From: Burkholderiales bacterium PBB1
GTDB lineage: Bacteria; Pseudomonadota; Gammaproteobacteria; Burkholderiales; Burkholderiaceae_C
NCBI GenBank assembly: GCA_002255905.1
Contig: NKIN01000002.1
Span: forward strand, 372,001 to 436,000
Direction of reading: 5' to 3'
DNA length: 64,000 bases
Part shown: positions 1 to 64,000 of the stretch, piece after piece
Numbering within the stretch: position 1 is the first letter of the stretch
How the letters are laid out: every line of letters begins with the position of its first letter
Notes under the pieces: generated by a model
What the model was told of the DNA's origin: nothing
Databases searched by the model: none
What the model saw: only the letters and a program-made list of their open reading frames with translations
Position numbers and translations under genes: made by a program

Positions 1-734
1 TGTTCCAGGGTGTTCAGGCCGTGCATGTCACCGACCATGATCTGCACCGGGATCACCACCGCCGCCAACGTCAGCCCGACACGCAGGATCTTCGGCGCCG
101 AGCGCTCGGCCGCGCCGCGCAGCAGCTGCCACGCACTCAGGCCGGCCAGCAGAAATGAGCAGGTCAACGCAGACGCCAGCAGCATGTGCGCGAAGCGGTA
201 CGGGAACGACGGGTTGAAGATGACTTCGGCCCAGCTCACCACGTGAAAGACGCCGTCGATGATTTCGTGGCCCGCGGGCGTCTGCAGCCACGAATTCAGC
301 GCCAGGATCCAGAACGCACTGACGGTGGTGCCAAAGGCGACGAAGAAGCTCGCCATCATGTGGATGCGTTCGCTCACCCGGCCATGGCCGAACAGCATCA
401 CGCCCAGGAAGCCGGCCTCCAGAAAGAAGGCCGTCAGCACCTCGTAGCCCAGCAGCGGGCCTGCCACGTTGCCCGCCTTCTCCATGAACCCGGGCCAGTT
501 GGTGCCGAACTGGAAGCTCATCGTGATGCCACTGACCACGCCCAGCGCGAAGCTCAGAGCGAACACCTTGGTCCAGAAGCGGTATGCCGCCAGCCAGGCG
601 GTGTCGCGGGTCGCCAGCCAGCGCCAGCGGAAAAACAGCAGCACCCAGCCCAGGGCGATCGTGATCGTCGGGAACAGGATGTGGAAAGTGATGTTTGCAG
701 CGAACTGCATGCGGGCGAGGATCAACGCGTCCAT
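1..734 (-). CDS. cydA: Cytochrome bd-type ubiquinol oxidase subunit I, 5' part (continues past the left edge)
   Basis: Subunit I of the cytochrome bd quinol oxidase, an inner-membrane terminal oxidase that reduces O2 with electrons from quinol. About 244 codons are present and the gene runs off the window. The start MDALILARMQFA is typical of CydA. His18 matches the N-terminal heme ligand, and an EAGFLGVMLFGHGR stretch carries the conserved glutamate of helix 3. Several hydrophobic helices follow. The ATG is preceded by AAAGG about 10 bases upstream. It lies 14 bp downstream of the GbsR-type regulator gene on the same strand, so the two are probably co-transcribed. It could be the CIO variant of the bd family; the Q-loop that would decide this is outside the window. 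Confidence 0.93.
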   Translation of the reverse strand, partial: MDALILARMQFAANITFHILFPTITIALGWVLLFFRWRWLATRDTAWLAAYRFWTKVFALSFALGVVSGITMSFQFGTNWPGFMEKAGNVAGPLLGYEVLTAFFLEAGFLGVMLFGHGRVSERIHMMASFFVAFGTTVSAFWILALNSWLQTPAGHEIIDGVFHVVSWAEVIFNPSFPYRFAHMLLASALTCSFLLAGLSAWQLLRGAAERSAPKILRVGLTLAAVVIPVQIMVGDMHGLNTLE

Positions 735-748
735 CGACTGACTGCCTT

Positions 749-1333
749 TCAGGAAGGTGACTTGCCACCGGCGGCTGCTTTTGCCTTGCCGGTGAGTTGG
801 AGCAAACGCTGCACTTTCGATCCCATCTTCATCAACTGGGCGAGGGTTTTCTGGTCCATGCGCTGCACGTCGTCGAACCAGGTCGTCATCAGCTCGATCA
901 GATCATGCATGCTTTTCATGCGCTGCTGGGCGATGCGATCCTCGTCGGTTGTTGCTTCGTCGAGCAGCGCATTGCGAAGCATTGACAAGGTCGGCTCGAT
1001 CTCGCGGCGGCGGCGCACCTCCGCCAGGGTGCGAAAGATCTCCCAGGCGTCGGTCGGGGCTTCGAAGTATTCGCGGCGGTCGCCGGGCAGATGGCGCAGA
1101 TGCACCAGTTGCCACGCCTGCAGCTCCTTCAGACCCATGCTCACGTTGGAACGCGAGAAGTCGAGCGACTCGCCGATGTCATCGGCGTTCAGCGGGCGGG
1201 GCGAGACGAAGATCAGCGCGTAGATCTGACCGACGGTGCGGTTGATGCCCCAGCGGCTGCCCATCTCGCCGAAGTGGCTGACAAAGCTGCGCACGAGCGG
1301 AGAGAGGGGCGAGGTGCCGGGAGGGTCTTGCAT
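749..1333 (-). CDS. GbsR/MarR-family transcriptional regulator upstream of cydA
   Basis: A 194-residue winged-helix regulator of the GbsR branch of the MarR superfamily. The helix-turn-helix lies roughly at residues 50-85 (ADDIGESLDFSRSNVSMGLKEL), followed by a wing with the sequence HLPGDRREYF. The C-terminal half is helical and charged and should dimerise. It sits immediately upstream of cydA, which suggests it controls the bd oxidase. A perfect 16-bp palindrome lies 45-60 bp upstream of its start and is the obvious candidate operator, so autoregulation is likely. The effector is unknown; control by redox or respiratory state is inferred from context only. Confidence 0.85.
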   Translation of the reverse strand: MQDPPGTSPLSPLVRSFVSHFGEMGSRWGINRTVGQIYALIFVSPRPLNADDIGESLDFSRSNVSMGLKELQAWQLVHLRHLPGDRREYFEAPTDAWEIFRTLAEVRRRREIEPTLSMLRNALLDEATTDEDRIAQQRMKSMHDLIELMTTWFDDVQRMDQKTLAQLMKMGSKVQRLLQLTGKAKAAAGGKSPS

Positions 1334-1377
1334 CGAACGTGAGCGCCGAGCTGCTGTAACCGAAATTCTATCGAAAA

Positions 1378-1393
1378 TTCAGTAATTACTGAA
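1378..1393. promoter_or_regulatory. Perfect 16-bp palindrome, candidate operator of the GbsR-type regulator
   Basis: The sequence TTCAGTAATTACTGAA reads identically on both strands and sits in an A+T-rich patch unlike its surroundings. On the minus strand a TTCAGT is followed 17 bases later by TAGAAT, so the palindrome would cover a weak -35 and spacer of the promoter for the regulator-cydA unit. MarR-type dimers bind palindromes of this size. Binding itself is inferred. Confidence 0.6.
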
Positions 1394-1446
1394 AATTGAT
1401 GAAAGGCCGTGCAGGCAACCGTGCTTCAGTGCACGCGTTTTCCCGC

Positions 1447-2427
1447 TCAGGCCTGCGCCCAGAACACGGCAAACCAGCTCTGTGCGTCGACCCAGCAGCG
1501 GCTGCGCGTGAACCCTGCCGATTGCAGCAGCTCAGCGAAGCCCTCGATGCAGTACTTGTACGAATTTTCGGTGTGCAGCCGCTCGCCGGCTTCGAAGGTC
1601 CGCTCGCCCTGCGGCAATCGCACCACCAGTGTGCGCCGCGCTTCGAGGTGCATCTCGATGCGTGAGGCGCTGCGGTTGAAGTACGCGACATGGCGCCAGT
1701 CGCGTGGATCGAAATCGCTGTCGATCAGCCGGTTCAGATGGCGCAGCAGGTTGAGGTTGAATGCGGCCGTCACGCCCAGGGCATCGTCGTAGGCCGGCTC
1801 CAGCCATTCGCTGTCCTTGACGAGGTCGACGCCGATCAGCAGCCCGCCGTCGCGCGACTGTCCCCGAACGCTGGTCAGAAACACCGCAGCCTGTTCAGGG
1901 GTGAAATTGCCGATGCTCGAACCAGGGTAGAAAAACACCGGCCGACCGCGCAGGGTGTCGGTCGGGAGGGCCAGCGTGCTGGCGAAATCGAGCCCCAGGC
2001 CCAGCACTTCCAACTGCGGATGCTGATGCTGGACGTCCGCCAGACCTTGCTCGAGGCAGTCCACCGAAATATCGACGCCGACATAGCGCTCGGGTTGCAG
2101 CGACGGGATCAGCCGCAAGGCCTTCGCGCAGTTGCCCGCCCCCAGATCGACCAGGGTGCCACCCGTGCCGACCGCTTGCGCAATCGCCGTCGCATGGGCA
2201 GACAGGATGCTGGCTTCGGTGCGGGTGGGGTAGTACTCCGGCAGCGCGGTGATGGCCTCGAACAGCAACGAGCCCAGTGCGTCGTAAAGAAACTTGGGCG
2301 ACGTGGCGGCCTGCGCTGCATTCAGGCCCTCGATGAGTTCGCGACGAACTTCGGCTGGGTCCCGTCGATGCAATTGCACCAGTCTCGGAGCGGCTTCAGT
2401 CGCGGCGCGTGGCGCGGAGGGATTCAT
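1447..2427 (-). CDS. egtD: L-histidine N(alpha)-methyltransferase, ergothioneine pathway
   Basis: EgtD trimethylates histidine to hercynine using S-adenosylmethionine, the first step of ergothioneine synthesis. The 326-residue protein shows the family signatures LPEYYPTRTE (residues 62-71), the SAM-binding LVDLGAGNCAK (92-102), FFYPGSSIGNFTP, and the C-terminal SRIEMHLEA stretch contributing to histidine binding. The start is set by GGAG eight bases before the ATG; an in-frame extension to about 2520 lacks such support. No egtB-like sulfoxide synthase gene adjoins it, although the two are often adjacent in Burkholderiales, so egtB must be elsewhere or absent. Confidence 0.88.
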   Translation of the reverse strand: MNPSAPRAATEAAPRLVQLHRRDPAEVRRELIEGLNAAQAATSPKFLYDALGSLLFEAITALPEYYPTRTEASILSAHATAIAQAVGTGGTLVDLGAGNCAKALRLIPSLQPERYVGVDISVDCLEQGLADVQHQHPQLEVLGLGLDFASTLALPTDTLRGRPVFFYPGSSIGNFTPEQAAVFLTSVRGQSRDGGLLIGVDLVKDSEWLEPAYDDALGVTAAFNLNLLRHLNRLIDSDFDPRDWRHVAYFNRSASRIEMHLEARRTLVVRLPQGERTFEAGERLHTENSYKYCIEGFAELLQSAGFTRSRCWVDAQSWFAVFWAQA

Positions 2428-2604
2428 CGGTAACGCTCCATCTGCGTACGTCGGCCCGGACACCCGAACCTTTCCGCGCATTGTGTTGCCGGACCTGCTT
2501 GCCAGGTGCACCCCCAACAATCAGCCCCACACCGAGATGGAAGGTTGCAGGAGGTGGCGGGCGTGATGGCCGACCATAATCCGCATCGTTTTTGACCGCG
2601 CACC

Positions 2605-3429
2605 ATGCAAATCGGCTTGTCCAACAACGAATTCCTGTTTGGCGTGATGGTCGCCACCGGCGCCTGCCGCTGGGCATGGCGTCGCAAGTTGCGGCGCATG
2701 GCCGAGCCGCCGCTGAGGCGGCCGCTGTGGGCCAGTCTGGGCACCGAGTTGTTTGTGGTCGTGGTGCTGATCTTCACCTGCCGGGTGGCCGTGGCCGACT
2801 GGCCGAGCGTGCCTTCGGGCTCGATGGAGCCGACGCTGCGCATCGGTGACTATCTGCTGATCAATCACCTGGCCTACGGGCCCCGGCTGCCGTTCACCAA
2901 CACCGCCATCGAGTGGGGGCAGCCACAGCGGGGCGATGTGGTCGTCTTCCGCTACCCACACGATGTGTCGCAGTTCTATGTGAAGCGGCTGGTGGGCATG
3001 CCGGGAGACGTGGTGTCGTTTGCCGGCGGGGTCGTGGCCATCAACGCCGAAGCGCCGCAGGCGGAGATGCTCGAAGACGATCAACTGCCGTCTCTGCAGG
3101 TGCGGCGGTCCGACGAGGATCGCGGCCAATGGATGGTCCTCGAAACCGCGGCCGCGCCCTCTCGGGTGTTGAAGATCAACCCCTTCATCCTGGGCCGCAC
3201 GCCGCTGAATCTCGATGATGCGGGGCTGGCCGCGCACTGCCAATCGCCGCGCGCGGGCGACTGGCGGTGTACTGTTCCGGCTGGCCACTACCTCATGCTG
3301 GGCGACAACCGCGACGCCTCTGCCGACTCGCGCGAATGGGGCTTTCTGCCGCACGAGCAGATCTACGGCAAGGCAGTGCGCGTGTTGTTCAACTTGCGGC
3401 AATCCGGCCGGGCCTGGAAACCACTTTGA
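2605..3429 (+). CDS. lepB: Signal peptidase I
   Basis: Inner-membrane serine protease that removes signal peptides from exported proteins. The 274-residue protein has a membrane segment at about residues 46-64, the catalytic serine in PSGSMEPT (Ser73), the catalytic lysine in VKRLVGMPGD (Lys127) and the family box GDNRDASADSREWGF near the C-terminus. Only one clear membrane span precedes the active site. The gene is apart from lepA and rnc, so it may be a second signal peptidase rather than the housekeeping copy. It is followed 19 bp later by coaBC. Confidence 0.88.
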   Translation: MQIGLSNNEFLFGVMVATGACRWAWRRKLRRMAEPPLRRPLWASLGTELFVVVVLIFTCRVAVADWPSVPSGSMEPTLRIGDYLLINHLAYGPRLPFTNTAIEWGQPQRGDVVVFRYPHDVSQFYVKRLVGMPGDVVSFAGGVVAINAEAPQAEMLEDDQLPSLQVRRSDEDRGQWMVLETAAAPSRVLKINPFILGRTPLNLDDAGLAAHCQSPRAGDWRCTVPAGHYLMLGDNRDASADSREWGFLPHEQIYGKAVRVLFNLRQSGRAWKPL

Positions 3430-3448
3430 AAGCGCCACGGTGCCCACG

Positions 3449-4732
3449 ATGACCTCACTCACTGACCCAACCCCTGCTGTGACCACCGACATTGCTGGCG
3501 ATCTCTCCGGCAAGCACATCGTGCTCGGCCTCTCGGGCGGCATCGCCTGCTACAAGGCAGCCGAACTGGCGCGTGCGCTGGTCAAGGCCGGTGCGACGGT
3601 GCAGGTGGTCATGACCGAAGCGGCCGAGCAGTTCATCACCCCGGTGACGATGCAGGCCCTGTCGGGGCGCCCGGTGTTCACCAGCACCTGGGACGCGCGA
3701 GATGTCGATGGCAACGCGAACAACATGGCGCACATCAACCTGACGCGTGGCGCCGATGCGGTGTTGGTGGCGCCGGCCAGCGCCGATTTCATGGCCAAGC
3801 TCCTGCATGGCCGTGCCGACGATCTGCTGAGTCTGCTCTGCCTGGCACGCCCGATGGACACCTGCCCGCTGCTGATCGCCCCGGCGATGAACCGCGAGAT
3901 GTGGTCGCACCCGGCCACGCAGCGCAACGCGGCCCAGTTGCGCGCCGATGGCACCCATCTGCTGGGCCCGGACAGTGGCGCGCAAGCCTGCGGCGAAGTG
4001 GGCGATGGCCGCATGCTCGAACCCGAGCAGTTGCTGGAGGAGCTGATCGGCTTTTTTCGACCGAAGCCGCTCGCCGGCAAGCGCGTGCTGATCACGGCCG
4101 GCCCCACCTTCGAGCCGATCGATCCGGTGCGCGGCATTACCAACCTGTCCAGCGGCAAGATGGGCTTTGCGATTGCGCGGGCGGCGGCCGAGGCGGGCGC
4201 CGAGGTCACGCTGGTGGCCGGGCCCGTGCATGTGGCCACACCCCGCGGTGTGCGGCGCATCGATGTGCGCACCGCCTTGCAAATGGCCGATGCGGTGGTG
4301 CCCCTGGCGCCGAGCCACGATGTGTTCATCGCCACTGCGGCGGTGGCCGACTGGCGCCCTGCCACCCTGGCCGAGCAGAAGATCAAGAAGAACGGCAGCA
4401 AGGTGGCGCCGACCTTAGGGCTGACCGAAAACCCCGACATCCTGGCTGCGGTGGCCCAGCAGGCGCTGGTGGCCGGCCATCCGTTCTGTGTCGGCTTCGC
4501 AGCCGAGAGCCATGACCTGCTGAAGCATGCGCGTGAGAAACGCGAGCGCAAGCAGATCCCATTGATCGTCGGCAACCTGGGCCCGGCGACCTTCGGGCGT
4601 GACGACAACGCACTGGTGCTGGTCGATGCGCGAGGGCATCGTGACCTGCCACCAGCCGACAAGCTGACACTGGCCCGCTGGCTCATCGCTGACATCGCGC
4701 AGCGGCTCCCCTCCACGGAAACACACCCATGA
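3449..4732 (+). CDS. coaBC: Bifunctional phosphopantothenoylcysteine decarboxylase / phosphopantothenate-cysteine ligase
   Basis: Carries out two consecutive steps of coenzyme A synthesis. The N-terminal flavoprotein half (CoaC) has [17 protein letters not shown], the PASADFMAK region, and PAMNREMW with the conserved PxMNxxMW pattern. The C-terminal half (CoaB) begins around [21 protein letters not shown] and includes the AAVADWRP and KIKK motifs. Length is 427 residues, normal for the fusion. The ATG at 3449 was preferred; a GTG nine bases upstream is also in frame. The stop codon overlaps the dut start by 4 bp, so the two are translationally coupled. Confidence 0.96.
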
Positions 4733-5178
4733 CAACGATCGATGTGAAGCTGCTCGACCTGCGGATGGCCGATGCGCTGCCTGCCTACGCCACCCCCGGC
4801 AGCGCAGGGCTGGACCTGCGCGCCTGCCTCGATGAGCCCTTGCGGATCGAGCCTGGCCAGACGCAATTGATCTCCACCGGTCTGGCGATCCACATCGCCG
4901 ATCCGGGGCTGGCCGCGGTGATCCTGCCGCGTTCGGGGTTGGGCCACAAGCACGGCATCGTGCTGGGCAATCTGGTCGGGTTGATTGATTCGGACTACCA
5001 GGGCCCGTTGATGGTCAGCTGCTGGAATCGCGGCCAGACGGCCTACACCGTACAGCCGATGGAGCGCATCGCGCAGTTGGTCATCGTGCCGGTGGTGCAG
5101 GCGAGCTTTCGGCGTGTCGATGGGTTCGACGCGTCTGATCGCGGTGCCGGTGGCTTCGGGTCGACCGGCGTGCGCTGA
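4729..5178 (+). CDS. dut: Deoxyuridine 5'-triphosphate nucleotidohydrolase (dUTPase)
   Basis: Trimeric enzyme hydrolysing dUTP to dUMP and pyrophosphate, which keeps uracil out of DNA and supplies dTMP synthesis. All five family motifs are visible in 149 residues: [44 protein letters not shown] and the flexible C-terminal arm [11 protein letters not shown]. It overlaps the end of coaBC by ATGA, a coaBC-dut linkage common in proteobacteria. Confidence 0.96.
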
Positions 5179-5193
5179 CGCCGCTGCAGCGGG

Positions 5194-5715
5194 CTAGTGC
5201 AGGTGCGGGCCTGGCGGCATCGCGTTGAGCACGCTGAAGGCCGGCTGCCCCACGGTGCCCGCTGCGATCTCGTCGGCGCTGGCGACTCGCACGTCCTGCA
5301 CCTTCAGATGGATGCGCAGCGCGCGCCCGGCCAGCGGATGGTTGCCATCAAGCACGACATGGGTCGGGTACACCTCGGTGACGGTGTAAAGCACGTCATC
5401 CGGCATGTCAGGCGTCACGGCGCCCTGGGGCACGCCTTCCAGCTGCATGCCGACTTCGATGCCATCAGGGAACACGGAGCGCTCTTCGAAAAACACCAGC
5501 GAGGCGTCGTAGTCGCCGAAAGCCTGTTCGGGCTCCAGGTGCAGCGAGGCTTCGAAGCCGATGGTCTGGTCGCGGATGGCCGCTTCGACCTGTTCGAGCA
5601 GGTCGAGCCCGCCATAGAAGAATTCCACCGGTTGTGCCAGTTCGTCGATCAGCTGGCCTTGGGCATCTTCGAGCCGCCAGGTGAGGGCGACGACGCAAGG
5701 GGATTGGATGTGCAT
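5194..5715 (-). CDS. FKBP-type peptidyl-prolyl cis-trans isomerase, SlyD-like
   Basis: A 173-residue SlyD/FKBP-type prolyl isomerase and folding helper, probably cytoplasmic as no signal peptide is seen. The pattern is that of SlyD: EFFYGGLDLLEQVEAAI near residues 31-47, the YDASLVFFEERSVFP insert-in-flap region, and the NHPLAGRALRIHLKVQDVR strand that closes the FKBP fold. It lacks the His-rich C-terminal tail of E. coli SlyD (only a terminal HLH). The ATG at 5715 was chosen because the family starts here. It converges on dut and is divergent from the ribosomal oxygenase gene. Confidence 0.85.
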   Translation of the reverse strand: MHIQSPCVVALTWRLEDAQGQLIDELAQPVEFFYGGLDLLEQVEAAIRDQTIGFEASLHLEPEQAFGDYDASLVFFEERSVFPDGIEVGMQLEGVPQGAVTPDMPDDVLYTVTEVYPTHVVLDGNHPLAGRALRIHLKVQDVRVASADEIAAGTVGQPAFSVLNAMPPGPHLH

Positions 5716-5797
5716 CGAGAAATGATCGCACACGCATGACGGCGCCTTGGGGCGAGCCAGCCTGCCCGATCGGTGCGGCCCATGGACAATCCTGCGC

Positions 5798-6937
5798 ATG
5801 ACCATCGACATCGCCACACCGCTGCTGGGCGGGCTCAGCCCGCAGACCTTCATGCGCCGTCATTGGCAGAAGAAGCCTTTGCTGATCCGCCAGGCGCTGC
5901 CGGGCGCCGAGCCGACACTCGATCGCGCGGCGATGTTCGCGTTGGTTGCCACCGAAGGCGTGGAGTCTCGGCTGATCGAACGCCGCGCTGGCCGATGGTC
6001 GCTGCGCCATGGGCCCTTCACCCGGCGCCAGTTGCCTCCGCTCGCCCGACCCGACTGGACGCTGCTGGTGCAGGGCGTCGATCTGCATCTGCCGGCGGCG
6101 CATCGCCTGCTGTCGCGCTTCCGGTTTGCATCCGACGCGCGGCTCGATGATCTGATGATCTCGTATGCCACCGATGGCGGCGGTGTCGGCCCGCACATCG
6201 ATTCCTACGATGTCTTTTTGCTCCAGCTGGCGGGTCGACGTCGATGGCGTGTCAGCCGCGTCACGCGACCCGAGCTGGTGCCCGACATGCCGCTGAAGCT
6301 CTTGGCGAACTTCGAGCCTGAAATGGAATGGGTGCTCGATGCCGGGGACATGCTGTACCTGCCACCGGGCTGGGCCCACGAAGGGATGGCCGATGGTGAG
6401 TGTCTGACCGCTTCGATCGGTTTTCGAGCGCCCACGCGCGACGAGGTCGGCAGGCAGGTGCTGCAGCGCATGCTCGATGGCGCCGATGACGATGAGGGTC
6501 AGGGGGCACGCTACCGCGACGTGGCGCAAGCTGCCACGGATCAACCGGCACGCATCCCTGTGCGATTGGCCGAGTTTGCTGCCGAGGCCGTCAGGCGCGT
6601 GGCCGATGACCCGTCATCCCTGGACTGTGCCTTGGGCGAATGGCTCAGTGAGCCCAAGCCACAAACCTGGTTCGAGCCGGCGCAGGCGCTGTCGGGTGGC
6701 TGTGCCGTGGCGCTCGATCGGCGTAGCCGCATGCTGTACGACGACCGGCATGTCTTCATCAACGGGGAGTCGTTCGTGGCCTCAGGCCGCGATGCCCGCT
6801 TGATGCGCCGTCTCGCAGACGGTAGAACACTCGACGAAAACGACGTCGCAGCGCTCAGCCCGCAGGCGCAGGAACTGCTGCAATCGTGGGTGTTTCAAGG
6901 GTGGTTGCGGGCTGCCGACGGTTCGGCACGAAACTGA
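5798..6937 (+). CDS. JmjC/cupin ribosomal-protein hydroxylase (RoxA/YcfD-like)
   Basis: Predicted Fe(II)/2-oxoglutarate oxygenase of the ribosomal oxygenase family; the E. coli relative YcfD hydroxylates an arginine of ribosomal protein L16. In 379 residues the N-terminal FMRRHWQKKPLLIRQA is the family hallmark. The iron-binding facial triad is visible as His133-x-Asp135 (GPHIDSYD) and His194 (GWAHEG). The C-terminal part is the winged-helix dimerisation region. The ATG at 5798 begins the conserved sequence. It is divergent from slyD with 82 bp between starts. Confidence 0.9.
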   Translation: MTIDIATPLLGGLSPQTFMRRHWQKKPLLIRQALPGAEPTLDRAAMFALVATEGVESRLIERRAGRWSLRHGPFTRRQLPPLARPDWTLLVQGVDLHLPAAHRLLSRFRFASDARLDDLMISYATDGGGVGPHIDSYDVFLLQLAGRRRWRVSRVTRPELVPDMPLKLLANFEPEMEWVLDAGDMLYLPPGWAHEGMADGECLTASIGFRAPTRDEVGRQVLQRMLDGADDDEGQGARYRDVAQAATDQPARIPVRLAEFAAEAVRRVADDPSSLDCALGEWLSEPKPQTWFEPAQALSGGCAVALDRRSRMLYDDRHVFINGESFVASGRDARLMRRLADGRTLDENDVAALSPQAQELLQSWVFQGWLRAADGSARN

Positions 6938-6976
6938 AAGCCGGCCGTGAGACGTTTGCCAACAGGAGCTTGAGTC

Positions 6977-7465
6977 ATGAGTCTGCCCACGCATGTCCTG
7001 ATCGAAACCCGAGCCCAGTTTCATGCGGGGGTGCGTTCGGCCTTTGCGCAGATTGCCGCGGCAGGCACGCGCGACATCTGGATGTGCGACAGCGACTTTG
7101 CCGACTGGCCGCTCAATGATGTGCAGATGGTCGAGCACCTGTCGCAGTGGGCGCTGCCGCACCGCCGGTGCACCGTGCTCGCCTCCAGCTACGACAGCCT
7201 CCAGCGGCAGCATCCGCGGTGGGTGCAATGGCGGCGACAGCGCTCGCATGTCGTGCACTGCCGAACACCTGACGAATCGCATGTCTCGCCGCTGCCCTGC
7301 GTCTTGCTGGCCCCGGGCTGTGTGACGCTTCGGTTGATCGATCCCGAGCGTTGGCGTGGGTCGCTGTCAACAGAGCTGGCCGACGCCGTGCACGAGCGCG
7401 AGCGGCTTGACGCGCTGCTGCAACGATCCGTCGAAGCCTTCCCGTCGAGCACGCTCGGTTTGTGA
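6977..7465 (+). CDS. Conserved hypothetical protein, 162 aa, PLD-like pattern
   Basis: I cannot assign a function with confidence. The protein has no signal peptide or membrane segment and begins THVLIETRAQFHAGVRSAFAQIAAAGTRDIWMCDSDFADWPL. It resembles small Burkholderiales proteins weakly related to phospholipase-D-like folds, but no HKD motif is visible, so catalysis is doubtful. AGGAG precedes the ATG by about 9 bases. It follows the oxygenase gene by 39 bp on the same strand and may be co-transcribed. Confidence 0.7.
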   Translation: MSLPTHVLIETRAQFHAGVRSAFAQIAAAGTRDIWMCDSDFADWPLNDVQMVEHLSQWALPHRRCTVLASSYDSLQRQHPRWVQWRRQRSHVVHCRTPDESHVSPLPCVLLAPGCVTLRLIDPERWRGSLSTELADAVHERERLDALLQRSVEAFPSSTLGL

Positions 7466-7485
7466 ATCTTTTGGCAGCCGCGGCA

Positions 7486-7491
7486 TATACT
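7486..7491 (+). promoter_or_regulatory. Possible -10 element for the Ala-rich lipoprotein gene
   Basis: TATACT stands out in a 143-bp gap just after the preceding gene and about 120 bp before the lipoprotein start. No good -35 lies at the usual spacing, so this is a tentative promoter call. It would give a leader of roughly 110 bases. Confidence 0.25.
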
Positions 7492-7608
7492 AGTGGGCTG
7501 CAGCGTGAGGGTTTCCCACCCTTCAGCTCCTGAGTTTTGGGGTTGTGTCCGTTCAGGCGGTCACTCTGGTTTTTTATTTTCATCGACCTTTTTTGATTGA
7601 GGATGCAT

Positions 7609-7914
7609 ATGAACAAGTCGCTCGTGCTGGCCGCTCTGGTTGCCGCTGTTGCTCTTTCCGCTTGCGGCAAGAAAGAAGAAGTCGCTCCGGCCGTCGAAGC
7701 GGCTGCTTCGGCTGCTGCCCCGGCCATCGCTGAAGTGTCCGCTGCCGCTGCGTCGGCTGTCGACACGGCTGCCTCGGCTGCCGCCGATGCCACGATGAGC
7801 GCCGCCAGCGGTGCTGCTGACGCGACCGCCGCTGCAGCGACTGCTGCCGCCGATGCTGCCAAGGACGCCGCTGCCAAGGCAGCCGACGCCGCCAAGGACG
7901 CCATGAAGAAGTAA
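7609..7914 (+). CDS. Small alanine-rich lipoprotein
   Basis: A 101-residue predicted lipoprotein with a lysine-plus-hydrophobic signal peptide ending in the lipobox LSAC (Cys19), followed by GKKEE and a long low-complexity tail made almost only of Ala with Ser, Asp, Thr and Lys. The tail should be one amphipathic helix or coiled coil. GAGG precedes the ATG at 7609 by 6-7 bases, which argues against the TTG (7597) and ATG (7603) just upstream. It stands alone with its own terminator, typical of an abundant envelope protein. Function unknown; a Lpp-like spacer role is only a guess. Confidence 0.75.
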   Translation: MNKSLVLAALVAAVALSACGKKEEVAPAVEAAASAAAPAIAEVSAAAASAVDTAASAAADATMSAASGAADATAAAATAAADAAKDAAAKAADAAKDAMKK

Positions 7915-7932
7915 TCGGTTCACGCCGAAATG

Positions 7933-7958
7933 AAAAAGCCGCCTTCGGGCGGCTTTTT
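7933..7958 (+). terminator. Intrinsic terminator after the Ala-rich lipoprotein gene
   Basis: A GCCGCC stem, TTCG loop and GGCGGC stem, flanked by a run of A before and five T after, 18 bases past the stop codon. This is the strongest intrinsic terminator in the window. The A/T flanks make it potentially bidirectional, so it could also end the minus-strand dapA-bamC unit. Confidence 0.85.
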
Positions 7959-8040
7959 CGTGGGCAGATTCGATGGATTGCCAGCGGGGCATCCCGACCG
8001 GGCTGCCGATACCCGCACAGCCCCGCCCAGGTCGTCGCGA

Positions 8041-9234
8041 TTACTTCAGATCGTCCACCAGCAGTTGAGCCAGTCGCGCAGCGACTCCGCTGTCCGGTGC
8101 GCCGCCCTCGGAGTTCTGCACGGTGACTTTGCTGCGCTGGCCTTCGCCCTTGACCTGCACCCGGTAGCGGACGACCTGTTTGGCGTCCTTCTTGTCGCTG
8201 TCACTGCTGCCAAAGCTCAGCAGCTTGCTGAGCAGACCCGGTTCCTGCTTCGTGGGCGCTTCCTTCTGGTCGGTGTAGCTCACGTAATAAAAGCCCTGCG
8301 TCCGATCACGGTCCTCGACCGCGAAACCACTGCGGTCGAGCGCCAGACCCACCCGGCGCCATGCACGATCGAAATCGTCGTCCACTTCAACGGTACCTGC
8401 GGTGCCCTGCAGCAAGCGGGCACGCGGTGGTGGCGCCTCGCCGGGGGCCACGAGTGCCGTCGCACGCTCTTCCTGCGCGCCGAGCTTGAGCAACAGGCGG
8501 CGCAGCATCTCGGCTTCGAGTTCCGGATCGGCCGCGCGCGGCTGCCAGGTGCTGCTTTCCTTGTTCGCGCCGACCAACACTTCGACAGCACCCCGGTGAC
8601 TGATGAAAATCTCGGTGCCTTTCTCGGTCCGTTCCACGCGAGTGCGGTAACGATCGCGTTCGCCGCTGTCCCAGGCCGAATCGAAGACCAGGCCGATCGT
8701 CGAGCGGATGAAATCCTGCGGGATCTTGGAGCGGTTTTCGTTCCAGTCGGTCTCCATCACACCGACGTCGGGCTGTTCGACCGCGAGGGTGAACCCGCGC
8801 TCCCCCCAGAACTGTTTCAGCTTGGGCCAGACCTGCTCAGGGGTCAGCGCGGTGACGATCCAGCGGTCGTTGCTGCTGCGCTCGATGGTCACGTTCGGGT
8901 CTGTGTTCGGCACCACCCCCTGTGCATTCGCACCACCGGAGGTGGGCGCGCCAAACGATGGTGGCTGGTAAGTGGTCGCGCTCACCACACCCGAGCCATC
9001 TTGCTTGTAGCGGGTGTCGCGGGCCAGCTGTGTCAGATCTGGAGGCACTTCGAGGCCCTGGGTCTGCGCCGATTGGGCGCGGTAGTCGACCTTGTCGCCC
9101 TTGAACAGGCTGCCCACGGAGGTGCAGCCTGCCAAGCCGATCACCACCACCGAGGTGGCGATGCGTCGGGCGCGCAAGCCGCTGATCGATACGGTGCCGG
9201 AACGGGCTGGTTTCGTTTCTGTCACGTTGTTCAT
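8041..9234 (-). CDS. bamC: Outer membrane protein assembly factor BamC
   Basis: Lipoprotein subunit of the BAM complex that folds beta-barrel proteins into the outer membrane. The 397-residue protein has a signal peptide ending in the lipobox LAGC, then the KVDYRAQ and LEVPPDL segments typical of the unstructured BamC N-terminus that binds BamD. Two helix-grip domains follow (RWIVTALTPEQVWPKLKQFW and DFDRAWRRVGLALDRSGF). Either the ATG at 9234 or the GTG at 9225 could be used; GGAG is 2 bases from the former and 11 from the latter. It lies 101 bp downstream of dapA, the usual dapA-bamC order. Confidence 0.88.
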   Translation of the reverse strand: MNNVTETKPARSGTVSISGLRARRIATSVVVIGLAGCTSVGSLFKGDKVDYRAQSAQTQGLEVPPDLTQLARDTRYKQDGSGVVSATTYQPPSFGAPTSGGANAQGVVPNTDPNVTIERSSNDRWIVTALTPEQVWPKLKQFWGERGFTLAVEQPDVGVMETDWNENRSKIPQDFIRSTIGLVFDSAWDSGERDRYRTRVERTEKGTEIFISHRGAVEVLVGANKESSTWQPRAADPELEAEMLRRLLLKLGAQEERATALVAPGEAPPPRARLLQGTAGTVEVDDDFDRAWRRVGLALDRSGFAVEDRDRTQGFYYVSYTDQKEAPTKQEPGLLSKLLSFGSSDSDKKDAKQVVRYRVQVKGEGQRSKVTVQNSEGGAPDSGVAARLAQLLVDDLK

Positions 9235-9335
9235 CTCCGTGGGGTTGGCGGCGGCGCAGCAGCCGCGCAGCCCATTGATCGCCGATGGCGAAAGAAGGGA
9301 CATCTCAGGTGGTGCAGGCGACCGGCGACGGCCGC

Positions 9336-10217
9336 TCACAACAAGCCCGCATCACGCATGGCCGCGCCCACGGTGGCCACGCCCGCTGGGGTCAGCGGCA
9401 GCAGTGGCAGCCGCAAGGTGTTCTTGCAACGGCCCAACTGGGACAGCGCCCACTTGGTCGGCGCCGGGCTGGGTTCTGTGAACAGGTGCTTGTGCAATGG
9501 CAGCAAGCGCAGGTGTATCGCGGTGGCTTCGCGCGCCTGGCCTGCCATTGCCGCGACGCAAAGCTCGTGCATCGCCCGCGGCGCAACGTTCGCCGTGACG
9601 CTGACATTGCCGTGTCCGCCCAGCAGCATCAACGCAATGGCGGTTGGATCGTCGCCGGAGTAGATCGAAAAGCCGGGCGGTGCGTGCTTGATCAGCCATG
9701 CCGCGCGCTCGATGTTGCCGGTTGCTTCCTTCACCCCGACGATGCCGGGCAGTTGTGCCAGCCGCAGCGTGGTTTCAGGTTGCATGTCGGCCACCGTGCG
9801 GCCGGGCACGTTATACAGCACGATCGGCGTGTCGACCGCTTCCGCAATCGCCTTGAAGTGCTGGTAGATGCCTTCCTGCGATGGCTTGTTGTAGTACGGC
9901 ACGACCGACAGCACGCAGTCGGCGCCGACGTCCTTCGCGAACCGGGTCAGCTCGATCGCCTCGCGCGTGGAGTTGCCGCCGGCGCCGGCCATGATCGGAA
10001 TGCGGCCGCGCGCATGTTCGACCGCGACGCGGATGATTTCGCAGTGCTCCTCCACCGACACCGTCGGGGACTCGCCGGTGGTGCCGACCACGCCGATGCA
10101 ATCCGTGCCCTCGGCGATGTGCCAGTCCATCAGGCTGCGCAGCGTGTCGTAGTCGACGCTGCCGTCCTCGTGCATCGGCGTGACCAGCGCGACGATGCTG
10201 CCAGTGATCGGTTTCAT
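9336..10217 (-). CDS. dapA: 4-hydroxy-tetrahydrodipicolinate synthase
   Basis: Condenses pyruvate with aspartate semialdehyde, the first committed step of the diaminopimelate/lysine pathway, feeding peptidoglycan. The 293-residue TIM-barrel protein shows GTTGES (residues 45-50), the Tyr135 region LYNVPGRT, and the Schiff-base lysine Lys163 in GVKEATG. The ATG at 10217 has AAGGA about 8 bases upstream and gives the normal start [14 protein letters not shown]. It probably forms a unit with bamC downstream. Confidence 0.97.
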
Positions 10218-10242
10218 GGGAATTCCTTGCAAGCTCTCGATT

Positions 10243-10863
10243 TTAGCTGGCGCGGGGAGGGTTCACGGGCTGCAGCAGATGGCGCTGCGTGCCGGCGTCG
10301 CGGGTCGACGGGCGAACTGCCACCAGGCGCTGGATGAAACGATCGGGTTGATTGCAAAAACCATCTTCGTAGGCCACCACGCGCAGGCCGTGTGTCGCTG
10401 CGAAATGCAACAGCTCGCCGGGGCGCAGCAGAAAGTCGGGGTTGGAGGGCTTGCCGACGCTGGCGTTCCCGTCGGCAAAGGTTTCGTAGATCAAGACCCC
10501 CGCCGTGCTGACGCTGCGGGCGATGTCAGGCAGCAGCGCGCGCCACAGGTAGTGGGTCACCACCACGGCCGAATAGGTTGTCCCGGGCAAGGGCCAGGGT
10601 TGTCCTTCGAGGTCAGCTTGCACGGTGCGCACGCTGGGTGCCATGTGCTGCAGGCCTGCAAGCGCCGAGGCGTCGCGATCGACCGCGGTCACGGTGCAAC
10701 CCCGATCGCAGAACCAGAGGGTGTGGCGACCGCTGCCGCAAGCCACGTCCAGCACGCTGCTGCCCGCTGCCACCAGATGCGACCAGCGCTGCACCCACTC
10801 CGACGCCGCGAGGCCTGTGTGGGCGGACGGCAGGTGCTTCTCTGGCGTGGACGGATCGGTCAT
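10243..10863 (-). CDS. Class I SAM-dependent methyltransferase (TehB-like)
   Basis: A 206-residue Rossmann-fold methyltransferase. Motif I is [15 protein letters not shown] (near residues 39-53), followed by the acidic VTAVDRD and the motif [10 protein letters not shown]. The overall pattern resembles TehB-type tellurite-resistance methyltransferases, but the substrate cannot be read from the sequence. The start at 10863 was preferred; a start at 10890 adds nine residues. It ends 25 bp before the dapA start on the same strand, so it may be the first gene of a methyltransferase-dapA-bamC unit. It is divergent from parE. Confidence 0.82.
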
Positions 10864-10966
10864 GAGGCGTTGTGACAGCGGGTGCGGCAATGTAGATCAC
10901 CCGGCCGGGCTCAGCTCGCTGTGCGTGCCGGCGGCACCGCAAACCCGCTCCCTACAATCCGCCGCC

Positions 10967-13003
10967 ATGGTCACCCGCCCTCCTGCACGAACCCCCACCC
11001 GCCCTGCCTCTGCCAGCCCCGCCACGTACGGTGAAGCCTCGATCCGTGTGCTCAAGGGCCTCGAACCGGTCAAGCAGCGGCCGGGCATGTACACCCGCAC
11101 CGACAACCCGCTGCACATCGTGCAAGAGGTGATCGACAACGCCGCCGACGAAGCCTTGGCCGGCCACGGCAAGCGCATCGACGTGACGCTGCACACCGAC
11201 GGCTCGGTCAGCGTGCACGACGACGGCCGCGGCATCCCGTTCGGCCTGCATCCCGAAGAGCAGCGCCCGGTCGTCGAGATCGTGTTCACCCAGTTGCACG
11301 CGGGCGGCAAGTTCGACAAGGGCTCGGGCGGGGCCTACAGCTTTTCGGGGGGGCTGCATGGCGTGGGCGTCAGCGTCACCAACGCGCTGTCGAAGCGGCT
11401 GGAGGTGACGGTGTTTCGCGACGGCCAGGTGGCCCAGCTGGCCTTCGCCGATGGCGACGTGATCGAGCCGCTCGTGTTGCGCAAGGCCGTGCTGTCGACC
11501 AGTTCAGGCGACCGCAAAAGCGGCACCAGCGTGCGCACCTGGCCCGACGCCCGTTACTTTGAAAGCACCGACCTGCCGCGTGCCGACCTGACGCATCTGC
11601 TGCGCAGCAAGGCCGTGCTGATGCCGGGTGCGCGCGTGTCGCTGACCGTGGAGAAAACAGGGGAAGTGCAAACCTGGCAGTACCAGGGCGGCCTGCGCGA
11701 CTACCTGATGCAGACGCTGACCGCCGATCCGCTGATCCCGCTGTTCGAGGGCGAGCAGTTCGCCGACGGCTCCGAGTCCGAGCAGTTCGCCAAGGGCGAG
11801 GGCGCCAGTTGGTGCGTCGCCTTCACCGAAGACGGTGCGCCGGTGCGCGAGAGCTATGTGAACCTGATCCCCACCGTCAACGGCGGCACGCACGAATCGG
11901 GTTTGAAGGACGGGTTGTTCGGCGCGATCAAGGGCTTCATCGATTTGCACAGCCTGCTGCCCAAGGGCGTGAAGCTGATGCCCGATGATGTGTTTTCGCG
12001 CGCCAGCTTCGTGCTGAGCGCCAAGGTGCTCGACCCACAGTTTCAGGGCCAGATCAAGGAGCGTCTGAACAGCCGCGATGCGCTGCGCCTGGTGTCGGGC
12101 TGCATCAAGCCGCCTCTGGAGCTGTGGCTGAACCAGCACGTGGAGCACGGCAAGAAGCTCGCCGAGCTCGTGATCAAGCAGGCGCAAACGCGCCAGCGCG
12201 CGAGCCAGAAGGTCGAGAAGCGCAAAGGCTCGGGCGTGGCCGTGCTGCCTGGCAAGCTGACCGATTGCGAAAGCCGCGATCTGTTGCACAACGAGCTGTT
12301 TCTCGTGGAAGGCGATTCGGCCGGTGGCAGCGCGAAGATGGGCCGCAACAAGGAGACACAGGCGATCCTGCCGCTGCGCGGCAAGGTGCTCAATTCGTGG
12401 GAGGTCGAGCGCGACCGGCTGTTTGCCAACAACGAGATCCACGACATCGCCGTCGCCATCGGCGTCGATCCGCATGGCGCCGGCCCTTATGCCGATGGCC
12501 ACACACCCGACCTGAGCAACCTGCGCTACGGCAAGGTCTGCATCCTGAGCGACGCCGACGTCGATGGCTCGCACATCCAGGTGCTGCTGCTGACGCTGTT
12601 CTTCCGCCACTTCCCGAAGCTGATCGAAGCCGGCCACTTGTACATCGCCAAGCCGCCGCTGTTTCGCATCGATGCGCCGGCCCGCGGCAAGAAGCCCGCT
12701 GCCAAGATCTACGCGCTCGACGAAGGCGAACTCAACGCCACGCTCGACCGACTGCGCAAGGAAGGCTGCCGCGAAACCGCCTGGAGCATCAGCCGCTTCA
12801 AGGGACTGGGCGAGATGAACGCCGAGCAGCTGTGGGACACCACGCTGAACCCCGAAACCCGCCGATTGCTGCCGATCGCCTTCGGTGACCTGGGCTTCGC
12901 CGCCACCGTTGATTCATTGACCAAGCTGATGGGCAAGGGCGAAGCCCAGGCGCGGCGCGATCTGATGGAGCTGCATGGGGATGAAGTCGATGTGGATGTT
13001 TGA
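10967..13003 (+). CDS. parE: DNA topoisomerase IV subunit B
   Basis: ATPase subunit of topoisomerase IV, which decatenates daughter chromosomes. The 678-residue protein has the GHKL ATP site (EVIDNAADEALAG, DDGRGIPFG, GGLHGVGVSVTNALS), the TOPRIM motifs LVEGDSAGGSAKMGR and SDADVDGSH, and the C-terminal RFKGLGEMN signature. An HTDGSVSVHDDGRGIP strand and the QTRQRASQKVEKRKGSG linker favour ParE over GyrB, as does pairing with parC downstream. The ATG at 10967 begins the usual extended N-terminus. Confidence 0.93.
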   Translation: MVTRPPARTPTRPASASPATYGEASIRVLKGLEPVKQRPGMYTRTDNPLHIVQEVIDNAADEALAGHGKRIDVTLHTDGSVSVHDDGRGIPFGLHPEEQRPVVEIVFTQLHAGGKFDKGSGGAYSFSGGLHGVGVSVTNALSKRLEVTVFRDGQVAQLAFADGDVIEPLVLRKAVLSTSSGDRKSGTSVRTWPDARYFESTDLPRADLTHLLRSKAVLMPGARVSLTVEKTGEVQTWQYQGGLRDYLMQTLTADPLIPLFEGEQFADGSESEQFAKGEGASWCVAFTEDGAPVRESYVNLIPTVNGGTHESGLKDGLFGAIKGFIDLHSLLPKGVKLMPDDVFSRASFVLSAKVLDPQFQGQIKERLNSRDALRLVSGCIKPPLELWLNQHVEHGKKLAELVIKQAQTRQRASQKVEKRKGSGVAVLPGKLTDCESRDLLHNELFLVEGDSAGGSAKMGRNKETQAILPLRGKVLNSWEVERDRLFANNEIHDIAVAIGVDPHGAGPYADGHTPDLSNLRYGKVCILSDADVDGSHIQVLLLTLFFRHFPKLIEAGHLYIAKPPLFRIDAPARGKKPAAKIYALDEGELNATLDRLRKEGCRETAWSISRFKGLGEMNAEQLWDTTLNPETRRLLPIAFGDLGFAATVDSLTKLMGKGEAQARRDLMELHGDEVDVDV

Positions 13004-13162
13004 GCCTCGACGGAGGTGATCGACCTCGCCGCTCGACCGAGGCGCCCAAGCCATCGGGCAACGCTCCCCGCTCACGCCCGAAACTGCCTCGGACCACACG
13101 CCCACACTCGGACAAGAATCCGCAGCAGCCCAGCCCGATCGATCAACCACCGTGGACGATGT

Positions 13163-14398
13163 ATGACTACAAAAAATCTTGCTTCTGCCGCGCTCATTGG
13201 TGCTTGGATGGTATTGACCACCGGTTGTGGTGGCTCCTCCAGTTCACCGCCTTCTTCGCCGCCTCCGCTGCCGCAGACCACGCTGGCCATCAGCGTCAGC
13301 AGTATGGCCCTCAGCGTGACGGGGCTGACGGAATACGGTATCGGCGGAACACCCTCATCCGGAGCGGCACGCTCGATAACCGTGACCAACACAGGCAGCG
13401 ACACCGCGATCAATGTCGCTGTGTCTTTTCCAACCTGGCCCGCCGGCACGACCAGTTCCAGCAACTGCGGGAGCACGCTGACCGCGAGCAGCAGTTGCAC
13501 CATCTCCATCACACCCGGATCGACGGCATCGTCTGACGGCACCAGCCCCTGCTCGGTCGGAACAGCGCCCCTGCCCGGCACCATTCAGGTCGCCGGAGAT
13601 AACACCAACACCGTTTCCAGCCATGCCGTGGTGTTGAGTTATGGCTGTATCCATCAGGGTGGCTACGTGTATGCGTTCGATGACACCACGCCGACCAGCG
13701 CGAGTGTTGGCGGAAAAGTTGCCGCCACGTCGGATCAGGCCGCGGCCTACCCCAACGGGATCGTCTGGTCATCGAACGGATCGGGCGGTACAGGCTCAAC
13801 TGATGCCAGCTACGACGTCCTCCCTGGAGTCGATGAAACGTCCACCCGTTTCAGCGCCTCTCCCACGTACGTGTCGTTCAGCGCTGGTTTTGCGTCGACG
13901 TACACCAATCCGAATCCGTTCAGCGCTGCGTCTTTCGCTTCGTGTGATGGAGCCGTTGACGGCTCATGCAACACGAGCAACATCGTGGTGTTCTACAACC
14001 AATTCATGACGAATAACACCACGGCGTCCGGAGGTGCCAGTCCCTTTACCGCATCACCAGGCGCGACGAATGCGACCGACTATGCCGCCGGGTTGTGCAC
14101 GGCAACCATCAACAGTTATTCAGACTGGTATCTGCCGGCCCAGTGTGAAATGGGGTATGGCTCGACTCAGTGCGGCACTGCCGGCGTACCGGCACTGCAA
14201 AACATGCAATCCAACCTTGTCGAGTTCAGTGGCCTCAACCTGTTGGCAGGTATCTACTGGAGCTCAACCCAGGCTTCGAGTTCCGGCGCCGCCAGCGCCT
14301 GGTTTCATCAATTTGCCAGCGGGGGGGGCAGTCTGATGTCCACCGCCTCCAAGGGGACGGAGGCGGGGGTGCGTTGTTCGCGGGCATTGGCGCCTTAG
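13163..14398 (+). CDS. Secreted lipoprotein with a DUF1566 (Lcl-type) C-terminal domain
   Basis: A 411-residue exported protein of unknown role. It begins with a signal peptide and lipobox LTTGC (Cys22), then a Ser/Pro spacer. A domain at about residues 35-130 has the pattern of an Ig-like anchor repeat (SITVTNTGSDTAINVAVSF and CTISITPGS). The DUF1566/Lcl-type C-terminal domain carries SDWYLPAQCEMG, GIYWSSTQASS and GVRCSRAL. Cysteines occur in pairs that could form disulfides. Codon use is less G+C-biased than in its neighbours, and it separates parE from parC. Both suggest later insertion. DUF1566 domains occur on surface proteins, so an adhesive or structural role is possible. Confidence 0.75.
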   Translation: MTTKNLASAALIGAWMVLTTGCGGSSSSPPSSPPPLPQTTLAISVSSMALSVTGLTEYGIGGTPSSGAARSITVTNTGSDTAINVAVSFPTWPAGTTSSSNCGSTLTASSSCTISITPGSTASSDGTSPCSVGTAPLPGTIQVAGDNTNTVSSHAVVLSYGCIHQGGYVYAFDDTTPTSASVGGKVAATSDQAAAYPNGIVWSSNGSGGTGSTDASYDVLPGVDETSTRFSASPTYVSFSAGFASTYTNPNPFSAASFASCDGAVDGSCNTSNIVVFYNQFMTNNTTASGGASPFTASPGATNATDYAAGLCTATINSYSDWYLPAQCEMGYGSTQCGTAGVPALQNMQSNLVEFSGLNLLAGIYWSSTQASSSGAASAWFHQFASGGGSLMSTASKGTEAGVRCSRALAP

Positions 14399-14851
14399 AC
14401 AGAGCGGCGTAGAGAGCGACAGGGGTTCGAGTTGAGTCTTGCTGCGTGTCACCCTATCGCGCTTCAGCCAAATCGCAAGGCGAGAACAAAACCTGTCTTG
14501 CTACTCTGATTCTCGTTAGGTACTCGCAGCACGTAGCGATCAATCACCACGTCACAGGCCCATCCGCTTTTCGTCGGTGACCTCATGACGGAAACGGACC
14601 CAGGCGGCATTGATGACGTTCACGACGGTCTTGCAGTCTGCGAACGTCCCAGCAACGCACCCCGTCCTCCTGGTCGCGCGCCGACGCCTGCCCGAGCTTC
14701 ACAATTGATGGCTTGAGAATTCAAACCGCTACCGCACAGCGCGTCAGCCTCATTACCTTCTGCTCCGTCTCCCGTCGCAAGACTCAGCCGACGCCAACCC
14801 GGCCGAGCTGCTGCCTGTGCAGCGCCTGACTCTCCGCATTCCTTTCTCCGC
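14399..14851. other. 453-bp gap before parC holding a possible gene remnant
   Basis: No complete gene can be supported here. On the minus strand, one frame open between about 14698 and the stop at 14552 reads like the tail of a protein (TVVNVINAAWVRFRHE, then TDEKRMGL and stop) but has no start codon. The stretch is less G+C-rich than the surroundings. The last 60 bp presumably hold the parC promoter, though no clear -35/-10 pair is visible. Confidence 0.35.
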
Positions 14852-17194
14852 ATGAACGACCTGTTCGATACGCCCTCCGCTGCCGACCCCACCGACGCCA
14901 TCACGCTGGCCCATTACGCCGAGCGCGCCTACCTCGAGTACGCGCTCAGCGTGGTCAAGGGCCGGGCACTGCCCGATGTGTGCGACGGCCAGAAGCCGGT
15001 GCAGCGGCGCATCTTGTATGCGATGGACCGCATGGGGCTCAGCTTCACGACCGCGGGCGGGCCCCGGCCGGTGAAGAGTGCGCGCGTGGTGGGCGACGTG
15101 CTGGGCCGCTTCCACCCGCACGGCGACACTGCTGCGTATGACGCCCTGGTGCGCATGGCGCAAGATTTTTCGCAGCGCTACCCGCTGATCGACGGCCAGG
15201 GCAATTTCGGCTCGCGCGATGGCGATGGCGCGGCGGCGATGCGCTACACCGAGGCGCGCCTCGCGCCCATCTCTCGGCTGCTGCTCGACGAGATCGACGA
15301 AGGCACGGTCGATTTCATCCCCAACTACGATGGTTCGACACAGGAGCCGCGCCAGTTGCCCAGTCGGCTGCCCTTCGTGCTGCTGAACGGTGCGAGCGGC
15401 ATCGCGGTCGGCCTGGCCACCGAGATCCCGAGCCACAACCTGCGCGAGGTGGCGCTGGCGGCGATCGCGCTGATCAAGAACGACAAGCTCGCCGACGACG
15501 AACTCGCCGAACTGATCCCCGGCCCCGACTATCCCGGTGGCGGCCAGATCATCAGCAGCGCTGACGAGATCCGTGCCGCCTATGCCACCGGCCGCGGCAG
15601 CCTGAAGGTGCGTGCGCGCTGGAAGATCGAAGACCTGGCCCGCGGCCAGTGGCAGCTGGTGGTCACCGAGCTGCCGCCAGGCACCAGCGCGCAGAAGGTG
15701 CTGGAAGAAATCGAGGAGCTGACCAACCCGAAGGTGAAGGCGGGCAAGAAGGCACTGAGCGCGGATCAGTTGCAGCTGAAGGCCTCGCTGCTGGCCGTGC
15801 TGGATGCGGTGCGAGATGAATCGAGCAAGGACGCGCCAGTGCGCCTGGTGTTCGAGCCCAAGACCAGCCGCATCGAGCAAGGCGACCTCGTCACGCAGCT
15901 GCTGGCGCACACCAGCCTGGAATGCTCGGCGCCGATCAACCTGACGATGGTGGGCGCCGACGGCCGCCCGACACAAAAGACGCTGCGCCAGATGCTGGCC
16001 GAATGGATCGCGTTCCGCCTGCAGACGGTGCAGCGGCGCTCGCAGCACCGGCTGGGCAAGGTGCTCGACCGCATCCACGTGCTCGAAGGCCGGCAGCTGG
16101 TGCTGCTGAACATCGACGAGGTGATCCGCATCATCCGCAACGCCGACGAACCCAAGCCCGCGCTGATCGAGCACTTCAAGCTCAGCGAGCGGCAGGCCGA
16201 CGACATCCTCGAAATCCGCCTGCGCCAACTCGCGCGGCTGGAGTCAATCAAGATCGAGCAGGAGCTGAAGGAGCTGCGCTCCGAGCAAGGCAAGCTCGAA
16301 GACATCCTGGGCAACCCTGGCACCCTCAAGCGTACGGTGATCAAGGAAATCGAGGCCGACATCAAGCAGTTCGGCTCGCTCGAGAAGGACCCGCGCCGCA
16401 CGCTGATCCAGGCCGAGAAGAAGGCGGTGGTCGAGATCAAGGTGATCGACGAGCCGGTGACGGTTGTCGTCAGCGCCAAGGGTTGGGTGCGCGCGCTGAA
16501 GGGGCACGAGGTCGAAGCGGCGAGCCTGCAGTTCAAGTCGGGCGATGCGCTCCTGGCCACCTTCCGCTGCCGCAGCGTGGATGTGCTGCTGGTGTTCGGC
16601 TCGGCGGCCAACGGCACGGGTCGCGTGTATTCGACCGCGGTCAGCCTGCTGCCCGGCGGGCGTGGCGACGGCCAGCCCATCACCACGCTGATCGAACTCG
16701 AATCGGGCACACAGCCGGCGCACTATTTCGCGGGCCACGCCGAGCAGACACTGCTGCTGGCGGGCACCGGTGGCTATGGGCTGCTGGCCCGCGTGGGCGA
16801 CCTCACGGCGCGCCAGCGCAGCGGCAAGGCGTTCCTGACGCTGGAGGCGGGTGAGCAGTTGCTGCCCCCGGCGCTCACCTCGCCGGGCATGCTGGCCGAT
16901 CAGGTGGCTTGCCTGTCGGCGCAAGGCCGCATGCTGGTGTTCGCGCTGTCTGAGTTGAAGCTGCAACCCAATGGCGGCCGCGGGCTGACCCTGATCGGTC
17001 TGGAAGACAAGGACACGCTGGCCAGCGTGGCGGTGTTCGCGCAGGCGCTGCGCATCGAAGGCACCGGCCGCGGCGGCAAGGCGCGCGACGAGGTGCTCAA
17101 GGGCGCCGCGCTGCTGCCTTACGCCGGCAAGCGCGCTCGCAAGGGCCGGGCGCAGGATCTGATGCAGAAGGCGCTGCGCCTTCTGCCAGGGTGA
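14852..17194 (+). CDS. parC: DNA topoisomerase IV subunit A
   Basis: Breakage-reunion subunit of topoisomerase IV. In 780 residues the catalytic tyrosine is Tyr132 in [10 protein letters not shown], preceded by the [17 protein letters not shown] region that forms the quinolone pocket. The residue aligned with Ser80 of E. coli ParC is Thr93, and the one aligned with Glu84 is Asp97. The coiled coil with [12 protein letters not shown] and the degenerate C-terminal pinwheel repeats follow. Its stop region contains the ribosome binding site of the next gene. Confidence 0.94.
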
Positions 17195-17200
17195 AGGAGG
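17194..17200 (+). promoter_or_regulatory. Ribosome binding site fixing the start of the chromene-carboxylate isomerase homologue
   Basis: AAGGAGG overlaps the parC stop codon and lies 8 bases before a GTG at 17209. A GTG at 17191 and an ATG at 17202 are excluded: the first precedes the site and the second is out of frame. Confidence 0.75.
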
Positions 17201-17208
17201 GATGGCCT

Positions 17209-17799
17209 GTGCGTGAAATCGAGTTTTGGTTCGAGTTCGCCAGCAACTACAGCTACCTCAGCGTGATGCGCATCGAGGCCGCTGCGGCGAAATGCGATGT
17301 GGCCGTGCGCTGGAAGCCGTTCTTGCTGGGGCCGATCTTCCGCAGCCTGGGCTGGAACAACTCGCCTTTCGTACTGCAGAAGGCCAAGGGCGATTACGTC
17401 TGGACCGACATGACGCGCCAGTGCCGCAAGCACGGCCTGCCGTGGCAACGCCCGTCGGTTTTTCCACGCCCGTCACTGCTGCCCGCCCGGGTCGCTCTGG
17501 TCGGTGCGGATCAGCCGTGGATGGGCGACTACTGCCGACGGATCATGTCGCTCAACTTCGTCGACGACTGCGAGATCGATGACCTAAAGCGGGTGACCGA
17601 GGTGCTCGACCAATTGGGTCTGCCTGCGCAGGTGATCCTCGACCAGGCGCAGTCCGAGACCAACAAACTGAAGCTGCGCCAGCAGACCGAGACCGCGCAG
17701 GCCCGTGGCATCTTCGGTGCGCCGACGTTCTTCGTGGGCCAGGAGATGTTCTGGGGGGACGACCGGCTCGACGACGCCTTGGTCAGCGCATCGGCCTGA
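17209..17799 (+). CDS. 2-hydroxychromene-2-carboxylate isomerase family protein (DsbA/GST-kappa fold)
   Basis: A 196-residue thioredoxin-fold protein of the NahD/GST-kappa family. The N-terminal EFWFEFASNYSYLS places Ser12 at the position of the catalytic serine in chromene-carboxylate isomerases, instead of the CxxC of DsbA. Other family marks are LGWNNSPF, RGIFGAPTFFVGQEMFWGDDRLD and the helical insert. Family members use glutathione as cofactor in naphthalene breakdown, but no aromatic pathway genes are nearby, so the substrate is open. It starts inside the parC operon, eight bases after a strong Shine-Dalgarno sequence. Confidence 0.86.
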   Translation: MREIEFWFEFASNYSYLSVMRIEAAAAKCDVAVRWKPFLLGPIFRSLGWNNSPFVLQKAKGDYVWTDMTRQCRKHGLPWQRPSVFPRPSLLPARVALVGADQPWMGDYCRRIMSLNFVDDCEIDDLKRVTEVLDQLGLPAQVILDQAQSETNKLKLRQQTETAQARGIFGAPTFFVGQEMFWGDDRLDDALVSASA

Positions 17800-17816
17800 G
17801 CGGGCGTGGCGACTCG

Positions 17817-18302
17817 CTAGCGTGCGCGCAGCACGACGCGCATCGACGCGGACGCCATCGCGACGAACAGCGCCAGACTCCAGTAGGCATACGACACGCC
17901 GAGCACCGACACTGCAGCGTCCGAGCAGTTCGCGGTCACTTGTAGCAGTGGCGGGAAGGCGCCATCGAGGCCGAGCGCACTGATGATCTTGTCGGCAAAG
18001 GTCAGGTTGCACGAGGCTGATTTCGACGCGACCAGCTCCTGGTACAGCGCCGACGCGCCACCCGAAATCGCCAGCAGCAGCGTCAGGGCGCCGATGCCCT
18101 GACGGACGAGCCCTGCCGAGACGGCCGCACCAATCAGGCACAGCGCGGCGATGGCCAGGTAGATCAGGCGTTGCAGGATGCACCAGGGGCAGGGCTGCAT
18201 GTCGAACACATGCTGCGATACCAGCGCGATGCCGACCGCTGCGATGCACAGCGCCGCCATCGCCAGCAGCAGCCGGGTGCTTGTCAGTGTCGAGGTCGTC
18301 AT
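17817..18302 (-). CDS. dsbB: Disulfide bond formation protein B
   Basis: Four-helix inner-membrane protein that reoxidises DsbA and passes electrons to quinone. In 161 residues the two periplasmic cysteine pairs are Cys38/Cys41 (PCPWC) and Cys98/Cys126 (ASCNL, TANCS). The Arg after the first pair (CILQRLIY) is the conserved quinone-site arginine. The start codon overlaps the ridA stop as TGATG, so it is translated from the ridA message. Why ridA and dsbB are coupled is not obvious. Confidence 0.9.
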   Translation of the reverse strand: MTTSTLTSTRLLLAMAALCIAAVGIALVSQHVFDMQPCPWCILQRLIYLAIAALCLIGAAVSAGLVRQGIGALTLLLAISGGASALYQELVASKSASCNLTFADKIISALGLDGAFPPLLQVTANCSDAAVSVLGVSYAYWSLALFVAMASASMRVVLRAR

Positions 18303-18769
18303 CAGGCCACCTGCGCGATCAGTTCGATCTCGACGCAGGCGCCGAGCGGGATCTGTGCCACGCCGAAGGCACTGCGCGCATGCGCGCCCTTGTCGCCGAA
18401 CACCGCGGCCAGGAGTTCCGAGCAGCCGTTGGTCACCAGGTGCTGCTCGGTGTAGCTGCCCGTGCTGTTGACCAGGCTCATCACCTTGACGATGCGGTCC
18501 ACCCGATTCAGGTCGCCGATGGCCGCGTGCAGCGTACCCAGCAGGTCGATGGCCACCGCGCGCGCGGCCTGCTGGCCAGTGGCGGTGTCCATGTTCAGGC
18601 CGAGCTGGCCGACCCACGGCTTGCCGTCACGCTTGGCGATGTGGCCGGACAAAAAGACCAGGTTGCCGCTGCGCACGAACGGCAGGTAGGCCGCCGCAGG
18701 AACGGCCAGCGGCGGCAAGGTGATGCCCAGGTCTTTCAGGCGGTCGTAGACGGACGAAGGTGCAGACAT
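18302..18769 (-). CDS. RidA/YjgF-family protein
   Basis: A 155-residue protein of the RidA/YER057c/UK114 family, trimeric enamine/imine deaminases that protect PLP enzymes. It belongs to the longer subfamily whose members begin SSVYDRLKDLGITLPP. The motifs LVFLSGHIAKRDGKP, RIVKVMSLVNSTGSY and RSAFGVAQIPLGACVEIELIA are clear. The usual catalytic arginine of RidA (normally in RxxVxVxxLP) corresponds to the ARSAFGVAQIPLG region, so activity is plausible. Divergent from comEC with 51 bp between starts. Confidence 0.87.
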   Translation of the reverse strand: MSAPSSVYDRLKDLGITLPPLAVPAAAYLPFVRSGNLVFLSGHIAKRDGKPWVGQLGLNMDTATGQQAARAVAIDLLGTLHAAIGDLNRVDRIVKVMSLVNSTGSYTEQHLVTNGCSELLAAVFGDKGAHARSAFGVAQIPLGACVEIELIAQVA

Positions 18770-18820
18770 GGGGGGTGCCAAAGGCTGGGAAAAGCACCCG
18801 TAAATCCTACACTGCAGCGC

Positions 18821-21337
18821 ATGCCTGACACCCGTGCCGACCATGCCGCAAGCACTGGCTGGCGGCTTGCGATCTGGACTGCGGCATGGCCTGTGGGTGC
18901 CGCATGGCAGTTGCGGGAGTTCGCACTGCAGCCATGGTGGGTGTACGCCGCCTGCATGGCCCTCGGGGCGCTGCTCGCCGCATCGATCTTCTGGCGCCGC
19001 GATGTGGCGGCCTGCGTCGGGCTGGCGGTCGGCTTGGCGCTGCTGTCCTACGGTGTGACTGGCGGCCGTGCATCGGCGAGGCTGGCCGACGCGCTGCCCG
19101 CGACGCTCGAAGCCCGCGATCTGCAGATCACCGGTGTGGTTGCCAGCCTGCCGCAGCGCACCGCCAACGGGCTGCGGTTTCGCTTTGAGGTCGAGCAGGC
19201 CGCGCTCGGTGGGCAGGCGGTTGCCGTGCCGTCGGTCGTCTCGCTGGGCTGGTACCACGGCTTCGATGACGACTCGACGCTGTCTGCCGCTCAGCTCGAA
19301 CTGCGCGCCGGCCAGCGCTGGCGCTTCACGGTTCGCCTGCGCCGCCCGCACGGCCTGGCCAACCCGCACGGTTTCGACCAGGAGCTGCGCTGGTTCGAAG
19401 AAGGTGTGCGCGCCACCGGTTCTGTGCGCGATGCGCCTGCGCCGCAGCTGATCGATCGTGCGGTCGCGCATCCGGTCGAGCGGCTGCGCCAGCGTGCGCG
19501 AGATGCCATCGACGCCGCGGTGCCCGAGCCGCGCGTGGCCGGTGTGCTGACGGCGTTGGCGGTGGGCGATCAGTCGGCGATCGAACGTGACGATTGGGAG
19601 CTGTTTCGCCGCAGCGGGATCTCGCACCTGGTGTCGGTCAGTGGGGTTCACGTCACGATGTTCGGCTGGCTGGCCGCTGTGCTCCTCGGGGCCGGCTGGC
19701 GGCGCAGCGTGTCGGCCATGGCGTGGGTGCCTGCGCCCACCGCGGCGCTGTGGGGCGGGTTCGGGGTGGCGCTGGCCTATGCGGTGTTCTCGGGTTGGGG
19801 GGTGCCGGCGCAACGCACGGTGTGGATGCTGGGGGCGGTCACGCTGCTGCGCAGTGCCGGTGTGCGCTGGCCCTGGCCGCTGGTGCTGCTGATCGCAGCC
19901 AACGTGGTCACACTGGTCGATCCGTGGGCGCTGCTGCAGCCAGGTTTCTGGCTGTCGTTCGCGGCGGTGGGCCTGTTGATGGTGTCAGGCCAGGCCGATA
20001 CCACCCCGCCCGAGATCGCATCGCACGGCCCCGACGAACTGGCACCTGGCGGGTTACCGGCCTGGCGGCGCGCGCTCGCCGCAGTGCGGGGCGCCGTGGT
20101 CGGCGGCGTGCGCACCCAGCTGGTGGCGACGCTGGGCCTCGCGCCACTGACGCTGGTGTTCTTTCAGCAGCTGTCGTTGATCGGCTTCGTGGCCAACCTG
20201 ATTGCGATCCCGCTGGTCACGCTGGTCATCACGCCGCTGGCGCTGCTGGGGTGCATCGTGCCGATGCTGTGGAACGTGGCCGCGGCCGCCGTGTCCCTGC
20301 TCACCACCTGGCTGGGCTGGCTGGCCAGTGCGCCGGGCGTGCTGTGGTCGGTGGGCGCCGCGCCGTGGTGGGCGCAAGCGGCAGGCTTGTTGGGTGCGGT
20401 GCTGCTGGTGATGCCGCTACCTTGGCGTCTGCGGGCTCTGGCGCTGCCGCTGGCCTGGCCGCTGTGTCTGCCGCCCCAACAGGTGCCGCCGCCTGGCCAG
20501 TTCGAACTGGTGGCAGTCGATGTGGGGCAGGGCACGGCGGTGCTCGTTCGAACGCACCGGCATCTGCTGGTCTACGACAGCGGCCCGCAGTACGCGCCGG
20601 ATGTCGATGCCGGGCAGCGTGTGCTGCTGCCGCTGCTGCGCGCGCGGGGCGAGCAGCGCATCGACACGCTGATGCTGAGCCACCGCGACAGCGATCATGT
20701 GGGTGGGGCGTCGAGTCTGCTGCAGAGCCTGCCGATCGCCGAGCTGACGAGTTCGATCGAGGACACGCATCCCCTGCGTCTGCAGGCGCGCCAGCTTGGC
20801 ATCCCGTTGCGCCGCTGTGAAGCGGGGCAACGCTGGGAATGGGATGGCGTGCGCTTCGAGGTGCTGCACCCGGCGGAGGGCGACTATGCGTCGACACAGC
20901 GCTCGAACGCGATGTCGTGCGTGTTGAAAGTCCAAGGCATGGCGCAGGGCGCGTCGGGGGTCGATGGCAGCGCTCTGCTGACGGGCGACATCGAGCGCGA
21001 GCAGGAAATCCGGTTGCTCAGGGAGCGCCCCGAGGCCCTGCGCAGTGCGGTGCTGATCGTGCCTCACCACGGCAGCAAGACGTCGTCGACCGCGGCGTTT
21101 CTGGACGCGGTGGCGCCGCAGGTCGCGGTGTTTCAGGCCGGGCACCTGAACCGCTACGGGCATCCGGCCGACGAGGTGATGGCGCGCTACCGCGAGCGCA
21201 ACATCGCCCGCATCGACAGCCCGTCGTGTGGCGCGTGGAGCTGGCGCAGTGGCGTCGACCGCGATGCCCAGCCAGCCATCTGCGAGCGTGCCGAGGCTCG
21301 CCGGTACTGGCACTGGCGGCCGGATCCGCTGCCGTGA
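18821..21337 (+). CDS. comEC: ComEC/Rec2 family DNA-uptake channel protein
   Basis: Inner-membrane channel for single-stranded DNA import in natural transformation. The 838-residue protein has the three family parts. An N-terminal DUF4131/OB region lies at about residues 1-180. The competence membrane domain carries the hallmark SHLVSVSGVHVTMFGW near residue 270 and many hydrophobic helices. A C-terminal metallo-beta-lactamase-like domain shows SHRDSDHVGG, the GDIE motif and VPHHGSKTSS. The reading frame is intact and full length, so DNA uptake is possible if the pilus genes exist elsewhere. Confidence 0.93.
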   Translation: MPDTRADHAASTGWRLAIWTAAWPVGAAWQLREFALQPWWVYAACMALGALLAASIFWRRDVAACVGLAVGLALLSYGVTGGRASARLADALPATLEARDLQITGVVASLPQRTANGLRFRFEVEQAALGGQAVAVPSVVSLGWYHGFDDDSTLSAAQLELRAGQRWRFTVRLRRPHGLANPHGFDQELRWFEEGVRATGSVRDAPAPQLIDRAVAHPVERLRQRARDAIDAAVPEPRVAGVLTALAVGDQSAIERDDWELFRRSGISHLVSVSGVHVTMFGWLAAVLLGAGWRRSVSAMAWVPAPTAALWGGFGVALAYAVFSGWGVPAQRTVWMLGAVTLLRSAGVRWPWPLVLLIAANVVTLVDPWALLQPGFWLSFAAVGLLMVSGQADTTPPEIASHGPDELAPGGLPAWRRALAAVRGAVVGGVRTQLVATLGLAPLTLVFFQQLSLIGFVANLIAIPLVTLVITPLALLGCIVPMLWNVAAAAVSLLTTWLGWLASAPGVLWSVGAAPWWAQAAGLLGAVLLVMPLPWRLRALALPLAWPLCLPPQQVPPPGQFELVAVDVGQGTAVLVRTHRHLLVYDSGPQYAPDVDAGQRVLLPLLRARGEQRIDTLMLSHRDSDHVGGASSLLQSLPIAELTSSIEDTHPLRLQARQLGIPLRRCEAGQRWEWDGVRFEVLHPAEGDYASTQRSNAMSCVLKVQGMAQGASGVDGSALLTGDIEREQEIRLLRERPEALRSAVLIVPHHGSKTSSTAAFLDAVAPQVAVFQAGHLNRYGHPADEVMARYRERNIARIDSPSCGAWSWRSGVDRDAQPAICERAEARRYWHWRPDPLP

Positions 21338-21453
21338 CCCGCACTGCGTGCATGATCGGGTAGGCCCCTTGGACCGTGGGCGCCGACCTGACGCCCTGTT
21401 TTGGGGCGCGAATGGCCTGAATGTTGCTTCCCTGGTCTTGAGGAGTGATGCCG

Positions 21454-22890
21454 ATGAGATCAAGTTTTGACGAGATGCAGGCCACCAGCACCGAGGTGCG
21501 TGCGCATTACCGCGGCTACGAACAGTGGCTGGCACAACAACCCGGCGACGTGATGAAGTCGCGCCGCGAAGAGGCGGAAATGATCTTCCGCCGTGTCGGC
21601 ATCACCTTCGCGGTGTACGGCGCCAAGGACGAGGACGGCTCGGGCACCGAGCGGCTGATCCCGTTCGACCTGATACCCAGAGTGATTCCGTCACACGAGT
21701 GGATCGAGATGGAAAAGGGCCTGCGCCAGCGCGTGGTGGCGCTGAACCGGTTCATCCATGACGTCTATCACGACCAGGAGATCATCAAGGCGGGCATCGT
21801 CCCTGGCGACCAGATCTTCAAGAACGCGCAGTTCCGGCCCGAGATGATGGGTGTCGATGTGCCGTGCGGCGTCTATTCGCACATCGCCGGCATCGACATC
21901 GTGCGCGCCGGCAATGCCGACGGCACCGGCAGCTACTACGTGCTCGAGGACAACCTGCGCGTGCCCAGCGGCGTGAGCTACATGCTCGAGAACCGCAAGA
22001 TGATGATGCGGCTGTTCCCTGAACTGTTCAGCCAGCACCGCGTCGAGCCGGTGGCGCACTACCCCGACATGCTGCTCGAGACCCTGCGCGCGGTGGCGCC
22101 GGCATCGGTCAACGAGCCGACCGTGGTGGTGCTGACCCCGGGCATGTACAACAGCGCCTACTTCGAGCACGCCTTCCTGGCGCAGCAGATGGGGGTCGAA
22201 CTGGTCGAGGGGCAAGACCTGTTCGTCAAGGACAACTTCGTCTACATGCGCACCACGCAAGGGCCGAAGCGGGTCGACGTGATCTACCGCCGGCTCGACG
22301 ACGACTTTCTCGACCCGACCGTGTTCCGTCCCGATTCGACACTCGGTTGCGCCGGACTGCTGGGCGCGTACCGCGCGGGCAACGTTACCTTGTCGAACGC
22401 GATCGGCACCGGCGTGGCCGACGACAAGTCGATCTACCCGTACGTGCCGAAGATGATCGAGTTCTATCTTGGCGAGAAGCCGATCCTGAACAACGTGCCG
22501 ACCTACCTGTGCCGCGAACCGGGCGACCTGAAATACGTGCTCGATCACCTGCCCGAACTGGTGGTCAAGGAGGTGCACGGTGCCGGCGGCTACGGCATGC
22601 TGGTCGGCCCGGCCTCCACCAAGGCCGAGATCGCCGAGTTCCGCGCCGTGCTCGAGGCCAACCCCACCGGCTACATCGCGCAGCCGACGCTTGCGCTGTC
22701 CACCTGCCCGACCTTTGTCGAATCGGGTATCGCGCCACGCCACATCGACCTGCGGCCCTTCGTGCTCAGCGGCAAGACGGTGCAGATGGTGCCCGGCGGT
22801 TTGACCCGCGTCGCGCTGAAGGAAGGTTCGCTGGTCGTCAATTCGTCCCAGGGTGGCGGCACCAAGGACACCTGGGTACTGGAAGCATGA
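21454..22890 (+). CDS. Circularly permuted ATP-grasp protein (type 2), amidoligase cluster
   Basis: A 478-residue member of the circularly permuted ATP-grasp family (DUF404/DUF407), a predicted peptide ligase that would activate a carboxylate with ATP. Recognisable segments are RREEAEMIFRRVGITFAVYG, YYVLEDNLRVPSGVSYMLENR, VVVLTPGMYNSAYFEHAFLAQQMGV, ELVVKEVHGAGGYGMLVGP (the ATP-grasp lysine/glycine loop) and the closing SSQGGGTKDTWVLE. AGGAG before the ATG at 21454 decides the start against GTG 21445 and ATG 21448. It is the first of five genes encoding ATP-grasp, alpha-E and transglutaminase proteins. Confidence 0.93.
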   Translation: MRSSFDEMQATSTEVRAHYRGYEQWLAQQPGDVMKSRREEAEMIFRRVGITFAVYGAKDEDGSGTERLIPFDLIPRVIPSHEWIEMEKGLRQRVVALNRFIHDVYHDQEIIKAGIVPGDQIFKNAQFRPEMMGVDVPCGVYSHIAGIDIVRAGNADGTGSYYVLEDNLRVPSGVSYMLENRKMMMRLFPELFSQHRVEPVAHYPDMLLETLRAVAPASVNEPTVVVLTPGMYNSAYFEHAFLAQQMGVELVEGQDLFVKDNFVYMRTTQGPKRVDVIYRRLDDDFLDPTVFRPDSTLGCAGLLGAYRAGNVTLSNAIGTGVADDKSIYPYVPKMIEFYLGEKPILNNVPTYLCREPGDLKYVLDHLPELVVKEVHGAGGYGMLVGPASTKAEIAEFRAVLEANPTGYIAQPTLALSTCPTFVESGIAPRHIDLRPFVLSGKTVQMVPGGLTRVALKEGSLVVNSSQGGGTKDTWVLEA

Positions 22891-23005
22891 GGCCCCCCAG
22901 TCGCTTTGCTCCTGCCCCCAAGGGGCGCCACCCAGCGGCCCGGCCAAGCCGGTTCCGCGGGCGTTGCTTGATGGGTGGCTTCGCTTCGCTTGCCCCGTTG
23001 GAGAG
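22889..23005. repeat. G+C-rich dispersed intergenic repeat, apparently full-length copy
   Basis: The spacer between the ATP-grasp and alpha-E genes is almost entirely a C-rich/G-rich element with CCCCCAAGGGGCGCC and the stem GGCCCGGCCAAGCCGG. Fragments of similar sequence recur near 31470 and 59180-59250. I know elements of this style from intergenic regions of Burkholderiales chromosomes. It may act as a hairpin that tunes operon mRNA. Confidence 0.5.
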
Positions 23006-23010
23006 TTCAG

Positions 23011-24018
23011 ATGCTGTCTAGGACTGCTGATCACCTTTTCTGGATGGCGCGCTACATGGAGCGCGCCGAGAACACCGCGCGCATGCTCGATGTCAATTAC
23101 CAGACCTCGCTGCTGCCGCAATCGGCCGATGCCGCCGAGCAGGGCTGGAAGGGCCTGCTCAGCATCTCCGAACTGAGTGGCGACTTCGCTTCGCGCTATG
23201 GCGCCGTGACTGCTCGCAACGTCATGGAGTACATGGTGAGCGACCCTCAGAACGGCTCGAGCATCCGCAGCTGCCTGATGGCCGCTCGCGAGAATGCCCG
23301 TGCGGTGCGCGGCACGCTGACCACCGAGGTCTGGGAAACACAGAACCAGACCTGGCTCGAGTTTCAGCGCATGGTCACCGACGGCGCGTTCCTGAAGGAC
23401 CCGGGGGCGGCCTTCGAATGGGTCAAGTTCCGCTCCCACCTGTCGCGTGGCGTGACGGTGGGCACCATGCTGCAGGATGACGCGTTCCACTTCCTTCGCA
23501 TCGGCAGCTTTCTCGAACGGGCCGACAACACCGCGCGGCTGCTCGACGTGAAGTTCCACGCGGTCGAGAGCGAATTCTTCGGTGGACCCGATGGCATGAG
23601 CCAATCACAGAGCCAGTCTCAAGGCGACGCGCCGGTCAGCGGCCGCGATGTCGAGTACGACTTCTATCACTGGTCGGCGATCCTGCGATCGGTCTCGGGC
23701 TTCGAGGTCTATCGCAAGGTCTACCGCAACGTGATCCGGCCCGAGAAGGTGGCCGAGTTGCTGATCCTGCGGCCGGACATGCCGCGTTCGCTGGCGGCCT
23801 GCACGCAGGAGGTGCTGTCGAACCTGACGATGATCGCCAACGAGCAGTCCAGCGAGACCCTGCGCCGCGCCGGCCGCCTGCGGGCCGATCTGCAATACGG
23901 TCGCATCGACGAGATCCTGGAGACCGGTCTGCATGCGTACCTGACGCAATTTCTCGAGCGCGTGGGCACGCTGGGCGTGGGCATCAGCCGCGATTTCCTG
24001 GTGCCGGTTCAGTCCTGA
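23011..24018 (+). CDS. Alpha-E domain protein (DUF403), amidoligase cluster
   Basis: A 335-residue all-helical protein of the alpha-E family. The start MLSRTADHLFWMARYMERAENTARMLD is the signature, repeated in weaker form at about residues 163-182 (FLRIGSFLERADNTARLLDVK), which suggests an internal duplication. The function is not established. Alpha-E proteins almost always accompany ATP-grasp and transglutaminase partners and are thought to assist the ligase or bind its product. GAGAG lies a few bases before the ATG. It follows the ATP-grasp gene after the repeat-filled 120-bp spacer. Confidence 0.92.
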   Translation: MLSRTADHLFWMARYMERAENTARMLDVNYQTSLLPQSADAAEQGWKGLLSISELSGDFASRYGAVTARNVMEYMVSDPQNGSSIRSCLMAARENARAVRGTLTTEVWETQNQTWLEFQRMVTDGAFLKDPGAAFEWVKFRSHLSRGVTVGTMLQDDAFHFLRIGSFLERADNTARLLDVKFHAVESEFFGGPDGMSQSQSQSQGDAPVSGRDVEYDFYHWSAILRSVSGFEVYRKVYRNVIRPEKVAELLILRPDMPRSLAACTQEVLSNLTMIANEQSSETLRRAGRLRADLQYGRIDEILETGLHAYLTQFLERVGTLGVGISRDFLVPVQS

Positions 24019-24112
24019 GTTTTCGATCCCGTTGTCGGTGGCAACGGCGTTCCTTCATCTGCTTGACGCTTTTCTTCGGCACACATCGCCCGTGCCCTCC
24101 CTGGAGTCCTGA

Positions 24113-27100
24113 ATGTCCATCCATGTCGCGCTGAACCATGTGACGCATTACCGCTACGACCGGCCCATCAACCTGGGCCCACAGGTCGTTCGCTTGCGTC
24201 CAGCGCCTCATTCGCGCACCCGCATCCTGAGCTACTCGATGCGGGTCGAGCCGGCCACGCATTTCATCAACTGGCAACAAGACCCGCAGTCGAACTACCT
24301 CGCCCGCCTGGTGTTCCCGGACAAGACCACCTCGTTTCGCATCGAGGTCGATCTGGTGGCCGAGATGTCGGTGCTCAATCCGTTCGACTTCTTCCTCGAA
24401 CCGTCGGCTGAGCACTATCCCTTCAAGTACGAGCCCGAGGTCGAGACCGAACTGACGCCTTATCTGGCGAAGGCCGAGGCCACGCCGCTGTTCCAGGCCT
24501 ACCTCGACGCCTGGCGCGAGCGCCTTGCCAGCAAGAAGACGCCGATGAACAACTTCCTGGTCGACGTGAACCAGCAGTTGCAAAAGGACATCGGCTACAC
24601 GATCCGCATGGAACCCGGTGTGCAGACGCCCGAGGAAACGCTGGTGAACAAGCTCGGCTCGTGCCGCGACACCGGCTGGCTGCTGGTGCAGCTGATGCGC
24701 CACCTCGGCGTGGCGGCGCGCTTCGTCTCGGGTTACCTGATCCAGCTGAAGAGCGACGTGAAATCGCTCGACGGCCCGAGCGGCACCGAGATCGATTTCA
24801 CCGATCTTCACGCGTGGTGCGAGGTGTTTCTGCCCGGCGCAGGCTGGATCGGCCTCGACCCCACGTCGGGCCTGCTGGCTGGCGAAGGCCACATCCCGCT
24901 GGCCTGCTCGCCCGACCCGTCGTCGGCGGCGCCGGTCAGCGGTGCGATCGACGAGTGCGAGACCGAGTTCGAGCACAGCATGAGCGTCACCCGGATCTGG
25001 GAGGCCCCGCGTGTCACCTTGCCGTACACCGACGCGCAATGGGAAGGCATCGAAGCGTTGGGGCACCGGGTCGATCTGGACCTGCGCCGCAACGATGTGC
25101 GACTCACGCAAGGCGGCGAGCCGACCTTCGTGTCGGTCGACGACCGTGATGGTGCCGAATGGAATACCGAGGCCATGGGCCCGACCAAGCGGCTGTTGAG
25201 CGCCGACCTGATGGACAAGCTGCGCCTGAAGTACGGCGACGGCGGCCTGCTGCACTACGGGCAGGGCAAGTGGTACCCCGGCGAGCAGCTGCCGCGCTGG
25301 TCGCTGAACCTGTACTGGCGCAAGGACCGCGAGCCGATCTGGACGCACCCTGAATTGTTCGCCAACGAGCGCAAGGATTACGAGGTCACCGACGCGCAGG
25401 CGCACAAGTTTCTGAGCGGCGTGGCGCGTCGCCTCGCGCTCGACCCGAAGTTCGTGTTCCCCGCGTACGAGGACACCTGGTACTACCTCTGGCGCGAACG
25501 CAAGCTGCCCACCAACGTCGATCCGTTCGACGCGCGGCTGTCCGATCCGATGGAGCGCGAGCGGCTGCGCAAGGTGTTCAGCCAGGGCCTGGAAAAGGTC
25601 GTGGGCCACGTGCTGCCCGTCGCTCGCGGCACGCTGGGCCAGCCTCGCTGGACCACCGGGCCGTGGTTCCTGCGTGCCGAGCGCTGCTACCTGGTGCCCG
25701 GCGATTCACCGCTGGGCTTCCGCCTGCCGCTGGACTCCCAGCCCTGGGCCAAGGAAGGCGACATGCCCTGGGTGTTGCCGGTCGATCAGACCCAGCCTTT
25801 CGCTCCGCTGCCACCCTACCGGCGGCTGCGCTTCGCGGCCACCGCGCCGAATGGCGCCTCCGAGGGTCACGGCGCATCGTCGGCGACAGCGTCTGCCAAC
25901 GGGTCGTCGGCGGGCTTTGCCGAGCGCTCGCGCGCGGCGCAAGGCCCTGACAAATCGGTGGCCAGCGCGCCCGCCAGCAGCCTGCGCGTGCCCGAGAAAT
26001 TCGAGTCGGCGGCCTGGATCAGCCGCACCGCGCTGTGCGCCGAGCCGCGCGGCGGTCGGCTCTATGTGTTCATGCCGCCGATGACCGCGCTGGAGGACTA
26101 CCTCGAGATCGTCGCAGCCGTCGAAGACACCGCCGTCGAGATGAAGCTGCCGCTGATTCTCGAAGGCTACGAACCGCCCCGTGATCCGCGCCTGTCCACG
26201 CTGCGCGTCACACCCGACCCAGGCGTCATCGAGGTCAACGTGCACCCGGCGCACAGCTGGGAGGAACTGGTCGATCAAACGACGCATCTCTATCAGAGCG
26301 CCCATGAAACCAGGCTCTCGACCGAGAAGTTCATGGTCGATGGCCGCCACACCGGCACCGGCGGCGGCAACCACTTCGTGCTCGGTGGCGCGACAGTGGC
26401 CGACTCTCCGTTCCTGCGCCGGCCCGATCTGCTGGCCAGCATGGTCGCCTACTGGCACAACCACCCGGCGCTCAGCTATTTGTTCTCGGGTCTGTTCGTC
26501 GGGCCGACCAGCCAGGCACCGCGTGTGGATGAAGCACGCAACGACTCGGTCTATGAAATCGAGGTGGCGTTCGCCGAGCTGCAGCGCGTCACCCGTGAGC
26601 AGGGCGACTATTGCCCGCCGTGGTTGATCGACCGCTTGCTGCGCAACCTGCTGATCGACGTGTCGGGCAACACACACCGCGCCGAGTTCTGCATTGACAA
26701 ACTCTATTCGCCCGACGGCCCGACCGGCCGGCTCGGACTGCTGGAAATGCGCGCCTTCGAGATGCCGCCGCACGCCCGCATGAGCCTGACACAGCAGCTG
26801 CTGATGCGTGCGCTGGTCTCGCGCTTCTGGAAGGAGCCGTACCGCCCGGCGCGCCTGAAGCGCTGGGGCACCGAACTGCACGATCGCTTCATGCTGCCGC
26901 ACTTCATCTCGCAAGACCTGAGCGATGTGATCGAGGAGCTGAACACCTTCGGCTACGCGATGAAGACCGACTGGTTCGCGCCGCATCTCAATTTCCGCTT
27001 TCCGCGCCTGGGTGACTTTGCGGTGCTGGGTGTCGAGGTTGAGTTGCGCCTGGCGCTCGAGCCCTGGCATGTGATGGGTGAGGAGGGCGCCTCCGGTGGC

Positions 27101-27550
27101 ACCGCACGCTACGTCGACTCGTCGGTCGAGCGGGTGCAACTGAAGGCGACCGGCCTGGTCGGTGACCGCCATGTGCTCACCTGCAACGGCCGGGTGGTGC
27201 CGATGCAGCCGACCGGCCAGGTGGGCGAGTTCGTCGGCGGGGTGCGCTACAAGGCGTGGAACCCGCCGTCGGCGTTGCACCCGACGATCGGGGTGCATGC
27301 CCCGCTGACGTTCGACCTGCTCGACACCTGGATGGGCCGCTCGATGGCCGGTTGCCAGTACCACGTCGCGCATCCCGGTGGTCGCAGCTACGACACCTTT
27401 CCGGTCAATGCCTTCGAGGCCGAGGCCCGTCGGCTGGCGCGCTTCTTCCGCACCGGTCATACGCCGGGCAAGATGCAGGTGCCCAAAGACGAGCGCAACC
27501 CGAACTACCCGTTCACCCTCGATCTGCGCCGAGCCACCAGCGCGTTCTGA
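24113..27550 (+). CDS. Large transglutaminase-like protein with DUF2126
   Basis: A 1145-residue two-part protein. The N-terminal third is a bacterial transglutaminase-like enzyme with an N-terminal beta domain (residues 1-80) and the papain-like triad Cys184 (GSCRDTGWL), His233 (DLHAWCEVF) and Asp249 (GLDPTSG). From about residue 320 the DUF2126 region runs to the C-terminus, with LTQGGEPTFVS, GKWYPGEQLPRW, HTGTGGGNHFVLGG and FEMPPHARM. The GGGNHFVLGG and acidic-rich segments resemble a glutamine-synthetase-like or ligase active site, in line with the proposed peptide modification. A Ser/Ala/Gly-rich linker lies at about residues 578-625. It is the third gene of the cluster. Confidence 0.92.
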   Translation: MSIHVALNHVTHYRYDRPINLGPQVVRLRPAPHSRTRILSYSMRVEPATHFINWQQDPQSNYLARLVFPDKTTSFRIEVDLVAEMSVLNPFDFFLEPSAEHYPFKYEPEVETELTPYLAKAEATPLFQAYLDAWRERLASKKTPMNNFLVDVNQQLQKDIGYTIRMEPGVQTPEETLVNKLGSCRDTGWLLVQLMRHLGVAARFVSGYLIQLKSDVKSLDGPSGTEIDFTDLHAWCEVFLPGAGWIGLDPTSGLLAGEGHIPLACSPDPSSAAPVSGAIDECETEFEHSMSVTRIWEAPRVTLPYTDAQWEGIEALGHRVDLDLRRNDVRLTQGGEPTFVSVDDRDGAEWNTEAMGPTKRLLSADLMDKLRLKYGDGGLLHYGQGKWYPGEQLPRWSLNLYWRKDREPIWTHPELFANERKDYEVTDAQAHKFLSGVARRLALDPKFVFPAYEDTWYYLWRERKLPTNVDPFDARLSDPMERERLRKVFSQGLEKVVGHVLPVARGTLGQPRWTTGPWFLRAERCYLVPGDSPLGFRLPLDSQPWAKEGDMPWVLPVDQTQPFAPLPPYRRLRFAATAPNGASEGHGASSATASANGSSAGFAERSRAAQGPDKSVASAPASSLRVPEKFESAAWISRTALCAEPRGGRLYVFMPPMTALEDYLEIVAAVEDTAVEMKLPLILEGYEPPRDPRLSTLRVTPDPGVIEVNVHPAHSWEELVDQTTHLYQSAHETRLSTEKFMVDGRHTGTGGGNHFVLGGATVADSPFLRRPDLLASMVAYWHNHPALSYLFSGLFVGPTSQAPRVDEARNDSVYEIEVAFAELQRVTREQGDYCPPWLIDRLLRNLLIDVSGNTHRAEFCIDKLYSPDGPTGRLGLLEMRAFEMPPHARMSLTQQLLMRALVSRFWKEPYRPARLKRWGTELHDRFMLPHFISQDLSDVIEELNTFGYAMKTDWFAPHLNFRFPRLGDFAVLGVEVELRLALEPWHVMGEEGASGGTARYVDSSVERVQLKATGLVGDRHVLTCNGRVVPMQPTGQVGEFVGGVRYKAWNPPSALHPTIGVHAPLTFDLLDTWMGRSMAGCQYHVAHPGGRSYDTFPVNAFEAEARRLARFFRTGHTPGKMQVPKDERNPNYPFTLDLRRATSAF

Positions 27551-27611
27551 GCGGTCCGAGGTCGTGGCGGCTCACGTATGACAATCGGTCGCATGAACAC
27601 GGTTGTCTGAC

Positions 27612-30107
27612 ATGTTGAGTCGCCTGCTGTCCGGCTACGCCGCGGTCGAAGGTCGCTACGATGAGCTGTTGTCGGCGCCGGGTGCGCCGCGCCCGCACTG
27701 GGACGCCTTCCTGCGCTCGCTGGCGGCGCGCGAGGGCAGCGAGGTCAGCGAAACCCTGGCGCTGATGGAGCGCGAGATCCGCGAGAACGGCATCACCTAC
27801 AACGTGTATGCCGATCCGAAGGGCGCCGACCGACCTTGGGAAGTGGACCCGCTGCCGCTGCTGCTGTCGGCTGCCGAATGGGACGAGATCTCGGCTGGCA
27901 TCGCCCAGCGTGCCGATCTGTTGAACCGTGTGCTGGGCGACATCTACGGCCCGCAGGAACTGCTGCGCACCGGGGCGATCCCGCCGTCGATCATCTTCGG
28001 GCACAGCGGCTACCTGCACCAGGTGCAGGGCATTCGCCCGCCGGGCGGCGTGCACCTGTTCAACTACGCGGCGGATCTCGCGCGCTCGCCCGACGGCCAC
28101 TGGTGGGTGGTCAACGACCGCACGCAGGCACCTTCAGGCGCGGGCTATGCGCTCGAGAACCGGCTGGTGGTGTCGCGTGTGTTCCCGCAGATGTTCAAGG
28201 AGCTGCATGTGCAGCACCTGGCCGCGTTCTTCGAGGCGTTGCGCGAATCGATGATGCGATGGGCGCCTAAGGATCACACCGATCGGGTGTTCGAGCGTGC
28301 CAATCCGCTGGTGGTGCTGCTGACACCAGGGCCCTACAACGAAACCTATTTCGAGCACGCGCTGCTGGCGCGTTACCTGGGTTTTCCGCTGGTCGAAGGC
28401 AGCGACCTCACAGTGCGCGACGGCTGCGTCTGGATGAAGACCGTCGAAGGCCTGAAGCGCGTCAGCGGCATCCTTCGACGTCAGGACGACGACTACTGCG
28501 ACCCGCTCGAGCTGCGCTCCGATTCGGCGCTCGGCATTCCCGGCCTGACCGATTGCGCACGCCGCGGCACGGTGTTGCTCGCCAATGCCCTGGGGTCGGG
28601 CGTGCTCGAATCCGGCGCCTTGCTGGGCTACCTGCCCAAGCTCAGTGAGCAACTGCTGGGCGAGCCTTTGCGATTGCCCTCCGTGGCCACCTGGTGGCTG
28701 GGCGAACCGGCGGCCCTCGACGACGCCTGGCGACGGCTCGACAAGCTGATCATCAAGCCACTGGAGCGCTCGGTGCGAGAGCCCGCACTGTTCGGCGCCG
28801 ACCTGTCGGCCGTGCAACGTGAAGCGCTGCGCGAACGGGTGGCCGCACGGCCGCAGCGCTATGTGGCACAGGAGTGGGTGCATGTCTCGCAAGCGCCGGT
28901 GCTCGAGGTGCGCAACGAGCCAGGTCGTGGCGAGCAGATGAGCTCGCGCACCGTCGGCCTGCGGGTGTTCGCGGTGGCCACGCCCAACGGCTACCACGTG
29001 CTGCCTGGCGGCCTGACCCGGGTGGCCGGCGACGACCATTCGCGCGTGATCGCGATGCAGCGTGGCGGCCGCTCGAAAGACACCTGGGTGCTGTCCGATG
29101 CGCCGATCAATGCCTCGTTCTCGTTGTTGAGCCGCACCGTCAAGCCCGAAGACCTGGTGGCTTCGCGCGCCAACGTGCCTTCGCGCGCAGCCGAGAACCT
29201 GTTCTGGTTCGGCCGCTACGGCGAGCGTTGCGACGCCAGTGCACGGCTGCTGCGGGTGGCCATCTCCGATGTGCTCGACGATTCGCGCGAGCCCAGTGAC
29301 GGCGTGCCACCCACGCTGATCCTCGCGCAGCGCTTCGGCCTGATCGATTCGGTCGAGCAGCCTGCCACCGACCTGCTGCGCGCGGCGACGCACCCTGACG
29401 AGGGTTTGAGCGAACGGCTCAAGCAACTGTCGCGCGTGGCCTTCAACCTGCGCGACCGGATGTCGGCCGACCACTGGCGCTCGCTGAACCAGCTGATCGC
29501 CGACCCGGTGTTCCAGCGCGGCCTGTCGTCGACCCACCTCGGGCTGCCGCTGGCGATGTCGTGGCTGGACAGGGCGGTGACCTCGATGACCACGCTGTCC
29601 GGCTTCGTGCTCGACGGCATGACACGCGGTGTGGGCTGGCGATTCCTGTCGATAGGCCGGCGGCTGGAGCGCTTGTCGACACTGTGCAATGTGCTTCAGG
29701 TCGCGACCCACGAAGGGCGCACGCACGGCCTCGACTGGCTGCTCGAATACGCCGACTCCACCGTCACCTACCGCTCTCGCTACCTGGTCGCACCGGAATG
29801 GCTGCCGGTGCTGGACCTGCTGCTGCGCGACGAGGTCAACCCGCGCTCGCTGGCCTTTCAGGTCAAGGGGCTAGCCGAGTACGTCGCCAAGCTGGAACTG
29901 AGCCACGGACGCTTTGCCAGCGACGTGCTGGCCCCGGCGCACCATGCGCTGCGCAACCTGTCCAGCGTCGACCTGCACCCCGAAAGCGAGGCCTTGGCCG
30001 AGGTGATCGGCGCGCTGCAGCGCGCCGCGCATGCGGTGTCAGATGAGCTGACGCTGAAGTTCTTCTCGCATGCGGCGTCGCGCAGCGTGTTGTCGCTGGT
30101 GGCCTGA
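27612..30107 (+). CDS. Fused circularly permuted ATP-grasp and alpha-E protein
   Basis: An 831-residue natural fusion. Residues about 1-500 are a second circularly permuted ATP-grasp unit (ENGITYNVYADPKG, VVLLTPGPYNETYFEHALLARYLG, RSDSALGIPGL, RGGRSKDTWVL). From about residue 523 an alpha-E domain starts with AENLFWFGRYGERCDASARLLRV. The two halves parallel the stand-alone genes upstream, so the cluster holds two ligase/alpha-E pairs, one split and one fused. The ATG at 27612 has no strong ribosome binding site. An 1-bp overlap (TGATG) couples it to the next gene. Confidence 0.93.
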   Translation: MLSRLLSGYAAVEGRYDELLSAPGAPRPHWDAFLRSLAAREGSEVSETLALMEREIRENGITYNVYADPKGADRPWEVDPLPLLLSAAEWDEISAGIAQRADLLNRVLGDIYGPQELLRTGAIPPSIIFGHSGYLHQVQGIRPPGGVHLFNYAADLARSPDGHWWVVNDRTQAPSGAGYALENRLVVSRVFPQMFKELHVQHLAAFFEALRESMMRWAPKDHTDRVFERANPLVVLLTPGPYNETYFEHALLARYLGFPLVEGSDLTVRDGCVWMKTVEGLKRVSGILRRQDDDYCDPLELRSDSALGIPGLTDCARRGTVLLANALGSGVLESGALLGYLPKLSEQLLGEPLRLPSVATWWLGEPAALDDAWRRLDKLIIKPLERSVREPALFGADLSAVQREALRERVAARPQRYVAQEWVHVSQAPVLEVRNEPGRGEQMSSRTVGLRVFAVATPNGYHVLPGGLTRVAGDDHSRVIAMQRGGRSKDTWVLSDAPINASFSLLSRTVKPEDLVASRANVPSRAAENLFWFGRYGERCDASARLLRVAISDVLDDSREPSDGVPPTLILAQRFGLIDSVEQPATDLLRAATHPDEGLSERLKQLSRVAFNLRDRMSADHWRSLNQLIADPVFQRGLSSTHLGLPLAMSWLDRAVTSMTTLSGFVLDGMTRGVGWRFLSIGRRLERLSTLCNVLQVATHEGRTHGLDWLLEYADSTVTYRSRYLVAPEWLPVLDLLLRDEVNPRSLAFQVKGLAEYVAKLELSHGRFASDVLAPAHHALRNLSSVDLHPESEALAEVIGALQRAAHAVSDELTLKFFSHAASRSVLSLVA

Positions 30108-31069
30108 TGTCGCAACAACAGAGTCAGCCGGGTCAGCAACAAGGGCAGCCGCAGGCCGCACCGCAGAGCCTGCCGCACGCCTGCTTCGACCGCTACACCG
30201 TCGAGCACGAGACGCGCTATGCGTACACCGCCCCGGTGTCGCAGTCATGGCAGCTGGGCCGGCTGACGCCGCGCGGCCTGCCCTGGCAACGGGTGCTGTC
30301 GCACAGCCTGCAGATCGACCCACCGCCCGACGAGCGGCACGAGGCACTCGACAGCTTCGGCAATTCGGTGTCGCACTTCGGGCTGCACGGCGCCCACCGC
30401 CAACTCCGGGTGCGCATGCAGTGCCAGGTCGAGGTGGGCGAGCGGCCGGCTGCCGACTTGATCGCTGCACTCACCGTCGACGCCGTGCGCGAAGCGCTGC
30501 GCAGACCGTATGGCGATGCCTGCGACCTGGACGCCGCGCGCATGGCTGAACCCACGCGGCTGGTGCCGCTGTCCGAAGCCGCGCGCCTGTATGCGGAACC
30601 CTCGCTGCAGCCCGATAGGCCCTGGTTCGAGGCACTGAGTGAGCTGACCCACCGCATCCACGCCGACTTCGAGTTCGATGCCGGCGCCACCACCGTCAGC
30701 ACTTCGGTCGACGAGGTGATGCAGCACCGGCGCGGCGTGTGCCAGGACTTCGCGCACCTGATGCTGGCCTGCCTGCGTGGTCACGGCTTGTCGGCGCGCT
30801 ACATGTCGGGCTATCTGCTCACCAACCCGCCACCCGGCATGCCGCGGCTGATGGGCGTCGATGCGTCGCACGCCTGGGTGGCCGCCTACTTGCCCGACCA
30901 CGGCTGGGTCGAGTTCGACCCCACCAACAACCAGCTCGCCGACCGCCGCTACATCACGCTGGCCTGGGGTGCCGACTTCGCCGACGTGGTGCCGCTGCGC
31001 GGCGTGATCCTTGGCGGCGGCACGATGCAGCGCATGGATGTGTCGGTGAGTGTGATTCCGCAGGGATGA
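30107..31069 (+). CDS. Transglutaminase-like cysteine protease, end of amidoligase cluster
   Basis: A 320-residue protein with a Gln-rich leader, a bacterial transglutaminase N-terminal domain (about 28-110) and a transglutaminase core with Cys212 (RRGVCQDFAHLML), His255 (DASHAWVAAYL) and Asp271 (EFDPTNN). Such proteins are predicted to act as peptidases or amidases that cleave or transfer isopeptide bonds made by the ATP-grasp partners. There is no signal peptide, so it is likely cytoplasmic. In related genomes the next gene is often the proteasome-like Anbu; here it is a DUF1653 gene. Confidence 0.92.
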   Translation: MSQQQSQPGQQQGQPQAAPQSLPHACFDRYTVEHETRYAYTAPVSQSWQLGRLTPRGLPWQRVLSHSLQIDPPPDERHEALDSFGNSVSHFGLHGAHRQLRVRMQCQVEVGERPAADLIAALTVDAVREALRRPYGDACDLDAARMAEPTRLVPLSEAARLYAEPSLQPDRPWFEALSELTHRIHADFEFDAGATTVSTSVDEVMQHRRGVCQDFAHLMLACLRGHGLSARYMSGYLLTNPPPGMPRLMGVDASHAWVAAYLPDHGWVEFDPTNNQLADRRYITLAWGADFADVVPLRGVILGGGTMQRMDVSVSVIPQG

Positions 31070-31204
31070 GCGCGTGTGTCGCGGTCTCGGATCGCTGCCA
31101 CCCTCACGCTCGATCGAGGCACCGCCGTCAGGTCGCTGGCTGCAGCTCGTTTCCAACATCAGGGAGCTCAGTTCCGCGAGGCGCCTCGCATCTGTCGCAT
31201 TCCC

Positions 31205-31444
31205 ATGAGTGATCTCACCCCACTGCCTCACATCGAACTCGGCCGGTACCGGCACTACAAGGGCGGCGAGTACGAGGTTGTCGGCGTCGTTCGACACTCC
31301 GAATCCTTGGAGCCGATGGTTCTGTACCGGCCGCTGTACGGCAGCTCGGGCATGTGGGTCCGCCCGTTCGCGATGTTCATGGAACACGTCGAGCACGAAG
31401 GCCGGCGTCAGCCGCGTTTCGGCTTGGTCTCTGCCAACAAATAG
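31205..31444 (+). CDS. DUF1653 family small protein
   Basis: A 79-residue protein matching the DUF1653 pattern: GRYRHYKGGEYEVVGVVRHSESLEPMVLYRPLYG, then WVRPFAMFMEHVEHEG. It is a compact beta-rich fold with no known biochemical role. Proteins of this family commonly appear as single small genes. A start further upstream (about 31076) is open but has no conserved sequence. It is 135 bp after the transglutaminase gene. Confidence 0.85.
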   Translation: MSDLTPLPHIELGRYRHYKGGEYEVVGVVRHSESLEPMVLYRPLYGSSGMWVRPFAMFMEHVEHEGRRQPRFGLVSANK

Positions 31445-31512
31445 CGGCGCGGCCCGCGCGGCCCATGTGGCCGCTCCCCCGGCCGGGGGCCGCTTCAAGG
31501 GGAGCGCGCTGA
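31445..31512. repeat. Partial copy of the G+C-rich dispersed repeat
   Basis: Contains CCCCCGGCCGGGGGCCGCTT followed by AAGGGGAGCGC, similar in style to the element at 22889-23005. It fills the spacer after DUF1653. The relationship is judged by eye and is tentative. Confidence 0.3.
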
Positions 31513-31609
31513 CCCTGGCTGCAACCCGTCGGCGGGATGGCTGTGCGGGGCCAGCGCAGGAACACTGAGCCTGTCGATCGCGGTGGTCGGCACCCCTCAG
31601 GAGCCCTGC

Positions 31610-31906
31610 ATGTTCAGCCTCGTTTCATGGCCTCGCGTGTGCCGGCTGGGCATGCGATCAATGGCCACTCTGTACTCGCCGATGCCACCGAGCCTATCGC
31701 TGCGTGGGGCGCAGCGGCAGCCACCTGATGTGGCCGTGCCACGCGCTGCCATCAGCCATGAGGTTGATGGCGGCCCGGGGTGGTACGGCAGCAGCTGGGA
31801 GCTGGGTCGCGGGCTCGAGATTGCCGAGGCGCCCGATGCCGAAGCCGAGCTGACACTGTGGATCGAAGCCTGCCTGAACCCGCTGCCGACTACCGAGCCT
31901 GCTTGA
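31610..31906 (+). CDS. Small hypothetical protein with GWYGSSWELGRGLEI motif
   Basis: A 98-residue reading frame with AGGAG six bases before its ATG. The C-terminal part (GGPGWYGSSWELGRGLEIAEAPDAEAELTLWIEACL) resembles a motif I have seen in small uncharacterised betaproteobacterial proteins. The N-terminal half is basic and unremarkable. It overlaps the end of the convergent tgpA-mltB fusion gene by 17 bp. Function unknown; whether it is made is uncertain. Confidence 0.5.
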   Translation: MFSLVSWPRVCRLGMRSMATLYSPMPPSLSLRGAQRQPPDVAVPRAAISHEVDGGPGWYGSSWELGRGLEIAEAPDAEAELTLWIEACLNPLPTTEPA

Positions 31907-34900
31907 CCGCCTGCCCCAGCTCGATCACCGCCATCGCGTAGTAGCTCGACCAGTTGTAGCGGGTGATGGCGTAGAAGTTGGTGGTGCCGGCCACGTAGCT
32001 GGGCGCGTCCGGGCCGTTCTGTAGTTCGACCAGAGCCAGTTTCTGGCCGCTGTCCCCGTCAGCGATGGGCGGTGCGGTGGTACCGAATGCTGCGCCGTGG
32101 TCGATGAACTGCTGCGCGGTGAAGGTGGGCAGGATGTCGGGGCCGAGCAGCAAGGCGCGCTCGCTGGCATCGCTGGGCTCGGCCACCTCGTAGTGCGTGG
32201 GCAGGCCGCGCTGCCAGCCGAACTCGGCCAGGTAATGCGCCACGCTGCCGATTACGTCGGCCGCGCTGGCGTGCAGATCGATGTGGCCATCGCCATCGAA
32301 ATCCACCGCGTACTTGTTGACGCTGCTGGGCATGAACTGCGGCATGCCCAAAGCGCCCGCATAGCTGCCCTTGACGGCCAGCGGATCGTTGCCTTCGCGG
32401 TGGCTCAGCACCAGCAGTTGCTCGAGCTCGTCGCGGAAGAAGGCGCTGCGGTCCTTGCGCCCGGTCGGGAAGTCGAAGCCCAGCGTGGCCAATGCATCGA
32501 TCACGCGGTAGCTTCCCATGCGCTGGCCATACAGCGTCTCGACGCCGACGATGCCAACGACGATTTCCGGCGGCACGCCGTAGCGCTGCTCGGCCAGCGT
32601 CAGCCAGGCTTCATTCGCCTGCCAGAACGCCGTGCCGGCGGCGATGCGCCTGGGTTCAACGAAGCGCGCGCGGTAGGCCGCCCAGTTCTTGGCCGTGCCC
32701 GCCGGGGGCGGCATCACCGCCTTCACGATGCCGGGCACGAAGCGCGCCTGCGCCAACGCGGCCTGCACCGTGGCCACATCCAGCCCGTTGCGGGCAGCGA
32801 CATCGGCGCCGAACTGCATCAGGTCCTCGCGCCGGCCGTAGGTCACGGTGTCGGGGTCCTGGTCTGAGCGCACGGCCGTCTTACGGTGGCGGTGCTTGCG
32901 CGGTTGCACGCGCTTGTTCGGTGCGGTGGCAGCGGCTGTGACGCTCGTGTTGGTGGCGGCGGTGTTGGCAGGCGTGGTGGTCGCGGCGGCGTCACCGGGT
33001 GACACCGCGGCCACGAACAGCACCACACACAGCGCCTGGGCCAGCCGCGTCAGGCGTTGTGCCTGCGCCTTGAAGCGACGGGTAAGCGCGGGATCGGGTC
33101 GCGCTGTGGCGTGGGCGCTGTAGCGCTGTTCGTCCAGGCGATCGAGCAGTTCGGCCAGCGGCTCGCCCTGCGCGCCGAAGCGCTCGCGCACCCGTTGAGC
33201 CAGCGTGCGCGGGGCTTCATGCGCGGCTGCGCTGATGCCCAGGCGCTGGAGCGTGGCGCGCAGCCGCTGCATCTGCCGCACCCAGGGATCGACATGGTGG
33301 CGATCCCACCAGGCCCAGGCTGCTGCAGCCAGCGAGAGCAGGCCGAACGCACTGGCGAGCAACACGCCCAGGTCTTCCCAGGTGGGCGCGTTGAAGCCCA
33401 GTTGTTGAAGCAGTTCGAATTGCGAGCCGCGCGAATAGCTCAGCACCCATTGGTTCCAGCGGTTGTTCAGCGCTTCCAGTCCGTTGCGCAGACTGGCCAG
33501 CAACTGTGGGTTGAAGTTGTTCAGGGCGCCTGCGACCAGACCGGGCTTGGCCACCAGCGGGCGGCTGCTGAGCACCCGGTCGGGGGCGACGGCGGCCGTG
33601 GGGTCGGCGCGCACCCAGCCGACTCCGGGCTGCCAGTACTCGGCCCAGGCGTGGGCATAGCTCTGGCGCACGATGCGGTAGCCATCGACCGGGGTCGGGT
33701 CCAACCCCTGGTAGCCGGTGACCACCCGCGCCGGCACATCGAGCGCGCGCATCAGCACCACGAACGCCGCGGCGTAGTGCTCGCAGAACCCCAGCTTGCG
33801 GTCGAGCCAGAACTCGTCGATGGCACTGCGTGGGTTGTTTTCGCCGTACAGGCCCGGCGTCAGCGTGTAGCCGTAGCCGCCGGTTCGAATGTGGTCCATC
33901 AGCGCGGTCGCCAGTGTGGCGGCATCGGCCTCGGCGTAGCGCGGGTCCCTGCGCATGGCCGAGGCCCAGGCCAGCGTGCGGGGGTTGTAGCCGGGGGGCA
34001 GATCGATGTAGTCCTGCAGGCCGATCATGGGTTGGGTCGGGCCGTGCTGGAAGCGGGGGTAGGCCTCACCTCGAAAGCGCAGGCGCTGGAACAGCGAGCG
34101 GTCGGACACCCATTGCAGATCGTCGGTCTGGGTGAAGCTCAGGCCCTCGATCCGTGGCGCTTGCGGGCTGGCCTCGAGCAAGGGCAGCACGGCGAGCCGT
34201 GTCGGCTCGAGCGTCATCTCGTAGCGGATGGGTGTGCCCTGGACCCTCAATTCGGCGCGCGGTGTCATCACCGCCGGGAACCCCGGCTTCTGGGGTGTCC
34301 AGTCGCGCCCGTCGAAATGACCCAGCACCGGCCCGCGGAAATAGGTCTCCTGCGGCGATGGCGGCGCACCATCGAATCGGATGCGCAGCGCTACGCTGTC
34401 GTCCTGAGCGAGTGCGGCCACCGTGCCCATGCTCATCACGTTGGACAGCCCAGTGCCCGAGAAGCCGTCTTGCGGCACCCCCCACAGCGGCCCCACGCGC
34501 GGGAACAGCACGAACAGCAGCACCATCAGTGGCGCCCCCAGCGCGGCCGTCTTGCCGGCCAGCGCCGCAGCGGTGCGCAGGCTGGGTGTACCGGCAGGCA
34601 TGTGGGCCAGCACCAGCGCCGTCAGCAGGCCCCAGATCGACAGCAACATCATCGCGGCCACGCCCAGGCTCTGCGAATACAGGAAATGCGTCAGGATCAG
34701 GAAGAAGCCGAGGAAGAACACCACGAAGGCGTCGCGTCGGGCCCGCAACTCCAGTGTTTTCAAGGCCATCAGCGCCACGGCCATCGTGACGCCGGGCTCC
34801 TTGCCCAGCAGCGAACCGAACGACCAGTAGGTGAGGCTGGCCGCCACCACCAGCACCACCACCAGCACCGAGCGGCCTGGCAGCGCTGCGCCGGCCAGCG

Positions 34901-35102
34901 CCAGCCGAGCCCGCCACAGCAGCACGCCGCCAGTGAGCACCGAGCACCAGGCGGGCAGGTGGCTCAGGTGCGGCAGCGATGTCCAGCCGATCACGATCAG
35001 CAGGAACAACGTGTCGCGTGCCTCGCGCGGCAGGTGCGACCAGCCCGGCCAGCCGAGGCGCCGGGCCACGGGCAGGGGGTCGATCGGCATGCGGGCGTCC
35101 AT
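31890..35102 (-). CDS. TgpA-like transmembrane transglutaminase fused to an MltB-type lytic murein transglycosylase
   Basis: One open frame of 1070 residues joins two enzymes normally made separately. Residues about 20-190 form the TgpA/DUF3488 membrane region. The transglutaminase core has Cys440 (GFCEHYAAAFV), His484 (SYAHAWAEYW) and Asp500 (RADPTAA). A membrane span near 580-600 and a DUF4129-like cytoplasmic tail follow (LAQRVRERFG, RLDEQRYSAH). At about 683-706 a hydrophobic stretch ending in GDAAA looks like the old MltB signal peptide. The MltB domain then runs to the end with catalytic Glu855 (GVETLYG), GALGMPQFMPSS and DFDGDGHIDLH. By topology the MltB part would lie in the periplasm. 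No stop and no ATG occurs at the junction. It is the third gene of the moxR-DUF58-tgpA operon. The ATG at 35090 is an alternative start. Confidence 0.88.
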   Translation of the reverse strand: MDARMPIDPLPVARRLGWPGWSHLPREARDTLFLLIVIGWTSLPHLSHLPAWCSVLTGGVLLWRARLALAGAALPGRSVLVVVLVVAASLTYWSFGSLLGKEPGVTMAVALMALKTLELRARRDAFVVFFLGFFLILTHFLYSQSLGVAAMMLLSIWGLLTALVLAHMPAGTPSLRTAAALAGKTAALGAPLMVLLFVLFPRVGPLWGVPQDGFSGTGLSNVMSMGTVAALAQDDSVALRIRFDGAPPSPQETYFRGPVLGHFDGRDWTPQKPGFPAVMTPRAELRVQGTPIRYEMTLEPTRLAVLPLLEASPQAPRIEGLSFTQTDDLQWVSDRSLFQRLRFRGEAYPRFQHGPTQPMIGLQDYIDLPPGYNPRTLAWASAMRRDPRYAEADAATLATALMDHIRTGGYGYTLTPGLYGENNPRSAIDEFWLDRKLGFCEHYAAAFVVLMRALDVPARVVTGYQGLDPTPVDGYRIVRQSYAHAWAEYWQPGVGWVRADPTAAVAPDRVLSSRPLVAKPGLVAGALNNFNPQLLASLRNGLEALNNRWNQWVLSYSRGSQFELLQQLGFNAPTWEDLGVLLASAFGLLSLAAAAWAWWDRHHVDPWVRQMQRLRATLQRLGISAAAHEAPRTLAQRVRERFGAQGEPLAELLDRLDEQRYSAHATARPDPALTRRFKAQAQRLTRLAQALCVVLFVAAVSPGDAAATTTPANTAATNTSVTAAATAPNKRVQPRKHRHRKTAVRSDQDPDTVTYGRREDLMQFGADVAARNGLDVATVQAALAQARFVPGIVKAVMPPPAGTAKNWAAYRARFVEPRRIAAGTAFWQANEAWLTLAEQRYGVPPEIVVGIVGVETLYGQRMGSYRVIDALATLGFDFPTGRKDRSAFFRDELEQLLVLSHREGNDPLAVKGSYAGALGMPQFMPSSVNKYAVDFDGDGHIDLHASAADVIGSVAHYLAEFGWQRGLPTHYEVAEPSDASERALLLGPDILPTFTAQQFIDHGAAFGTTAPPIADGDSGQKLALVELQNGPDAPSYVAGTTNFYAITRYNWSSYYAMAVIELGQAVKQAR

Positions 35103-35110
35103 GCGCGTGC

Positions 35111-36103
35111 TCAGGCCTGCCACAGCGCCAGCGCCTGCAGGCCCTGCTGTCGATGCGCATCGCCCTGGCCGATGTCGATCTCGCAACCGGGCAGGCTCAA
35201 GCCCCAGGCTGCGTCGCGCCGGTCGGCCTCGAGGACCCAGGCCGTCAGGCGCGACAGCCTCGCCTCGGCATCGCCCTGGCCGCCCAGCTGCCAATCGAGC
35301 CAGAGTTGCTGCTGGCTGCGTGTGCTGCTGTCGCGGCTGACCAGTTCACCGCTGCTCGCCATGGCCTGCGCCGACCGCTTCCACGCGACGCTCTTCAGCG
35401 GATCGCCCCGCCGATACAAACGGATGCCCTCGAAATCGCCGCTGCTGCTGGCGTGCGCACGCACCCCACGGCCCGACACGATGCGCGCCGGTGGCAAGGG
35501 ACTGGCCGGCCGCTCGGGTCGGGGGTAGACCAGCAGCGTGCTCGCGGGGTGCCACACGGCCCACGCGCGAAACAGACCGAGCGGGAACCTCGTTTCGGCG
35601 ATCACGGTGGGCAGGCGGTGCTGTCCCCGCGTGGCCGGCACGAAGCCGAGGTGCAGCACCGCCTGGCCGCCCGCGGGCACATCGGTGTAGCTGAGCGTCC
35701 TGACCTCGCGCTCGTCCAGGCGCAAGCCCATACCCACGCCATGGCGGGTGCCCTTGGGGCTGGACAGCACGACGTCGAGCAACGCGGTGTCGCCGGCGAA
35801 GGCTGGCGCGAGCGGTCGCAGGTGCAGGGTCAGGCCGCGCAGGGTGTTGTGCGTCATGTGCATCGACACGACGCCGCTGCCGGTCAGCAAGAAGGTGAGC
35901 ACGTAGCCCAGGTTGAGCTGGTAGTTGATCGATGCGATCAGCAGCACGCCGAGCGTGAAGCAGAACAGCATGCCGCCGCGGGTGGGCAGGATGTAGACAT
36001 TGCGCTGGGTGAGCAGCAGGCTGTCGGTGCGGGGCGAGCGGGCCTGCCACCAGGCATCGAGCCGGCGATGCAGGGGGCCGCGGGCCGCTGCCAGCAGGCT
36101 CAC
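35111..36103 (-). CDS. DUF58 domain protein of the MoxR/TgpA operon
   Basis: A 330-residue protein with two adjacent hydrophobic helices near the N-terminus (MLFCFTLGVLLIASINYQLNLGYVLTFLLTG), then a soluble region ending in the DUF58 signature DFEGIRLYRRGDPLKSVAWKRSA. DUF58 proteins resemble von Willebrand A domains and work with MoxR AAA+ ATPases, perhaps as membrane chaperone assemblies. The GTG start at 36103 overlaps the moxR stop (GTGA). It ends 8 bp before the tgpA-mltB start, so the three genes are one operon. Confidence 0.88.
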   Translation of the reverse strand: MSLLAAARGPLHRRLDAWWQARSPRTDSLLLTQRNVYILPTRGGMLFCFTLGVLLIASINYQLNLGYVLTFLLTGSGVVSMHMTHNTLRGLTLHLRPLAPAFAGDTALLDVVLSSPKGTRHGVGMGLRLDEREVRTLSYTDVPAGGQAVLHLGFVPATRGQHRLPTVIAETRFPLGLFRAWAVWHPASTLLVYPRPERPASPLPPARIVSGRGVRAHASSSGDFEGIRLYRRGDPLKSVAWKRSAQAMASSGELVSRDSSTRSQQQLWLDWQLGGQGDAEARLSRLTAWVLEADRRDAAWGLSLPGCEIDIGQGDAHRQQGLQALALWQA

Positions 36104-37038
36104 GGCAGCGCGGTCGCTTCGATCATCGCGCGCACCTGTTCGGTACGGCCCCGACCGGCGCTGGCCACCGGCACGAGGCGGTGTGCGATGGTCTGCACCA
36201 GGATCGCCTGGATGTCGTCCGGCGCCACATGGGTGCGCCGATCCAGCAGCGCATGCGCCTTGGCCGCGCGCAGCACCGCGATGCCTGCGCGTGGGCTCAG
36301 GCCCTCGACAAACCAGGCGCCGGAGCGGGTCGCTGCGATCAGCGCCTGCAGGTAGTCGAGCAGTGCCGGCGACGCATGCACGGCCAGCACCGCGCGCTGG
36401 GCCTCGATCAGCTGCTCGGGCGTCATCACCGGCTGCAGCTGCTGCACGGCGTCGCGCCGGTCTGCACCGGCCAGCAGTTCGCGCTCGCTGGCGCGGTCGG
36501 GGTAGCCCAGCGTGATGCACATCAGAAAGCGGTCGAGCTGTGACTCGGGCAGCGCGTAGGTGCCCAGCTGGTCGCTCGGGTTCTGTGTCGCGATGACGAA
36601 GAAGGGCCGGGGCAGGGCGCGTGTTTCGCCCTCGATGCTCACCTGCTGCTCCTCCATCGCCTCGAGCAGCGCGCTTTGCGTGCGGGGCCCGGCGCGGTTG
36701 ATTTCGTCGGCCAGCAGGACCTGTGCGAACACCGGACCGGGGTGGAACACAAAGGCTTCCTTTGAGCGCTCATAGACGCTGACGCCGATCAGGTCGGTGG
36801 GCATCAGGTCGGCGGTGAACTGCACGCGCGAAAAGCGCAGCCCCAGCGACACCGACAGCGCATGCGCGAGGGTGGTCTTGCCCACGCCAGGCACGTCCTC
36901 GATCAACAGGTGGCCGCCGGCCAGCAGGCAGGCCACGCAGTCACGGATCTGCGGTCGTTTGCCCACGATGATCGTGCTAATCTGGTCGATCAGCCGCGTG
37001 AGGTCTTCGGACAGGTGGGGGATCGGCACAGCGCTCAT
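36100..37038 (-). CDS. MoxR-family AAA+ ATPase
   Basis: A 312-residue AAA+ ATPase of the MoxR family. Walker A is DVPGVGKTTLA, Walker B VLLADEINRAGPRTQSALLEAMEE, sensor 1 FFVIATQNPSDQLGTYALPE, and the C-terminal lid carries GLSPRAG. Such ATPases are thought to remodel or activate partner proteins with DUF58/VWA companions. First gene of the operon with DUF58 and the TgpA-MltB fusion. It is divergent from the deacetylase gene with 48 bp between starts. Confidence 0.92.
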   Translation of the reverse strand: MSAVPIPHLSEDLTRLIDQISTIIVGKRPQIRDCVACLLAGGHLLIEDVPGVGKTTLAHALSVSLGLRFSRVQFTADLMPTDLIGVSVYERSKEAFVFHPGPVFAQVLLADEINRAGPRTQSALLEAMEEQQVSIEGETRALPRPFFVIATQNPSDQLGTYALPESQLDRFLMCITLGYPDRASERELLAGADRRDAVQQLQPVMTPEQLIEAQRAVLAVHASPALLDYLQALIAATRSGAWFVEGLSPRAGIAVLRAAKAHALLDRRTHVAPDDIQAILVQTIAHRLVPVASAGRGRTEQVRAMIEATALP

Positions 37039-37086
37039 CGCCGAGACGTTAACCGATGCGCCAGCGGCCTTATCCCTCGAACTAGC

Positions 37087-38052
37087 ATGTCCACCGCCTT
37101 CTTCAGTCATCCCGACTGCCGCGCCCATGCCATGGCGCGCAGCCACCCAGAATCCCCGCAGCGGCTGCAAGCCATCGACGAGCAACTGCAAGCCAGCGGG
37201 TTGACCGCAGTACTCCAGCAGCGCGAGGCCCCGCTGGTCGATCTGGACCGTGTTCGCCTGGCGCACGATGCGGCCCATGTCGATCGGTTGAAAAGTGCGC
37301 TGGAGCCGCTGGCTGCCAGCGGCCGCTCCCACGTGCTCGACGCCGACACCATGGCCGGGCCAGGCACCTGGGCGGCGATGTGCCGCGCTGCCGGGGCGGC
37401 GGTGGCCGCCACCGATGCGGTGATGGCCGGCGAGGTGCGCAACGCCTTCTGTGCGGTGCGTCCGCCCGGTCACCATGCGACGCACCGCGCCGCGATGGGC
37501 TTCTGCTTCTTCAACAATGTGGCCGTCGCGGCGTGCCACGCCTTGACGGCGCACGGCCTGCAGCGGGTGGCGATCGTCGATTTCGACGTGCACCATGGCA
37601 ATGGCACCGAAGACATCATTGCCGGCGACGAGCGCGTGCTGATGGTCAGCTATTTCCAGCATCCGCACTACCCGTACAGCGGCGACATGCCCACCGCCGA
37701 CAACCTGCTGAATCTGCCGGTGGCGGCATACACCGACGGCGCCCAGGTGCGCGCACTGATCGACGAGCATTGGGTGCCGCGCCTGGATGCCTTTGCGCCG
37801 CAGATGCTGTTCATCTCGGCCGGCTTCGACGCGCACCGAGAGGATCCGCTGGGCCAGATGGGCCTGGTCGAGGCCGACTACGCCTGGATCACCCGCCGCC
37901 TGATGGAAATCGCCGACCGCCATGCACAAGGCCGCATCGTGTCGTGCCTGGAAGGGGGCTACCACCTGAGCGCGCTGGGTCGCAGCGTGGCGGCTCACCT
38001 GCGGGCGCTGGCCGGCCTCGATGACACGACACCACTGGAGCGCACTGCGTGA
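37087..38052 (+). CDS. Histone deacetylase-fold family protein
   Basis: A 321-residue zinc hydrolase of the arginase/deacetylase superfamily, related to class II HDACs and bacterial acetylpolyamine or acetyl-lysine deacetylases. The catalytic His pair is His129/His130 in RPPGHHAT. Zinc ligands are Asp167 and His169 (DFDVHHGNGT) plus the Asp in ISAGFDAHREDPLG. CLEGGYHL carries the transition-state tyrosine. The substrate cannot be read from the sequence. The stop codon overlaps the start of the MscS gene (GTGA). Confidence 0.93.
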   Translation: MSTAFFSHPDCRAHAMARSHPESPQRLQAIDEQLQASGLTAVLQQREAPLVDLDRVRLAHDAAHVDRLKSALEPLAASGRSHVLDADTMAGPGTWAAMCRAAGAAVAATDAVMAGEVRNAFCAVRPPGHHATHRAAMGFCFFNNVAVAACHALTAHGLQRVAIVDFDVHHGNGTEDIIAGDERVLMVSYFQHPHYPYSGDMPTADNLLNLPVAAYTDGAQVRALIDEHWVPRLDAFAPQMLFISAGFDAHREDPLGQMGLVEADYAWITRRLMEIADRHAQGRIVSCLEGGYHLSALGRSVAAHLRALAGLDDTTPLERTA

Positions 38053-39335
38053 CCCGCACCCTCGACAACACCGAACTGCAGGACCTGATCGCCGGCCTGC
38101 TGCAACCGACCGCGCTGATGGAGCTCGGCGTCCTGGCGCTGTGCCTGGTACTGGCCTGGTTCATTGTGCGCCTGGTGCGCGGCACACCGCCGGCTGACGC
38201 GCCGATCTGGCTCGGCCGCCGCGGCATCGATGGGGTGCTGTTCCCGCTGATCGCGCTGTTGCTGGCGTTCGGGGCGAAGCTGCTGCTGGCAAATTTCGTC
38301 AAGGCGGCGGTGTTCAAGCTGGCGGTGCCGATCCTGATCTCTTTGCTGCTGATCCGGCTGACGGTGCGCGTGCTGTCGGTGACCTACCCCCACTCGCGCT
38401 GGATGCGGATCATCGAGCGCAGCATCTCGTGGGTCGCCTGGCTGGCCGTGGTGCTGTGGGTCACCGGCGTGCTGCCATGGCTGCTCGACGCGATGGACGA
38501 AGTGCGCTGGACCATGGGGACCCATCAGGTCACGTTGCGCAATGTGGTCGAAGGAACCATCACCGCCGGGCTGGTGATGGTGCTCGCGCTGTGGGTGGCC
38601 GCTGCGATCGAGAAGCGTTTGCTGCGTGGCACCGGCAGCGGCAGCGATTTGTCGATCCGCATGATCGCCGCCAACCTGGTGCGCGTGCTGCTGTTGTCCA
38701 TCGGGCTGCTGTTTGCACTGAGTGCCGTCGGCATTGACCTCACCGCGCTCAGCGTGGTGGGCGGCGCGATCGGCGTCGGCGTGGGTTTCGGTCTGCAGAA
38801 GATCGCAGCCAACTACGTCAGCGGCTTCGTGATCCTGGCCGAGCGCTCGCTGCGCATCGGCGACATGGTCAAGGTCGACAACTTCGATGGCCGCATCACC
38901 GACATCCGCACCCGCTACACCGTGATCCGCGCGCTGAACGGCCGCGAAGCCATCGTGCCCAACGAGATGCTGATCACGCAGCGGGTGGAGAACTCATCGC
39001 TGGCCGACCCGCGCGTGCTGCTGACCAGCACGGTGCAGGTGGCCTACGGCACCGATGTGCGCGCCTTGCAGCCCTTGATCCAGGCCGCTGTGGCCCAGGT
39101 TTCACGGGTGCTGCCCGATCCTCCGCCCAGCGCGCAACTCATGGGTTTTGCCGCCGACGGCATGGACCTGTCGATCAACTTCTGGATCCTCGACCCGGAG
39201 AACGGGCAGGGTAATGTGCGCTCGGAGGTGAATCTGGCGCTGCTGAAAGTGTTCGAAGAACAGGGCGTGACGATCCCGTATCCGCAACGCGAGGTGCGCA
39301 TGCTGCCCACGGGCTCGGAGTTGCCGCCGCCATGA
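38049..39335 (+). CDS. MscS-family mechanosensitive ion channel
   Basis: A 428-residue inner-membrane channel. About six hydrophobic segments precede the pore helix GGAIGVGVGFGLQKIAANYVSGFVILAERSLRIGD, a close match to the MscS TM3 and beta-domain signature. The C-terminal vestibule region ends FEEQGVTIPYPQREVRML, typical of the longer MscS subfamily. It should release solutes on hypo-osmotic shock. It starts at a GTG overlapping the upstream deacetylase stop by 4 bp. Confidence 0.92.
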   Translation: MTRTLDNTELQDLIAGLLQPTALMELGVLALCLVLAWFIVRLVRGTPPADAPIWLGRRGIDGVLFPLIALLLAFGAKLLLANFVKAAVFKLAVPILISLLLIRLTVRVLSVTYPHSRWMRIIERSISWVAWLAVVLWVTGVLPWLLDAMDEVRWTMGTHQVTLRNVVEGTITAGLVMVLALWVAAAIEKRLLRGTGSGSDLSIRMIAANLVRVLLLSIGLLFALSAVGIDLTALSVVGGAIGVGVGFGLQKIAANYVSGFVILAERSLRIGDMVKVDNFDGRITDIRTRYTVIRALNGREAIVPNEMLITQRVENSSLADPRVLLTSTVQVAYGTDVRALQPLIQAAVAQVSRVLPDPPPSAQLMGFAADGMDLSINFWILDPENGQGNVRSEVNLALLKVFEEQGVTIPYPQREVRMLPTGSELPPP

Positions 39336-39360
39336 AAAACGGCCGGTCTCTCGACCGGCC
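39335..39360 (-). terminator. Intrinsic terminator of the porin gene
   Basis: An 8-bp perfect stem GGCCGGTC/GACCGGCC with a TCTC loop. On the minus strand it is followed by five T, 22 bases past the porin stop. On the plus strand it lies directly after the MscS stop but has no T run, so it serves the porin gene mainly. Confidence 0.75.
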
Positions 39361-39381
39361 GCTGTGCGACGTGCCGTCAGG

Positions 39382-40485
39382 TCAGAACAGGTGACGGATG
39401 CCGATGGCAAAGCTCGAAAAGTTGTCGCCCGGCTGGATCCCGGCGCTGGCGCTCGAGCTGCTGAATCCCGGGCCGTAATAGATGTTCTTCTCGTTGTCGA
39501 CGCGGGTGTAGTACGCGTACAGCTTGGTGCGCTTGCTCAGGTTGTAGTTGTAGGCCACGGTGTACTGCTCGGCACCGGTTTTCGAGGCGCCGGTGAAGCT
39601 GTTGGCGCGGCCCACGTCCACGTGAAAGTCGCTCGCTCCCATCGAGAGCTTGCTCGAGATGCGGAAGCTGGTGCGCTTGGCGGTGTTGGTGCCGTCGTTG
39701 AGTTCGTCGCGGTTGACGTAACCCGCCACATTGAAGTTGGGCGTGAACTCGTACATGGCACGCAGGCCATAGCTCTCGGAACTGTTCAACGGATTGGTGC
39801 CGTCCACATCGTTGAAGTTGCTCGGGCCACCGATGAACAGGCGACCGAACTGCGTCAGCGGGCCCTTGATGTAGCCGCCACCGGCATGGAAGCCACCGTT
39901 GTCGTACATCACCGCGATCGATCGTGTGTTGGCCGCGGTCTTGCTGGTGTTGTCGGTGGCCGCCCTTTCGCCGAGCCCGTACTGCATCTCGACGGTCGTT
40001 CCGTAGATCGTCGGCGAGGTGTAGGCCACGGTGTTCTTCACGTTGCCGACGTACAGGAAAAACGCGTCGGACGACGTGCCCGCGTCCCCGTTGTGCTGGC
40101 CCACGGCATCGGCCGTCGAGTAGTAGAACGACGAGAACTGCATGTTGCCGAAGCGGAAGCGGCCCAGGTTGTCGCTGGTAAGCGCCACCCAGCTTTCGCG
40201 ACCGAAGAACGAACCGCCCTGGTTGACGCTGGTGCCGGCACGGCCGTCATCGGGGTTGAACTGTGCTTCGAGCAGGAACTGAGCCTTGATGCCGGGGTAG
40301 ATTTCCTCGGTGCCCTTGAAGCCGAGAAACGACTGGTTGTCGCGCATCTCGGTGACTTTTTCCTTGCCGATCTTCACGCGCTCGACCGTTTCGTTGATCC
40401 GGCCGTACAGCGTGACTGAGCTCTGTGCCATCACGGCACCGGTGGCCATGGTGGCCACTGCAGCGATCACGAGGTTTCTTTTCAT
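39382..40485 (-). CDS. Outer membrane porin, Burkholderiales type
   Basis: A 367-residue trimeric-type porin forming diffusion channels in the outer membrane. It has a cleavable signal peptide (MKRNLVIAAVATMATGAVMA, cut after the AxA-like VMA), the family opening SSVTLYGRINETVE, the GFKGTEEIYPGIKAQFLLEAQFN strand pair, alternating beta strands throughout and a C-terminal Phe after GIRHL. AAGGAAG lies just before the ATG. It has its own terminator and a palindrome upstream, so it is a single-gene unit. Confidence 0.95.
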   Translation of the reverse strand: MKRNLVIAAVATMATGAVMAQSSVTLYGRINETVERVKIGKEKVTEMRDNQSFLGFKGTEEIYPGIKAQFLLEAQFNPDDGRAGTSVNQGGSFFGRESWVALTSDNLGRFRFGNMQFSSFYYSTADAVGQHNGDAGTSSDAFFLYVGNVKNTVAYTSPTIYGTTVEMQYGLGERAATDNTSKTAANTRSIAVMYDNGGFHAGGGYIKGPLTQFGRLFIGGPSNFNDVDGTNPLNSSESYGLRAMYEFTPNFNVAGYVNRDELNDGTNTAKRTSFRISSKLSMGASDFHVDVGRANSFTGASKTGAEQYTVAYNYNLSKRTKLYAYYTRVDNEKNIYYGPGFSSSSASAGIQPGDNFSSFAIGIRHLF

Positions 40486-40522
40486 CGGACTTCCTTGCGT
40501 TGAATGTCGGAGGCTGCAGACC

Positions 40523-40540
40523 GGTTCTGGGCACAGAACC
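40523..40540. promoter_or_regulatory. Inverted repeat upstream of the porin gene
   Basis: GGTTCTG and CAGAACC form a perfect 7-bp inverted repeat with a 4-base centre, 38-55 bp upstream of the porin start. It could be an operator for a porin regulator or a hairpin in the untranslated leader. No choice can be made from the sequence. Confidence 0.4.
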
Positions 40541-40641
40541 TAGGGTTTGCCTGAGCAGGAAAGCGAGTCTAGGTCAGCGCCGTTTCCGGGTCGGATCAAG
40601 CGTTGCGCCAGTGCGACATGCCGCGAGGCGTCCGCCTGCGT

Positions 40642-41469
40642 TCAGGCATCGAGCGCAGCGACTTCTTCGTCGGTGAAGCCCGCCGCGCGGCGCGCTGCCA
40701 GATTGAACGGCGCGCGTGGGCGTGGCGCCAGGTACTGGCGGGTCAGCAGCGCGTCGTGGGCGACGGGGTCGAGCCCCTGCTGCGCGCACAGCCAGCGGTA
40801 CCAGCGGTTGCCGATGGCAACGTGCCCGATCTCGTCGCGCAGGATCACGCCCAGGATCTCGACGGCACGCCGGTCCCCCGCGCGCTCGAACTTCGCCTGC
40901 AGCGGCGGCGTGGCGTCCAGGCCTCGCGCCTCCAACGTGCGCGGCACCAGCGCCATGCGGGCCACCACGTCGGCTGACGTGCGTTGGGTCATCAGCCACA
41001 AGCCATCGTGCGCGTCGAAGTCGCCGTAGTAGAACCCCAGGCTGTGCAGGTGCTCGCGCAGCAGGCTGAAGTGATGCGCTTCCTCGCTGGCGACACTGAG
41101 CCAGTCGACGTAGTACGCATCGGGCAGTCCATCGAAGCGCCAGGCGGCGTCCAGCGCCAGGTTGATCGCGTTGAACTCGATGTGTGCGATCGCATGCAGC
41201 AGCGCAGCGCGTCCCTCGGGGGTGAACGGCGTGCGCGAGGGCACGTCCTTGGGGGGTACCAGCGCCGGCCGCGTGGGGCGCCCAGGCGAGAGCGCGTCGG
41301 TCGCAGCCAGCTCCGACGACGGCCCCGGGTGCAGTGGATGCAGCGCACGCTCTGCCCACAGCGACTGGGTGCCTTCCACCTTGGCCGTGGGATCGCACTC
41401 GGCCCACAGCGCCCGCGCGCGGGATCGCAGGGACAAGCGCAGGGTCGGGTCGTCGTTCAAGGGAGGCAT
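40642..41469 (-). CDS. DUF455 family ferritin-like protein
   Basis: A 275-residue helical protein of the DUF455 family, which has a ferritin-like fold. Carboxylate/His motifs that would bind a di-metal centre are visible: AHIEFNAINLALD, SEEAHHFSLLREHL and LRDEIGHVAIGNRWY. This is consistent with a metal-dependent oxidase or hydroxylase, but no activity is established; some relatives are linked to tRNA-modifying MiaE. The ATG at 41469 is preferred; in-frame ATGs reach 41541 but overlap the divergent carbonic anhydrase start. Confidence 0.83.
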   Translation of the reverse strand: MPPLNDDPTLRLSLRSRARALWAECDPTAKVEGTQSLWAERALHPLHPGPSSELAATDALSPGRPTRPALVPPKDVPSRTPFTPEGRAALLHAIAHIEFNAINLALDAAWRFDGLPDAYYVDWLSVASEEAHHFSLLREHLHSLGFYYGDFDAHDGLWLMTQRTSADVVARMALVPRTLEARGLDATPPLQAKFERAGDRRAVEILGVILRDEIGHVAIGNRWYRWLCAQQGLDPVAHDALLTRQYLAPRPRAPFNLAARRAAGFTDEEVAALDA

Positions 41470-41507
41470 CCTTAGAATTGTGAGCTTCACCGCAGGGGAG
41501 TGCATCC

Positions 41508-42032
41508 GTGGCCGTTTACCGTTTGGGCGATGCGCATCCATCGATCGCCGAGAGTGCCTGGGTGGCCGACAGCGCGCAGGTCATCGGCGATGTGGTGTTG
41601 GCCGAGGCGGCCAGCGTCTGGTTCGGCGCGGTCATTCGCGGCGACAACACCCGTTTGCGGATCGGCGCACGCACCAACATCCAGGACGGTGCGGTGCTGC
41701 ATTCCGATGCCGGCAAGCCGCTGGTGCTCGGTGATGACGTCACCATTGGTCACCAGGCCATGCTGCATGGCTGCACCGTCGGTGACGGCTCGCTGATCGG
41801 TATCCAGGCGGTGGTGCTGAACGGCGCGCGGATCGGCAAGTCGTGTCTGGTGGGTGCCGGCGCCGTGGTCACCGAAGGCAAGCAGTTCGAAGACGGCTGG
41901 CTGATCCTCGGGGCACCCGCCAAGGCGGTGCGTCCGCTGTCACCCGAGCAGCTCGACGGCCTGGCGCGCAGTGCGGCCGGCTATGTGGCAAAGGCCCGGC
42001 ATTTCAGGACCGGACTGGTGCGCATCGATTGA
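41508..42032 (+). CDS. Gamma-class carbonic anhydrase family protein
   Basis: A 174-residue left-handed beta-helix (hexapeptide repeat) protein. [33 protein letters not shown] and the repeat pattern match the YrdA/PaaY/CaiE group of gamma carbonic anhydrases. His residues at [13 protein letters not shown] fit the zinc ligands. It may hydrate CO2, but many members of this group show little activity. The GTG start is supported by GGGGAG ten bases upstream. hslO follows 10 bp later. Confidence 0.9.
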
Positions 42033-42042
42033 ACGAGAGCTG

Positions 42043-43011
42043 ATGAGCGAACTCCATAAATTCATTTTCGATGGCCTGCCGGTGCGCGGCATGCTGGTGC
42101 GCCTGACCGACAGCTGGCGCGAGGTGCTGCAACGCCGTGCCGCGGCCAACGACGCTTTTCCGGAACCGGTGCGCGTGCTGCTGGGCGAGATGGCAGCCGC
42201 TGGCGCGCTGATGCAGTCCAGCATCAAGTTCGATGGCGCGCTGGTGCTGCAGGTCTACGGCGACGGGCCGGTCAAGCTGGCCGTGGTCGAGGTGCAGAGC
42301 GATCTGGCCTTCCGCGTGACCGCCAAGGTGGTGGGCGAGGTGGCGCCGCAGGCCCAGGTCGAGGCGATGCTGAATGTGCACGGCCAGGGCCGTTGCGCCA
42401 TCACGCTCGACCCGAAGACGCGCTTCCCAGGCCAGACGCCGTACCAGGGCGTGGTCTCGCTGCATGGTGACCAGCGCGAGCCCTTGCAGAAGATCAGCGA
42501 GGTGCTGGAGCACTACATGCTGCAGTCCGAACAGCTCGATACCTGTCTGATCCTGGCCGCCAACGACGACACCGCGGCCGGCTTGCTGATCCAGCGCGTG
42601 CCGGTCGAAGGCGTGGCCAACCTGGGCCGGCGCAACGAGGACGACATCGGCCTCAACGAGGACTACAACCGCCTGGCCATGCTGGCCGCCACGCTGACAC
42701 GCGACGAGCTGTTGACGCTCGATGCCGACACGCTGCTGCGCCGCCTGTTCTGGGAGGAGTCCCTGCGGCGCTTTCCACCGCAGACTGGCGAAGACGGCCC
42801 GCGCTTCGCCTGTACCTGCTCTCGCGAGCGGGTCGGCCGCATGCTGATCGGCCTGGGCCGTCCCGAGGTTGACGACATCATCGTCGAGCAGAGCCGCGTC
42901 GAGATCGGCTGCGATTTCTGCGGCATCAAGTACCACTTAGATGCGGTCGATGTCGGTGAACTCTTCACCCCGACACCGCAGCAGGCGCCGGGGTCGGCTG
43001 CGATCAACTGA
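42043..43011 (+). CDS. hslO: Redox-regulated chaperone Hsp33
   Basis: Cytoplasmic holdase activated by oxidation. In 322 residues the four zinc-binding cysteines are present: Cys257 and Cys259 (ACTCS) and Cys290 and Cys293 (CDFCG). Upstream, the core domain has LLGEMAAAGALMQSSIKFDGALVLQVYGDGP and QSEQLDTCLILAAN. Its start lies 10 bp after the carbonic anhydrase stop, so both are probably on one message. Confidence 0.96.
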   Translation: MSELHKFIFDGLPVRGMLVRLTDSWREVLQRRAAANDAFPEPVRVLLGEMAAAGALMQSSIKFDGALVLQVYGDGPVKLAVVEVQSDLAFRVTAKVVGEVAPQAQVEAMLNVHGQGRCAITLDPKTRFPGQTPYQGVVSLHGDQREPLQKISEVLEHYMLQSEQLDTCLILAANDDTAAGLLIQRVPVEGVANLGRRNEDDIGLNEDYNRLAMLAATLTRDELLTLDADTLLRRLFWEESLRRFPPQTGEDGPRFACTCSRERVGRMLIGLGRPEVDDIIVEQSRVEIGCDFCGIKYHLDAVDVGELFTPTPQQAPGSAAIN

Positions 43012-43017
43012 GCGCTT

Positions 43018-43043
43018 CGGCCCGAGCCGATCGCCTCGGGCCG
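43018..43043. terminator. Hairpin between convergent hslO and ftsB
   Basis: CGGCCCGAG and CTCGGGCCG form a perfect 9-bp stem with an 8-base loop in the 54-bp gap between two convergent genes. No T run follows on either strand, so it is a weak or Rho-assisted terminator at best. Confidence 0.45.
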
Positions 43044-43065
43044 TCAATGGGTGCGAATGGCGCGG

Positions 43066-43344
43066 CTACTTCGCCGACACGCTCCACTGCACCAGGATCT
43101 CGTCGGGCTTGACCATGCCGAGGTCGTAGCGAGCTTTTTCCTCGACCATCTCCAGGCCTTCCTTCAGGTCGCTCACTTCGGCGGCCAGTTGCTCGTTGCG
43201 GTGCCTGGCGATGTCGTTGGTGGCCAGTTGCGCATCGAGTTGCGCCTGCAGATGCATCACCCGCGGCAGCCCCGAACTGCCGAACCACAGCTGCCCGTGC
43301 ACCAGCACCAGCAGCGTCAGGAGGGCGAGTCGGATGAAGCGCAC
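43066..43344 (-). CDS. ftsB: Cell division protein FtsB
   Basis: Small bitopic divisome protein that forms a complex with FtsL and FtsQ. In 92 residues it has a short cytoplasmic start, a membrane helix (about residues 3-20), then a coiled coil (LQAQLDAQLATNDIARHRNEQLAAEVSDLK) and the family motif EEKARYDLGMVKPDEI. Located 57 bp downstream of eno, the usual position. Confidence 0.95.
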   Translation of the reverse strand: MRFIRLALLTLLVLVHGQLWFGSSGLPRVMHLQAQLDAQLATNDIARHRNEQLAAEVSDLKEGLEMVEEKARYDLGMVKPDEILVQWSVSAK

Positions 43345-43401
43345 GGAGGGGTGATGGTTTTGCGTTGCGGCGCGGCGCAGTGACCCGGGCGCCGCGCGGT
43401 G

Positions 43402-44697
<1,296 letters not shown>

Positions 44698-44743
44698 TCA
44701 GAATTGAAAATTGGAAAAGTGTGGGCCTGTACAACTGATTGGT

Positions 44744-48177
<3,434 letters not shown>

Positions 48178-48181
<4 letters not shown>

Positions 48182-50841
48182 GGTGCGGTGTCGCTTTCGG
48201 GTGGGTGTTGCAGTGCCTGCAAACGGTACAGTGTCTCGAGGGCCTGCTTCGGGGTCAAGGCGTCGGGGTCGATCTGCGCCAGCGCGCGTTCGACCGCTGA
48301 AGCCTCCCGAACTGCTGCAGGCGCCGGCGCTGCGAACAGATCGATCTGCGCCTGCCCCGATTTTTGCTGCGATTCGAGCGCTTCCAGCGCCGCGCGCGCC
48401 TGCCGCACCAGCGAGGTGGGCATGCCGGCCAGCCGGGCCACCTGCACGCCGTAGCTGCGGCTCGCCGGGCCGGGCTGGATGTCATGCAGGAACACGATGT
48501 CGTCGCCGGTCTTGGAATGACTTTCAACGGCCGACACATGCACGTTGATCGCGCGCTCGTGCTTCGCCGGAAACGCCGTCAGCTCGAAGTAATGCGTGGC
48601 AAACAAGGTGAACGCGTTGTTGCGCTCGTGCAGATGGCTGGCAATCGCACCGGCCAGTGCCAGACCGTCGAAGGTCGAGGTGCCGCGGCCGATCTCGTCC
48701 ATCAGCACGAGCGACTGGGCGGTGGCGCCGTGCAGGATGGCAGCCGCTTCGGTCATCTCGACCATGAAGGTGGATTGCGCATTCGCCAGGTCGTCGGCCG
48801 CGCCGATGCGGGTGTGGATCGCGTCCATCGGCCCGAGCCGGCAGGCCGCGGCCGGCACGAACGAGCCCATCGACGCCAACAGGCAGATCAGCGCCACCTG
48901 CCGCATGTAGGTGCTCTTGCCACCCATGTTCGGCCCGGTGATGACCAGCATCTTGCGGGTGGCGTCGAGCCGGCAGTCGTTGGCCATGAAGTTGCCGGCG
49001 CCCGTTTCCTGCAGCCGCGCTTCGACGACGGGGTGGCGGCCGCCCTGGATGTCGATGCATGGTTCGCGCACGAACTGCGGCCGGCACCAGTTGAGCGTGG
49101 TGGCTCGTTCGGCCAGTGCCGCCAGCGCGTCCAGCGTGCCGAGCGCGCGCGCCAGATCGGACAGCGCTGCCACATGGGTTTGAAGGGTGTCGACCAGTTG
49201 CTCGTACAGCAGCTTCTCACGTGCCAGCGAGCGCTCCTGAGCCGACAGCGCCTTGTCTTCGAAGGCCTTGAGTTCCGGCGTGATGTAGCGCTCGGCGTTC
49301 TTCAGCGTCTGGCGCCGCCGGTAGTCGGCGGGCACCTTGTCGACCTGGCCCTGCGTGACCTCGATGTAGAAGCCATGCACCCGGTTGAATTGCACCCGCA
49401 GGTTCGCGATGCCGGTGCGTGCGCGCTCACGCGACTCGAGGTCGAGCAGGAACGTGTCGCAGTTCTGCGCGATGGCGCGCAGTTCATCCAGCGTCGCATC
49501 GCAGCCAGTGGCGATCACGCCGCCATCGCGAAGCAGCACGGCGGGTTCCTCGGCCAGCGTGGTGGTCAGCAGCGATTCGATGCCGGCGTCGGGGTTCAAG
49601 GCTTCCAGCGCCATGTCGAGCAGCACGCAGGCGCCTGTTGGCACTGCTGAGCGCAGACCGGGCAGCGCGCGCAGCGTGGTTCGCAACCCGGTCAGCTCTC
49701 GTGGGCGCACCTGGCGCAGTGCCAGCCGTGCGGTGATGCGTTCGACGTCGCACACCGATCGCAGCGCCTGTCGCAGATCATCGCCACCGCGGGTCATCAG
49801 GGCCTCGATCGCCTCATGGCGCTGCGCGGCCACCGTGCGATCTCGCAGTGGCCTCGTCATCCACCCGCGCAGTGCCCGGCTGCCCATGCCGGTGCGGCAG
49901 GTGTCGAGCAGCGACAGCAGCGTGGGCGCCTCTTCGCCGCGCAGCGTCTGGGTCAGCTCCAGATTGCGGTGGGTGGTGGGTGGCAGATCGATCAGCTCGC
50001 TGGCCCGCTCGACCTGCAGGCTGCGCACATGCGCCAGCGCCTGGCCCTGCGTGTGTTCGGCGTAGCTCAGCAAGGCGGATGCGGCGGCGTGCGCCACCGT
50101 CAGCTCGCTCGCGTTGAAGCCCGCAAGACTGGCGACCCGAAGTTGCTCGCACAGCTTGCGCGCACCGAGCGCCGCGTCGAACTGCCAGTCGGGCCGGTGT
50201 GTGACCGCGGCGCGTGTGGCCGACAGCGCCGGTGGAACCTGTTCGCGCGCGATCAGCACCTCGGCGGCATTGAGACGCGCCAGCCAGCCGGGCAGCTCGT
50301 GGTCGGCGCATTCGGTCAAGCCGAGCTGGCCGCTGCTCAAACCCAGCCAGGCCAGACCGTGCGTCGTCTGCCCGCGACGGGTGTGCTGCGACAAGGCCAG
50401 CAGCAGCGCATCGGCCTTGTCGGACATCAGTTCGGTGTCGGTCAGCGTGCCGGGTGTGACGACGCGCACCACCTTGCGCTCAACCGGCCCCTTGGCGGTC
50501 GCGACATCGCCCACCTGCTCGCAGATTGCCACCGTCTCGCCCAGCTTGATCAGCCGGGCCAGGTAGTTCTCGACGGCATGCACCGGCACACCGGCCATGA
50601 CCACCGGCTCGCCAGCACTCTGGCCGCGGGTGGTCAGCGAGATGTCGAGCAGCCGATTCGCGCGCCGGGCGTCATCGAAAAACAGCTCGTAGAAGTCGCC
50701 CATCCGGTAGAACACCAGCGTGTCCGGATGATCGGCCTTGATGCGCAGGTACTGCTGCATCATGGGGGTGTGGCCGGCAAAGGCGGCGCTGTCGGCGCCC
50801 TCGGGCTGGGATTCTTTCGGCAACGTGGCGACCCGTTTCAC
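48178..50841 (-). CDS. mutS: DNA mismatch repair protein MutS
   Basis: Recognises mismatches and starts mismatch repair. About 887 residues with the N-terminal mismatch-binding Phe-x-Glu ([10 protein letters not shown]), the lever/clamp region, Walker [30 protein letters not shown] and ATHYFELT. The exact start is unsettled. A GTG at 50841, TTGs at 50823 and 50883 and an ATG at 50763 (just before [11 protein letters not shown]) are all in frame, and none has a clear ribosome binding site. The stop overlaps the anbu start by 4 bp. Confidence 0.95.
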
Positions 50842-50976
50842 TCGTGCGCTGGCAGGTGGGTAGGCGGTGCGCGGGAGTGGCAAGCGTTGCTTGCGCGTCG
50901 ACCGCAGCGTCCGGCAGGAACCGCCGGATTGTCGCCTCGCACTGTCAGCCGATGCGCAGAGGCCAGTCGTCGTTGC

Positions 50977-51312
50977 TCAGAACGGTGCGGGCAACAGCTT
51001 GAAACCGGCGATCAGTACGCCGATCACGGTGTTGACGACGACGCTGAGCACGCTCGGCACGTAGAACAACGCGGAGACCGTCTGCGCGCTCATGCCGTGT
51101 TCGAACAACAAGCCGAGCGCGAAGGAGACGATGCCGAGCGCGATCCACCGGCGCAGGTACGTGGTCAGCCACTGGGCCTTGTCGAGGTTGTGCCGCCAGG
51201 CGGCCGAGCGTTCGAACAGGTTGCCGTGGTTGACGTCGCGGAAAAGCCACCCGAAAAACAGGTAGCGGTACAGCAGCACGCGGAAGGAGAGGGTGGTGTC
51301 GTCGGTGGCCAT
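50977..51312 (-). CDS. Small conserved membrane protein of unknown function
   Basis: A 111-residue protein with an aromatic amphipathic start ([17 protein letters not shown]) and two hydrophobic helices, about residues 57-72 and 82-104, separated by EHGMSAQTV. The N-terminal half has basic and aromatic residues that could lie on the membrane surface. Reads like a conserved Burkholderiales membrane protein; no function is known to me. It lies upstream of mutS on the same strand, with about 135 bp between, and is divergent from ppa. Confidence 0.65.
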
Positions 51313-51496
51313 GGGTCGAATCTGCCTGCCAAACGGGGTGGATCGGATGATGCGCGAAACGCTTAACCCTTATATCGGCCTGTCCTCAGGTGCGCTTGAT
51401 CGCTTTAGAAGGGATTCTCCGGGTCATGCATGCGCCGGTGGGCCCGCAAGTCGCATCGGTAAACTTGATCCTGTCCCCATTCAACCCGAGTTACCC

Positions 51497-52036
51497 ATGA
51501 GCTTCGACAAAGTCACCCCTGGCAAGAAAGCCCCGGAACAGTTCAACGTGATCATCGAAATCCCGATGAACGCCGACCCGGTGAAGTACGAGGTCGACAA
51601 GGAAAGCGGCGCGCTGTTTGTCGACCGCTTCATGAGCACCGCGATGCACTACCCGTGCAACTACGGCTATGTGCCGCAGACCATCTCTGGCGATGGCGAC
51701 CCGGTCGACGTGCTGGTGATCACGCCATTTCCGCTGTTGGCGGGCTCGGTGGTCACCTGCCGTGCGATCGGCATGCTGAACATGGAAGACGAAGCCGGCA
51801 TGGACGCCAAGCTGCTGGCGGTGCCCATCGACAAGCTGCTGCCGATCTATGCCAGTTGGCAGAAGCCCGAAGACCTGCACGAGCTGCAGCTGCGCACGAT
51901 CCAGCACTTCTTCGAGCACTACAAGGACCTGGAGCCCAACAAATGGGTCAAGGTCAAGGGCTGGTCCGGGCCGCAGGCGGCACACGAGGAAATCAGCTCA
52001 GGCATCGCCAACTACAAGAAGTCGCTGGCCGGCTGA
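51497..52036 (+). CDS. ppa: Inorganic pyrophosphatase
   Basis: Soluble family I pyrophosphatase, which hydrolyses PPi and pulls biosynthetic reactions forward. In 179 residues: [36 protein letters not shown] and the signature [11 protein letters not shown] with the metal-binding aspartates. The C-terminal [15 protein letters not shown] is normal. The ATG at 51497 begins the conserved sequence. An intrinsic terminator follows. Confidence 0.96.
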
Positions 52037-52058
52037 TCTCCGACAGCTGACAACCCCA

Positions 52059-52082
52059 CAGCGCCACCCTGGCGCTGTTTTT
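52059..52082 (+). terminator. Intrinsic terminator after ppa
   Basis: An 8-bp perfect stem CAGCGCCA/TGGCGCTG with a three-base CCC loop followed by five T, 22 bases past the ppa stop. Confidence 0.85.
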
Positions 52083-52169
52083 CTGTGGGTTCCGCTGGAA
52101 ATCCCGCGGAACCGACCGCGCAGGTCGGCGCTCTACACTGCCCGCCCACCCGGCTTGCAGAGCATTCCC

Positions 52170-54911
52170 GTGAATCCATTCCTGCGCGCGTTTCCCCTTT
52201 TCCTGTCCTTGTGGGTGAGCGTGTTGGCGCTGGCGGCGCCGCCGGCCCGGTCGCAAACCCTGCCCTCGGGCGTGGCGCGCGTGCAGTCGGTCGAAGGCAT
52301 CGACGAATACAGGTTGGCCAATGGCCTGCAGGTGCTGCTGATCCCGGACAGCTCGAAGCCCACCACCACCGTCAATCTGACGTACCACGTCGGTTCACGC
52401 CAGGAAAACTACGGCGAGACCGGCATGGCTCACCTGCTGGAGCATCTGCTGTTCAAGGGCTCGCCCAAGCACCCGAACGTGTGGGCCGAGTTCACCAAGC
52501 GCGGGCTGGCCGCCAACGGGAGCACCTGGTTCGATCGCACCAACTACACCGCCAGCTTCTCGGCCAATGACGACAACCTGCGCTGGTACCTGGGCTGGCA
52601 GGCCGATGCGATGGTCAACAGCTACATCGCCCGCAAGGCACTCGACACCGAGATGACGGTGGTGCGCAACGAGATGGAGTCGGGCGAGAACAACCCCGAC
52701 CGCATCCTGTTCTCGAAGACGCTGGCCACGATGTACCAGTGGCACAACTACGGCAAGGACACCATCGGCGCGCGCAGCGATGTGGAGAACGTCGACATCC
52801 CGCGTCTGCAGGCGTTTTATCGGCTTTACTACCAGCCCGACAACGCCACGCTGATCGTCTCGGGCAAGTTCCAGCCCGCGCAGACGCTGTTGTGGATTGC
52901 GCAGTCGTTCGGCGTCATCAAGAAGCCGACCCGCACCTTGCCCACGCAGTACACGCTGGATCCGGTTCAGGATGGTGAGCGCAGCATCACCCTGCGGCGT
53001 TCCGGCGGCGTGCCGGTGCTTTACGCCGCCTACCATGTGCCGCCAGGTGCCCATCCGGACTTTGCTGCTGTGGAACTGCTCGGTTCCATCATGGGCGACG
53101 CGCCGAGCGGCCGCCTGCACAAGCGGCTCACCGAAAAAGGGCTGGCTGCGACCACCTACGCGTTCTCGCAAGGCCTCGCCGAGCCCGGCTTCGCGCTGTT
53201 CGGCGCGCAACTCGGGGCTCAGCAGGATGTGGATGCAGCGCGCAAGGAGCTGCTGGCCACCATCGAATCGGTGGCGAAGGAGCGGATCACCCAGGAGGAG
53301 CTGGACCGGGCGAAGACCAAATGGCTCAAGTCCTGGGATCAGGCATTCACCAACCCTGAAACGGTGGGCATCGCCCTCAGCGAAACCGTCGCGATGGGCG
53401 ACTGGCGGTTGTTTTTCCTGAGCCGTGACCGCGTGCGTGACGCGACCCTGGCCGATGTCCAGCGCGTGGCCGAGCAGCGCTTGCTTCCGTCGAACCGAAC
53501 TCTCGGTGTGTACCTGCCCACCGATCAACCGCAGCGCGCACCTGCACCCGCCAAGGTCGACGTGGTCGCGCAACTCAAGACCTTCAAGCCGCAAGGCGCC
53601 GCCGCCGCGGTGGAGGCCTTCGAAGCGACGCCTGCCAACATCGAGCGGCGCACACAGCGTTTCGACATCGGTGGCCTGCGCGTCGGCCTGTTGCCCAAGG
53701 GCAGCCGTGGCAATGCGGTGCAGGCGATGCTGACGCTGCGTTTCGGCGACGAGAAATCGCTGTTCGGTCAGGGCGAGGTGGCTGACATGGTCGCCGCGCT
53801 GCTCGACAAGGGCACGACCACGATGACGCGGCAGCAGATCCAGGACCGGCTCGACGCGCTGCACACCGAGATGGGCATCAGCGGCGGGGCTGGCGTGGTG
53901 ACGGTGAACCTGAGCTCGCGCCGCGAGTACCTGCCCGACGCGATCGCGCTGGTGGGCGATTTGTTGCGGCATCCGGTGTTCCCGGCCGACGCGCTGGAAG
54001 AAGTGCGCCGGCAGGCGCTGGCCAGCATCGAGCAGGAGCGCAAGGAACCCGAGGCCGTGGTGAGCAACACGCTGGCTCGCCTCGGCAACCCCTATCCGCG
54101 CGGTGATCTGCGCTACGCCCGCACCTTCGACGAGATCGTGGAGGACATCGGCAGCGTGACGCTGGAGCAGGTGCGCGAGCACCACCGCAAGTTCTACGGC
54201 GCGAAGGCGGGCGAGTTTTCCGCCGTCGGCGACTTCGACGTGGCGACGGTACGCCAGGCGCTGCAGTCGGCCTTTGGCGATTGGCAAACAGGCGCGCCGT
54301 ACACCCGCGTGCCGCAACCTCTGATCTCGGTGCCGCCCGCACGTTTGCTGCTGGTGACACCGGACAAGCAGAACGCGACGATGCGCGTCGAGTTTCCGGT
54401 GCCGCTGTCGGACAACGACGCCGACTACGCCGCGCTGTCGATGGCGAACTACTTGTTGGGTTCGGGTGGCAATTCACGGCTTTGGCGGCGCATACGCGAG
54501 ACCGAGGGCCTGTCGTATGACGTGCGCAGCTCGATCGAGTGGAACGACACCGAACCCCACTCCGAATGGTCGGCCACGGCGATCTTTGCGCCGCAGAACC
54601 AGCCCAAGGTCGAGGCGGCGTTCCGCGAGGAACTGGCGAAGGCATTGAAGGACGGGTTCACGGCGAAGGAACTGGCCGAAGGCCAGCGCGGCTTGCTGAA
54701 CTACCGCCGGCTGACGCGGGCCCGCGACGCGGCCGTGGCTGCCGGCATCGCCAACAACCTGCACATCGGCCGCACTTTCGCGCGCTCCGCGCAGGTCGAC
54801 GCGGAGCTGCAGGCGCTGACGCTGGACCAGGTCAACGCCGCGCTGCGTAAGTACCTGGCGCCGGACCGCTTCGTCTACGGCTTCGCGGGTGACTTCAAGA
54901 CGAAGCCTTGA
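52170..54911 (+). CDS. Periplasmic M16-family zinc metalloprotease, two M16 modules in one chain
   Basis: A 913-residue insulinase-type peptidase. An N-terminal signal peptide is present (residues 1-28, ending APPARSQ). The first module holds the inverted zinc motif His88-x-x-Glu91-His92 (AHLLEHLLFKGSP) and the downstream Glu in NEMESGENNPDR. The second module (from about 500) lacks the motif and ends with the family segment SRLWRRIRETEGLSYDVRS. Such proteins resemble pitrilysin or the YmxG/PqqL group; the substrate is unknown. The start is a GTG at 52170. The end overlaps the convergent GNAT gene by 17 bp. Confidence 0.9.
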   Translation: MNPFLRAFPLFLSLWVSVLALAAPPARSQTLPSGVARVQSVEGIDEYRLANGLQVLLIPDSSKPTTTVNLTYHVGSRQENYGETGMAHLLEHLLFKGSPKHPNVWAEFTKRGLAANGSTWFDRTNYTASFSANDDNLRWYLGWQADAMVNSYIARKALDTEMTVVRNEMESGENNPDRILFSKTLATMYQWHNYGKDTIGARSDVENVDIPRLQAFYRLYYQPDNATLIVSGKFQPAQTLLWIAQSFGVIKKPTRTLPTQYTLDPVQDGERSITLRRSGGVPVLYAAYHVPPGAHPDFAAVELLGSIMGDAPSGRLHKRLTEKGLAATTYAFSQGLAEPGFALFGAQLGAQQDVDAARKELLATIESVAKERITQEELDRAKTKWLKSWDQAFTNPETVGIALSETVAMGDWRLFFLSRDRVRDATLADVQRVAEQRLLPSNRTLGVYLPTDQPQRAPAPAKVDVVAQLKTFKPQGAAAAVEAFEATPANIERRTQRFDIGGLRVGLLPKGSRGNAVQAMLTLRFGDEKSLFGQGEVADMVAALLDKGTTTMTRQQIQDRLDALHTEMGISGGAGVVTVNLSSRREYLPDAIALVGDLLRHPVFPADALEEVRRQALASIEQERKEPEAVVSNTLARLGNPYPRGDLRYARTFDEIVEDIGSVTLEQVREHHRKFYGAKAGEFSAVGDFDVATVRQALQSAFGDWQTGAPYTRVPQPLISVPPARLLLVTPDKQNATMRVEFPVPLSDNDADYAALSMANYLLGSGGNSRLWRRIRETEGLSYDVRSSIEWNDTEPHSEWSATAIFAPQNQPKVEAAFREELAKALKDGFTAKELAEGQRGLLNYRRLTRARDAAVAAGIANNLHIGRTFARSAQVDAELQALTLDQVNAALRKYLAPDRFVYGFAGDFKTKP

Positions 54912-56052
54912 ACGGCAGGCGCTCGTTCAGTTCATCGACGTACTGGGCGACGCCTGCACCTTCTTGCTCGAGAAAGTTCGCCACCGCTTCGGCGAATTGC
55001 GGGTGCGCCAACCAGTGTGCTGATTGGGTCTGCACCGGCAGCAGACCGCGCGCCATCTTGTGTTCACCCTGCGCTCCGCCCTCGAAGCGCCGGTAGCCGT
55101 TGGCGATGCACCAGGCCAGCGGTTGGTAATAGCAAGCCTCGAAGTGGAGGCAACTGACGGCTTCGGTGGCACCCCAGTAGCGGCCGAAGGCATGGCCCTT
55201 GGCAGCATCGATGCCGATCAGCGATGCGGCGATGCGTTCGACACCTCGGCGGGCAACGAACAGCAGCCAGTTGCCGGGCATCGTCTGTGCCATCCGCGCG
55301 AAGAAGTCACGCGTCAGGTACGGCGTCGAGCGGTGCATCTGGTAGGTCAGCGCATAGCAGCGGTAGAAGTAATCCCAGTCGGCCTCGGTGATGGTCGCGC
55401 CTTCGAGCGTGTCGAAGCTGACCCCCGCCTCCGCCACGCGGCGCCGTTCCTGCTGGATCTTCTTGCGCTTTTCCCGCTGCAGGCTGGCCAGAAAGTCGGT
55501 GAAGTCGGCGTAGGGCTGAGGCTCGCGCTGGGTCCAGTGGAACTGCACTGTGGTGCGCATCATCCAGCCGGCCTCGCGTGCCGCGGCGCTGTCGGCTTCA
55601 TCGAGGAAGAGCAGGTGAGCCGACGACAGCCCGGCCTGCGTCACCAGCTTCTGCATGCCTTTCAACAGCGCGACGCGCGACGCTGCGTCCCGGGCCAGCA
55701 GGCGCGGCCCGGGCACGGGTGTGAACGGCACCGCATCGAGCAGCTTCGGGTAATAGTCCAGGCCGTGCCGGCGATAGGCATCGGCCCAGGCCCAGTCGAA
55801 CACATACTCGCCGTAGGAGTGGGTCTTCATGTAGAGCGGGCAGGCCGCCACCAGCGTGTCGCCCTCGTGCGCCGACAGGAACTGCGGCTGCCAGCCGGTC
55901 TTGGCCACCGCGCTGCCGGACTCGTGCAGCGCCAGCAGGTATTCGTGGCGCATGAACGGTGTGGCGCTTGCCTGCAACGCCAGCAACGCATTCCAGTCTG
56001 CGGCCGCGATGCCGCCAGGGTGGTCGTGGACTCGAATGACAGTATTCTTCAA
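54895..56052 (-). CDS. GNAT/FemAB-like acyltransferase (DUF482 family)
   Basis: A 385-residue protein of the DUF482 (COG3146) family, which has paired GNAT folds related to FemAB peptidoglycan peptidyltransferases. Motifs include PFMRHEYLLALHESG, LVAACPLYMKTHSYGEYVFDWAWADAY, LASLQREKRKKIQQERRRV, FGRYWGATEAVSCLHFEACYYQ and EGGAQGEHKMARGL. Substrate unknown. The start is most likely the TTG at 56052, with GAAGG 10 bases upstream. It is divergent from nadE. Confidence 0.85.
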   Translation of the reverse strand: MKNTVIRVHDHPGGIAAADWNALLALQASATPFMRHEYLLALHESGSAVAKTGWQPQFLSAHEGDTLVAACPLYMKTHSYGEYVFDWAWADAYRRHGLDYYPKLLDAVPFTPVPGPRLLARDAASRVALLKGMQKLVTQAGLSSAHLLFLDEADSAAAREAGWMMRTTVQFHWTQREPQPYADFTDFLASLQREKRKKIQQERRRVAEAGVSFDTLEGATITEADWDYFYRCYALTYQMHRSTPYLTRDFFARMAQTMPGNWLLFVARRGVERIAASLIGIDAAKGHAFGRYWGATEAVSCLHFEACYYQPLAWCIANGYRRFEGGAQGEHKMARGLLPVQTQSAHWLAHPQFAEAVANFLEQEGAGVAQYVDELNERLPFKASS

Positions 56053-56097
56053 CGCTGCCGTGCCTTCTGATTCCCGCCCTGTGCCTCTGCTTTCAAC

Positions 56098-58162
<2,065 letters not shown>

Positions 58163-58172
58163 CTCGCCGCGG

Positions 58173-58188
58173 GGCCGCCAGGGCGGCC
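58173..58188. terminator. Hairpin between convergent glnB and dgkA
   Basis: GGCCGCC and GGCGGCC form a stem with a very short loop in the 28-bp gap. No T run is present, so termination is uncertain. Confidence 0.3.
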
Positions 58189-58190
58189 GC

Positions 58191-58574
58191 TCAGGCGAAA
58201 AAGCGGTGCCAGAGTGCGGCGAGCCAGACGCTGCCGCACAGCAGCAGCGACAGGAACACGGCCGCGCTACCGAGATCCTTGGCCCGTTTGGACAGCTCAT
58301 GCAGTTCGAACGACACGCGATCGATGGCCGCTTCGATGCCGGAGTTGAGCAGTTCGACGATCAGCACCAGGATCACCGAGCCCGCCAGCACCGCCACTTC
58401 GACCCAGGTGCCTCCAAGCCAGAACGCGGCCGGCAGCATCACCACAGCGAGCCAGAATTCCTGTCGGAACGCGCTTTCGCCTTGGTACGCGGCTCTCAGC
58501 CCTTCGATCGAGTAGCCCGTGGCGTGAACCACGCGGTCGAGGCCTGTGCGGCCCTTGTACAGGTTGGTCGTCAT
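58191..58574 (-). CDS. dgkA: Diacylglycerol kinase
   Basis: Small inner-membrane kinase that recycles diacylglycerol to phosphatidate. In 127 residues with three membrane helices, RVVHATGYSIEGLRAAYQGESAFRQEFW carries the conserved active-site glutamate. The signature VELLNSGIEAAIDRVSFELHELSKRAKDLGSAAV is complete. The ATG at 58574 matches the family start. Confidence 0.95.
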   Translation of the reverse strand: MTTNLYKGRTGLDRVVHATGYSIEGLRAAYQGESAFRQEFWLAVVMLPAAFWLGGTWVEVAVLAGSVILVLIVELLNSGIEAAIDRVSFELHELSKRAKDLGSAAVFLSLLLCGSVWLAALWHRFFA

Positions 58575-58629
58575 GCGCAGCGATTGTGCATGGGGACTCG
58601 CCCGCAGCGCAGGGCGCAGGTGTCGTCGT

Positions 58630-59172
58630 TCAGGGCTTGGGCCGAGGCTGCGGCTTCGCATCCACCAACTGCGTGCCGCAGATGGCGTCATGCCAGAACT
58701 GGCGCTGTGGGTGCAGCAGCGCCAGCAGCGCATAAGCGATCACACCGATGGCAACGGCCGCCAGCGCGTCCCATCGTGTCCAGTGGTTCAGTGTGGCGAT
58801 CAAAGCGGCCGGCGCAAACCACAGGCAAGCGACCAGGTAACGGGCCAGCGCGCGCGGCTGGCTCAGCCTGTCGCCACTGAGGGTGACCACGCGGATATGC
58901 CAGGTTTGCATCGGCAGCGTTTGACCGCGGCGTGCCCAGAAATACGTGAAATAGACGCCGTAGACCACGAAGGCGAACACCCGCAATGCAGTCTCGCTTT
59001 GCAGAGGATGAGACTGGCCCGTCAAGGCAACGAACAGGGCACCCACCGCGCCGGGAATCAATCCCAGACCGAACAGGATCATGCCTTCGTAGGTGAAGCA
59101 GGCCATGCGCCGCCGCAGGCTGGGCGCTGGCAGCACCGTGGCGTCAAGGGGGTCGAGCAGGCGAGCCGTCAT
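58630..59172 (-). CDS. RDD family membrane protein
   Basis: A 180-residue membrane protein with the RDD pattern: basic MTARLLDPLD..., RRRMACFTYEGMILFGLGLIPG, the middle YFWARRGQTLPMQTWHIRVV, and LLALLHPQRQFWHDAICGTQLV at the end. Four hydrophobic segments are visible. Family members are poorly understood; some are antiporters. It is separated by 7 bp from the stop of the DUF3106 gene upstream, so it is probably read from the sigma-factor operon. Confidence 0.88.
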   Translation of the reverse strand: MTARLLDPLDATVLPAPSLRRRMACFTYEGMILFGLGLIPGAVGALFVALTGQSHPLQSETALRVFAFVVYGVYFTYFWARRGQTLPMQTWHIRVVTLSGDRLSQPRALARYLVACLWFAPAALIATLNHWTRWDALAAVAIGVIAYALLALLHPQRQFWHDAICGTQLVDAKPQPRPKP

Positions 59173-59179
59173 GCCCGGG

Positions 59180-59250
59180 TCAGGGGGGCGTCATCGTGGG
59201 GGCCGACGCCCCCACGGCGACCACCGCCGCCCCTTGGGGGCCTCGTTTCG
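59180..59250. repeat. Dispersed-repeat-like sequence forming the 3' end of the DUF3106 gene
   Basis: The sequence contains GCCCCTTGGGGGCC and GGGGGCCGACGCCCCC, similar to the element at 22889-23005, but here it is translated as the last ~23 codons of the upstream gene on the minus strand. The copy seems to have been captured by the reading frame. Confidence 0.35.
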
Positions 59251-60037
59251 GCAGCAAGGTCGTCGGGTTGACGAAATTTGGCGACGCTGTGATCTTCGGT
59301 AACCCTGCCTGCTGATGCGCCGGCGGTGTGGGGCGTTTTGAGATCAATGTGGTCGTGGCGCCCGTTGGTGCCTGAATCACGGTCGGTGCCACGGGGCGGC
59401 CCTGCCGGCGAACGTCTGGCGGCACCACTTCGTTGGATTTGGTCTGTACGCCAAGGGCATCCGCGCCGTCGATGTTCGCTGTCTGGAGGCGGAGTTTGGA
59501 CGGTGTGCCGGTGCTGACTGCGGGTGCCGCTCGGGCAGCCAGTTCTTTCTTCTCGGCCTCAGGCAACGCCTGATATGCCTCCCAGCGCGCTTGCCGATTG
59601 GATGGTGCCAACTGCTGCGCCTGCTTGAACTGCAGGCGTGCGGTACCCCGTTGCTCCGGTGTCAGTGCGGCCCATTCGGTCATGCGGTCCTGGATGCGCT
59701 GTCGCTCGTCTGCCGACTTGATTGGAAACTGAGCCACGATTTCCAGCCACTTCTGTTTGTGGTCGGTGCCGATGTGGCGCCATTCACGCTGCAGCGGTTG
59801 CAGCGCTGAGCGTTGGCTGGGTGTCAGGCTCGACCACGTGGGAGGCTTCTCCGTTTTCTCCAGCGTGCTGGACCCACTCCCTGCCATCTGGGCCGGCGCG
59901 CCCGCGCCGGCGGCCAGTGCCTGACCGGTCAGGCAACCGGCAAGCGCCGCGGACAGCGACGCAATCGCGCAAACCCGGCTCGCGACCCGGCGTTTGCTGA
60001 ACGGTTCGGCGGTGCGCTGCATGGGGTCATCGGTCAC
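59180..60037 (-). CDS. DUF3106 domain protein, exported
   Basis: A 285-residue protein with a signal peptide or anchor (about residues 17-42; ALAGC could be a lipobox at Cys35) and a DUF3106 region rich in WxxLTPxQ repeats (TWSSLTPSQRSALQPL, EWAALTPEQRGTARLQF). The repeats resemble Spy/CpxP-type helical envelope sensors, an inference from sequence style. The Pro/Ala-rich C-terminus is encoded by repeat-like DNA (LPKRGPQGAAVVAV). Overlaps the DUF3619 stop by 4 bp in an operon with a sigma factor. Confidence 0.8.
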   Translation of the reverse strand: MTDDPMQRTAEPFSKRRVASRVCAIASLSAALAGCLTGQALAAGAGAPAQMAGSGSSTLEKTEKPPTWSSLTPSQRSALQPLQREWRHIGTDHKQKWLEIVAQFPIKSADERQRIQDRMTEWAALTPEQRGTARLQFKQAQQLAPSNRQARWEAYQALPEAEKKELAARAAPAVSTGTPSKLRLQTANIDGADALGVQTKSNEVVPPDVRRQGRPVAPTVIQAPTGATTTLISKRPTPPAHQQAGLPKITASPNFVNPTTLLPKRGPQGAAVVAVGASAPTMTPP

Positions 60038-60477
60038 TCGCGTGACGTCTTCAGGAATTCAACGAACCCCGGATCGCTGTAGGCCTCAGGCGGCAGATCA
60101 TCGGCCAACAGTGCTGCATCGACCTCGGCGGCCGCGGCGATCTGGTCTTGAAGATGGAAGTGCTCGATCAGGCTGAGTCCCAGCAGCAGGGCGGCCACGG
60201 GAACCAGCGCTGTCAAGGAAGTCCACCATGACTTGCCCTTGTGACCGCCGAAGGACAAGGTGGCCGCGGACGAAAACCCGTTCGCCGCCGCATTGACCTG
60301 TGTCGACGAAGCTGACTGACGCTGCGCCAATGCCAGTTGCCTGGCGTGACGCAACCGTTCCGTCACGTCGTGCGGCAATTGATCGGCGCTTTCACTCAGA
60401 CGAGCGGTCAGCCGCAGCCCGAAACGGGCCTCCAAGGCGGCCGCTCGGTGGTCGGCAGTGTGTTCAGCGGCATTCAC
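60034..60477 (-). CDS. DUF3619 family membrane protein, possible anti-sigma factor
   Basis: A 147-residue protein with a soluble N-terminal half (LEARFGLRLTARLSESADQLPHDVTERLRHAR), one membrane helix (about 89-104, LTALVPVAALLLGLSL) and a short acidic periplasmic tail. The architecture, cytoplasmic domain plus a single span, and the position between the sigma-factor gene and an exported protein gene are those of membrane anti-sigma factors. No zinc motif is visible. The GTG start overlaps the sigma stop by 4 bp (GTGA). Confidence 0.8.
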   Translation of the reverse strand: MNAAEHTADHRAAALEARFGLRLTARLSESADQLPHDVTERLRHARQLALAQRQSASSTQVNAAANGFSSAATLSFGGHKGKSWWTSLTALVPVAALLLGLSLIEHFHLQDQIAAAAEVDAALLADDLPPEAYSDPGFVEFLKTSRE

Positions 60478-61040
60478 AGGGTGATTCCTTTCGCCTTCAG
60501 CGCCTTCGCGAGAGCATGCACTGCCCGGGAACAATGCGTTTTGACGCTTCCCTCGGAACAGCCCATCGCCAAGGCGGTCTCTGAGACATCGAGTTCCTCC
60601 CAGTAACGCAGCAGAAACGCTTCTCGTTGACGGGCGGGCAGATCGGCGACCTGACTCTCGATCAAAGCAAAAACCTGGCCGCGCGAGACGACGTCCGATG
60701 CGCTTTCGGCAGACGCCTCACCAGCGTACGCTTCCAGCACTTCCAGAATATCGAAATCGTCGTCGCTGCCAGCCGGTTCAAAGTCGGAAAAATTGCGGAA
60801 AAGTGCGCCCCGCACCTTCTGACGCCGAAACCAGTCCATCGTCGCGTTCGACAGGATGCGCTGGAACAGCGGCGGCAGCTCGGCGGCAGGCCGATCGGCA
60901 TAGTTTTCCGCCAGCTTGATCATCGCGTCCTGCACGACATCGAGGGCGGCATCCTCGTCACGCACGGAAAACACGGCCCGCTTGAAGGCGCGTTTTTCGA
61001 CGCTCTTGAGAAAAGCAGACAGTTCTTGTTCGGAAGCCAA
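60474..61040 (-). CDS. ECF-type RNA polymerase sigma factor
   Basis: A 188-residue group 4 sigma factor. Region 2 spans RAVFSVRDEDAALDVVQDAMIKLAENY and LSNATMDWFRRQKVR. Region 4 is the DNA-binding LPARQREAFLLRYWEELDVSETALAMGCSEGSVKTHCSRAV. It heads an operon of sigma factor, DUF3619 and DUF3106 joined by 4-bp overlaps. The linked exported DUF3106 suggests an envelope-stress or periplasm-sensing role, an inference from architecture. Divergent from ilvB. Confidence 0.92.
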   Translation of the reverse strand: MASEQELSAFLKSVEKRAFKRAVFSVRDEDAALDVVQDAMIKLAENYADRPAAELPPLFQRILSNATMDWFRRQKVRGALFRNFSDFEPAGSDDDFDILEVLEAYAGEASAESASDVVSRGQVFALIESQVADLPARQREAFLLRYWEELDVSETALAMGCSEGSVKTHCSRAVHALAKALKAKGITL

Positions 61041-61085
61041 GACGAGGGCGCCTCTTCACGGGGCGGGACAACGGGTGCGGAGTAT

Positions 61086-61134
61086 CTCACTGCACCACCT
61101 TGGGCTGCCGAGCGCAGTGGGGTGGCACAGTGAG
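61086..61134. promoter_or_regulatory. Imperfect 49-bp inverted repeat in the sigma factor/ilvB divergent region
   Basis: CTCACTG and CAGTGAG are perfect arms, extended inward by CCACC and GGTGG after a two-base mismatch. It lies between the divergent starts of the sigma factor (61040) and ilvB (61292). A CATAAT at 61140-61145 could be the ilvB -10. It may be a regulator site for either side. Confidence 0.4.
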
Positions 61135-61162
61135 GGTGTCATAATCCTGAGTTGCACAACAG

Positions 61163-61201
61163 ATGGATCGCCGCTGGTGTTCTCGACCTGAGGCATCCTG
61201 A
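61163..61201 (+). other. Possible 12-codon upstream reading frame in the ilvB leader
   Basis: ATG followed by 11 sense codons and TGA reads MDRRWCSRPEAS. It lies about 90 bp before ilvB. There is no run of Leu, Ile or Val codons as in classical ilv attenuator peptides and no clear ribosome binding site, so this is only noted as possible. Confidence 0.15.
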
Positions 61202-61291
61202 TGGTGATTCACCAGGCGCCACACCCGCTTCACAAGAGCGCGGAGAGGCGCACCGATGGTTTTTCGTTAGAGAAATTCACAGAGGTTCTAC

Positions 61292-63070
61292 ATGGACATG
61301 TCAGACGCTGAAGTCAAACGCGCCGCGTCGGCGCCCGCCGCCGCAGTCGCTCCCTCAAGCGAGCCCAACGGCGCAGAAATACTGGTCCGCTGCCTGCAGG
61401 CCGAGAACGTCAAGTTCTTGTGGGGCTACCCTGGCGGGGCGGTTCTCTACATCTACGACGCGCTCTACAAGCAAGACACCATCGAGCATGTGCTGGTTCG
61501 GCACGAGCAGGCGGCTGTCCACGCGGCAGACGGCTACGCCCGGGCCTCTGGCGAGGTCGGCGTGGCGCTTGTCACCTCCGGGCCAGGAGTGACGAACGCG
61601 ATCACTGGGATCGCCACTGCCTACATGGACAGCATTCCGATGGTGATCATCACCGGACAGGTGCCCACGCAGGCGATCGGTCTCGATGCCTTCCAGGAGT
61701 GCGACACCGTCGGCATCACCCGACCGATCGTGAAGCACAACTTCCTGGTGAAAGACGTGCGCGATCTCGCACTGACGCTGAAGAAGGCTTTCCATATCGC
61801 TCGCACCGGCCGTCCCGGCCCGGTGGTGGTCGACATCCCGAAGGATGTGTCAGTGAACACCGCGCCGTTCGCCTACCCGGCGGCGCTGGAAATGCGCTCG
61901 TACAGCCCGGTTCGCAAGGGTCACGCCGGGCAGATTCGCAAGGCGGTTCAGCTGCTGCTGGCGTCGAAGCGCCCCTACATCTACAGCGGCGGCGGAGTGG
62001 TACTTGGCAACGCGTCGGCCGAATTGCGCGAGCTGGTGAATCTGCTGGGATTTCCCTGCACCAACACACTGATGGGCCTGGGCGCCTATCCGTCGAGCGA
62101 CCCGAAGTTTTTGGGCATGCTGGGCATGCACGGCACCTACGAAGCCAACATGACGATGCAGAACTGCGACGTCCTGCTGGCCGTTGGTGCCCGATTCGAC
62201 GACCGCGTGATCGGCAATCCCGCTCACTTCGCCTCGGTCCAGCGCAAGATCATCCACATCGACATCGATCCCTCATCGATTTCCAAGCGCGTCAAGGTCG
62301 ACATCCCGATCGTCGGCGACGTCAAGGAAGTGCTGCAGGAATTGATCGCGCAGATCCGGGATGCACAGGCGCGCCCGGATGCCAATGCACTCGGTGCGTG
62401 GTGGTCGCAGATCGCCGACTGGCGTGGGCGCGAGTGCCTGAAGTACACGAACAGCGATGTCGTCATCAAGCCGCAGTACGTGATCGAGAAGCTGTGGGAG
62501 TTGACCAAGGACTCCGATGCCTACATCACCTCGGATGTCGGGCAACACCAGATGTGGGCAGCGCAGTACTACCGCTTCGATGAGCCGCGCCGCTGGATCA
62601 ACTCTGGCGGCCTGGGGACGATGGGCGTCGGTTTGCCCTACGCCATGGGAATCAAGCTCGCGAAGCCCGAGGCCGATGTCTTCTGCGTCACTGGCGAGGG
62701 TTCGATCCAGATGTGCATCCAGGAGCTGTCGACCTGCAAGCAGTACGACACACCGGTCAAGGTGATTTCGCTGAACAACCGGTACCTGGGCATGGTGCGG
62801 CAGTGGCAGCAGCTCGACTATGGCGGCCGTTACTCGCACAGCTACATGGACGCGCTGCCTGACTTCGTGAAGCTCGCCGAAGCCTACGGCCATGTGGGGC
62901 TGAAGGTCGAGAAGCCTTCCGATGTGGAAGGTGCTCTGCGCGAAGCCATCCGGTTGAAGGATCGGACGGTGTTCCTAGACATCCGCACGGATCAGGAAGA
63001 AAACGTCTGGCCAATGGTCAAGGTCGGCAAGGGCATCAGCGAGATGTTGCTGGGCTCCGAAGACCTGTGA
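61292..63070 (+). CDS. ilvB: Acetolactate synthase large (catalytic) subunit
   Basis: ThDP-dependent first common enzyme of valine, leucine and isoleucine synthesis. The 592-residue protein has the N-terminal Glu of the ThDP site (VLVRHEQAAVHAADGYARASG), the VALVTSGPGVTNAITGI segment, the FAD domain, and the ThDP-binding GEGSIQMCIQELST ending with NNRYLGMVRQWQQ. A short Ala/Pro-rich extension precedes the core. The ilvH small subunit and ilvC follow on the same strand. ilvI is a synonymous name sometimes used. Confidence 0.96.
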   Translation: MDMSDAEVKRAASAPAAAVAPSSEPNGAEILVRCLQAENVKFLWGYPGGAVLYIYDALYKQDTIEHVLVRHEQAAVHAADGYARASGEVGVALVTSGPGVTNAITGIATAYMDSIPMVIITGQVPTQAIGLDAFQECDTVGITRPIVKHNFLVKDVRDLALTLKKAFHIARTGRPGPVVVDIPKDVSVNTAPFAYPAALEMRSYSPVRKGHAGQIRKAVQLLLASKRPYIYSGGGVVLGNASAELRELVNLLGFPCTNTLMGLGAYPSSDPKFLGMLGMHGTYEANMTMQNCDVLLAVGARFDDRVIGNPAHFASVQRKIIHIDIDPSSISKRVKVDIPIVGDVKEVLQELIAQIRDAQARPDANALGAWWSQIADWRGRECLKYTNSDVVIKPQYVIEKLWELTKDSDAYITSDVGQHQMWAAQYYRFDEPRRWINSGGLGTMGVGLPYAMGIKLAKPEADVFCVTGEGSIQMCIQELSTCKQYDTPVKVISLNNRYLGMVRQWQQLDYGGRYSHSYMDALPDFVKLAEAYGHVGLKVEKPSDVEGALREAIRLKDRTVFLDIRTDQEENVWPMVKVGKGISEMLLGSEDL

Positions 63071-63247
63071 GGCGCTGAACGCCGGTGCCACGCTCGCGCT
63101 ACCTCGCGGGCAGACACATCGGCGAACATCGCGACACCTAGAGACCCTCGCCACCGAAACCCATCGGATCCATTCAACTTTTCAGGTCGCACAGGCAGTG
63201 CAGGCGGTTACCACCGCCCTCCACACTGCCGTGAGCCGACACCGAAC

Positions 63248-63739
63248 ATGAAACACATCATTGCCCTGCTGCTGGAAAACGAAGCCGGCGCGCTGTCGCG
63301 CGTGGTCGGGCTTTTCTCTGCCCGTGCCTACAACATCGAGAGCCTGACGGTGGCGCCCACCGAAGATCCGTCGTTGTCGCGCATGACCATCGTCACCACC
63401 GGTTCCAGCGACGTGATCGAACAGATCACCAAGCATCTGAACCGCCTGATCGAGGTGGTCAAGGTCGTTGACTTGACCGAGGGCGCGTACACCGAGCGCG
63501 AACTGATGCTGATCAAGGTGCGCGCGGTTGGCAAGGAGCGCGACGAGATGATGCGCATGGCCGACATCTTCCGTGGTCGCATCATCGACGTGACCGAAAA
63601 GAGTTACACCATTGAGCTGACGGGCGACTCGTCCAAGCTCGATGCATTCATCGAGGCGATTGACCGTGCCGCGATTCTTGAGACCGTGCGCACCGGTACC
63701 AGCGGGATCGGGCGCGGCGAGCGCATCCTGCGCGTTTGA
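63248..63739 (+). CDS. ilvH: Acetolactate synthase small (regulatory) subunit
   Basis: A 163-residue regulatory subunit that confers valine feedback inhibition. The N-terminal ACT domain is HIIALLLENEAGALSRVVGLFSARAYNIESLTVAPTED, and the C-terminal half has RIIDVTEKSYTIELTGDSSKLDAFIEAI. It is 177 bp after ilvB; that spacer has no other gene I can support. Confidence 0.96.
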   Translation: MKHIIALLLENEAGALSRVVGLFSARAYNIESLTVAPTEDPSLSRMTIVTTGSSDVIEQITKHLNRLIEVVKVVDLTEGAYTERELMLIKVRAVGKERDEMMRMADIFRGRIIDVTEKSYTIELTGDSSKLDAFIEAIDRAAILETVRTGTSGIGRGERILRV

Positions 63740-63788
63740 CCCCCACATCTTTTCCCGAACCCCAAACATCTGACACCTGGAGATCACC

Positions 63789-64000
63789 ATGAAGGTTTAC
63801 TACGACAAAGACGCCGACCTCAGCCTCGTTAAGGGCAAGAACGTCACCATCATCGGCTATGGTTCGCAAGGCCATGCGCATGCGCAGAACCTGAACGACA
63901 GCGGCGTCAAGGTCACTGTCGGTGTGCGCAAGGGCGGTCCGTCGTGGACCAAGGTCGAGAAGGCCGGTCTGAAGGTTGCGGACGTGGCCGACGCGGTCAA
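63789..64000 (+). CDS. ilvC: Ketol-acid reductoisomerase, 5' part (cut by the right edge)
   Basis: Only the first ~70 codons are present: [20 protein letters not shown] followed by the NADPH-binding loop [19 protein letters not shown] and VTVGVRKGG. This is the class I reductoisomerase that converts acetolactate to dihydroxyisovalerate using NADPH. It completes the ilvB-ilvH-ilvC unit. CCTGGAG lies before the ATG. Confidence 0.96.

Follow-up and report, generated by a model that had tools for sequence, protein, structure and literature searches.

An in-frame fusion of tgpA and mltB with an internal signal peptide in Burkholderiales: a candidate secretory polyprotein

Results

The window, a stretch of 64,000 nucleotides from Burkholderiales bacterium PBB1, contains a single gene whose product joins a TgpA-type transglutaminase to an MltB-type lytic transglycosylase (Table 1). 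Its reading frame runs on the minus strand from an ATG at position 35102 to a stop codon at 31890-31892 and is free of internal stops. The TgpA_N and Transglut_core domains both score above their Pfam cut-offs and follow each other in this order, and residues 202-511 match PDB 6g49/6g4h, a protein-glutamine gamma-glutamyltransferase that we take to be PA2873 of P. aeruginosa. The MltB half reaches 324.1 bits with NCBIfam TIGR02282 (cut-off 281.4) and matches several solved MltB-type structures, with Glu855 aligned to the glutamate of the GVET motif in PDB 4anr. Judged by these profile and structure matches, the transglutaminase and lytic transglycosylase halves are ordinary members of known families, and both are complete. 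The signal for MltB sits inside the chain: the window protein shows no N-terminal signal of MltB's own, and no lipobox was seen by eye ahead of the MltB half. A fragment of the linker gave one chance Pfam match below the cut-off, which was disregarded. The preliminary description of this DNA had reported an uninterrupted TgpA/MltB frame with Cys440, His484, Asp500, Glu855 and a GDAAA sequence. We confirm the open frame, add its strand and find every one of these residues at the claimed position (GDAAA at 703-707), while the DUF4129-like tail that it also named is marginal by the curated PF13559 cut-off.

Table 1. Features of the fused gene and its upstream neighbours (positions in the window)
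Feature	Position	Strand	Basis or remark
Fused tgpA::mltB gene	31890..35102	-	1070 aa, single open frame; same fusion in relatives
TgpA_N domain PF11992, residues 34-350	34053..35003	-	Pfam, 223 bits
Transglut_core PF01841, residues 396-501	33600..33917	-	Pfam
Triad codons	Cys440 33783-33785, His484 33651-33653, Asp500 33603-33605	-	within Transglut_core
Final TgpA membrane helix, residues 578-596	33315..33371	-	hydropathy alone, 1.96 over 19 residues
DUF4129-like tail, residues 612-666	33105..33269	-	PF13559, 21.1 bits against a curated cut-off of 24.8
Codon 685	33048..33050	-	ACG in the window genome; two of the eight fused genus genomes have ATG
Internal signal-peptide core, residues 690-700, ALCVVLFVAAV	33003..33035	-	hydropathy
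A-x-A motif, residues 705-707	32982..32990	-	predicted signal peptidase I site after Ala707
Fast-evolving linker, residues 708-745	32868..32981	-	dN/dS 0.44 for residues 716-745
MltB catalytic domain SLT_2 PF13406, residues 759-1064	31911..32828	-	Pfam, NCBIfam and structure matches
Catalytic Glu855 codon	32538-32540	-	within SLT_2
Gene in place of PA2874, start uncertain	35111..36055	-	between the MoxR-type gene and tgpA
MoxR-type ATPase gene	36148..36912	-	AAA_3 and AAA_lid_2 matches, Pfam

In P. aeruginosa, tgpA belongs to a cluster with the order PA2875-2874-2873 (PMC3507681, available part). The gene at the position of PA2874 in the window gave no match to any Pfam or NCBIfam family, DUF58 included, and its locus was not among the places listed by a genome-wide DUF58 search. 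The next gene upstream, which presumably is MoxR, scored 26.9 bits with the bpMoxR profile against a cut-off of 27. The moxR-DUF58-tgpA context suggested initially is thus borne out for the nearby MoxR-type AAA gene, and the DUF58 member lacks a family match.

The fusion extends beyond the window genome. Among the 15 genomes of its genus, eight are fused over the junction (G000, G001, G004, G005, G006 and G014 complete; G012 and G013 truncated at the contig end), five carry two genes (G007, G008, G009, G010 and G011) and two yield uninformative fragments (G002 and G003). A scan of species genomes returned, for the best 80 of 128 relatives, 68 separate pairs, six matches to tgpA alone, one of which (L039) is the G012 contig as judged by its length, and six fused loci, the latter corresponding to G001, G004, G005, G006, G013 and G014, all of them metagenome-assembled. 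Carriers of the fusion are uncultured relatives of Rubrivivax and Rhizobacter. A family survey of 250 genomes from 126 genera identified at least seven in which one match spans both halves without a break, and the seven listed comprise three members of the window's genus, G015, which is the sole genome of the genus g2 (fused in 1 of 1), and G036, G149 and G226 from the genus g23. In g23, nine of 11 genomes carry the fusion, eight of them with a readable junction; the ninth (G654) sits at the edge of a contig, where the TgpA tail reads on through the MltB half, and G649 and G653 are uninformative at the junction. Of 399 genomes from the order, 27 matched at 1e-120, and the window genome alone was listed as unbroken over both halves; of 370 genomes from the class, 153 matched at 1e-75, and no further fusion appeared among the matches listed. 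Both surveys used strict cut-offs, so that more fusions are possible. The search for relatives with the same fusion, recommended in the preliminary description, thus recovered it in the window's genus and two other genera, and the uniqueness implied there is not supported, since three lineages carry the fusion. In agreement with the same description, tgpA and mltB are separate neighbours in most relatives examined. The linkage of the two genes predates their fusion.

A FastTree phylogeny of 108 TgpA and MltB sequences, calculated without the junction and omitting L020-L023, L126 (ambiguous base) and L143 (partial), requires three changes. This tree places the fused genes of the window's genus in one clade that lies within the unfused members of that genus; the fused g23 rows form a second clade, and G015 stands apart. 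A hand-chosen 40-row tree, comprising all 15 fused rows, 4 unfused members of the genus and 21 others, also needs three changes, of which at least two are required by its best supported branches on their own. Forcing its fused rows into one clade gave a p-AU of 1.8e-60, and a common origin of the fused genes was therefore rejected. The exact placement of g23 is unsure because of its long stem and the unusual composition of most of its rows. On these trees, the fusion appears to have arisen about three times within one family.

The junction itself can be followed within the window's genus. In the five unfused sisters, tgpA ends 10-14 residues past an R-L motif, and mltB opens in a different frame, its first ATG being placed at -1 to +11 nt relative to the base at which the tgpA stop begins. 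The fused clade has lost both the sister-type stop and the ATG, so that the TgpA tail is continuous with the old signal-peptide core. Its eight genomes show no indels between residues 661 and 710, and the third codon position is the most variable in each segment tested over the junction, with differences at positions 1, 2 and 3 of 0.171, 0.080 and 0.441 for residues 661-689 and of 0.339, 0.141 and 0.419 for residues 690-707. For the six complete sequences, dN/dS amounts to 0.10 (residues 20-560), 0.14 (561-689), 0.43 (690-715), 0.44 (716-745) and 0.16 (746-1070). This substitution pattern, with a junction dN/dS below 1, indicates that the junction is translated in frame, under weak constraint. 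Given that it is open in 8 of 15 genus genomes, lacks indels and varies most at third positions, the fusion is more than a chance event.

For the comparison of fused and separate genes, we used 114 two-half loci that remained after score filters and after rows sharing a TgpA start had been removed; the 94 separate and 16 fused rows counted from these omit L020-L023, which are second loci of genes already counted, and L012 is part of the eight-row genus alignment and absent from the 16 distinct fused rows. By simple scores, the window protein combines the features expected of a polyprotein with an internal signal, namely a basic flank (net charge +3 ahead of the core), a short hydrophobic core (hydropathy 3.19 over 11 residues) and small residues at -3 and -1 (A-x-A). 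Ala705 and Ala707 are invariant in all eight fused genus genomes and represent two of the four invariant columns between residues 690 and 734; simple counting puts the chance of this at ~0.6%, a post hoc figure for an Ala-rich region, and the Ala-rich linker could also give rise to A-x-A by chance. A -3/-1 motif was found in 14 of the 16 distinct fused rows (13 scored as A-x-A, one weaker), and the 94 separate rows comprise 79 with A-x-A and 15 with a weaker motif. It is absent from the sisters L142 and L159, which have Pro at -3, and the scored A-x-A of L154 lies early, the likelier site being G-Q-A. The best 11-residue hydropathy is similar in the two groups (median 2.38 for fused and 2.42 for separate, p 0.86), whereas over 19 residues the fused cores are less hydrophobic than the separate signals (1.46 versus 1.75, p 0.0015). 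Over 19 residues, a value of 1.6 or more is seen in four of the 16 fused cores, in 66 of the 94 separate signals and in all 16 last TgpA helices. With 1.76 for residues 690-708, the window protein is one of these four fused cores, which by itself is no argument for an anchor because most separate signals also reach 1.6, so that the measure discriminates poorly between signals and anchors. Together, these data support the earlier notion of a retained segment resembling a signal peptide that would return the chain to the periplasm, although its features may reflect plain inheritance.

Start codons ahead of the core differ between the arrangements. An ATG no more than 20 residues upstream occurs in 80 of 94 separate versus 2 of 16 fused rows, a ratio that changes to 86/94 versus 5/16 within 30 residues and to 86/94 versus 10/16 within 40. 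The rise in the fused count with distance is due to g23, in which an in-frame ATG lies within 40 residues of the core in 8 of 8 distinct rows and 26-38 residues before it in all nine loci examined; a Shine-Dalgarno-like run was found at none of these ATGs. In the window's genus, codon 685 is ACG, GCG, ACA or GCA in the six fused genomes that lack ATG there, and in the mltB genes of two unfused sisters a Met falls at 684, one codon away. At codon 691, three fused genus genomes carry an ATG preceded by a Shine-Dalgarno-like run of 4-5 bases; a start there would leave almost no n-region. Shine-Dalgarno runs were rejected as a test for internal starts, since separate mltB genes mostly do without strong ones (at least 4 bases in merely 6 of 86 starts). 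In the window genome, ATG, GTG and TTG are all absent between residues 639 and 692, which speaks against the internal start considered earlier. Judged from its codons, the window genome is unlikely to translate MltB separately; such translation is possible in g23, given the upstream in-frame ATG in all eight rows.

Discussion

Our analysis suggests that the fused gene encodes a secretory polyprotein, a single chain that is probably cut by signal peptidase I to give membrane-bound TgpA and soluble MltB (probability about 0.6). We infer its topology, cutting and stoichiometry, as well as the benefit of the fusion, from the features described above. In the proposed scenario, neighbouring tgpA and mltB genes would have become joined in frame. 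The TgpA half would insert its membrane helices and its periplasmic transglutaminase domain, and its tail would end up back in the cytoplasm, given that the predicted topology of TgpA sets a large periplasmic domain between the fifth and the sixth of its helices (PMC3507681, available part). The basic TgpA tail would then serve as the n-region of the now-internal MltB signal peptide, which would send the MltB half across the membrane again. A run of basic residues ahead of residue 690, together with the absence of charge immediately past residue 707, fits the N-in/C-out insertion assumed here. Signal peptidase I would most likely cut after Ala707, yielding a membrane TgpA of ~707 aa and a free periplasmic MltB of ~363 aa in a ratio of 1:1. 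To the broader proposition that such polyproteins arose about three times and that signal peptidase I, with no dedicated protease, turns them into two envelope enzymes of equal output from one insertion site, we assign slightly less than even odds.

What the cell might gain from this arrangement can be approached through the individual enzymes. In E. coli, the activity of overexpressed free periplasmic MltB reduces cell density, although growth resumes later (PMC10139938, available part), and the authors of the TgpA study suggest that unbalanced tgpA expression is possibly harmful (PMC3507681, as far as available). Given these potential costs, a tied output of TgpA and MltB is a plausible benefit. 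The fusion could also be nearly neutral.

Alternatively, and in line with the first of the two outcomes named in the preliminary description, the chain may stay uncut, in which case the core would act as an extra membrane helix that tethers MltB beside the transglutaminase domain at the inner membrane. The hydropathy of the window segment over 19 residues and the two fused sisters without a canonical -3 residue are in line with this idea. However, 12 of the 16 fused cores remain below 1.6, the fused group as a whole is less hydrophobic than the separate MltB signals, and Ala705 and Ala707 have stayed invariant in the genus although the linker drifts. Between the tether and the cut considered in the preliminary description, cleavage by signal peptidase thus appears to fit the retained A-x-A motif and the short core somewhat better, and we regard a permanent tether as rather unlikely, albeit as the most serious competitor of the polyprotein.

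A smaller share of the probability falls to the reading that MltB is still produced separately from an internal start, with the fusion being incidental. It could draw on the ATG at codon 685, which precedes a good signal peptide in two genus genomes, on the ATGs close to the core in g23 and in 10 of the 16 fused rows overall, and on the codon 691 ATGs with their upstream runs. Yet the depletion of ATGs within 20 and 30 residues of the core in fused rows, the missing start codons in the window genome and the g23 ATGs without a Shine-Dalgarno-like run, the last being a test of low power, make this reading improbable. That the fusion merely reflects an assembly or sequencing error, as the preliminary description had cautioned and as might be suspected because several fused records are metagenome assemblies, is refuted by the agreement among the fused records and has a negligible probability: the eight genus genomes with an open junction concur, seven of them as records of several accession series, the frame is kept and codons are constrained over the junction, and two further genera show the same fusion.

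Both halves have known counterparts. P. aeruginosa TgpA (PA2873) resembles the window protein in its TgpA_N domain, its transglutaminase core with a Cys-His-Asp triad and its position after two co-transcribed genes, but its chain ends past the tail at 688 aa, whereas the window protein adds a signal peptide and MltB (PMC3507681, in its available part). Similarly, MltB/Slt35 (PDB 4anr, 1d0k) shares the entire catalytic domain and the GVET glutamate, whereas MltB of E. coli is attached to the outer membrane by a lipid anchor (PMC10139938, in its available part) and the MltB signal of the window protein is internal. Gene content, gene order and hydropathy of the signal-peptide core are shared with the separate tgpA-mltB pairs of Sphaerotilaceae and Comamonadaceae, which differ in consisting of two genes. 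In 65 of 86 rows, an mltB ATG is found no more than 60 nt from the stop codon of tgpA. A membrane protein and a periplasmic protein are also linked through an internal cleavable signal in the cytochrome b/c1 precursor (fbcH) of Bradyrhizobium, but this precursor serves a respiratory complex, involves unrelated proteins and has been shown to be cut, whereas cutting is only predicted for the window fusion. Searches of the open-access literature found no paper on a TgpA or MltB fusion, and literature searches for a precedent of the internal signal, including the available part of PMC6256036, brought up no description of the fbcH precursor. The arrangement, its recurrence and its internal signal are new to us.

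Gene fusion is often taken to signal cooperating proteins. The parallel fusion of tgpA and mltB therefore provides comparative evidence that TgpA acts together with peptidoglycan cleavage. The discoverers of TgpA describe it as essential in P. aeruginosa and no more than suggest a role in the cell wall (PMC3507681, available part). The fused genes also offer a natural test case for whether signal peptidase I matures bacterial polyproteins that start with a polytopic membrane protein. If our reading is true, equal output would be imposed on a transglutaminase that is possibly essential and on a wall-cutting enzyme that is potentially lethal.

Genes around the fusion and elsewhere in the genome

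By eye, the gene flanked by moxR and tgpA has a DUF58-like appearance. It matched no family in Pfam or NCBIfam and was not among the matches listed in a genome-wide search for DUF58. The plus-strand transglutaminase and ATP-grasp cluster is oriented convergently to the fused tgpA::mltB gene. Outside the window, the genome contains a second, MltB_2-like lytic transglycosylase gene, whose searched fragment scored below the family cut-off.

Coordinates of the genes discussed (window positions unless a locus is named)
Feature	Position	Strand
Gene between moxR and tgpA	35111-36055	
Cluster: Alpha-E, DUF2126 with transglutaminase, circularly permuted ATP-grasp with Alpha-E, another transglutaminase	22975-31069	plus
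MltB_2-like gene	L002:1501-2301	

Signal regions and proximity to fusion

Inspection by eye revealed a lipobox-like IAAC motif in the signal peptides of several separately encoded MltB proteins (loci L046, L104, L128, L147 and L152), suggesting that these homologs are lipoproteins; none was seen in the fused proteins. The fused loci of g23, another genus of the same family, recurrently contain an in-frame ATG 26-38 residues upstream of the internal signal core (genomes G036, G149, G226, G647, G648, G650, G651, G652 and G654; loci L143, L154-L161 and L164). No Shine-Dalgarno-like run was found ahead of these codons, which may represent chance occurrences, remnants or live starts.

Among the 94 loci with separate genes, 24 have an mltB frame that becomes open directly after the tgpA stop codon and is in frame with tgpA (L040, L042, L044, L045, L053, L055, L082, L105, L109, L115-L118, L120-L122 and others), so that one base change or stop readthrough would be enough for fusion.
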